Of a DNA stretch of 34,949 bases, positions 1 through 34,949 are shown in pieces. The DNA comes from Chloroflexota bacterium (GTDB lineage: Bacteria; Chloroflexota; Anaerolineae; Promineifilales; Promineifilaceae). Every line of letters starts with the position of its first letter. Position 1 is the first letter of the stretch. The translations under genes and the position numbers were made by a program. The notes below the pieces were generated by a model. It was not told where the DNA came from. It did not search any database and saw only the letters and a list, made by a program, of their open reading frames with translations. Location: contig RFGV01000446.1 in NCBI GenBank assembly GCA_003696605.1, forward strand, positions 1 to 34,949, written 5' to 3'.

Positions 1-184
1 CAAAAATCCCGGCAAGCGGGATTGAAACGTCGATTCGGTCGACGGGGGTGTGGGCATATTCGTAGCCATTGCGTAGAAATACAAAAATCCCGGCAAGCGG
101 GATTGAAACCGTGAAACAACAAAAATACAATTTTTGTCGTAACGATTGTAGAAATACAAAAATCCCGGCAAGCGGGATGGAAAC
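1..184 (+). CRISPR. CRISPR array, trailer end (three repeats, two spacers)
   Basis: Three copies of a 37-bp direct repeat are visible: 1-28 (cut by the window edge), 73-109 and 148-184. The spacers are 29-72 (44 bp) and 110-147 (38 bp). The repeat contains a 6-bp stem, ATCCCG/CGGGAT, around the loop GCAAG, and ends in ATTGAAAC, the usual 8-nt crRNA 5' handle of many type I and III systems. The last copy has one change (ATTG to ATGG), as is typical of the repeat farthest from the leader. The leader and older context therefore lie to the left, outside the window, and transcription is likely left to right. No cas gene is present here, so the subtype cannot be fixed. The array ends 40 bp from the 3' end of convergent glmS. 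Confidence 0.93.
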
Positions 185-224
185 GTAAGGGTACGGCACC
201 GCCGTGCCCTGCTTTGTATCGTAT

Positions 225-2069
225 TTATTCTACCGTTACACTTTTTGCCAGGTTTCGCGGCTGGTCTACATCACACCCTCGCCGTACGGCAATGTGGTAG
301 GCCAGCAACTGTAAGGGAATAACATTGACGACTGGCGCCAGCAAGGGGGGTGTTTCTGGCACATAAATGACATAATCGGCTTCATGCCGAATGGCTTTAT
401 CTCCCTCGGTGGCCAAGGCAATTACAGTGCCACCACGTGCCCGTGCTTGCTGAATCTGGCTAATCATTTTGTCATACAGATGGTCGCGGGTGGCAATGGC
501 TAATACTGGCATGGATTCGTCAATCAGAGCTATGGGGCCGTGTTTCATTTCGCCAGCCGGATACCCTTCTGCATGAATGTAGCTGATTTCCTTGAGTTTT
601 AGGGCGCCTTCCAGGGCAATGGGGTAGTTGATACCACGCCCCAAATAGAGGAAGTTTTGGGCTTTGTGCAGTTCGTTGGCCAGGGCCTGGTATTCTTCGT
701 CTCGGTCCAGGACTTGTCCAGCCAGGTCGGGAAGTTGACTCAGGTCTTGTACGTATTGGCGGCGCTGGTCTGTGGTTAGGATTCCCCGCAAGGTGCCAAG
801 AGCCAGGGCCAGCAGGTATTGGTCAACGAGGGAGGTGACGAATGCTTTGGTGCTGGCTACGCCGATTTCGGGGCCGGCTTGCATGGCGATGTAGCCGTCG
901 GCGATGCGCATGGATTGGCTGCCGAATGCGTTGACGATTGACCAGAGGGTGGCTCCCTGAGCTTTGGCTTGTTCGCTGGCGGCGAGGGTATCGGCCGTTT
1001 CTCCGGACTGGGTGATGGCTAAAACGGCCGTTTTTTCATCCACAATTGGATCATGATACCGAAACTCAGAAGCATATGCCACTTCTGTGGGTAGCCGTGC
1101 CAATGATTCCAGCATAAACTTGCCCACCAGACCGGCATAATAGCTGGTGCCACAGGCCACAATAAACAGTTTGTTGATTCGTTGTGCCAGTTCGGCCGTC
1201 AGATTCATTTCCGGCAAGAGCACGTCTCCGGTTTCAAAATCTACCCGTCCCCGCAACGTATCCACCAGCGCCCGGGGTTGTTCAAAGATTTCTTTTTGCA
1301 TGAAATGCTTGTACTCCCCCTTGGCCGCACTGACGGGATCCCAGGAGATAGTATGCACAGAGGGGGCAATTGGCTGTCCGGCCAGATCGGTCACTGTAAA
1401 ATCATGCCGGGTAAGACGAGCCATTTGTCGGTTTTCCAAAAAAACCATCTGCCGTGTATATTCCAGAATGGCCGGAATATCGGAAGCAACGAACATCTCT
1501 CCCTCGCCAATGCCCAACGTAATACCGCCAGCATTGCCTAGCCGCGCGCAGTAAAGGGTGTCTGGTTCGTCAATGTTCATGACCACCACAGCGTTGGCTC
1601 CTTTTAGTTGGTTGAGTGTCTGCCGAACGGCCGTTTCCATCGTCATCCCGGCTTCCAGATACCGTTCGATCATTTGCACGATGACTTCTGTATCAGTATC
1701 GGAACTGAATTGCACACCTTCGGCCTGCAATTCCTCTCGCAAAGGCAGAAAATTCTCCACAATCCCATTATGAACCACCACCACACGGCCGTTCATACTC
1801 ATATGGGGGTGTGCATTGCGTGTGCTGGGTTCACCATGTGTTGCCCAACGTGTGTGACCAATGCCAATATGGCCATGAATTGGCTCTCGCCCCAACAAAT
1901 TTTCCAGATTAACCAGCTTGCCCACATCACGCCGGATAGCAATACGGCCGTTTTGTTCCAAAACAGCCACCCCAGCCGAATCATACCCGCGATACTCCAA
2001 CCGTTTCAATCCTTGCATAATCACCAGTTGCGCTGGCCGTGGCCCAATATAACCCACAATACCACACAT
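225..2069 (-). CDS. glmS: Glutamine--fructose-6-phosphate aminotransferase (isomerizing)
   Basis: GlmS converts fructose-6-phosphate and glutamine to glucosamine-6-phosphate, the first step of amino-sugar and peptidoglycan precursor synthesis in the cytoplasm. The 614-residue product starts MCGIVGYIG, so Cys2 becomes the N-terminal nucleophile of the class II amidotransferase domain. HTRWATHG and DTDTEVI motifs follow. Two SIS (sugar isomerase) domains fill the C-terminal half (CGTSYYAG and TQSGETADT), and the protein ends in the hallmark DQPRNLAKSVTVE. I chose the start at 2069 because an AAGGAGG site (2076-2082) lies 6 nt upstream; an in-frame extension to 2165 would bury the catalytic Cys. 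The gene has its own promoter and a ribozyme in its leader, so it is probably repressed by its product. Three palindrome-related sites fall in or near SIS codons. Confidence 0.97.
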   Translation of the reverse strand: MCGIVGYIGPRPAQLVIMQGLKRLEYRGYDSAGVAVLEQNGRIAIRRDVGKLVNLENLLGREPIHGHIGIGHTRWATHGEPSTRNAHPHMSMNGRVVVVHNGIVENFLPLREELQAEGVQFSSDTDTEVIVQMIERYLEAGMTMETAVRQTLNQLKGANAVVVMNIDEPDTLYCARLGNAGGITLGIGEGEMFVASDIPAILEYTRQMVFLENRQMARLTRHDFTVTDLAGQPIAPSVHTISWDPVSAAKGEYKHFMQKEIFEQPRALVDTLRGRVDFETGDVLLPEMNLTAELAQRINKLFIVACGTSYYAGLVGKFMLESLARLPTEVAYASEFRYHDPIVDEKTAVLAITQSGETADTLAASEQAKAQGATLWSIVNAFGSQSMRIADGYIAMQAGPEIGVASTKAFVTSLVDQYLLALALGTLRGILTTDQRRQYVQDLSQLPDLAGQVLDRDEEYQALANELHKAQNFLYLGRGINYPIALEGALKLKEISYIHAEGYPAGEMKHGPIALIDESMPVLAIATRDHLYDKMISQIQQARARGGTVIALATEGDKAIRHEADYVIYVPETPPLLAPVVNVIPLQLLAYHIAVRRGCDVDQPRNLAKSVTVE

Positions 2070-2233
2070 GATAAACCTCCTTGATCCAGTGTGCGACGTC
2101 CGGCAACACCTGCCAGAGACAGCCTTGTAAAAGATATATGCGTGGCGTACCCGATTTTGAGACAAAAGAGGGGACGCCCCTTGTGATGGAAACGAATCAC
2201 CGGCGACGGCAAACTATTCCGGCAATTCGGCCA
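2070..2233 (-). promoter_or_regulatory. glmS leader between ribozyme and start codon
   Basis: About 164 nt separate the 3' edge of the ribozyme from the glmS ATG. The stretch holds the Shine-Dalgarno AAGGAGG (2076-2082) and a small hairpin, AGGGG-CGT-CCCCT (2181-2169), followed on the minus strand by CTTTTG. That hairpin looks like a weak terminator or a transcript-end stabiliser. I see no convincing coding sequence in it. The length is larger than needed for translation and its role is unknown. Confidence 0.5.
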
Positions 2234-2428
2234 CTGTGACACCCTTTGTCGGTGGGTTACCCGCACCGGTTTGTGGCATCACTTTGCTGAAGGGGCACAG
2301 ACACAGGGCGTGGCCACCCTGGGAGGCATCCGCTGATCTCTCGATTTTCGGCTGCTTGGCCTTAGCTCCGCCTCGCGACGGAGAACCTCCACCTCGTCAA
2401 CCCCGGCAAACACCGGGGCCCATGCGCT
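2234..2428 (-). ncRNA. glmS ribozyme (glucosamine-6-phosphate-activated self-cleaving RNA)
   Basis: Read on the minus strand, the RNA has the glmS ribozyme landmarks in order. A candidate cleavage site A/GCGC lies between 2428 and 2427. P1 is CCCCGG/CCGGGG (2418-2413 with 2406-2401), followed at once by TTGACGAGG and TGGAGGTT (2400-2384). A variable extended arm covers 2383-2334. The second conserved block GCGGATGCCTCCC is at 2333-2321, its CCTCC able to pair with GGAGG. A P3-like hairpin CAGGG/CCCTG follows (2321-2306). P4 is CTGTG-CCCCTT (2300-2290) with AAGGG...CACAG (2246-2234). P4.1 is a hairpin with a GUAA tetraloop flanked by CAAACC and ACAAAG, as in Bacillus ribozymes. Position directly upstream of glmS agrees. 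Known members bind glucosamine-6-phosphate, cleave the mRNA and lower glmS expression. The loop of the extended arm and the 3-bp GCGC/GCG pairing are less typical. Confidence 0.9.
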
Positions 2429-2459
2429 ATCTGGCCCTATTTGATTGTCAACGGGCAAC

Positions 2460-2488
2460 ATGGTAACTGCTGGTTACATTTTTGTCAA
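2460..2488 (-). promoter_or_regulatory. glmS promoter
   Basis: On the minus strand a perfect -35 TTGACA (2488-2483) is followed after 17 bp by TACCAT (2465-2460). The predicted start near 2453 leaves about 25 nt before the ribozyme cleavage site, as expected for glmS ribozymes. Confidence 0.7.
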
Positions 2489-2492
2489 CCAT

Positions 2493-2520
2493 TTGACAGT
2501 TTCAGACCAATTTATATAAT
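2493..2520 (+). promoter_or_regulatory. marR-RND operon promoter
   Basis: TTGACA (2493-2498) and TATAAT (2515-2520) are both perfect consensus, with 16 bp between them. The predicted start is near 2527. The -35 box is only 4 bp from the divergent glmS -35 box; together they form TGTCAA-CCAT-TTGACA. Confidence 0.8.
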
Positions 2521-2532
2521 TAGCTGGCCTAA

Positions 2533-2551
2533 TAGTTAGCCCTGCTAACTA
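2533..2551. promoter_or_regulatory. Candidate MarR operator
   Basis: A perfect inverted repeat TAGTTAG-CCCTG-CTAACTA lies just downstream of the predicted marR transcription start and 24 bp before the marR start codon. MarR-family dimers commonly bind such palindromes beside their own promoter, so autorepression relieved by a pump substrate is the likely logic. Confidence 0.6.
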
Positions 2552-2575
2552 CTGATTGACAATGGAGCAAACGAT

Positions 2576-3031
2576 ATGCAGGACAAAAAACAAATTGCCC
2601 AACAATTATTAGAAGTTGTTCCTTTAGTGATGCGTGTGGTGGCGGCCGAGTTGCGCCGGGTTATGCCGGAATTGCAACCACCGCATGTAGCTGCTTTGTA
2701 CATCTTGTCAAGACAACCATGTAATCTCAGCCAGCTGGCTGAATTGCATGTTGTCAGTTTGCCTACAATGTCTAACACGGTCAGCAAACTGACCAAAATG
2801 GGACTGGTACAACGCACGCGCGCATTACATGATCGGCGTATGGTTTTGTTAAGCCTGACGACTGAAGGGGAGGCCTTGCTGCAACAAATAGGAGAGCTGG
2901 TTGTCCACCATATCAGTCAGTTGCTAGACCCTCTTTCTGGAGAAGAGCTGGTTGCCTTGCACAATGGATTGAATGTTTTACAAAGCATATTTTTCCCAAT
3001 CATAAATATTTCAGGAGAACGAAAGGAGTAA
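2576..3031 (+). CDS. MarR-family transcriptional regulator
   Basis: This is a 151-residue winged-helix regulator of usual MarR length. The core runs from PPHVAALYILSRQP through the recognition helix region NLSQLAELHVVSLPTMSNTVSKLTKMGLV to the wing RTRALHDRRMVLLSLTTEGEAL, where the Asp-Arg-Arg of the wing tip is conserved. Terminal helices would form the dimer interface. The start ATG follows GGAG at a sensible distance. It ends 5 bp before the RND gene, so the two are almost certainly cotranscribed, and a palindromic operator lies at its promoter. The likely role is repression of its own efflux operon. The inducer cannot be read from sequence. Confidence 0.9.
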   Translation: MQDKKQIAQQLLEVVPLVMRVVAAELRRVMPELQPPHVAALYILSRQPCNLSQLAELHVVSLPTMSNTVSKLTKMGLVQRTRALHDRRMVLLSLTTEGEALLQQIGELVVHHISQLLDPLSGEELVALHNGLNVLQSIFFPIINISGERKE

Positions 3032-3036
3032 CAAAG

Positions 3037-6000
3037 ATGCTTTCATCGTTGTTTGACCGAATTACAAGACTATCACTTCGCTATCGCTGGGTAACGTTGG
3101 CGATAGCAGCAATTGTATTAGTGGTGGGTGCCTGGTCTATGACGCATTTGAATCTGGAGCTATTGCCTCGTATTGAATTTCCACAAACGGTGGTTGTGGC
3201 TCAATGGTCAGGTGCTGAAACGGCCGAAGAGTTTGCCCAGGCAGTCACAATTCCACTGGAAGAGAAATTGCAAGCCATTGATGGGGTGGTAAATGTCGAA
3301 TCTACCACGAATAGTGGGTTTGCGTTTATTATCGTTCGCAATGATTTTGGCCTGGACCAGGATGCGATGGTGGCTGCTATTGAAGCAGCAGTGGCCGAAA
3401 CAGATTTGCCGGACGATATGGAGACGCCTCAGATTGTTAATTTTAGTCTTTCGGATTTGCCCGTCGTTGTGGCCAGCGTATCTTCGGCTGAACTGAGTTT
3501 GCCAGAATTGAAGGCATTGGTGCAAGAGGAGTTACAGCCGCAGTTGGCAGAACTGGAGGAGGTGAGTCAGGTTACGGTTAGTGGTGGCCAGGAATTGCCG
3601 GAAGAAGTGGTTGCGGAAGGTGGGGATAATGAGGTGGCGGAAACGGAAACGGCCGTTTCTGAGCCAACCCCCGAACCTACGCCAGAACCAACTGCTACCG
3701 CCGAACCTGGCCGCTTGCCTGACATCCTGGTGCAACAGGCACAAGATGCAGGCCTGGAAATCGAAAACGTCCAGGACATTACAGTAGAGTTACTGCAAGA
3801 GCTGGCTCAGAGCGGCGATCCGGAAGTTGCCGCCCAAAAAGTCATGGCACTTTTGCGGCTTATCCCCCCAGACTTGCTTCCTTTTGCCCAGCCAGAGACT
3901 TTGGCATTTTTACCATCTGAATATATCAGCTTACTTGATCCCACACTTGTTGCAGAGCTAAACACACTTGCTGCTGATTATGGAGGGGTGGGGCAATATA
4001 CCATTGTCGAAGCCATTACCGTTCTGCGTGGTGAAGATGCTGCGGGCGAGGAAGTGGCTGAAGAATCCCCGACACCCGAAGAAGCAACTGTTGAGCTTCC
4101 GGTGATGGAACCGGTGGAATTGCCCGAAAGCTGGGTAGCTGGTAGTGCCGCCATGGGATTAGAGCTGACAACAACGGCCGATCTGACACCGGAAATTATG
4201 CAAGGTGTTGTGCAATTTGCGCCCCAATTGTTGGCAGAATTGACCCCGGAAATGTGGCGGGCGATTGTTCCAGAAGCTGTCGCGGTCGCGTTGCCGGCGG
4301 TGGCAGATATGCTGGAGCCAGAACTGTTGGCCCAATTGCAAGCCATTCAACTGGCGGCTTCCGGCACTGCCCCAGAGCCAGTTCCGTTGCCTTCTTCCTG
4401 GATTGCAGCAGCCAGCTATGCGGGGCTGACAATAGAAACAACGGTCGATATTTCTGCCGACGCCATGACGTTGATTGCCGGCAGCACACCAGAATTGCTG
4501 GATGCCCTGACGCCAGAAATCTTGCTGGCCTTTACACCAGATGTGCAGGCTGCTTTGCCGCCAGAGTACGTGGCCACCCTGGATGATGGTTTGCAGCAGA
4601 CTTTGACCGCAATTCAGGTGGCTAACGCCCGGTTTGTGGCACAGGCTGAGACTGGTGCAGGTGGTGAGGAAACGGCCGAAACACCGGCCGCCGATCCTGC
4701 CCGCTTGCCCGATTTATTGGTACAAGGCGCCAAAGCCGCTGGTTTGGACATTGAATTTGCCTCCGACATCACCCCCGAACTTGTCCAACTCTTGAGCGGA
4801 TTTGGTCCACAAGGCATTCAGTTCTTGAGTATGCTGACGCCTGACAATTTGCGCGCTTTGCCGCCAGAAAGCATTGCCTGGTTACCAGCTGAATTTCTGG
4901 ACACACTCGACGCAGAATTGCGGGCAGAATTGGATGGACTGGCAGCTGAATTTGGTGGCGCTGGCCAACTGGCCTTGCAAGCGGCCGCCGCAGAAGAGAC
5001 CGAAGCAGAGGCAGATACATCACCAGCCCTGAGTGGTATCTGGCTGGAACCAGGTCCAAATGGTGAACCCCCCTTGTTCCAAACGGCCGATGATCTGCTG
5101 AATAATCCGTTTGGAGTAGGAGCTGCTGATTTGCTGAACCGGTTGCCATCTTCCCCGAATGTTGCAGATCCGGTGCCGTGGTTTGCTGCCTTGTCGCCCG
5201 AAGTATTGCAGTATTTGGCCGAGAATGAAGAAGGGTTTGTGGCGAATTTGTCGCCAGTTGTGTTGGAAATGCTCTCACCGGAGGCTTTGACTTTCTTGCT
5301 GGATACGTATCCTGATGCGTTTGCGCCAGAAGAGGTGGAACGTTTGCGGGGCATTGCCGCCGGTGAAATTGAGGTGTTTGTCCCTGAGGCTTCTATTACG
5401 CGTACGGATGGCAACCCCAGTGTGATTGTTAATGTGTTTAAGGATGGGGATGCCAATACGGTCGAGGTCGCGCATCGGGTGTTTGACGCGCTGGAGGCGT
5501 TCAAGGAAGAACATCCGGAGATTGAAACCAATCTGGTGTTTGAGCAAGCGACCTTTATTGAGGATTCTATTGAAGGTGTGTCGCGTGAAGGGGCACTGGG
5601 TGCGGTCTTTGCGGTGATTGTGGTGTTGTTGTTCCTGAGTGGTCATGTGGGTGGTAAATATCGGTTGAGCTGGCGGGCAACGCTGGTAACGGCCGTTTCT
5701 ATTCCGCTCTCTGTCTTTACTGCCTTCTTGCTCATGCGTTGGCTTCCGCCCACATTAGGCGTCTGGCTGCACAGCGTGTCCGAATCCAGTAACAACGGCA
5801 TCCTCACCTTCATCACGCGTCTCTTCCCCACCAACGTTACTCTGAACATCATGACATTGAGTGGGATGACGGTGGCTATCGGGCGTGTGGTGGATGACTC
5901 GATTGTGGTGTTGGAGAACGCTTATCGGTATATTCAGCAGGGGGATGATCCCAAACATGCCATTATTGAAGGCACACGAGAAGTCGCCATCGCTATCTTC

Positions 6001-7515
6001 TCGGCCACGGCGACGACTGTAGCGGTCTTCTTACCCTTGGGGCTAATTGGGGGAATCATCGGTTCCTTCTTCCTGCCCTTTGGTCTGACTGTCACTTATG
6101 CCCTGGCTGCCAGCTTTGTGGTGTCTATTACGGTTGTGCCTGCCCTCATGTACCTGTTTGTACGGCGTGAGCATTTGCCGGAAGAGCGGGAAACAACAAT
6201 GCAGCGATGGTACACACCGATTTTAGAGGGGGCATTGCGCCATCGTGCTTTGACGTTGGTGATTGCGTTAGCAATTTTCCTGGGTAGTCTGTTCTTGCTA
6301 GGACAATTGCCGCGCAGCTTTATTCCGGCTTTGGGTGAGCCGACAGTGAATGTAACGGTGAATTTGCCACAGGATACATTGATGGCGGAAACAGATGCAC
6401 TGGTGCGGGAGTTGGAAACGGCCGTTTCCCAAATGCCCGGCGTTGAGACCATTCAGGTAGAAGTCGGCAGTGCTGGTGGTTTCGAAGCCTTCTTTGGTGG
6501 TGGGGGCATCAACCAAAACCAGGCCAACATAACCATTACTGTAGACGATCAGGACGGTATAGAAGAACTGACCCGTCAGGTACGGCAAGAGGCCGAGCGT
6601 ATATTTGGCCCGGACCATGTGCGTGTCTCTGCTGCGGCGCAAAGTGGCTTCAGCGGCTTCAGCCTCATCGTAACAGGCGACTCACTCGAAACCTTGCAGG
6701 AAATTGCGCCAGACGTCAAAGCGGCCATTGCTGCCGTTGATGTGGATGAAGATGGTGTGCCCGATATTGCCAATGTAACCAGCAACCTTGACACAGCCAC
6801 AACGACTGGTGACGGCGTTATCATCCGCATTGATGGTCGGCCAGCTATCAGTTTTAACGGTGAGCTGGAAACAGAAAACACACTTGGTGTAACCAACGCA
6901 GCCAAAGAAGCTGTCCAAAACCTGCCCTTGCCTGCTGGCGTAGAAGTAACCGAAGGGTTCGACTCACAGCAACAGGTGGAAGGCTTCCGGAGCATGGTCA
7001 CGGCCATTGGGTATTCCATTCTCATTGTTTACCTCATTATGGCCCTGACATTCCGCAGCCTGATCCACCCCTTTACTATTCTGTTCAGCTTGCCCTTTGC
7101 ATTGGTCGGTGCTTCTATTGCCTTGTACATTACGAACAGTGTATTGGGTATTTCGGCAATGGTTGGCTTCATGATGTTGGTTGGCATTGTGGTAACCAAC
7201 GGTATTGTGTTGATGGAGCTGGTGCAGCAATTGCGGAAACGAGGCCGTAATGCGTATGATGCCCTGGTTCAAGGTGGTCGCACCCGTTTGCGTCCGATCT
7301 GGATGACGGCTCTGGCTGCGATTTTGGCGCTCATTCCTCTTGCAGTTAGTGGCGAAGCTGGTGCGATTATTGCATCGGAATTAGCCCGTGCTGTAATGGG
7401 TGGGTTGTTGGTAAGTACAGCTTTAACATTGATTGTTGTGCCTGTCGTTTACAGCCTGATTGATGATTTTGGGCAATGGTTGAGCAAGCGGCTTTCCAGA
7501 AATCGGGTGAAATAG
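3037..7515 (+). CDS. RND-family efflux transporter with a giant repeat insertion at the docking-domain position
   Basis: The 1492-residue inner-membrane transporter of the HAE1/SwrC type is about 450 residues longer than usual. TM1 (about 19-36) is followed by porter subdomains with typical sequence up to VTVSGGQ (residue 185). Residues 186-778 are a Glu/Pro/Leu-rich insertion; normal porter sequence resumes at VFVPEASITRTDGNPSV. TM2 begins near 853. The TM4 proton-relay pair is present as RVVDDSIVV (Asp953, Asp954). In TM10 the Lys of AcrB (Lys940) is Thr in GIVVTNGIV, as in Gram-positive SwrC-like pumps. The second half has its own porter domains and TM8-12. The start follows AAGGAG. No membrane-fusion or outer-membrane gene is adjacent. 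Proton-driven export is inferred; the substrate is unknown. Confidence 0.93.
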   Translation: MLSSLFDRITRLSLRYRWVTLAIAAIVLVVGAWSMTHLNLELLPRIEFPQTVVVAQWSGAETAEEFAQAVTIPLEEKLQAIDGVVNVESTTNSGFAFIIVRNDFGLDQDAMVAAIEAAVAETDLPDDMETPQIVNFSLSDLPVVVASVSSAELSLPELKALVQEELQPQLAELEEVSQVTVSGGQELPEEVVAEGGDNEVAETETAVSEPTPEPTPEPTATAEPGRLPDILVQQAQDAGLEIENVQDITVELLQELAQSGDPEVAAQKVMALLRLIPPDLLPFAQPETLAFLPSEYISLLDPTLVAELNTLAADYGGVGQYTIVEAITVLRGEDAAGEEVAEESPTPEEATVELPVMEPVELPESWVAGSAAMGLELTTTADLTPEIMQGVVQFAPQLLAELTPEMWRAIVPEAVAVALPAVADMLEPELLAQLQAIQLAASGTAPEPVPLPSSWIAAASYAGLTIETTVDISADAMTLIAGSTPELLDALTPEILLAFTPDVQAALPPEYVATLDDGLQQTLTAIQVANARFVAQAETGAGGEETAETPAADPARLPDLLVQGAKAAGLDIEFASDITPELVQLLSGFGPQGIQFLSMLTPDNLRALPPESIAWLPAEFLDTLDAELRAELDGLAAEFGGAGQLALQAAAAEETEAEADTSPALSGIWLEPGPNGEPPLFQTADDLLNNPFGVGAADLLNRLPSSPNVADPVPWFAALSPEVLQYLAENEEGFVANLSPVVLEMLSPEALTFLLDTYPDAFAPEEVERLRGIAAGEIEVFVPEASITRTDGNPSVIVNVFKDGDANTVEVAHRVFDALEAFKEEHPEIETNLVFEQATFIEDSIEGVSREGALGAVFAVIVVLLFLSGHVGGKYRLSWRATLVTAVSIPLSVFTAFLLMRWLPPTLGVWLHSVSESSNNGILTFITRLFPTNVTLNIMTLSGMTVAIGRVVDDSIVVLENAYRYIQQGDDPKHAIIEGTREVAIAIFSATATTVAVFLPLGLIGGIIGSFFLPFGLTVTYALAASFVVSITVVPALMYLFVRREHLPEERETTMQRWYTPILEGALRHRALTLVIALAIFLGSLFLLGQLPRSFIPALGEPTVNVTVNLPQDTLMAETDALVRELETAVSQMPGVETIQVEVGSAGGFEAFFGGGGINQNQANITITVDDQDGIEELTRQVRQEAERIFGPDHVRVSAAAQSGFSGFSLIVTGDSLETLQEIAPDVKAAIAAVDVDEDGVPDIANVTSNLDTATTTGDGVIIRIDGRPAISFNGELETENTLGVTNAAKEAVQNLPLPAGVEVTEGFDSQQQVEGFRSMVTAIGYSILIVYLIMALTFRSLIHPFTILFSLPFALVGASIALYITNSVLGISAMVGFMMLVGIVVTNGIVLMELVQQLRKRGRNAYDALVQGGRTRLRPIWMTALAAILALIPLAVSGEAGAIIASELARAVMGGLLVSTALTLIVVPVVYSLIDDFGQWLSKRLSRNRVK
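3592..5370 (+). repeat. Internal protein repeats inserted in the RND transporter
   Basis: This segment encodes residues 186-778. Four clear units of about 85-100 residues start near residues 226 (LPDILVQQAQDAGLEIE), 361 (LPESWVAGSAAMGLELT), 451 (LPSSWIAAASYAGLTIE) and 557 (LPDLLVQGAKAAGLDIE). Each continues with a D(I/L)TPE-like block, then LTPE..., LPPE... and LD..L steps, and units 1 and 4 end in GG-GQ. A fifth, worn unit covers about 664-775. Units 1 and 4 resemble each other most, as do 2 and 3, suggesting stepwise duplication. Linkers are acidic and Pro/Thr-rich (for example residues 205-224). The segment sits outside the membrane. Confidence 0.85.
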
Positions 7516-7541
7516 AGATGGGCAGATAGTCCGATATATGC

Positions 7542-7571
7542 AGGCGCGGGATTTCGATTCCGCGCCTTTTT
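7542..7571 (+). terminator. Rho-independent terminator of the marR-RND operon
   Basis: A perfect 8-bp stem AGGCGCGG/CCGCGCCT (7542-7549 with 7560-7567) with a 10-nt loop runs into a stretch of five T. It lies 27 bp after the RND stop codon. Confidence 0.85.
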
Positions 7572-7674
7572 AATTGATCTGGTAGTAAGTATGAAAGATC
7601 GCCAGTCAATCTCACGCGCTAATCAATTTATACCTCAATTTTAGTTAATTGTTGCATTATCTTTTGGCACTTGA

Positions 7675-7709
7675 AAGACCCCACCCATTTCCAGAAATGG
7701 TGGGGTCTT
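7675..7709. terminator. Strong hairpin in the RND-SLC13 intergenic region
   Basis: A long stem AAGACCCCACC...GGTGGGGTCTT, extended by ATTTC/GAAAT with one unpaired base, encloses only two or three loop bases. No clean T-run follows on either strand (TTGGTATATTT on plus, TCTTTC on minus). It may be a back-up terminator or insulator. Otherwise the 360-bp gap between the RND gene and the SLC13 gene holds no gene that I can support. Confidence 0.5.
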
Positions 7710-7805
7710 GGTATATTTAAAGATGCCCGCAATCAGGTGCGTTGTAGTTTGAAATTGAGCGTGACATCTAAGGAGTTTGATGGTTGAATAATTGATTGCT
7801 AAAAG

Positions 7806-7834
7806 TTGAGCAGTCAGGCACTTAAAAATACCAG
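7806..7834 (+). promoter_or_regulatory. Possible promoter of the SLC13-ABC operon
   Basis: TTGAGC and TACCAG are spaced by 17 bp and lie 45 bp before the start codon. The -10 lacks the final T, so this is a weak call supported mainly by similarity to the TACCAT boxes elsewhere in the window. Confidence 0.3.
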
Positions 7835-7878
7835 ATTGGGCAAATTTTTGTTTGAGGGCTGTGGATGTTGGAGGGGTT

Positions 7879-9663
7879 ATGACTGGCGAGATGACATTGG
7901 TTCTTATCATTTTGGGCATCGCCATTGTCTTGTTTGCATCTGAACGGTTGCGGGTAGATTTGATTTCGATGATGGTCTTGCTTACCCTGTTGTTGACTGG
8001 CATTCTTTCTACCGAAGAGGCTTTTTCCGGTTTTTCCAGTCCAGCGGTTATTACTGTGTGGGCTATTTATATTGTGAGTGCTGGATTGATGCGGACTGGG
8101 GTGGCGGATTTTATTGGACAGCGTATTTTGCAGGTGGCTGGCACTGGGGAAAAGCGGTTGATTGGGGTTATTATGGTGACGGTGGGAGGGATGTCGGCGT
8201 TTATGAACAATATTGGCGCAACGGCCGTTTTGCTCCCGGCTGTCATTAATATCGGCCGTCGTGCCCGCATCCCGGCCTCCAAACTCCTCATCCCGCTTGC
8301 ATTTGGGTCACTCCTGGGAGGCATTACCACACTTATCGGCACACCACCAAACTTGCTTGTCAGTACAGCTTTGGCAGATGCCGGATTTGAGCCATTTTCT
8401 CTTTTTGACTATACCCCAATGGGGCTGATCATCATGGTAAGCAGCATCATTTACATGGTGATGATTGGTCGTCACTTGTTGCCTGATCGCAGTACACGTG
8501 AAGAGCATTCTCTGGTTAACAACTATCAGTTGCGCAATTACCTGACCGAACTAAAGGTATTACAAGGTTCTCCCCTCATTGGTAAAACGATTGTGCAAAG
8601 CCGATTGGGCGAAGAATATGACCTGACTATTGTGGGTATTATCCGAGATGGTCGTGCCCGATTAGGTATTTTGCCTAATGCCCATATTAGAGCAGGGGAT
8701 TTATTATTGGTTAAGGGTTCTGTACAGGAATTGTTGCCTCGCTGCAAAGAACTGGGAGTGGCCATTGACCCACATTTGCGGTTGAGCGAGACAGATTTGA
8801 TGTCGCCAGAAACGGCCGTTGCCGAAGTCGTCGTTAGTCAAAAAGCCGAATTTGTGGGGCAAACCCTCAAAGAAATTGACTTCCGTGGCCGATACGGTCT
8901 TACAGTCCTTGCTATTTGGCGGCAAGAAGGCCCCATTGTTGGCCTGCTGGCTGATGTTCCCTTGCGTTTAGGCGACATCTTGCTTGTCCATGGCCGCCGC
9001 GAACGATTAGAAGCATTACAAGACGACGGCGAATTCCTCTTACTCGCGCCTGTTACACTGGAAAAACGGCGTTTAAGCAAAGCTCCATTCGCTGTTATCA
9101 TTTTCTTGCTCATGATTGGTATTGTAGCAACTGGCCGGTTACACATTTCGGCCGCTGCCGTCCTGGCTGCTATGTTGATGGTGTTGACTGGCTGTTTGAA
9201 AATGGAAGAAGCATATCACGCCATTCAATGGCAAAGTGTGTTTCTCATTGCCGGAATGTTACCAATGGGCATTGCAATGGATAAGACAGGCACAGCGCAA
9301 TACCTGGCCGATCAGATCGTGGGCACAGTAGGGAGCATGGGGCCATTGGGTATCATGGTTGGCTTGTTTGTTCTCACTACGATTATCACTGAATTCATGT
9401 CTAATGCGGCAGCAGCTGTGTTGGTTGCCCCGATTGCCATTAGTGCGGCTGTGAGTGTAGGGGCTGATCCGCGAGCCTTTGTAATGGGGGTTGGTATTGC
9501 TGCTTCTAATTCTTTTTTGTTTCCCATTGGTCATCAGGCTTCAGTGTTGGTATATGGGCCTGGGGGGTACCGCTTTTTTGACTATACGCGGGTGGGCTTG
9601 CCCCTGACGCTGTTTATTTGGTTGCTCATGTTAATATTCTTGCCCATTTTTTGGCCATTTTAG
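7879..9663 (+). CDS. SLC13 (DASS)-family permease with two RCK_C/TrkA_C domains
   Basis: The product is a 594-residue inner-membrane carrier, probably sodium- or proton-coupled uptake of an anion such as sulfate or a dicarboxylate. The N-terminal half has several membrane helices and the motif NNIGATAVLLPAVI, followed by GGITTLIGTPPNLLVS, which is typical of the family. The centre holds two soluble TrkA_C-like repeats (LIGKTIVQSRLGEEYDLTIVGIIRDG and FVGQTLKEIDFRGRYGLTVLAIWRQ), as in prokaryotic SLC13 proteins. A second membrane half has NAAAAVLVAPIAISAA and SFLFPIGHQASVLVYGPGGY. I prefer ATG 7879, preceded by GGAGG, over a TTG at 7852. The ABC permease gene follows after 17 bp, implying cotranscription. 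Confidence 0.88.
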   Translation: MTGEMTLVLIILGIAIVLFASERLRVDLISMMVLLTLLLTGILSTEEAFSGFSSPAVITVWAIYIVSAGLMRTGVADFIGQRILQVAGTGEKRLIGVIMVTVGGMSAFMNNIGATAVLLPAVINIGRRARIPASKLLIPLAFGSLLGGITTLIGTPPNLLVSTALADAGFEPFSLFDYTPMGLIIMVSSIIYMVMIGRHLLPDRSTREEHSLVNNYQLRNYLTELKVLQGSPLIGKTIVQSRLGEEYDLTIVGIIRDGRARLGILPNAHIRAGDLLLVKGSVQELLPRCKELGVAIDPHLRLSETDLMSPETAVAEVVVSQKAEFVGQTLKEIDFRGRYGLTVLAIWRQEGPIVGLLADVPLRLGDILLVHGRRERLEALQDDGEFLLLAPVTLEKRRLSKAPFAVIIFLLMIGIVATGRLHISAAAVLAAMLMVLTGCLKMEEAYHAIQWQSVFLIAGMLPMGIAMDKTGTAQYLADQIVGTVGSMGPLGIMVGLFVLTTIITEFMSNAAAAVLVAPIAISAAVSVGADPRAFVMGVGIAASNSFLFPIGHQASVLVYGPGGYRFFDYTRVGLPLTLFIWLLMLIFLPIFWPF

Positions 9664-9680
9664 TCAGGTGCAGGGAAGAA

Positions 9681-11351
9681 ATGACTGGTTTTGCCCAAGG
9701 AATTCGTCGTGCGCCGGTGTCTGGGTGGTGGCTTTTAATTCTGATACCGGTGCTTTTTTTAGGGTTCTTTTTTTTCGCCCCGTTAATTAATATTTTGCGG
9801 TTGAGTATTACGGCTACGGCAATTCGTACGTTGTTTACCCGTGGGTACTACGGCCGTATTATTTGGTTCACTGTCTGGCAAGCGGCCGTTTCTACTGTTT
9901 TGACGTTGATTGTCGGGTTTCCGGCTGCCTGGCTCTTTTCCCATTATCGGTTTCGTGGCCAACAATGGCTTAAGGCATTGACAACTGTTCCGTTTGTGAT
10001 GCCTACGGTTGTTGTGGCGGCGGCTTTTCGGGCATTGTTGGGGGCAAATGGGTTGCTAAACGCCTGGCTTATGTGGCTGACTGGTTCGGATGTGCCATTG
10101 ATTCGTTTGGAGCAGTCTATTGTCATTATTTTGTTGGCGCATGTGTTTTATAATGTGACGGTTGTGGTGCGGCTAGTTGGCGGATTTTGGGGGAATCTGA
10201 ATCCGAGGGTGATGGAAGCAGCCCAAACATTGGGGGCATCACCCTGGCGGACTTTTAGGGAGGTGACGTTGCCTTTGTTACGGCCGTCTTTGGTTAGTGC
10301 CTCTATTCTCATTTACCTTTTTACGTTTACCAGTTTTGGTGTGATTCTTATTTTGGGCGGCCCAACATTTAGTACATTGGAAACGGAAATTTATCGTCAG
10401 TATGTCACCTTTTTGCAGCCAGATATTGCCGCCGTATTGGCTTTGTTGCAAATTGTGTTTACCTTTGGATTGATGTCACTTTATGCACGCTGGCAACGGA
10501 AAACGGCCGTTTCCCTTGATTTCCGCCCCCACCAGACCAATTTGCAGCCGGTAAAAACCTGGCGGCAACGAATTATTTTGCTCATCATTTCCAGCTATCT
10601 GATTCTTTTTCTGGTATTACCCCTTTTGGCATTGGTCTGGCGTTCGCTGGTAGATCGTGAAGGAAATCTGACACTTGCCTATTACACAGCATTGCCCGTG
10701 TTACGACGAGGAAGTATTATTTTTGTACCGCCATTAACGGCCGTTCGCAATTCCATTGGTTACGCGCTTCTTACTGTCTTTAGTGCAGGCATGCTGGGTG
10801 TAATTACCGCTTCATTCCTGGCCAGGCCATCTCGCTGGCGCGACTGGCTAGAGCCCCTCTTCATGTTGCCGCTGGGCGTTTCGGCCGTTACGTTAGGCTT
10901 CGGTTACGTTATCACCCTCAATCAATTACGTACCTCCCCCTGGTTGGTGCTAATTGCCCATACATTGGTAGCTTTTCCTTTTGTTGTTCGCACCCTTTTG
11001 CCTGTGTTACAAAGCATCAAGCCCAGCCTGCGCGAAGCAGCCGCCGTGATGGGGGCATCTCCCTGGCAAGTGTGGCGCGAGATTGACTTACCCATTATTG
11101 GCCGGGCTTTATTAGTCGGGTCAGTATTTGCTTTTACAGTCAGCATGGGTGAATTTGGTGCCACCAGTTTTATTGTTCGGCCTAACAGTGGCTTTTTGAC
11201 TGTACCAATTGCGATTGAACGGTATTTGTCCCAGCCTGGGGCGCTGAACTTTGGACAGGCAATGGCCATGAGTACAATTCTAATGCTGGTAACGGCCGTT
11301 GGCTTTATGGCCATCGAACGATTCCGATACGCCGATATAGGCGAATTTTAA
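9681..11351 (+). CDS. ABC transporter permease, iron/thiamine (FbpB/ThiP) type, fused double permease
   Basis: This is a 556-residue inner-membrane protein with two homologous permease halves, about 12 membrane helices. Each half carries the EAA loop that contacts the ATPase: EAAQTLGASPWRTFREVTLPLL and EAAAVMGASPWQVWREIDLPII. This fused layout is typical of ferric-iron and thiamine importers. The start at 9681 is preceded by AGGGAAG; an in-frame upstream start would overlap the preceding gene. The partner ATPase follows 18 bp downstream. No periplasmic or lipoprotein binding protein is encoded nearby, so the substrate cannot be settled; it could come from elsewhere in the genome. Confidence 0.88.
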   Translation: MTGFAQGIRRAPVSGWWLLILIPVLFLGFFFFAPLINILRLSITATAIRTLFTRGYYGRIIWFTVWQAAVSTVLTLIVGFPAAWLFSHYRFRGQQWLKALTTVPFVMPTVVVAAAFRALLGANGLLNAWLMWLTGSDVPLIRLEQSIVIILLAHVFYNVTVVVRLVGGFWGNLNPRVMEAAQTLGASPWRTFREVTLPLLRPSLVSASILIYLFTFTSFGVILILGGPTFSTLETEIYRQYVTFLQPDIAAVLALLQIVFTFGLMSLYARWQRKTAVSLDFRPHQTNLQPVKTWRQRIILLIISSYLILFLVLPLLALVWRSLVDREGNLTLAYYTALPVLRRGSIIFVPPLTAVRNSIGYALLTVFSAGMLGVITASFLARPSRWRDWLEPLFMLPLGVSAVTLGFGYVITLNQLRTSPWLVLIAHTLVAFPFVVRTLLPVLQSIKPSLREAAAVMGASPWQVWREIDLPIIGRALLVGSVFAFTVSMGEFGATSFIVRPNSGFLTVPIAIERYLSQPGALNFGQAMAMSTILMLVTAVGFMAIERFRYADIGEF

Positions 11352-11369
11352 TAACTTTCGGGAGCAAAT

Positions 11370-12458
11370 GTGTTACGACTGGAAAACATCACCAAATCAT
11401 TTGATAACCAGTCAGTGTTACGAGGCGTCTCCCTGGATGTAACTATGGGAGAAGTAGTCGTGCTTTTAGGCCCAAGTGGCTGCGGCAAAACTACTTTATT
11501 ACGCATCATTGCTGGTCTGGACCAGGCAGATAACGGCCGTTTATTACTGCAAGGAGAAGACCTCACGCGCATACCTGTACACCAGCGTGGCTTTGGCATG
11601 GTCTTTCAGGAATACGCCCTGTTTCCGCATCGCAACGTATTTGAAAATGTGGCTTTTGGTTTGCGAATGGCCGGATGGGAGCGCCCCCAAATTGTTGAAA
11701 GAGTACAGCAAGTGTTGGCACTGGTCGGGTTGGCCGGATACGACCAACGCTCCGTACATGAATTATCTGGCGGAGAGCAACAGCGAGTGGCATTAGCCCG
11801 CTCTTTAGCCCCCGCTCCTCGCCTCATTTTGCTGGATGAACCACTGGGGGCACTGGATAGAGCATTACGAGAACGTTTGATGTTGGAGTTGCGCGATATT
11901 CTTAAGCGTGCTGGTGGGGTGATGGGACGGCCAGAAGGGATAACGGCCGTTTATGTTACCCACGATCAGGCAGAAGCATTTGCCATTGCCGACCAAATCA
12001 TCGTCATGAATCAGGGACAAATTGAACAACAAGCTGACCCGGTTACACTTTACCGACAACCAGCCACCCCTTTTGTCGCCCGCTTCTTAGGCATGGAGAA
12101 TCTCTTGCCAGGTGAAGTAAAATCCACCGCCCCATGTATCATACACACAGAAATTGGAGAACTGCACATAGAAACGGCCGAATCCCTCACCATCGGCCAG
12201 CCAATCACCCTCCTCATTCGCCCCGAAGCCGCTCAACCCATCTCCCCAAACACCCCCGCCCCAAACCAAATCACAGCCCATCTCACATCACACTCCTTCC
12301 GCGGCCGATACCAAATTGCCACCTTCACCCTGGCTCCCCCCCACACCCCCATCACCCTCAAATTCGAATTCGATTCCAGCGTCAACTTACGAAACACCCA
12401 AACACCATTCCACCTAAGCCTGAACCCCAATCAACTCATACCGTTAGAAAGAGGTTAG
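11370..12458 (+). CDS. ABC transporter ATP-binding protein (PotA/FbpC/CysA type)
   Basis: The 362-residue ATPase energises the preceding permease. Motifs are complete: Walker A GPSGCGKTT (residues 34-42), Q-loop Gln80 in FQEYALFPH, signature LSGGEQQRVAL (132-142), Walker B LILLDEP (Asp156, Glu157), D-loop ALD and H-loop His198 in VTHDQ. A C-terminal TOBE-like extension of about 120 residues ends the protein. The start is GTG at 11370 after CGGGAG, 5 nt away; an ATG two bases earlier is out of frame. The last third is strikingly C-rich and Pro/His-codon-rich compared with the first third. It probably works with the upstream permease on iron, thiamine or a similar solute. Confidence 0.92.
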   Translation: MLRLENITKSFDNQSVLRGVSLDVTMGEVVVLLGPSGCGKTTLLRIIAGLDQADNGRLLLQGEDLTRIPVHQRGFGMVFQEYALFPHRNVFENVAFGLRMAGWERPQIVERVQQVLALVGLAGYDQRSVHELSGGEQQRVALARSLAPAPRLILLDEPLGALDRALRERLMLELRDILKRAGGVMGRPEGITAVYVTHDQAEAFAIADQIIVMNQGQIEQQADPVTLYRQPATPFVARFLGMENLLPGEVKSTAPCIIHTEIGELHIETAESLTIGQPITLLIRPEAAQPISPNTPAPNQITAHLTSHSFRGRYQIATFTLAPPHTPITLKFEFDSSVNLRNTQTPFHLSLNPNQLIPLERG

Positions 12459-12474
12459 TTCCCCCAGAGTCATA

Positions 12475-12504
12475 TTGCTATTACATCCGCCACAGACGTA
12501 TAAT
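12475..12504 (+). promoter_or_regulatory. Promoter of the site-2 protease gene
   Basis: TTGCTA (12475-12480) and a perfect TATAAT (12499-12504) are 18 bp apart, giving a leader of about 120 nt before the start at 12630. Confidence 0.5.
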
Positions 12505-12629
12505 AAACCCGACAAAAGCAAATCTGCACATAAGGAGTTCCCACGAGCGGACACATCATCAGCAAAAAACTTTTCGCTCATTGCACACTCTGCAAGTTTG
12601 CGGTGCTATCTACATTCAGGAGAAATTTC

Positions 12630-13694
12630 ATGACAGTATTGTGGTCTATTATTGGCTTTTTTATCGTTCTCACACCCATCATCATCATTCATGAACTCGG
12701 TCACTTTTGGGCTGCCCGCCTCTCCGGCGTACAAATCGAAGAATTCGGGTTAGGCATTCCGCCTAGAGCCCTAACACTAGGCAAACGAAACGGCACACTC
12801 TACACCCTCAACTGGATACCAATAGGTGGTTTTGTACGTCCCGCAGGTGAAGACGATCCATCTATTCCGGGCGGGTTAGCTGCGGCCAGTAAACGGGTTC
12901 GCTTTTTTGTATTATCTGCCGGTTCGCTGGCCAATCTCATCACCGCCTTATTCATCTTTTGGGTTGCCTATCTTGTCGGTCCGCCAGCCATTGCCATTGC
13001 CGAAGTTCGGCCAAATACCCCCGCCATGGCTGCTGGTCTTCAGCCTGGCGACATTATTCTCGAAGTCGCTGGCCGTAAAGCTGATACCAGCAATGTTGTT
13101 GCCCAGCCAATGTATCTTTATGGCGGCCAACCCGTTGAAATGGTGATTGAGCGGGATGGCCAGCAAATGACAATCACAGTTGTACCCCGCAAGCAGGGAG
13201 AATACGATCCGGAAATTGAAGGACCATTAGGTGTCTCCCTGCAATGGGCTTCTGGAGGTAAACGCCTGTCTCGTGGCCCCGGCGAAGCGTTTCAAGATGC
13301 AGCTGGCAGTATCAGTAGCTATGCTCGCTTGTTTGTGCAGTTGCCCGCCATGCTGATTTCCGGGCAAATCAGCCCTAGCGAAGCGCGTCCTGTCAGTTTT
13401 GTGGGGATTAGTCAAATTGCAGGTGATGCGCTTGAAGTTTCTGTAAATAATGACAATCTGTTTCCAGTCTTAAATATGATGGCGTTTATTAGTGTGGCTT
13501 TGGGATTGACCAATCTGTTGCCGATTCCGGCATTGGACGGGGGACGGATTTTGTTTGTGATTATTGAGGCACTGCGTGGAGAACGGATTGAGCCTGAAAA
13601 TGAAAGCAAGGTTCACATTGTGGGAATGATTTTGTTGCTGGCGCTTATGTTTTTGATGGTTATTCAGGATATTGTTAATCCGATAATTCAGTGA
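12630..13694 (+). CDS. RseP-like site-2 zinc metalloprotease (M50B)
   Basis: A 354-residue intramembrane protease that cuts membrane-anchored regulators or signal-peptide remnants. The zinc site HELGH is at His21-His25 within TM1. A PDZ domain follows (AEVRPNTPAMAAGLQPGDIILEVAGR), and the second active-site motif NLLPIPALDGGRIL lies in the C-terminal membrane part near residue 300. Length and order match the RseP/RasP group. The start at 12630 is set by AGGAG, 7 nt upstream; a GTG at 12603 has no such site. The gene stands alone with its own promoter, not in the common dxr-rseP context. Confidence 0.94.
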   Translation: MTVLWSIIGFFIVLTPIIIIHELGHFWAARLSGVQIEEFGLGIPPRALTLGKRNGTLYTLNWIPIGGFVRPAGEDDPSIPGGLAAASKRVRFFVLSAGSLANLITALFIFWVAYLVGPPAIAIAEVRPNTPAMAAGLQPGDIILEVAGRKADTSNVVAQPMYLYGGQPVEMVIERDGQQMTITVVPRKQGEYDPEIEGPLGVSLQWASGGKRLSRGPGEAFQDAAGSISSYARLFVQLPAMLISGQISPSEARPVSFVGISQIAGDALEVSVNNDNLFPVLNMMAFISVALGLTNLLPIPALDGGRILFVIIEALRGERIEPENESKVHIVGMILLLALMFLMVIQDIVNPIIQ

Positions 13695-13731
13695 GATTTG
13701 TCAGAGGAAAAGAATTTTTAAATTGACTGGA

Positions 13732-13760
13732 TTGAGATAAAATTCATCTGGTTCTACCAT
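13732..13760 (+). promoter_or_regulatory. Promoter of the HEAT-repeat gene or of a short leader RNA
   Basis: TTGAGA and TACCAT are spaced by exactly 17 bp. The -10 is the same as at glmS and the recombinase gene. Predicted start is near 13767, 12 nt before a long hairpin. Confidence 0.45.
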
Positions 13761-13778
13761 AAGCAAACTTGAAGACAG

Positions 13779-13829
13779 AACCGCAGAGCGATGTCAGCAA
13801 AGGAGCACTTGTCTGATTGCTTTGCGGTT
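13779..13829 (+). promoter_or_regulatory. Long imperfect leader hairpin followed by a T-rich stretch
   Basis: AACCGCAGAGCGATGTCAG pairs imperfectly with CTGATTGCTTTGCGGTT, giving roughly 15 pairs with few interruptions, and TTTATTTAT follows. It lies between a promoter and the HEAT gene start, so it could be an attenuator, the end of a short RNA of about 65 nt, or the terminator of the upstream protease gene. Confidence 0.5.
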
Positions 13830-13890
13830 TATTTATGTTAATTTAAAGCAGAAACACAGGAAACTATTGGAGCAAAAGGAAGATTTTAGG

Positions 13891-14862
13891 ATGGCACAGA
13901 AGAAAGATTTGCCATTTTCACAGGTTTTAGACTTGTTATTTGGTGAGGAGAAATTACCAATTCATTTGTTGTATCGGTTGTCTGATATGACACCGGAGGA
14001 GTTTGGTGAGTTCAAAAGCCGATGGCCGCATGTGACTGATGAGCGGCGGCGGGTGCTGGTGCGGCATATGGCTGACTTGAGTGAGAATAATTTTGTGGTG
14101 GATTTTTCGCCCGTGTTTGGTTATTGTTTGGTGGATCCACAACCAGCTGTTCGCCTGGCGGCGTTGGATGGGGTGTGGGATTCGACGAATGTGTTGTTGA
14201 TTGAGCCGATTATTCAGCTATTAAAGCATGATGCTGATCTTGAGGTGCGGGCTGCGTCGGCAGCGGCGTTGGCGCATTATGTGTTGATGGCAGAGTGGGG
14301 GGAGTTGCCCGGACGTGTGTCAGGGCCGATTGTAGAGGCGTTGTTGGAGGTGTATGAGTCGCGGGAAACGGCCGTTTCTATTCGGCGGGCTGCACTTGAA
14401 GCATTAGGCGCTGCCACCCATCCCCGTATTGCCACCCTGATTGAAGACGCTTATGAAGGAGACGATCCCGACCTGCAACTTAGCGCAATTTTTGCTATGG
14501 GCAATACGGCCGATTCTCGTTGGCTGCCCATACTATTAGACGAAATGCTGAACAGTTCGGCCGAAATTCGACAAGAAGCTGCCCGCGCTGCGGGTGCTAT
14601 TGGTCATAAAGACGCTGTCCCTCATCTGATCGACCTGCTGGCTGACGAAAACGAAGACGTTGTTCTGGCCGCAATTGGTGCACTGGCTGAAATTGGTGGT
14701 GAGGAGGCCTACAACGCACTTTCCAGCATGGCCGATGACGAAGCGTACGAAGCTTTCCATGAAGTGCTGGAAGAAGCTCTGGAAAGCATGGACTGGCTGG
14801 CTGATTTTGACTGGTTGTCTCTTTCTGAAGTTGATTTTGAGGACCCGTTTGATTTAGAGTAA
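13891..14862 (+). CDS. HEAT-repeat protein
   Basis: A 323-residue soluble protein. After about 80 N-terminal residues of no recognised family (PFSQVLDLLFGEEKLPIHLLYRLS...), the body is a run of HEAT/PBS-lyase-like helical pairs: VRLAALDGVWDSTN, LEVRAASAAALAHYV, SIRRAALEALGAAT, LQLSAIFAMGNTAD, IRQEAARAAGAIGHKDAVPHLIDLLADE and VVLAAIGALAEIGGEEAY. The C-terminus is strongly acidic. Such scaffolds bind proteins; no enzyme motif is seen. ATG 13891 is chosen because it begins a sensible protein with AAAGGA about 10 nt upstream; a TTG at 13822 would place coding sequence in the leader hairpin. The sense strand switches from G-rich to C-rich at a palindrome at 14367. Confidence 0.85.
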   Translation: MAQKKDLPFSQVLDLLFGEEKLPIHLLYRLSDMTPEEFGEFKSRWPHVTDERRRVLVRHMADLSENNFVVDFSPVFGYCLVDPQPAVRLAALDGVWDSTNVLLIEPIIQLLKHDADLEVRAASAAALAHYVLMAEWGELPGRVSGPIVEALLEVYESRETAVSIRRAALEALGAATHPRIATLIEDAYEGDDPDLQLSAIFAMGNTADSRWLPILLDEMLNSSAEIRQEAARAAGAIGHKDAVPHLIDLLADENEDVVLAAIGALAEIGGEEAYNALSSMADDEAYEAFHEVLEEALESMDWLADFDWLSLSEVDFEDPFDLE

Positions 14863-14874
14863 ACATTGATCGAC

Positions 14875-14918
14875 AAGCTGGCGAGCGCCTGCATGTTTGC
14901 ATGTGTTCGCCAGCTTTT
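14875..14918 (+). terminator. Rho-independent terminator after the HEAT gene
   Basis: A perfect 10-bp stem AAGCTGGCGA/TCGCCAGCTT (14875-14884 with 14907-14916) is followed by TTTT. It starts 12 bp after the stop codon. Confidence 0.85.
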
Positions 14919-14934
14919 CCCCTGTGCCTGACCA

Positions 14935-15846
14935 TTGACTGACATCATAGCTGTTCTCTCCCAGAATATCTTGCCAATTTTTGTTGTAGCCTTTTTGGGG
15001 TTTGCTCTGCAACGCTGGCTCAATTTGGATAAACGCGTGCTTTCTAGCGTTGTAATGAATGTGCTTAGTCCATGCCTGGTGTTTACCTCGCTGGTAAATT
15101 CCCGGTTGGATGGGGACGAACTGATAGGACTGGCAACATTTACTTTACTTTCAATATCGGGTATGGCTATTTTGGGGTTGTTGGCCGCCCGTTTGTTTAG
15201 GCTTTCTCGGAAAAACACAGTGGCTTTGCTCATTGTGTTGATGTTTGTGAATGGGGGAAATTATGGGTTGACATTGATTCAGCTACGATATGGTGAAACA
15301 GGATTGGCACGGGCGATTGTTTATTTCACGACAAGTACATTGGTGGTTTACACGGTGGGGATGTTTGTGGCTTCAATGGGGCAATTGGACTGGCGACAGG
15401 CTGTACGTCGGTTGTTAAGATTACCCCCAGTGTATGCGGCAGTTTTTGCTTTGATTGTATATTGGTGGCAAATTCCTGTGCCTGTCCCTTTGATGCGCGG
15501 ATTAGAAGTTGCTGGCGCAGGTGCGATTCCGGTGATGTTGTTGGTGTTGGGTATGCAGATGGCGGATTTGCGTGGGGGGGCTCATTGGCGACTGGCTGTT
15601 CCGGCGGTTGTGTTGCGGTTGTTGGGTGGGCCTTTGTTGGGTGTGGGGATTGCGAGTTTGTTGGGTTTGCAGGGGATTGGTCGGGCGACTTCGATTATTG
15701 AGGCCAGTATGCCACCGGCGGTTTTTACGATTATTTTGGCGACGGAATTTGACTTGCAACCAACGGCCGTTACGAGTATTGTACTCGTGTCAACGGTGGC
15801 TAGTTTGTTGACCGTGGCAGCAACGATTACTTTTTTAGGACTTTGA
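14935..15846 (+). CDS. AEC (auxin efflux carrier)-family permease
   Basis: The product is a 303-residue, very hydrophobic inner-membrane protein with about ten helices, matching AEC/BART-type carriers: the N-terminal NILPIFVVAFLGFALQ, the SPCLVFTSLV region, FVNGGNYGLTLIQLRYG with the helix-breaking NGGNYG, and C-terminal ASMPPAVFTIILATEFD. Family members export or take up organic anions or auxin-like acids; the substrate is unknown here. The apparent start is TTG at 14935, with no visible Shine-Dalgarno, 17 bp after a terminator; the next Met is 40 residues in. The next gene starts 2 bp after its stop, so an operon is likely. Confidence 0.85.
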   Translation: MTDIIAVLSQNILPIFVVAFLGFALQRWLNLDKRVLSSVVMNVLSPCLVFTSLVNSRLDGDELIGLATFTLLSISGMAILGLLAARLFRLSRKNTVALLIVLMFVNGGNYGLTLIQLRYGETGLARAIVYFTTSTLVVYTVGMFVASMGQLDWRQAVRRLLRLPPVYAAVFALIVYWWQIPVPVPLMRGLEVAGAGAIPVMLLVLGMQMADLRGGAHWRLAVPAVVLRLLGGPLLGVGIASLLGLQGIGRATSIIEASMPPAVFTIILATEFDLQPTAVTSIVLVSTVASLLTVAATITFLGL

Positions 15847-15847
15847 G

Positions 15848-17083
15848 GTGTTTGGTGTGTCTGACTTTTGGCGGTGGCGAGGTTGGCGTTATATCTGGAT
15901 GATTATTTTTGGGGGAATGTTAGCGGGAAAAACGGCCGTTCTCCACGCCCAATCTCCTGTGCTTGCCCTGGCTTCTGAGGCTGATTATACCTATGGGCAA
16001 GAAATTCGCTTCCACCTGACTGGCCAGGTAGATCAGCCAGTAGCAGAAATCAACCTGTTTATGCAGGCACCAGAATTACCACATACTTTTGCTGTGGCTG
16101 TATCACTTCCTGAGTCGTCTGCAGATGTGCTAGATGTGTGGCAGACGGTTGATTTGACACAGCTTCGACTCGCTCCGTTTACCACAGTGACTTATTGGTG
16201 GTCGGTACGTTTTGTTAGCGGGGAAGAGCTGGAGACAGCAGAGCAGCATTTTCGCTATGAGGACAATCAGTTTGTATGGCGAGAAGTGACACGAGATGGC
16301 ATAACCGCTCACTGGACAGGGGATGATGCCACTTTGGGGCAATTGGTGGTGGATGTTATCGTTGAAGCGACGCCTCGTTTGGCGCGTTGGTTACCGGTAG
16401 AGCAGCCGATGGTGTTGGATGTGTATGTGTATCCATCGGCCGCAGATTTGCGGGCGGCATTGCGCCTGACTGGGCGTGACTGGGTGGGGGCACATGCGGA
16501 ACCGGAATTGGGGGTGTTGTTGGTAACGGCCGTTAATAGCCGAACAGCTGCTACTGATTTGCGTCGTAGTGTTCCCCATGAACTGACTCACTGGTTACTC
16601 TATCAGGCTGTAACTGCGAATTATGAATCCGTGCCCTTGTGGTTTAATGAAGGATTGGCCACTCTGGCCGAATCATCGCCCGATCCGGTGTATGATCTGT
16701 TGTTGGAAACGGCCGTCAACAACAATGACCTGATTCCCTTTTCCCAACTTTGCCACCAATTCCCCACCAGCCGAGACGAGGCATTGTTGGCTTATGCCCA
16801 AAGTGTCTCACTTGTATCCTATATTCAACTGCGGTATGGTGACAGCGCTATTCGTCAGATGGTAGATGCATTTGCTGACGGCGCGGATTGTGAAACGGCC
16901 GTTTTTCGCACACTCAACCTCACCCTCAACGATCTTGTTTCCGACTGGCTGGACCAGCAACAGACTCGTTCACCATTCACCCGTTTTTGGTTAGAAAACC
17001 GTCTTTGGCTCATTCTGTTGTTGGGCAGTTTTGCCATCACCACCCTGCTTTTGCTCAGCAATAGACAAGGAGATATACAATGA
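15848..17083 (+). CDS. Membrane-anchored zinc metallopeptidase (peptidase MA-like gluzincin)
   Basis: A 411-residue secreted or surface protein. An N-terminal signal segment (WMIIFGGMLAGKTAVLHAQS) leads to a beta-rich domain of about 120 residues, then a zinc protease domain with HELTHW (His244, Glu245, His248) and the downstream glutamate motif FNEGLATLAE. A C-terminal membrane helix (LWLILLLGSFAITTLLLL) anchors it. The layout fits the peptidase MA family; the substrate is unknown. It starts with GTG one base after the AEC stop and overlaps the TPR gene start by 4 bp (ATGA), so translation is probably coupled. The catalytic zinc residues are complete. Confidence 0.85.
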   Translation: MFGVSDFWRWRGWRYIWMIIFGGMLAGKTAVLHAQSPVLALASEADYTYGQEIRFHLTGQVDQPVAEINLFMQAPELPHTFAVAVSLPESSADVLDVWQTVDLTQLRLAPFTTVTYWWSVRFVSGEELETAEQHFRYEDNQFVWREVTRDGITAHWTGDDATLGQLVVDVIVEATPRLARWLPVEQPMVLDVYVYPSAADLRAALRLTGRDWVGAHAEPELGVLLVTAVNSRTAATDLRRSVPHELTHWLLYQAVTANYESVPLWFNEGLATLAESSPDPVYDLLLETAVNNNDLIPFSQLCHQFPTSRDEALLAYAQSVSLVSYIQLRYGDSAIRQMVDAFADGADCETAVFRTLNLTLNDLVSDWLDQQQTRSPFTRFWLENRLWLILLLGSFAITTLLLLSNRQGDIQ

Positions 17084-17628
17084 ATGCAAATAAACCAGAA
17101 AACGACACAGCTTTACAAGCCCGTTTTGAGGCGCTCTTTCGGCGCGGCACAGAAATGCTCCACGCCGGACAGGCCGACAAAGCCATATCTGTTCTAAAAA
17201 AGGCACATGCTCTAAACCCGGAACATATTGATGCTGCCCTCAATCTTAGTGCAGCCTACATCCTTACTCGCCAATTTCGCTTGGCTGTGCCCATTTTAGA
17301 AAAACTAACAGAAATCGCGCCTGATAACGCCATGATTTGGACTAATCTCGGTGCAGCTTATCTGGGTAATCCGATTTTGGCGAGTGACGAAGACCAACAA
17401 CGAGCAATTGCCGCCTTTGAACAAGCACTGGCAATCGATCCCATCGCGCCGAATGTGGCATACAATCTTGGTCTTATCTATCGTGACCGCCAGGAATATG
17501 AGACAGCCAAAAAGTGGTTTCGCCGGGCTATTCAGGCCAATCCACGCGATCGGGATGCTCACGCTCTTTTACAAAAGCTGGAAAATAAAACAGACCAAAA
17601 TACCCTGGACAAATCTGAAGAGAATTGA
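17080..17628 (+). CDS. TPR-repeat protein
   Basis: A 182-residue soluble protein with three to four tetratricopeptide repeats, for example DKAISVLKKAHALNPEHIDAALNLSAAY, AVPILEKLTEIAPDNAMIWTNLGAAY, AIAAFEQALAIDPIAPNVAYNLGLIY and AKKWFRRAIQANPRDRDAHALLQKL. It has no signal peptide or membrane helix and would act as a cytoplasmic protein-binding adaptor. AAGGAGA sits just before the ATG, which overlaps the stop of the peptidase gene. The uridylyltransferase gene follows after 2 bp. Partner proteins cannot be told from sequence, but the tight coupling suggests a shared role with its neighbours. Confidence 0.88.
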   Translation: MNANKPENDTALQARFEALFRRGTEMLHAGQADKAISVLKKAHALNPEHIDAALNLSAAYILTRQFRLAVPILEKLTEIAPDNAMIWTNLGAAYLGNPILASDEDQQRAIAAFEQALAIDPIAPNVAYNLGLIYRDRQEYETAKKWFRRAIQANPRDRDAHALLQKLENKTDQNTLDKSEEN

Positions 17629-17630
17629 TT

Positions 17631-19028
17631 ATGAAAGATAACTTTCCCACTAGATTCGCGCCATTTGCTGAACGGATGAAAAAGGAGGGGTTGCCCTCGC
17701 TTTTTATTGAGACGTTTGCCTGGTATTATCGCCAGCTTGTAGAAGGAGTAACTGGTTTAATTGCCGAACTGGAGATTGAGCCGGTAACAGATTTGCCGGA
17801 TATGGAAGCTTTGCCACTGCGATTGTGCCAGATTGGTGAAGAGGCATTGGCCAGAACGGCCGTTATTAAACTCAATGGTGGTTTGGGCACCAGTATGGGA
17901 CTCGAGCACGCCAAATCCCTCTTGCCTGTTAAAAATGGATATACCTTTCTGGATATTATTGCCCGTCAGGCTATTTTGCGCCGTGTACCACTTATCCTGA
18001 TGAACAGCTTTGCCACTCGTCAGGATTCACTTGCCGCCCTTAAGGCTTACCCCGAATTATGTGGCAATATTCCCCTGGACTTTTTGCAACACAAAGCTCC
18101 CAAGATTGCTCAGGCTGATTTATCGCCCATTTCCTGGCCTGCCAATCCGGAACTGGAGTGGTGTCCGCCAGGGCATGGAGACATTTACACAGCCCTGGTT
18201 ACAAGTGGCACACTGGAAAAGCTGGTGGCTGCTGGCTATGAATATGCGTTTGTGTCCAATTCGGATAATTTGGGAGCGGTTATTGATCCATTGTTGTTAG
18301 GCTACTTTGTGGAGCAGGGGTTCCCTTTTATGATGGAAGTGGCAGATCGGACTGAAATGGATCGCAAGGGTGGGCATCTGGCACGGCTGGAAAACGGCCG
18401 TCTTGTCTTGCGTGAATCTGCCCAATGTCCCCCAGAAGACAAACACCACTTTCAAAACATCCACCGCCACCGTTACTTCAACACCAACAATTTGTGGCTC
18501 CATTTACCAACCTTGCAGCAAGTAATGAGAGAGCGCAATTATCGTTTGGGCTTGCCGATGATTCGCAACAGCAAAACAGTTGACCCACGCGATCCAACCT
18601 CACCACCAGTTTATCAACTGGAAACAGCGATGGGATCAGCCATTGCCGTTTTTGAACGCGCTGCTGCTGTGCGTGTGCCCCGAACCCGCTTCGCACCGGT
18701 TAAAAAGACAGACGACTTGCTGGCAGTCCGGTCTGATGCTTATGTATTGACCGATGATCTTCATATTGAACCATCACCAGAGCAGCAACATCAGCCTGTT
18801 GTGATTACACTCGACGATCGATACTATAAATTTGCCAACGACCTGGATGTTCGCTTTCCCTATGGCCCACCATCATTGCGCCATTGCACCAGCCTTTCCA
18901 TAGAGGGGGATTTTTGCTTTGGGCAAAATGTGGTGTGTCGAGGGAAAGTGACGCTGGTGAACCAAACAAACGAACAGGTGAAAATAGCGGATGGAATGGT
19001 GTTGGAGGGGGAGTATCAGTATGGATAA
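17631..19028 (+). CDS. UTP--glucose-1-phosphate uridylyltransferase (eukaryote-type UDPGP family)
   Basis: The 465-residue enzyme makes UDP-glucose, or a related UDP-sugar, from UTP and a sugar-1-phosphate, feeding envelope glycan and glycolipid synthesis. The UDPGP nucleotide-binding signature LNGGLGTSMGLEHAKSLLPV is present, then FLDIIARQ, the substrate loop PGHGDIYTAL, VSNSDNLGAVID and FNTNNLWLHL. A C-terminal beta-helix-like part ends the protein. This is the longer UDPGP family, unrelated to bacterial GalU. ATG 17631 is preferred over an in-frame TTG at 17625. UDP-N-acetylglucosamine pyrophosphorylase activity is a less likely alternative, as the family includes such enzymes. Confidence 0.88.
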   Translation: MKDNFPTRFAPFAERMKKEGLPSLFIETFAWYYRQLVEGVTGLIAELEIEPVTDLPDMEALPLRLCQIGEEALARTAVIKLNGGLGTSMGLEHAKSLLPVKNGYTFLDIIARQAILRRVPLILMNSFATRQDSLAALKAYPELCGNIPLDFLQHKAPKIAQADLSPISWPANPELEWCPPGHGDIYTALVTSGTLEKLVAAGYEYAFVSNSDNLGAVIDPLLLGYFVEQGFPFMMEVADRTEMDRKGGHLARLENGRLVLRESAQCPPEDKHHFQNIHRHRYFNTNNLWLHLPTLQQVMRERNYRLGLPMIRNSKTVDPRDPTSPPVYQLETAMGSAIAVFERAAAVRVPRTRFAPVKKTDDLLAVRSDAYVLTDDLHIEPSPEQQHQPVVITLDDRYYKFANDLDVRFPYGPPSLRHCTSLSIEGDFCFGQNVVCRGKVTLVNQTNEQVKIADGMVLEGEYQYG

Positions 19029-19046
19029 ACGCCCAGACCTGGATTG

Positions 19047-19055
19047 TGTTACAAT
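19047..19055 (+). promoter_or_regulatory. Extended -10 promoter of trmFO (leaderless geometry)
   Basis: TGTTACAAT matches the extended -10 form TGnTACAAT. The hexamer ends at 19055, so the predicted start is 19062, which is the A of the trmFO ATG. No good -35 box is seen, as is usual for extended -10 promoters. Confidence 0.55.
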
Positions 19056-19061
19056 AAAAAT

Positions 19062-20456
19062 ATGACAAAGAAAGAATTGATAGTAATTGGTGGTGGTTTG
19101 GCAGGGACGGAAGCAGCATGGCAAGCAGCCAATGCTGGTGTACATGTGTTGCTTTTTGAAATGCGTCCCAAACAGCAGACGCCAGCTCATGTGACGGACA
19201 GGCTGGCAGAATTGGTTTGCAGCAATTCGTTGGGATCGGCGGCACCGAATAAGGCGCCCGGTTTGTTGAAGGCAGAGTTGCGCGGGTTGGGGTCGCTGAT
19301 TTTGGCGTGTGCCCAACAAGCGGCCGTTCCGGCTGGTTCTTCCCTGGCCGTAGATCGGAATTTGTTTGCCGAACTGGTAACGGAGAAGATTGCCAGTCAT
19401 CCTGATATTGAGCTGATTCGGGAAGAGGTAACGGCCGTTCCTGATCAACCTTGTATTATTGCCACCGGCCCACTTACATCTGCGGCGCTAACGGCCGATA
19501 TTTCCCGCCTGACTGGTCAGGAATACCTTTACTTTTATGATGCACTCGCGCCCATTGTTAATGTAGAAAGCATCAATATGGAAATCGCATTCCGTAGCTC
19601 TCGTTACGACGACGGGCGGGAAGATGATGGGGATTATATTAATTGTCCCCTCAATGAAGAAGAATACGATCGCTTTTATCAGGCATTACTCACCGCCGAA
19701 ACAATAACTTTGCGTCAGTTTGAACAAGAAGATCCACATTTTTTTGAAGGGTGTATGCCCATTGAGGTGTTGGCACGGCGGGGACGGGATGCCTTGCGCT
19801 TTGGACCAATGCGACCAGTTGGACTGATAGATCCACGCACAGGAAAACGGCCGTTTGCCATCGTACAACTCCGTCAGGACAACCTTGCTGGATCCCTCTA
19901 CAATATCGTCGGCTTCCAGACTAACCTCAAATGGGGCGAGCAAAAACGCGTCCTTCGTCTTATACCCGGCCTCGAAAATGCTGAATTCATGCGCTACGGC
20001 ATGATGCATCGCAACACATTTATCAACTCCCCGCAACTCCTACACCCCACCATGCAATACCGCAATCGGGCTGACCTCTTCTTTGCTGGACAAATAACCG
20101 GAGTAGAAGGATACATGGGTAACGCAGGTACCGGTTTCGTAGCCGGAGTCAACGCCGCCCGCCTGCTTAACCACCTGCACCCCCTCATATTCCCTACTGT
20201 TACCATGTTGGGTGCATTATGCCACTACGTCACCCACGCCGAGGCCAAAAACTTCCAGCCCATGAAAGCCAATTTTGGCCTTTTGCCTCCGCCACAACAC
20301 CAAATGCCCAAATCAGAAAGATACCGCTGGTACACAGAACGGGCACTGACAGCCATGCGGCGCTTTGCTCGCACCACCAAACTCCCATACGATCGTGCCC
20401 TGGCAGAGGCCGATTTACTGGCAGAATTACAAGCCAGACGAGCAGAAACAGTGTGA
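19062..20456 (+). CDS. trmFO: Methylenetetrahydrofolate--tRNA-(uracil-5-)-methyltransferase
   Basis: TrmFO makes 5-methyluridine at position 54 of tRNA, using methylenetetrahydrofolate and FAD. The 464-residue protein opens with the FAD-binding [12 protein letters not shown] and the following acidic residue in FEMRP. It has the family signatures [10 protein letters not shown] (Cys53, the same number as the Bacillus subtilis active-site Cys), [34 protein letters not shown] and [19 protein letters not shown]. Length is normal. The start at 19062 is set by [12 protein letters not shown]; no Shine-Dalgarno precedes it, and a -10 box at the right distance suggests a leaderless mRNA. A kinase gene follows after 51 bp. 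Confidence 0.97.
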
Positions 20457-20507
20457 TGAATCTGGTTTGCATTAGCCGACAAGGCGACTTTACAGGAGAT
20501 GGTGTCA

Positions 20508-21692
20508 GTGTCTGATGACCTGAAACAATGGTTGCAAAAAGAATCTGCAACATTAGTGACAGCTACTTTGCACCGGGCACCAAATATGCTGCCCGGTGCA
20601 GAAGAAACGATAGAATTCCTGAACAGGGTTATCGAGTTAATTGGTAAGCCACGCGAAGAACAACTTTCGGCGATTCAATTTTGGGCATTGACCACGATCG
20701 GGCATGATGCACCAGCCGCCAATGATTGGCTGACAATTTTGCGCGTCCTGAAAGAAGAAATCGGATATGGCCTGGAAAATCAGATGTCTGCTGTTGATGC
20801 GCTGCGTTGTTGGCGGCTGATTGATGACGTCTTAACCTATGCCCTGATTGAAGTTTCTCAAATCGCCTCGGACATGGAACGGGCTACTTTGCTGGAACAT
20901 ATGGTAGAGCTTAAGCAACAAATAGCCCAATTTGAGCAAAGTAAATCCAATTTTATTACGGTGGCAGCCCACGAACTGAAAACCCCCCTGACTATCCTGG
21001 AAGGATATGCCAACATGTTGCGCGCGGAAACTGAGCCGGATTCTCAATTGCGCATTTATGTTGATGGTTTGGAAAATGGTATTCGCCGCATGAATGAAAT
21101 CATTAATGACATGATTGATGTGTCGTTGATTGACTTGAAATCATTTGAGTTGAATTATCAGCAGTTTTATCTGGAACGGATTGTTTTGCTGGTGGCTGAT
21201 AATGTTTCTAAATACTTTTTTGAGCGGCATGTGGACTTGTTGGTTATGCCATTTGATGCACAAGTGCGGACTTATGGGGATCCGGAGATGTTGGCAAAGG
21301 CATTTAACAAGGTGATTATGAATGCCTTGAAATATACGCCGGATGGGGGAAAGGTGACAATAACAGGTGTGTTGACCCGGCAGGATGAAAGGAATGAGTT
21401 TATTGGGGGATATATGGATGTCCGGGTTGCTGATACTGGTATTGGTATTAATCCAGAAGATTTGGAGCGTATTTTTGAGCGTTTTACAAGTACGTCGAAT
21501 GTGAATTTGCATTCTTCCAGCAAAATTAAGTTTAAGGGTGGGGGGCCTGGTTTGGGGCTGCCAATTGCCAAGGGGATTATTGAGGCGCACGGGGGGCGTA
21601 TTTGGGCAGAGAGTCCGGGTTGTGATGAGGTGTCGTGCCCTGGTAGTGTTTTTCATATTGAGTTGCCGATCTATTTGAAGAAGCCGGAGTAG
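20508..21692 (+). CDS. Cytoplasmic sensor histidine kinase (orphan)
   Basis: A 394-residue kinase with no membrane helix. About 130 N-terminal residues of an unrecognised, mostly helical sensor region precede a HisKA domain with AAHELKTPL (His155 as phosphoacceptor) and a HATPase domain: N-box NKVIMNALKYTPDGG, G1 DTGIGI, F-box IFERF and G2 GGPGLGLPIAKGII. All catalytic boxes are intact. An AGGAG at 20494-20498 touches the ATG at 20499 and is better spaced for the GTG at 20508, which I chose. No response regulator lies beside it; the receiver-bearing fusion at the right edge of the window is 12 kb away and cannot be assigned to it. Confidence 0.9.
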   Translation: MSDDLKQWLQKESATLVTATLHRAPNMLPGAEETIEFLNRVIELIGKPREEQLSAIQFWALTTIGHDAPAANDWLTILRVLKEEIGYGLENQMSAVDALRCWRLIDDVLTYALIEVSQIASDMERATLLEHMVELKQQIAQFEQSKSNFITVAAHELKTPLTILEGYANMLRAETEPDSQLRIYVDGLENGIRRMNEIINDMIDVSLIDLKSFELNYQQFYLERIVLLVADNVSKYFFERHVDLLVMPFDAQVRTYGDPEMLAKAFNKVIMNALKYTPDGGKVTITGVLTRQDERNEFIGGYMDVRVADTGIGINPEDLERIFERFTSTSNVNLHSSSKIKFKGGGPGLGLPIAKGIIEAHGGRIWAESPGCDEVSCPGSVFHIELPIYLKKPE

Positions 21693-21696
21693 AAAT

Positions 21697-23301
21697 ATGG
21701 ATGTGAATGTGCACGTACGGATAACAGAGGTGGTTGTGTACCCGGATCGGGCGCGAGTAACGGCCGTTGGGAAGGCGGAATTAACTGAAGGTGTGCATCG
21801 TTTGCTGGTGGATGAGCTGCCATTGTCTCTGGAGCCAGAATCAGTTCGGGCTGGTGGCCGTGGCACTGCTCGAGTGCGTCTTTTGGGGGTGGATGTGGCC
21901 AGACAGCATTATGTGGAAACGCCAGCTGAATCAGTGAGAGAGCTGGAGGCACGTATTGAGGAGCTGGAGGAGCAGGTTAAGGCGTTGACGGATGAGAAGG
22001 AGAGTTGGCTGGCTCATGAGAAGTATATGACCGGGTTGCGGCAGGAAACGGCCGAATTTGCTCGCGGTTTGGCACGCGGCCGCACTTCTATTGAAGCCCA
22101 GGTGCAATTGTTGACTTTCTTGCGCGAACAGGATTTGAAAATTCGGGCCGCAATGCGCCAATTGGACACCCAAATCAAAGCATACAATCGGGAATTGGAT
22201 AAATTACGACGGGAATTGCAGGTAGTCCAGTCGGCCCGACCGCGAGAGCGGTATCAGGCAGTGGTGGAGGTGGAAGTCTTGGCGGCGGGGCACTTCACCT
22301 TGTCGCTATCTTACGTCACGGGACATGCGGGCTGGCGGCCGTTATATGATATGCGTTTGGTAGAAACGGCCGAAAGTAATGGCAAATCAACCGTTTTGGA
22401 AGTAACTTACATGGCGCAGATTATTCAAAATACTGGTCAGGATTGGCAGGACGTGAAATTGGCAGTGTCAACTGCCCGACCTGCACTAAATCAGCGATTG
22501 CCGGAATTAGAACCCTGGTATATTTACGCTCACCAACCACACCCGAGGATGAAAGCCATGGCCAGACCGGTTGCCCCCATGCCCCAAAGTATGGCAGAGA
22601 GTGCAGCGCCCCCTGAGTCTGTAGCCGAGCCGGAACAGGTGCAAGTGGCAATGGAAACGGCCGTTGCCGAAGTTGGTTCCTCACAAACGGCCGTTACCTT
22701 TCATATTTCTGGCCAGACCGACATCCCCGGAAACGGTACACCACGCAAAATAACCATGTCCCAGTTCTCATTACCACCCACCATTGATTACCTTACCATT
22801 CCCCGCCACACCGACGCCGTATATCGGCGGGGCAAAGTCACCAACATCACAGATGCCCCCTTGCTGGCCGGCTCCGTTCACTTATTTGTCGGCGAAGAGT
22901 ATATCGGTCAGAACAAAATAGAATACACGCCTGTTGGAGGAGAACTGGAATTATTGTTAGGGGTAGAAGAGCGCATTCAGGTTGAGCGAGAACTGGTAAA
23001 ACGTGAAGTTGATAGGCGGCGTTTGCGAGATCGCCGACAAATAAAATACGGATACAAAATTGAGTTGCACAATTTGTTGCCACACACAGCTAAAATAGAA
23101 CTTCAGGATCAAATACCTGTCTCCCGTCATGAGGAAATTCAGGTAAAATTAGAACAGATGTCGCCAGATCCCATCGAAATATCCGACTTGCATCTGATAA
23201 ATTGGGAACTGGCGCTGGCTGCAAATGAAAAAAAGATAGTGACATACGAATTTTATATTGAGTCACCTCGCCATTTAACCATTGGCGGGTTGCAAGACTA
23301 G
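21697..23301 (+). CDS. Mucoidy inhibitor MuiA-like protein (DUF4140/DUF4139)
   Basis: A 534-residue protein. The N-terminal part VRITEVVVYPDRARVTAVGKAEL...GVHRLLVDELPLSLEPESVRA is the DUF4140 signature. A long coiled coil follows (about 80-180: ELEARIEELEEQVKALTDEKESW...). The DUF4139 body has FTLSLSYVTGHAGWRPLYDMRL and VTYMAQIIQNTGQDWQDVKLAVST, and ends with IELQDQIPVSRHEEIQVKLEQM and NWELALAANEKKIVTYEF. A low-complexity Pro/Ala/Glu linker lies between (about 285-330). No signal peptide is seen. The name comes from a mucoid phenotype in Shigella; the biochemical function is unknown. It starts 4 bp after the kinase stop. Confidence 0.85.
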   Translation: MDVNVHVRITEVVVYPDRARVTAVGKAELTEGVHRLLVDELPLSLEPESVRAGGRGTARVRLLGVDVARQHYVETPAESVRELEARIEELEEQVKALTDEKESWLAHEKYMTGLRQETAEFARGLARGRTSIEAQVQLLTFLREQDLKIRAAMRQLDTQIKAYNRELDKLRRELQVVQSARPRERYQAVVEVEVLAAGHFTLSLSYVTGHAGWRPLYDMRLVETAESNGKSTVLEVTYMAQIIQNTGQDWQDVKLAVSTARPALNQRLPELEPWYIYAHQPHPRMKAMARPVAPMPQSMAESAAPPESVAEPEQVQVAMETAVAEVGSSQTAVTFHISGQTDIPGNGTPRKITMSQFSLPPTIDYLTIPRHTDAVYRRGKVTNITDAPLLAGSVHLFVGEEYIGQNKIEYTPVGGELELLLGVEERIQVERELVKREVDRRRLRDRRQIKYGYKIELHNLLPHTAKIELQDQIPVSRHEEIQVKLEQMSPDPIEISDLHLINWELALAANEKKIVTYEFYIESPRHLTIGGLQD

Positions 23302-23369
23302 TGGCAAACTGGCAATCATGCACGCACAAGGGCAGGAAAAGATTGCGGGAGGTGAATATTACCGGACAA

Positions 23370-24665
23370 ATGCATGAAACACGGGCGCCGCGAGAACGGG
23401 CGTTTTTGGTCGGTGTAGAATTGCGGCAAGAACGGCCGTTACTACCCGTAGAAGACAGCCTCGACGAACTCGCCCGTCTTGCCGACACCGCCGGCCTGGA
23501 AGTAGTTGGCCAAACAATTCAACGACTGAACATGCCCAACAGCGCCACCTACATAGGCCCTGGCAAAGTCGAAGAAGTCAAAACACTCGTCAACGAATTG
23601 GATGCCGATGTCGTCATTTTCGATGATGAACTTTCCCCGCGGCATCAACGCGAACTAGAAAAAATTTTTGGCGAAAAAGTAAAAGTTCTTGACCGCACGG
23701 CTCTCATTTTGGATATTTTTGCCTTGCATGCCCACACTCGTGAGGGTAAGTTGCAAGTAGAATTAGCCCAATTAGAATACCGCCTTCCCCGGCTAACCCG
23801 TATGTGGACCCACCTGGCACGGCAGGCTGGTGGACGGGCAGGTGGCTCTACTGGTGGCGTTGGTTTGCGTGGCCCTGGTGAAACCCAGCTGGAAGTGGAC
23901 CGCCGTGAAATTCGTCGCCGCATCAGTAGCATCAAAGCCCAACTGGAAGGTGTGCGGGCTCATCGAGAACGGCATCGCGCCAAACGGCAACAAACAGAAT
24001 TGCAAGTTGTGGCTATTGTTGGCTATACCAATGCGGGCAAATCCACCTTGCTCAATCGTATTAGTGGCGCCAATGTGCTTTCGGCCGATATGCTTTTTGC
24101 CACTCTGGACCCGACCACCCGCAAGGTAGTCATGCCCGGTGGGCGGGAAGTGCTTTTTACGGATACCGTCGGATTTATTCAAAAATTGCCGGCTCAGATT
24201 GTTGCTGCCTTTCGGGCTACACTGGAAGAAATTATGGATGCAGATTTGATTTTGCATGTTGTAGATGCGACGCATCCTCACGTGGCGGCACAAATCGAAG
24301 CTGTGGAAGATACGTTGGCTGAACTGGAAGTGGATCATTTACCTTGTGTGATGGCCTTGAACAAGGCAGACCGTTTGCCAGAAGGTTTGGATCCAATTGA
24401 GGCTTTGCAGATAGATAAGCCTGCTGTGGTCGTCTCCGCGTTAACGGGTGAAGGGATTGATGAGTTGCTTTTGACCATTGAGGCGGCGATGGTGCGGTAT
24501 ATGTCACCGTTGCGGGTGTTTTTGCCTTATCAACGTGGCGATTTGCTTTCGCTGTTTCATGAGCGGGGGCAGGTGGAAGATGAGGAGCATCAGGCAGGTG
24601 GAATAAGGTTGTACGGCCGTATCCCCCAACGGCTTTTGCCATATTTCGAACCATATCGTGCATAA
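23370..24665 (+). CDS. hflX: GTPase HflX
   Basis: HflX is a ribosome-binding GTPase that splits stalled ribosomes under stress. The 431-residue product has the N-terminal HflX domain (VVGQTIQRLNMPNSATYIGPGKVEEV), the linker motif GVGLRGPGETQLEVDRREIRRRI, and a G domain with GYTNAGKST (G1), DTVGF (G3) and NKAD (G4). The start is uncertain. ATG 23370 gives the usual MHETRAPRERAFLVGVEL N-terminus, with GGGAGG rather far upstream; an in-frame GTG at 23301 overlaps the preceding stop. It lies in a run with MuiA-like and small membrane protein genes. Confidence 0.95.
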   Translation: MHETRAPRERAFLVGVELRQERPLLPVEDSLDELARLADTAGLEVVGQTIQRLNMPNSATYIGPGKVEEVKTLVNELDADVVIFDDELSPRHQRELEKIFGEKVKVLDRTALILDIFALHAHTREGKLQVELAQLEYRLPRLTRMWTHLARQAGGRAGGSTGGVGLRGPGETQLEVDRREIRRRISSIKAQLEGVRAHRERHRAKRQQTELQVVAIVGYTNAGKSTLLNRISGANVLSADMLFATLDPTTRKVVMPGGREVLFTDTVGFIQKLPAQIVAAFRATLEEIMDADLILHVVDATHPHVAAQIEAVEDTLAELEVDHLPCVMALNKADRLPEGLDPIEALQIDKPAVVVSALTGEGIDELLLTIEAAMVRYMSPLRVFLPYQRGDLLSLFHERGQVEDEEHQAGGIRLYGRIPQRLLPYFEPYRA

Positions 24666-24685
24666 AAATTCACAGAGGATAGCCC

Positions 24686-24895
24686 ATGAACGAATTGTTG
24701 GATTTTTTAAGTAATTATTTAGGTGATCGCCCTGGTTTGTTACCTCTTGTTGGTTTGGGGCTTATATTTTTGAATTTGCTTTTACAGATTTTTCCAGGTC
24801 CAGGTAGTGGCTGGTTTGTTGATAGTAACTTGTTGTTGCACCTGGGGTTGATTGTGTCGCTGATTGGTATTTTGCTTATTCGGGCGTTAACCTGA
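24686..24895 (+). CDS. Small membrane protein (69 residues, two helices)
   Basis: A 69-residue protein with two predicted membrane helices (LLPLVGLGLIFLNLLLQIF and LLLHLGLIVSLIGILLIRAL) joined by a short PGPGSGW loop. A purine-rich AGAGGA lies before the ATG, 20 bp after hflX, and its stop overlaps the ATG of the M20 peptidase gene by one base. This tight placement supports it as real. I do not recognise a family. Confidence 0.75.
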   Translation: MNELLDFLSNYLGDRPGLLPLVGLGLIFLNLLLQIFPGPGSGWFVDSNLLLHLGLIVSLIGILLIRALT

Positions 24896-26088
24896 TGACA
24901 ATGAAGCGAGTGAAATTGTTGGCTCATGAGGAGATAGTGCAGGCTGCCTTGCAAGAATTGCAGGGGAATATTGCCGCTATTTTGGATTCTATTGTGGCTA
25001 TTCAGCAAATTCCTGCACCAACTTTTGCCGAAGCAGAACGTGCCAGTTATATGCGGGCACAGTTTGAGGCGTTGGGGTTGCAGGATGTTGAAGAGGATTC
25101 GCTGCACAATGTTTACGGCCGTTTTCCGGCCGCCTCATCTGCTGAACGGCCGCCAGTCGTTGTTTCAGCTCATCTGGATACAGTGTTTCCGGCGGGAACA
25201 GCATTGCCTGCCAGGCGAAACGGCCGTTTTCTCTATGGCCCCGGTATTGGTGATAATGCTACTGGTCTGGCTGGCCTTTTGGCTCTGGCCCGCACGCTGA
25301 CAACGTATCACTTCTCTCTGCCTGCAGATGTGTGGTTAGTGGCAAATGTCGGCGAGGAAGGATTGGGTGACTTATGCGGAATGAGGGCTGTTGTTAAACG
25401 CTTCGGACAGCAAGCACGCTATATCATTGTCGAAGGTGGCCTTTACGGGCAGATTTCGCATCAGGCTATTGGCGTGCGTCGTTTCCGTATAGAGATTGAA
25501 GCGCCAGGAGGGCATTCGTGGGGTAATTTTGGGAATGCCAGTGCTGTCCATGAATTGGGCAAGATAATTGCTCAAATTACCAGCCTGTCTGTACCGCAGA
25601 ACCCAAAAACCACTTACAACGTTGGCGTTATTGAGGGCGGCACTTCAATTAATACGATTGCCCAAACGGCAAGTATGTTGCTAGACTTGCGGTCTGAAGC
25701 ACCGGAGGCGTTAGCAGAACTAGAAACGGCCGTTCGTGAAATTGTGGCACAGGCAAATGAAACCGCCAAACACAAACACACTGGTGTTCGTGTAACCATG
25801 GAGCAAATCGGGAATCGACCGGCCGGGAGCATCCCTCGCCAATCCCCTCTGGTCAAAATGGCCGTTGCCGCTTTACATCAGGTTGGTTGCTCGCGCGTTA
25901 GCTACATTGCCAGCAGCACCGATGCCAATATCCCGCTAAGCCAAGGTATTCCTGCTGTTTGCATCGGCCTGGCCGAATCCGGCAATGCACACCGATTGGA
26001 TGAATATTTGGATGTTACTCACTTGCCTAATGGATTGGCTCAACTATTGTTATTGACCCTGGCAGCTGCTCGATATGCTACCAGTTAG
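24895..26088 (+). CDS. M20-family metallopeptidase
   Basis: A 397-residue two-zinc peptidase of the M20/M25/M40 type (PepT/carboxypeptidase-like). Metal and catalytic residues are present: SAHLDTVFP (His93, Asp95), GDNATG (bridging Asp120) and VGEEGLGDL (catalytic Glu154 and metal-binding Glu155). A dimerisation domain is inserted in the middle (VRRFRIEIEAPGGHSWGNFGNASAVHELG). The expected late histidine is found in SGNAHRLDEYLD. No signal peptide, so cytoplasmic hydrolysis of peptides or acylated amino acids is likely. The start at 24895 overlaps the preceding stop; a second in-frame ATG at 24901 is an alternative. Confidence 0.9.
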   Translation: MTMKRVKLLAHEEIVQAALQELQGNIAAILDSIVAIQQIPAPTFAEAERASYMRAQFEALGLQDVEEDSLHNVYGRFPAASSAERPPVVVSAHLDTVFPAGTALPARRNGRFLYGPGIGDNATGLAGLLALARTLTTYHFSLPADVWLVANVGEEGLGDLCGMRAVVKRFGQQARYIIVEGGLYGQISHQAIGVRRFRIEIEAPGGHSWGNFGNASAVHELGKIIAQITSLSVPQNPKTTYNVGVIEGGTSINTIAQTASMLLDLRSEAPEALAELETAVREIVAQANETAKHKHTGVRVTMEQIGNRPAGSIPRQSPLVKMAVAALHQVGCSRVSYIASSTDANIPLSQGIPAVCIGLAESGNAHRLDEYLDVTHLPNGLAQLLLLTLAAARYATS

Positions 26089-26104
26089 GCACGGCAAGCT
26101 GCCA

Positions 26105-26113
26105 TGATACAAT
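26105..26113 (+). promoter_or_regulatory. Extended -10 promoter of the acyl-CoA dehydrogenase gene
   Basis: TGATACAAT fits TGnTACAAT. The predicted start near 26120 gives a leader of about 28 nt containing AAAGGAG before ATG 26148. Confidence 0.5.
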
Positions 26114-26147
26114 AAAAAACCACTGAACCTGAAATAAAGGAGTTACC

Positions 26148-27299
26148 ATGGATTTTGAACTGACTGAAGAACAACGAGAGTTTCGTCATCTGGTGCATGA
26201 GTTTGTGGCCAAAGAGGTGAAGCCATTGGCTCGACATACCGATGAGACAGGCGAATTTAATTGGCAAGCGGTAAAAAAGATGGGGCCAATTGGCTTGTTG
26301 GGGCTTGAGGTGCCTGAAAAATATGGTGGTGCAGGTGTAGATGCTGTCAGTGCAGCCATCGCTGCCGAAGAACTGGGTTGGGGATGTGGCTCTACTGCTT
26401 TGGCTATTGGTGCTCACAATACCCTGGGATTAGGGCCAATTGTTCGTTATGGTTCGGAGCAATTGAAACAACAATGGTTGCCACGATTGGCTACTGGGGA
26501 AGGTAAGCTGGCAGCATTGGCATTGACTGAACCGGGAGCTGGCTCGGATTTGCAGGGTGGTGTGCGCACTACGGCCGTTAAAGAAGGTGATTCCTGGATT
26601 ATTGACGGTAGCAAGATGTGGACAACCAACGCTTCCATTGCCGATGTGATTATTGTGCTTTGCCGCACTGATCCAGCGGGTGGTAGCCATAGTTTAAGCC
26701 AGATTTTGGTTCCCACAGATACACCTGGCATTACTATCGGTCCACCGGAAAAGAAAATGGGTCTGAAGGGGTCACCGACACATGCAGTTACATTTGAGGA
26801 AGTGCGGGTGCCCCTGGAGAATTTGGTTGGCGAAGAGGGGCGTGGCTTGCACCAAACGTTGGCGACACTGGATAGTGGCCGGATTGGCATTGGTGCTTTG
26901 GCTGTGGGGTTGGCGCAAGCTGCTTATGAGCGAGCGGTGGCGTATGCGAAGGAGCGGCATACGTTTGGAAAACCGATTGCTCAGCATCAGGCTATTCAGT
27001 GGATGCTGGCTGATGCAGCGACGGAGATTCAGGCGGCCCGGTTGATGGTTTATTGGGCGGCCTGGTTAAAGCAGCAGGGCAAGCCGTATACGAAAGCTGC
27101 TTCGATGGCGAAGTTGTTTGCAACGGAAGTGAGTGAGCGTGTTTGCAGGAATGCAATTCAGATTCATGGGGGGTATGGGTATAGTGCTGAGTATGAAGTG
27201 GAACGGATGTATCGGGATACGCGGTTGATGACAATTGGTGAGGGGACGAGTGAGATTCAGCGGCTGGTGATTGCCCGTCATATTTTGAATGAGTGGTAA
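26148..27299 (+). CDS. Acyl-CoA dehydrogenase
   Basis: A 383-residue FAD flavoenzyme that forms trans-2-enoyl-CoA, in fatty-acid or branched-chain acyl-CoA oxidation. Family signatures are LALTEPGAGSDLQG, WIIDGSKMWTTNA, the middle domain GSPTHAVTFEEVRVPLENLVG, the C-terminal RHTFGKPIAQHQAIQWMLADAAT and IQIHGGYGYSAEYEVERMYRD, and IGEGTSEIQRLVIAR, where Glu365 is the expected catalytic base of the short-chain/butyryl type. The ATG follows AAAGGAG. It is alone on its transcript, with its own promoter and a terminator. Chain-length preference cannot be given. Confidence 0.95.
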   Translation: MDFELTEEQREFRHLVHEFVAKEVKPLARHTDETGEFNWQAVKKMGPIGLLGLEVPEKYGGAGVDAVSAAIAAEELGWGCGSTALAIGAHNTLGLGPIVRYGSEQLKQQWLPRLATGEGKLAALALTEPGAGSDLQGGVRTTAVKEGDSWIIDGSKMWTTNASIADVIIVLCRTDPAGGSHSLSQILVPTDTPGITIGPPEKKMGLKGSPTHAVTFEEVRVPLENLVGEEGRGLHQTLATLDSGRIGIGALAVGLAQAAYERAVAYAKERHTFGKPIAQHQAIQWMLADAATEIQAARLMVYWAAWLKQQGKPYTKAASMAKLFATEVSERVCRNAIQIHGGYGYSAEYEVERMYRDTRLMTIGEGTSEIQRLVIARHILNEW

Positions 27300-27323
27300 G
27301 TGGTGGTTTTGCAGTGATGAAAT

Positions 27324-27366
27324 CGGCCGTTTCTCATGTGGAATAGCTTGGGAAACGGCCGTTTTT
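27324..27366 (+). terminator. Rho-independent terminator built from two CGGCCG palindromes
   Basis: CGGCCGTTTC (27324-27333) pairs perfectly with GAAACGGCCG (27352-27361), followed by five T. Flanking AAA/TTT can pair beyond one mismatch. It lies 25 bp after the acyl-CoA dehydrogenase stop. Each arm is itself a copy of the palindrome family. Confidence 0.85.
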
Positions 27367-27490
27367 GTCTTTTGGGATGGATATAAGTGACTTTTTAGCC
27401 AGAGTTGGCGTCTAATCATTAACGTGTTTTATGTATTTTGTTAGAGTGTGGGGGAGCTTTTCCCAAATTTAGTGTAAGGAGTAATGAATA

Positions 27491-27919
27491 ATGGATGATT
27501 TGTTTAATGCCTTTTTGGGTGGTGATGATTCGCAAGACAAGGATGAAAACCCAATGGCTGACTTGATTGGTGGTTTGCTTGGCGGTGAAGGAGCTGGTGG
27601 GGGACTTGCTGATATTTTAGGTTCAGTTTTGGGTGGCGGTGCATCTGAACAAAATGCAATTGCAAGTGGCCTGGCAGACAAACTGGGGTTGCCGCCTGAA
27701 GTTGTGCAGACTGTGGTGCAATTTGTGGTTTCTCGCTTGCTTTCTGGTGGTCAGGGGGCATCTGCTGGGGGACAGCGGGGATTTGATTTGGACAGTCTGC
27801 TGGATGAGGATTATCTGAAAAATTCTGGTGTGGTGGATGATCTGGCTGGTGAGACTGGGTTAGATCAGGAAACGGCCGTTAAGAGCTTGCAACAGGTGCT
27901 TTCTATGTTGCGCAAATAA
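27491..27919 (+). CDS. Small Gly-rich protein of unknown function (possibly DUF937/YidB-like)
   Basis: A 142-residue acidic protein. The first half is Gly- and Asp-rich and low in complexity (ADLIGGLLGGEGAGGGLADILGSVLGGG), the second has helices GLADKLGLPPEVVQTVVQFVVSRLLSG and LDSLLDEDYLKNSGVVDDLAGETGLDQETAVKSLQQVLSML. The repeated L-GG pattern and the helical tail recall DUF937/YidB-type proteins, but this is a loose resemblance. AAGGAG stands 9 nt before ATG 27491. It is monocistronic with a terminator at 27969-28000. Confidence 0.75.
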   Translation: MDDLFNAFLGGDDSQDKDENPMADLIGGLLGGEGAGGGLADILGSVLGGGASEQNAIASGLADKLGLPPEVVQTVVQFVVSRLLSGGQGASAGGQRGFDLDSLLDEDYLKNSGVVDDLAGETGLDQETAVKSLQQVLSMLRK

Positions 27920-27968
27920 GGTGATGCCTTGTCTGCCGTAAATTAGACAATTTTGCTGGATAGTGCCG

Positions 27969-28000
27969 GGCGTGATCAGAGAGTGATGATCACGCCTTTT
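27969..28000 (+). terminator. Rho-independent terminator
   Basis: Perfect 10-bp stem GGCGTGATCA/TGATCACGCC (27969-27978 with 27987-27996), 8-nt loop, then TTTT. It separates the Gly-rich protein gene from the convergent oxidase gene, whose stop is 7 bp away. Confidence 0.85.
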
Positions 28001-28006
28001 GTATAG

Positions 28007-29377
28007 TCAAAAAATTTTGCCTGGATTTAATATATTGTGTGGGTCAAGCAGGTGTTTAATCTGACGCATGAGTGTAACGGCCGTTTCACCATGTTCCTGC
28101 ACCATAAACTGTTTTTTGCCTAACCCCACGCCATGTTCACCTGTGCTTGTACCATCGAGGGCAATGGCTTTGTTGACAAGTTGTTCATTCAAATAGGCGG
28201 CATTGGTAACGGCCGTTTGATCATCTGGTGGATAAAAAACGGTAACGTGCAAATTGCCATCCCCGGCATGCCCCACCAACCCTCCATCCAGGTTCAGCTT
28301 TGGAAGCAATTCTGCGGCAAATGCCACCAGTTCCGGATACTGAGAAATGGGAACAGCTACATCAGTAACCAGCCAGGTACAGCCGGGAAAATATCTCACC
28401 ATTGCTTCAAAAAGGTGGTGGCGGGCTGTCCAAAGCTGATTTCGGGCTTTCATCCCTAGCCCTGATTGAAAATTACTGCACTCAAAGCCCTGGCAAATTT
28501 CTTCAACCAGCGCGAGTTCGGTGCGCAGGCTTTCAGTAGTGGCGCTGTTAAATTCCATGAGCAACGTAGGGGCTTCTGGCAAATTGAGATCAGTGCTGGT
28601 ATTGAGAATGCGGATGCTGCTTTTATCGAGCAGTTCCAGGGCAGAAGGTTGAAGTCCGGAGCCGATAAGATGAAAGACTGCTTTTGCGGCTTTCTGAACA
28701 GTGGGGAAAACGGCCGTTGCGGCACTGATATGTGTTGGAATAGGGGCTAATTTGAGCGTGGCCTCTGTAATAAGCCCAAGCGTCCCCTCTGACCCGGTAA
28801 AAAGGTGCGTCAGGTCATACCCCGAAGATTGTTTGACTGACCGAGAGCCTGTACGCAAGATACGGCCGTTAGCCAGCACCACCGTCAACGCCAACACATT
28901 ATCCCGTGTAGCTCCATATTTCACAGTTCGAATACCGGCGGCATTGTTGGCAATCATGCCACCAATACTCGCATTTGCCCCCGGATCTGGCGCAAAAAAC
29001 AACCCAAACCGGGACAAATACCTGTTCATATCCTTATAAAGCACCCCCGCTTCCACCGTTACCTGAAAATCAGCCTCATGGACAGCCAAAATGCGATTCA
29101 TACGCCGAAAATCCAGGACGATCCCCCCATGCACCGGAATTGGATTACCCTCCAGACTACTTCCAGCTCCCCAGCCAGTAACCGGAATTTTGTATTCATA
29201 CGCCAGTTGCAAAATTCGGCTCACTTCCTCTGTGCTTCCCGGCCAGACCACCACTTCTGGTAAATGAGCTGCGTGTGCGGATTGATCACGACTATGCTGT
29301 TCTCGGTCGGCCTCACTTTGGGAAACATTCCCCTCTCCTGCAATCTCAACAAGCGCCTTCAGAATTGATTGGTGCAT
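28007..29377 (-). CDS. FAD-binding oxidase, GlcD/D-lactate dehydrogenase type
   Basis: A 456-residue flavoprotein that oxidises a 2-hydroxy acid such as glycolate or D-lactate and passes electrons on to the respiratory chain. The FAD-binding type 4 domain is clear: PEVVVWPGSTEEVSRIL, PVTGWGAGSSLEGNPIPVHGGIVLD, GANASIGGMIANNAAGIRTVKYGATRDNV and FTGSEGTLGLITEATL. The C-terminal cap has VGHAGDGNLHVTVFYP and TSTGEHGVGLGK, both family hallmarks. ATG 29377 is chosen because GGAGAAGGG lies just upstream; an extension to 29413 lacks such a site. No GlcE/GlcF or iron-sulfur partner is adjacent, which favours the single-subunit D-lactate dehydrogenase reading. Confidence 0.92.
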   Translation of the reverse strand: MHQSILKALVEIAGEGNVSQSEADREQHSRDQSAHAAHLPEVVVWPGSTEEVSRILQLAYEYKIPVTGWGAGSSLEGNPIPVHGGIVLDFRRMNRILAVHEADFQVTVEAGVLYKDMNRYLSRFGLFFAPDPGANASIGGMIANNAAGIRTVKYGATRDNVLALTVVLANGRILRTGSRSVKQSSGYDLTHLFTGSEGTLGLITEATLKLAPIPTHISAATAVFPTVQKAAKAVFHLIGSGLQPSALELLDKSSIRILNTSTDLNLPEAPTLLMEFNSATTESLRTELALVEEICQGFECSNFQSGLGMKARNQLWTARHHLFEAMVRYFPGCTWLVTDVAVPISQYPELVAFAAELLPKLNLDGGLVGHAGDGNLHVTVFYPPDDQTAVTNAAYLNEQLVNKAIALDGTSTGEHGVGLGKKQFMVQEHGETAVTLMRQIKHLLDPHNILNPGKIF

Positions 29378-29465
29378 TTTCCCTTCTCCTGTTCTCAATC
29401 TTGCAATTGACAATTATTTGGCCTGCCTTTACCCTTACAAAAAACCCGCCTGTTTGTCTGGCAAA

Positions 29466-29474
29466 ATTGTAACA
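29466..29474 (-). promoter_or_regulatory. Extended -10 promoter of the GlcD-like gene
   Basis: On the minus strand TGTTACAAT (29474-29466) matches TGnTACAAT. Predicted start is near 29459, about 80 nt before the ATG. Confidence 0.45.
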
Positions 29475-29525
29475 GATAAACGGCCGCATTTTGTAAGATT
29501 CATTGTCTATACTAAGGAGGCCCCT

Positions 29526-30272
29526 GTGGAGAATCGAGAAACGTTTTCTGTAAAATCAGACCAATACGCCCGGCATCGGCCAACTTACCCGCAAGAATTA
29601 TTTGACTATTTGAGCAAACAGGTCGTGGTTCACAAGCGAGCCTGGGATTGTGCTACCGGAAATGGGCAAGCGGCCGTTTTTTGTGCCGATTATTTTGACC
29701 ACGTTATTGCATCTGATATCAGTGAACAACAAATCAGACATGCAATGCGCCATCCTAAAATCTCCTACTGTGTTGCCGCAGCAGAAAACACCCCCTTTGC
29801 TAACGATTCATTTGACATGATACTTGTGGCACAAGCTGTACACTGGTTCGATCGTTCCCGTTTTTATTCAGAATGCTTGCGCCTTTTGAAGCCAAAGGGG
29901 ATTTTGGCCATAGTTGGATATGGTTTTTTTGAAATTGAGCCGGATATTGACGCTGTGATTGCTACCCACTTGTTAACATTGCTGGATCCTTACTGGGCAG
30001 AAGGCAACAGAATGATCATGGCAGGTTATAAAGATTTGAGTTTGCCGGTTGATGAATTGCATGAGATTCCTCAGTTTTCCATTCAGTTAAGATGGACGAT
30101 GTCCCAATTGTTGGCATATTTGTCCACATGGTCGGCTGTCAAGCGATTTATTGCTGCCAGGGGGGATGATCCCGTAGCCCGGTTACGGGAACACTTGTTG
30201 CCTTTGTGGCAGTCGGCAGAAGAGGAAAAATTGGTACAAATGCCGCTTTTTGTTCGTGTCGGTCGAGTATGA
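29526..30272 (+). CDS. Class I SAM-dependent methyltransferase
   Basis: A 248-residue soluble methyltransferase. Motif I is WDCATGNGQAAVF, followed by VIASDISEQQIRHAM, then CVAAAENTPFANDSFDMILVAQAVHWFD, which matches the UbiE/COQ5 and methyltransferase 11 type, especially the group with HWFD. The start is GTG 29526, fixed by AAGGAGG (29514-29520) 5 nt upstream and by VENRETFSVKSDQYARHRPTYP as a natural N-terminus; it could be extended in frame upstream but without signal. It is divergent from the GlcD-like gene. The substrate is unknown. Confidence 0.88.
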   Translation: MENRETFSVKSDQYARHRPTYPQELFDYLSKQVVVHKRAWDCATGNGQAAVFCADYFDHVIASDISEQQIRHAMRHPKISYCVAAAENTPFANDSFDMILVAQAVHWFDRSRFYSECLRLLKPKGILAIVGYGFFEIEPDIDAVIATHLLTLLDPYWAEGNRMIMAGYKDLSLPVDELHEIPQFSIQLRWTMSQLLAYLSTWSAVKRFIAARGDDPVARLREHLLPLWQSAEEEKLVQMPLFVRVGRV

Positions 30273-30312
30273 TACTTCGCATAGACATCGAGGCGCGCTA
30301 ATCCTCCTCTTG

Positions 30313-30321
30313 TGTTACAAT
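30313..30321 (+). promoter_or_regulatory. Extended -10 promoter of the ABC exporter gene
   Basis: TGTTACAAT fits TGnTACAAT. Predicted start near 30328 gives a leader of about 39 nt with AAAGGAG (30354-30360) before ATG 30367. Confidence 0.5.
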
Positions 30322-30366
30322 CCGGATAAGTTTTGCTAATTTTCTCATGGGAGAAAGGAGTGTTAT

Positions 30367-32316
30367 ATGTTTCATGGTGCTGGGTGGTTTGCTTATCTGC
30401 GGTATGACGAAAAGCAGGATCGCCCGATTATTACCAGGCAACTGCTACGGCGAGTATGGGCGTTTGCGCAACCGTATCGTTGGCGGGTTGCAGGGTTGTT
30501 GGTAACTATCACGTTGATTTCAGGAGTTTCCCTGATTTCCCCTCTGTTGTTTCGGGATTTGATTGATAATGCGATTCCTAATCAGGATTTTCGTCGGTTG
30601 AACTGGCTGGCAATTGGGTTGGTAGGGATTCCTATTTTGAATGGGGCAATTGGTGTATGGCAGCGCCATTTGAATGCACAAATAGGGGAGGGGATTATTT
30701 ATGACTTGCGGCGCTCACTATATCAACATATGCAACGGATGTCATTGCGGTTTTTCACGCAAACTCGTACTGGTGAGTTGATGTCCCGTTTGAATAATGA
30801 CGTGGTGGGGGCGCAACGGGCTGTGAGTGAGACGTTGGTTTCTATTGTTTCCAATTTTGTGTCTTTGTTGGCGACGTTGGCTATTATGCTGACGCTGGAA
30901 TGGCGACTGACGTTGTTGGGGTTGGCGATTTTGCCACTGTTTGTGTTGCCGGCACGGCGAATCGGCCGTATTTTGCGGGATATTCGGCGTCGTTCGATGG
31001 AGTTGAATGCGGAAATGAATGCCACGATGAATGAAACGTTGAATGTGAGCGGGGCATTGCTGGTGAAGCTGTTTGGCCGTGAGGCGCGGGAGCTGGAACG
31101 GTTTAGTCGGGATGCGCGACAGGTGCGGGATATTGGCATTCGGTCGGCCGTCATTGGCCGGTGGTTTTTCGTAATGTTGAGTATTATTAGTGCGGTAGGA
31201 ACGGCCGTTGTCTATTGGGTTGGTGGTCTCCTGGTATTACGTGGCGAATTTACTATTGGCACTATTGTTGCCTTCGGCAGTTACCTTACCCAACTTTATG
31301 GTCCCCTGATGGCACTAACCAATGCCCCAGTTGATTTTGCCCAAAGTATGGTCAGTTTTGAGCGTGTTTTTGAAGCACTGGATATTCCCATTGAGATAGC
31401 CGAAAAGCCGAATGCAATTGAATTAACAGAGGTTAAGGGACGAATTCGCTTTGAGAATGTGTCATTTAGCTATGTGGCTGGCGAAAAAATTGGCTTACGG
31501 GAAGTAGAACGATTTGGGTGGCACAGTGGGAGCATCAAACTTAAGCGCGGCAAACAGCAGCAAGAAGACGAAGAAAACGGCCGTTCTTCAGACAACCTCA
31601 TCCCTGTCAGCCGCCGCTGGGCACTACAAAACGTCAGCTTCACCATTGAACCCGGCCAACTCGTTGCTTTGGTTGGCCCTAGTGGTGCCGGCAAAACCAG
31701 CATCACTTACCTCATCCCACGCCTTTACGATCCAACCGAAGGCCGCGTCCTGTTAGACGATTACGACATCCGCGACCTGCGCCTGTCCACACTTTCCCGG
31801 CATATTGGCATGGTTACTCAAGAAACCTACCTGTTTTACGATACCATCCGCGCCAACCTCATGTACGCCAATCCCGACGCCACCGAAGCCGACATGATTG
31901 CTGCCGCCAAAGCGGCCAACATCCACGATTTCATCATGCGCTTGCCAGATGGATACGATACAGTCGTTGGCGAACGAGGATACCGCCTTAGTGGGGGGGA
32001 GCGTCAGCGTGTGGCCATCGCCCGCGTCATCCTCAAAAACCCAAAAATTTTGGTGCTAGACGAAGCAACATCACACCTGGATTCACTTTCCGAAGCACTC
32101 ATTCAAGAAGCACTCAAACGTGTGATGGCCGGACGAACCAGTCTGGTTATTGCCCACCGACTGTCAACGATACTTGCTGCTGACAAAATCCTGGTCATGA
32201 ACGAAGGTCAGTTAGTAGAACAAGGCACTCATGAAGAGCTACTGGCACTTGGGGGACTATACGCGAATCTGTACGAAACACAATTTCAGCCCACAGAAAA
32301 AGAGAAGATAGAATAA
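30367..32316 (+). CDS. ABC exporter, fused permease and ATPase (MsbA/BmrA-like half transporter)
   Basis: The 649-residue protein has six membrane helices (about residues 35-330) fused to an ATPase and would act as a homodimer or heterodimer exporting lipids, drugs or peptides. The family coupling region TRTGELMSRLNNDV and GIRSAVIGRWFF are present. The ATPase has RIRFENVSFSYV (A-loop Tyr369), Walker A GPSGAGKTS (437-445), VTQETYLFYDTIRANLMYA, LSGGERQRVAIAR (from 541), Walker B ILVLDEATSHLD and IAHRLST. An extra 40 or so charged residues sit between the A-loop strand and ALQNVSFTIEPG (about 371-418), including a copy of the palindrome. Confidence 0.94.
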   Translation: MFHGAGWFAYLRYDEKQDRPIITRQLLRRVWAFAQPYRWRVAGLLVTITLISGVSLISPLLFRDLIDNAIPNQDFRRLNWLAIGLVGIPILNGAIGVWQRHLNAQIGEGIIYDLRRSLYQHMQRMSLRFFTQTRTGELMSRLNNDVVGAQRAVSETLVSIVSNFVSLLATLAIMLTLEWRLTLLGLAILPLFVLPARRIGRILRDIRRRSMELNAEMNATMNETLNVSGALLVKLFGREARELERFSRDARQVRDIGIRSAVIGRWFFVMLSIISAVGTAVVYWVGGLLVLRGEFTIGTIVAFGSYLTQLYGPLMALTNAPVDFAQSMVSFERVFEALDIPIEIAEKPNAIELTEVKGRIRFENVSFSYVAGEKIGLREVERFGWHSGSIKLKRGKQQQEDEENGRSSDNLIPVSRRWALQNVSFTIEPGQLVALVGPSGAGKTSITYLIPRLYDPTEGRVLLDDYDIRDLRLSTLSRHIGMVTQETYLFYDTIRANLMYANPDATEADMIAAAKAANIHDFIMRLPDGYDTVVGERGYRLSGGERQRVAIARVILKNPKILVLDEATSHLDSLSEALIQEALKRVMAGRTSLVIAHRLSTILAADKILVMNEGQLVEQGTHEELLALGGLYANLYETQFQPTEKEKIE

Positions 32317-32341
32317 CCCTATTCCCTAATTAACAAAGGAA

Positions 32342-32375
32342 AGGGCGAGTCAGTGCAGACTCGCCCTCTTGCTTT
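32342..32375. terminator. Bidirectional terminator between the ABC exporter and the 33-residue protein gene
   Basis: A perfect 10-bp stem AGGGCGAGTC/GACTCGCCCT (32342-32351 with 32358-32367) is followed by CTTGCTTT on the plus strand and TTCCTTTG on the minus strand. It lies between two convergent genes and can serve both. Confidence 0.75.
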
Positions 32376-32393
32376 ATAAGGCAGGCGTTTGTG

Positions 32394-32495
32394 TTACTCA
32401 CCCTTGTTGCTACGTTCTTCCAGGCGAGGCAAAATTAGTGCTGCCAGAAATAGAAGCGCAATGATCACAAACACAACCTGTCCTACCGGATCCAT
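32394..32495 (-). CDS. 33-residue single-helix membrane protein
   Basis: On the minus strand, AGGAGGA (32507-32501) stands 5 nt before ATG 32495. The frame then runs 33 codons to TAA: a short polar start (MDPVGQ), one strong hydrophobic helix (VVFVIIALLFLAALIL) and a charged tail (PRLEERSNKGE). The near-perfect ribosome site, a plausible promoter upstream and a terminator just after the stop argue that it is expressed. The orientation is probably N-terminus out and tail in, or a small regulator bound to a larger membrane complex. No family is recognised. Confidence 0.75.
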   Translation of the reverse strand: MDPVGQVVFVIIALLFLAALILPRLEERSNKGE

Positions 32496-32534
32496 AGTAA
32501 TCCTCCTGTGATGATTTTTGTTGCCCGGCGAGTA

Positions 32535-32562
32535 ATTGTACGCAACTTGCCAGATGTGACCA
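32535..32562 (-). promoter_or_regulatory. Promoter of the 33-residue protein gene
   Basis: On the minus strand TGGTCA (32562-32557) and TACAAT (32540-32535) are 16 bp apart, with the predicted start near 32528, about 33 nt before the ATG. Confidence 0.45.
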
Positions 32563-32579
32563 GTTGTTTACATTTCGTG

Positions 32580-33629
32580 TCAGGTTTGTGATGTGGCTTG
32601 AGAGGGGGGAACATCCAATTGGTCTAGCCACTCCGTAACAATGCGCACACCCAAAAGTGGGGCATAAATATTGCGTGTGGTGGAAATATCTGTATGACCA
32701 AGATACTCTTGAACAACTTCCAGCGGCATACCTTCGCGTAGTAATTGGGTGGCGCGAAAATGCCGAAAATCATGTGCCGACAGGGAAGGGTGCAAGTTTA
32801 ATGCCTTGACTGCATGTTTGATGATGTTGTGAGCTGAAGTAATCGAAAGTCGTGCATTGCGTGCATTGCGGCTGTGGGCAATAAAAAGTGCCGGGTTATT
32901 ATCTGTGCGTTCAGCCAAATAAGCTTGAATAGCCTTACGTGCATAATCTCGCAGATGAATGGTGCGAGATTTGTCACCTTTGCCGGTGATGGTTGTATAT
33001 TCGGCAAGACCATTGTTGACGTTGCTGCGATTGAGTGCCAGGACTTCGGAGATGCGTGCGGCTGTCGAATAAAGGGTGTGAACGAGGGCACGATTGCGCA
33101 ACAGGGAGAGACGGCGATTGAATGCATCATTTTGGGGAGGTAAGGGCAAGTTGTCGTAGTAGGCAATGATTTTGGGAATTTGTTGTCGGGCTTGTTCGAG
33201 GTCGATGACGGATTCGGCGGGATTTCTTTCTACTTGAACTCGGCTCAGTTGTCGCTGGAGTTTGCCAAGTTGGATGTTGGCTGGCAGGCGGTCAAGGCCA
33301 TCAAGATAGTGCAGATAACCGATGATGGCAGATATGTAGGTGGTGGCTGTAGAACGGGAACGATTTGCTAGTAACCATTGGCGGAATTTGAGAACAACGG
33401 CCGTTGTCAGCTGGTTGGGGGATAGGGGCCATTCTTCTTCCAGCGAATATCCTTCTTCTTTGCGCGTTTGTAGCCAGTCGGCGAACAGCCGCAAAGCACT
33501 GCGATAAGTGTTTTCTGTACGAAAGCTTTTGGTGCCTGCCTGCTGGAGAAATCCTATTTCGTCTATCCAGGCAGGCATATCTGGAATTGGTCTTTCTGAA
33601 AGTGGCAAGTATGAAATGCGTCGGGCCAT
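32580..33629 (-). CDS. Tyrosine recombinase (XerC/XerD-like)
   Basis: A 349-residue site-specific recombinase. The N-terminal SAM-like core-binding domain (about 20-115) precedes the catalytic domain with all active residues: Arg192 in TAARISEVLAL, Lys217 in TGKGDKSR, His286 and Arg289 in HDFRHFRAT, His312 in LGHTDISTT and the nucleophile Tyr322 in RNIYAPL. It is somewhat longer than XerC/D (about 300), with a longer N-terminus and a spacer around 135-170. Chromosome-dimer resolution or an unknown site-specific event is possible; I see no attachment sites or phage genes. The start lacks a Shine-Dalgarno but fits a leaderless mRNA. Confidence 0.92.
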   Translation of the reverse strand: MARRISYLPLSERPIPDMPAWIDEIGFLQQAGTKSFRTENTYRSALRLFADWLQTRKEEGYSLEEEWPLSPNQLTTAVVLKFRQWLLANRSRSTATTYISAIIGYLHYLDGLDRLPANIQLGKLQRQLSRVQVERNPAESVIDLEQARQQIPKIIAYYDNLPLPPQNDAFNRRLSLLRNRALVHTLYSTAARISEVLALNRSNVNNGLAEYTTITGKGDKSRTIHLRDYARKAIQAYLAERTDNNPALFIAHSRNARNARLSITSAHNIIKHAVKALNLHPSLSAHDFRHFRATQLLREGMPLEVVQEYLGHTDISTTRNIYAPLLGVRIVTEWLDQLDVPPSQATSQT

Positions 33630-33635
33630 GTTGCT

Positions 33636-33644
33636 ATGGTATCA
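33636..33644 (-). promoter_or_regulatory. Extended -10 promoter of the recombinase gene (leaderless geometry)
   Basis: On the minus strand TGATACCAT (33644-33636) ends 7 nt before the A of ATG at 33629, so the predicted start is the start codon itself. Confidence 0.5.
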
Positions 33645-33669
33645 TGTAACAGAGTTTCGTAAAGAATAT

Positions 33670-34908
33670 TCAGGGTAATGATGTGGTTGGCAAAGCAACC
33701 TGTTCGACCAGCCATTTTTTCAAGTCGCGTATTGCCTGGGATGCCAATAAATCTGGTTTGCCAATCACAACGGGAATGCCGGTACGTGAGGCAGCCTGAA
33801 ATGCTTCTGGTGAGGGGGGGATTGCACCCACTACCCGGCCACCACCTTCTGCAGGTGTTTGCAGAGGGGATATGCCTGTCTGGTCTTCTGGGACAACGCC
33901 CAGCGAAGCTTCGATTTCTTCTCTTTTTAGCATCATGGCTGAGGGTGCGCGTGCCAGAACAACCACGCGGGTTTGGTCAAACAGCAGCCATTCTTTCAGG
34001 ATGTCTAGTTTTGCCCGCGCTGCGCGTACTGACAAGACTTCCGGTTCTGTTATTAACAGAATTTGGTCTACAGTTTCCAAAATGCTGCGGGCTGATTCGC
34101 CAGCGATTGTAGGCAAGTCCACGAATAAATAGTCACAGCGTAGGGCGAGGGCTTCGGTAATGGCGGTGGCGTACTCTGGCGGCATGTCAGGTGCATCATG
34201 GCTTTGGGGGGCGGCCAGCAGGCGGATTCCGCTACTGTGTTTGACCAGACGTCGGTTGACTTCACGCCAGTTTAGTTTTTCGGGGGGGAGTTGGAGGATG
34301 TGACCTAAATCCTGGCGTGGTGTCATGTTTAGGTGGAAAGCGGCCGTTCCGGGTGTGGTGCGCATTTCTGCCAGTGTTACTACTTTGCCATCAGCTGCTA
34401 ATAGTGCGGCCAGGTTGATGGCAATGGTTGTTGTGCCGACGCCGCCTTTTGCACCGACTACGGCGATAATTTGGGCGGTAGGACGGACAACGGCCGATTG
34501 TGGGGAGAATCGCGCCCGATGTAAAAGTGCTTTTGCCCGGGCAACGAGTTCCTGGCGGGCAACTGGTTTTGTTACATAGTCATCTGCACCAGCTTCAAAT
34601 CCTAATACCTTATCGGGCACTTGCCCTTTGGCGCTGAGCATCATGATGGGAATATGTGCGGTTTCTGGTTGGGAGCGTAAGTGGCGGCAAACGTCAATGC
34701 CACTCATACCCGGCATCATCACGTCAAGTACGACCAGGTCGGGGGCAAAATCTTGTACTTTTTGTAAGGCTTCTTCACCGTCTTGGGCGACTTCTACTTC
34801 AAAGCCAGATGCTTCGAAGATGACTTTGAGCATCCTTAAGATTCCGGCTTGATCATCTACCACTAAGACGCGAGCTTTTTCGCTTCCGTTCTCGGTAATT
34901 TCGAACAT
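33670..34908 (-). CDS. Response-regulator receiver fused to a ParA/MinD-like (CpaE/TadZ-type) ATPase
   Basis: A 412-residue fusion. Residues 13-130 are a full receiver domain: acidic pair Asp18-Asp19, phosphoacceptor Asp62 in VVLDVMMPG, Ser92 in MMLSAKG and Lys114 in VTKP. Residues 146-400 are a MinD/ParA-like domain with the deviant Walker A AKGGVGTTTIAINLA: Lys154 is kept, but the Lys of the GKT triad is Thr. CDYLFVDLPTIAGE follows as Walker A'/B region. The order matches CpaE/TadZ proteins that place type IV (Flp/Tad) pili, though no tad gene is here. AGGAAG stands before the ATG. The receiver is authentic, not degenerate, so it may be phosphorylated. Confidence 0.9.
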   Translation of the reverse strand: MFEITENGSEKARVLVVDDQAGILRMLKVIFEASGFEVEVAQDGEEALQKVQDFAPDLVVLDVMMPGMSGIDVCRHLRSQPETAHIPIMMLSAKGQVPDKVLGFEAGADDYVTKPVARQELVARAKALLHRARFSPQSAVVRPTAQIIAVVGAKGGVGTTTIAINLAALLAADGKVVTLAEMRTTPGTAAFHLNMTPRQDLGHILQLPPEKLNWREVNRRLVKHSSGIRLLAAPQSHDAPDMPPEYATAITEALALRCDYLFVDLPTIAGESARSILETVDQILLITEPEVLSVRAARAKLDILKEWLLFDQTRVVVLARAPSAMMLKREEIEASLGVVPEDQTGISPLQTPAEGGGRVVGAIPPSPEAFQAASRTGIPVVIGKPDLLASQAIRDLKKWLVEQVALPTTSLP

Positions 34909-34949
34909 GTAGAACTTCCTGTATTTTGCAAGCGGGTAGCAGGTGAGAA

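Follow-up and report, generated by a model that had tools for sequence, protein, structure and literature searches.

Candidate glmS ribozymes of Anaerolineae (Chloroflexota) with an enlarged arm, an altered P2.2 and a downstream module

The glmS ribozyme is an RNA that responds to ample glucosamine-6-phosphate in the cell by cleaving the message of which it is part. The members from Bacillus subtilis and Thermoanaerobacter tengcongensis, both in RF00234, served as reference for the glmS leader analyzed here, which lies on the minus strand of a 34,949-nt contig (RFGV01000446.1, assembly GCA_003696605.1) from a bacterium of the Promineifilaceae, class Anaerolineae; this whole stretch is called the window below. 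The window leader resembles the reference ribozymes in cleavage site, P1, P2, P2.1, P2.2, P3, P3.1, P4, P4.1, catalytic guanine and position ahead of glmS. In contrast to them, it has two hairpins inserted between P2 and P2.1, A5 and A53 in P2.2, and a downstream helix (X) and hairpin (Y). By identity the ribozyme is an ordinary member; the clade-specific architecture appears to be undescribed.

Identity, gene context and distribution of the ribozyme

A preliminary description of the window had proposed a glmS ribozyme on the minus strand, upstream of glmS. In agreement with it, cmscan matched RF00234 to window positions 2439-2226 (minus strand) with 42.8 bits against a gathering threshold of 37 (E-value 6.3e-7). 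The alignment spans the whole model (1-167), with all canonical helices present. It was the single RF00234 match in a genome-wide search, and glmS adjoins it on the 3' side: the match ends at 2226, a Shine-Dalgarno sequence AAGGAGG follows at 2076-2082, and the coding sequence runs from the start codon at 2069 to 225 (614 amino acids; TIGR01135, 809 bits). The same arrangement, with glmS behind the ribozyme, was found for 112 of the 123 cores recovered from relatives. Judged from its sequence and surroundings, the window leader is very probably a glmS ribozyme with a feedback role on glmS. Its fold energy lies within the ordinary range (z -1.4), as can happen with pseudoknotted RNAs.

The conserved core blocks (A/GCG at the cleavage site, GACGAGG including the catalytic G, the UCG of P2.1, and CGGAUG) are all present. 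Numbering of the catalytic guanine and of core positions follows PMC11602151 and PMC7125110. The RF00234 alignment puts the predicted cleavage dinucleotide A(-1)/G1 at 2428/2427, where the preliminary description had placed it. Next come the P2.2 5' strand C2 G3 C4 A5 U6 G7 (2421-2426), P1 (2399-2420; 2420-2413 with 2406-2399, in alignment and fold) and GACGAGG (2392-2398), which holds the P2.1 5' strand CGA (2396-2394) and the catalytic guanine (2395). The P2 5' strand GGAGG (2386-2390) has its partner CCUCC at 2322-2326; UCG (2342-2344) supplies the 3' strand of P2.1 and contributes to the cofactor pocket, and C52 A53 G54 C55 G56 (2331-2335) make the P2.2 3' strand. The double pseudoknot can form through CGA/UCG and the pairs C2-G56, G3-C55, C4-G54 and G7-C52; 5-53 is not Watson-Crick.

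The peripheral domain is also complete. P3 (2304-2321) is followed by P4 (2236-2282; 2282-2275 with 2243-2236), which encloses P4.1 (2269-2250) with its GNRA-type cap. The preliminary description had located TTGACGAGG-TGGAGGTT, GCGGATGCCTCCC, P1, P4, the GUAA-capped P4.1 and the CAAACC and ACAAAG flanks correctly, and had missed the downstream element (2186-2139) and the P3.1 pseudoknot. P3.1 joins GGCCAC in the P3 loop (2315-2310) to its complement GUGGCC (2229-2234). Relatives have GAUCAC/GUGAUC, GGUCAC/GUGACC, UGCUAC/GUAGCA and others; these paired variants themselves carry the weight, as the permutation figure for P3.1 is biased by the choice of the best 6-mers in each sequence.

Upstream, a -35 hexamer TTGACA (2483-2488) and a -10 hexamer TACCAT (2460-2465) with a 17-nt spacer make up a promoter pattern (2488-2460, minus strand) with a predicted start at about 2453, that is, some 25 nt upstream of the cleavage site, as the preliminary description had it. 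Patterns of the form TTGACA-like/N16-17/TAnnnT beat shuffled sequences in the window and upstream of most family members.

By homology to described glmS ribozymes, the message would be transcribed from this promoter, and the leader (2453-2070) would act as ribozyme and riboswitch. When abundant, glucosamine-6-phosphate would occupy the P2.1/P2.2 pocket as cofactor, and self-cleavage would follow between A2428 and G2427. The resulting 5'-hydroxyl mRNA would then be degraded, probably by RNase J, which the genome encodes (607 bits), and the GlmS level would fall, amounting to feedback repression. To this known design the window's family adds the two-hairpin insertion and A5 and A53 in place of C5-G53, where U6 may pair with A53 in a shifted register. 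It also adds a 3' module, in which AAGGGGC, beside hairpin Y, can pair with the GCCCCUU that lies upstream between P3 and P4.

Ribozymes of this kind are widespread in the phylum. RF00234 matched 125 of 400 sampled Chloroflexota genomes, 199 of 396 genomes of the class at E-values up to 0.01 (117 above the cut-off), and 29 of 39 genomes of the window's family at E-values up to 0.1 (15 above the cut-off). The above-cut-off counts are lower bounds, as two family genomes without an Rfam match (G744 and G372) carry an obvious long-armed ribozyme. Given these counts, a glmS ribozyme outside the Firmicutes is unsurprising in Chloroflexota: the preliminary description was right about the taxonomic placement, but there is no rarity in it. 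None of 99 sampled Acidobacteriota genomes matched, so that the model can be considered specific. Pattern scans of viral contigs for ribozymes of other phyla gave nothing usable. The Firmicutes comparison consisted of two records filed as large plasmids, from Acetoanaerobium noterae (L282) and Paenibacillus cellulosilyticus (L283); both share the conserved blocks with the window, but differ in having C5-G53 and in lacking the P2-P2.1 insertion. In other Chloroflexota families the ribozymes have the same core, and many also have a similar insertion together with A5/A53; unlike the window, they are without the X/Y module, some retain C5-G53, and the insertion is absent in L007 and L082.

The downstream module

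About 45 nt past the ribozyme lies an element (2186-2139, minus strand) that is shared by relatives. Between P3 and P4, the family sequence reads UGCCCCUUCA; farther down the leader it reads GAAGGGGCGU(U)CCC...ACACAAU...GGG(U)ACGCC. Helix X is formed by GCCCCUUC paired with GAAGGGGC. In the window it has 7 bp only, with GCCCCUU (2290-2296) as 5' strand and AAGGGGC (2176-2182) as 3' strand (2296-2290 with 2182-2176). Hairpin Y (2144-2178; GGCGU-CCC ... GGG-U-ACGCC) has its GGC in common with X. In the window, the linker between P3.1 and X contains a hairpin Z (2194-2228), which is variable or absent in relatives.

R1, a model of the downstream element that captures mostly sequence, matched the window at the glmS locus (2186-2139, 38.1 bits) and 20 of the 39 genomes of the window's family at E-values below 0.001. 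When 150 genomes of the class were sampled, all matches below this E-value fell within the family. The element is found once per genome, behind glmS ribozymes, and only in the window's family. It is present also in G744 and G372, which are absent from the R1 model, between the ribozyme missed by Rfam and glmS. The spacing between ribozyme and element differs greatly. A known Rfam family was considered and rejected, as a search of 2060-2320 at E-values up to 10 gave no Rfam match for the element. The module is apparently undescribed in the literature surveyed, which excludes the family survey McCown 2011.

Helix X was tested with strands in fixed register; this replaced an energy-based duplex search against shuffles, which was uninformative because very large loops are allowed. 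The helix is carried by 24 family leaders and shows compensatory changes (U-A to C-G in L112, L117 and L139; U-A to G-C in L113, at the first variable pair), with strand variants UCA/UGA in L117 and L139 and UC/GA in L112. For 12 distinct strand pairs, 90 of 108 positions were paired versus 82 after permutation (p 0.006). Of 22 family leaders, 18 have both strands, 3 have neither and 1 has a single strand. Among the 112 leaders from outside the family, 102 have neither strand and not one has both. Hairpin Y also has compensated forms (GGCAC/GUGCC in L112, GGCGC/GCGCC in L002), but its conservation lies in the sequence more than in covariation (permutation p 0.25, not significant). RNAalifold favours a local GGGG/CCCC hairpin in this region. 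As the same bases are used by X, Y and the local hairpin, the three compete.

What the module does can be suggested from its position. X links the P3-P4 junction to the leader behind P3.1, and therefore a clamp on the peripheral domain would be expected. As most likely role, held with about as much confidence as doubt, we propose that X and Y stabilise the P3/P4 domain and tie the leader to it. Cleavage at the 5' end cannot part the two strands of X, and X should therefore not report cleavage through loss of a strand. The module would represent a partner of the ribozyme outside the known fold, undescribed within the readable literature.

Conservation of ACACAAU in the Y loop, and retention of the element despite its widely varying distance from the ribozyme, would also fit a landing site for a protein (an RNase or some other factor that binds RNA) acting on the cleaved message, with pairing to the ribozyme secondary. 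We consider this possible but rather unlikely, since the X strands change jointly and vanish jointly. It is still less probable that X and Y are a second expression platform, in which GGGG would pair either with the ribozyme (as X) or with its own CCCC, and folding of the ribozyme would set read-through versus termination besides cleavage. The bases common to X, Y and the local hairpin would suit such a switch, as would a terminator-like site in the window (2181-2169) followed by CUUUUGU. However, most relatives lack the U-run (CCCCACGAAAC, CCCAAUAGC) although the element itself is conserved, and the terminator reading of Y is therefore weak.

The enlarged arm and positions 5 and 53

The enlarged arm lies between the P2 5' strand side (GGAGGUU) and AAAAUCGA, which bears the UCG strand of P2.1; from UCG to GCG, the spacing is unchanged relative to the classical core. 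Hairpin A (7 bp, GNRA-type loop), CUAA and hairpin B make up the insert, in this order. In the window, hairpin A occupies 2366-2383 and has a GCGA tetraloop, and hairpin B, of variable length among relatives, occupies 2350-2361. That the arm between the conserved blocks forms hairpins of its own had been recognized in the preliminary description, with 5 bp listed for what is a 7-bp hairpin A (2383-2366). Hairpin A covaries in the window's family, with compensatory types at almost every pair. In 13 non-identical family sequences whose hairpin A has a 4-nt loop, 91 of 91 pairs were formed versus 65 after strand permutation (sd 3.7, maximum 82), a contrast inflated by selection for at least 6 of 7 pairs.

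The preliminary description had also called the core divergent, with the fifth base after the cleavage site lacking its usual partner. This was half right. A2423 (base 5) does face A2334 (base 53) where the consensus has G, and the window has A5 and A53 for the consensus C5 and G53; but the active-site blocks are intact and there is no defect. The change is a recurrent, coordinated switch from C-G to A/A that is common to the whole family of the window. In Chloroflexota cores recovered with a pattern blind to positions 5 and 53, we counted 62 with A5/A53, 55 with C5/G53, 3 with U5/A53, 1 with U5/G53 and one with A5-G6/C53. The combinations A5/G53 and C5/A53 were not found among these cores, a few off-target pattern matches aside. 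Mapped onto a tree of GlmS proteins (110 rows), the two positions change state about 14 times, and well-supported (starred) branches account for at least 5 of these changes. Only this number of switches was used, as the independent-pairs output for 5 versus 53 is circular with rows limited to A/A and C/G.

According to Andreasson et al. (PMC7125110), 5-53 is poorly conserved even though single mutants of the consensus core lose about 1000-fold in activity, and the bulge at position 6 was suggested to be movable. The natural sequences agree in part with such a bulge. In 75 of 96 A5/A53 glmS cores, A5 followed by U6 can bulge so that U6 pairs with A53, and L222, with G6/C53, also fits. About a fifth of the A5/A53 ribozymes are without U6, and re-registration therefore cannot account for all of them. 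A6 and C6 also occur with A53, so that an A-A contact must be tolerated as well. Since, in addition, residue 6 does not track residue 5 on the tree, a slipped U6-A53 pair as sole cause of A5/A53 was rejected. The natural switch from C5-G53 to A5/A53, together with cores ahead of glnA that bulge base 4 (below), bears on the poor conservation of 5-53 despite the mutant cost reported in PMC7125110.

The score just 6 bits above the cut-off, and the roughly 1000-fold loss of single mutants at 5 or 53 in the consensus core (PMC7125110), might suggest a degenerate ribozyme that lost cleavage with its 5-53 pair and long arms and persists as an inert leader, but this is hardly credible with 5 and 53 repeatedly switching jointly and all other core blocks intact across the family.

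Ribozymes ahead of other genes, and neighbouring sequence

In one Anaerolineae family (f5), most genomes have two RF00234 matches. Among the 30 loci that were read, 15 precede glmS and 15, from 15 genomes, precede glnA, encoding glutamine synthetase (one copy scored 248 bits with PF00120 and 103 bits with PF03951). The glnA-leader ribozymes of f5 are L185, L204, L207, L209, L304, L308, L311, L313, L314, L319, L321-L323, L326, L332 and L333. They have a distinct core, GCG[GA]CUG, with CAGCGG in the cores that were checked, and this core pairs fully when base 4 is bulged. Many f5 genomes with a glnA ribozyme also have another, ordinary one ahead of glmS. In the order to which the window belongs, a ribozyme with an ordinary core (L198) likewise precedes glnA. 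Coupling of a bacterial glmS ribozyme to glutamine synthetase control was not found in the literature search results, which do not cover McCown 2011.

In three further genomes, a single glmS ribozyme lies ahead of glutamate synthase (L338 in G650; Glu_synthase, 342 bits), of a YvcK/CofD-GlmM fusion protein (L336 in G611) and of an FAD/FeS oxidoreductase (L337 in G425). At L334, L335 and L339, the ribozyme is followed by a GTPase-SIS (MurQ-like) gene directly before glmS, probably in one operon.

We propose, with confidence evenly divided, that the glmS ribozyme of Anaerolineae is a lineage-elaborated regulator. It would combine a back-pairing 3' module in the window's family and movable P2.2 bulges with a regulon beyond glmS, in which glucosamine-6-phosphate would repress glutamine synthetase, glutamate synthase and the YvcK-GlmM fusion, and would thereby link nitrogen assimilation to the supply of cell-wall sugars. 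With ribozymes ahead of glutamine synthetase, a feedback loop from amino sugars to glutamine would become open to direct testing.

Some sequences near the ribozyme loci deserve mention in their own right. A 6S RNA follows glmS in L007 (3381-3558), and another lies just ahead of the glnA ribozyme in L207 (94-269). In the window, a perfect consensus promoter (TTGACA-N16-TATAAT, 2493-2520, plus strand) is located 4 bp away from the glmS -35 hexamer and points toward a divergent MarR-like gene at 2576, with an inverted repeat, TAGTTAGCAGGGCTAACTA, near 2540-2550 as a possible operator. Farther along the plus strand (3037-7515), an RND-type efflux protein of 1492 amino acids, an unusual size for this family, has a large repeat-bearing insertion early on, with a PTPEPTPEP linker and repeated helical segments.
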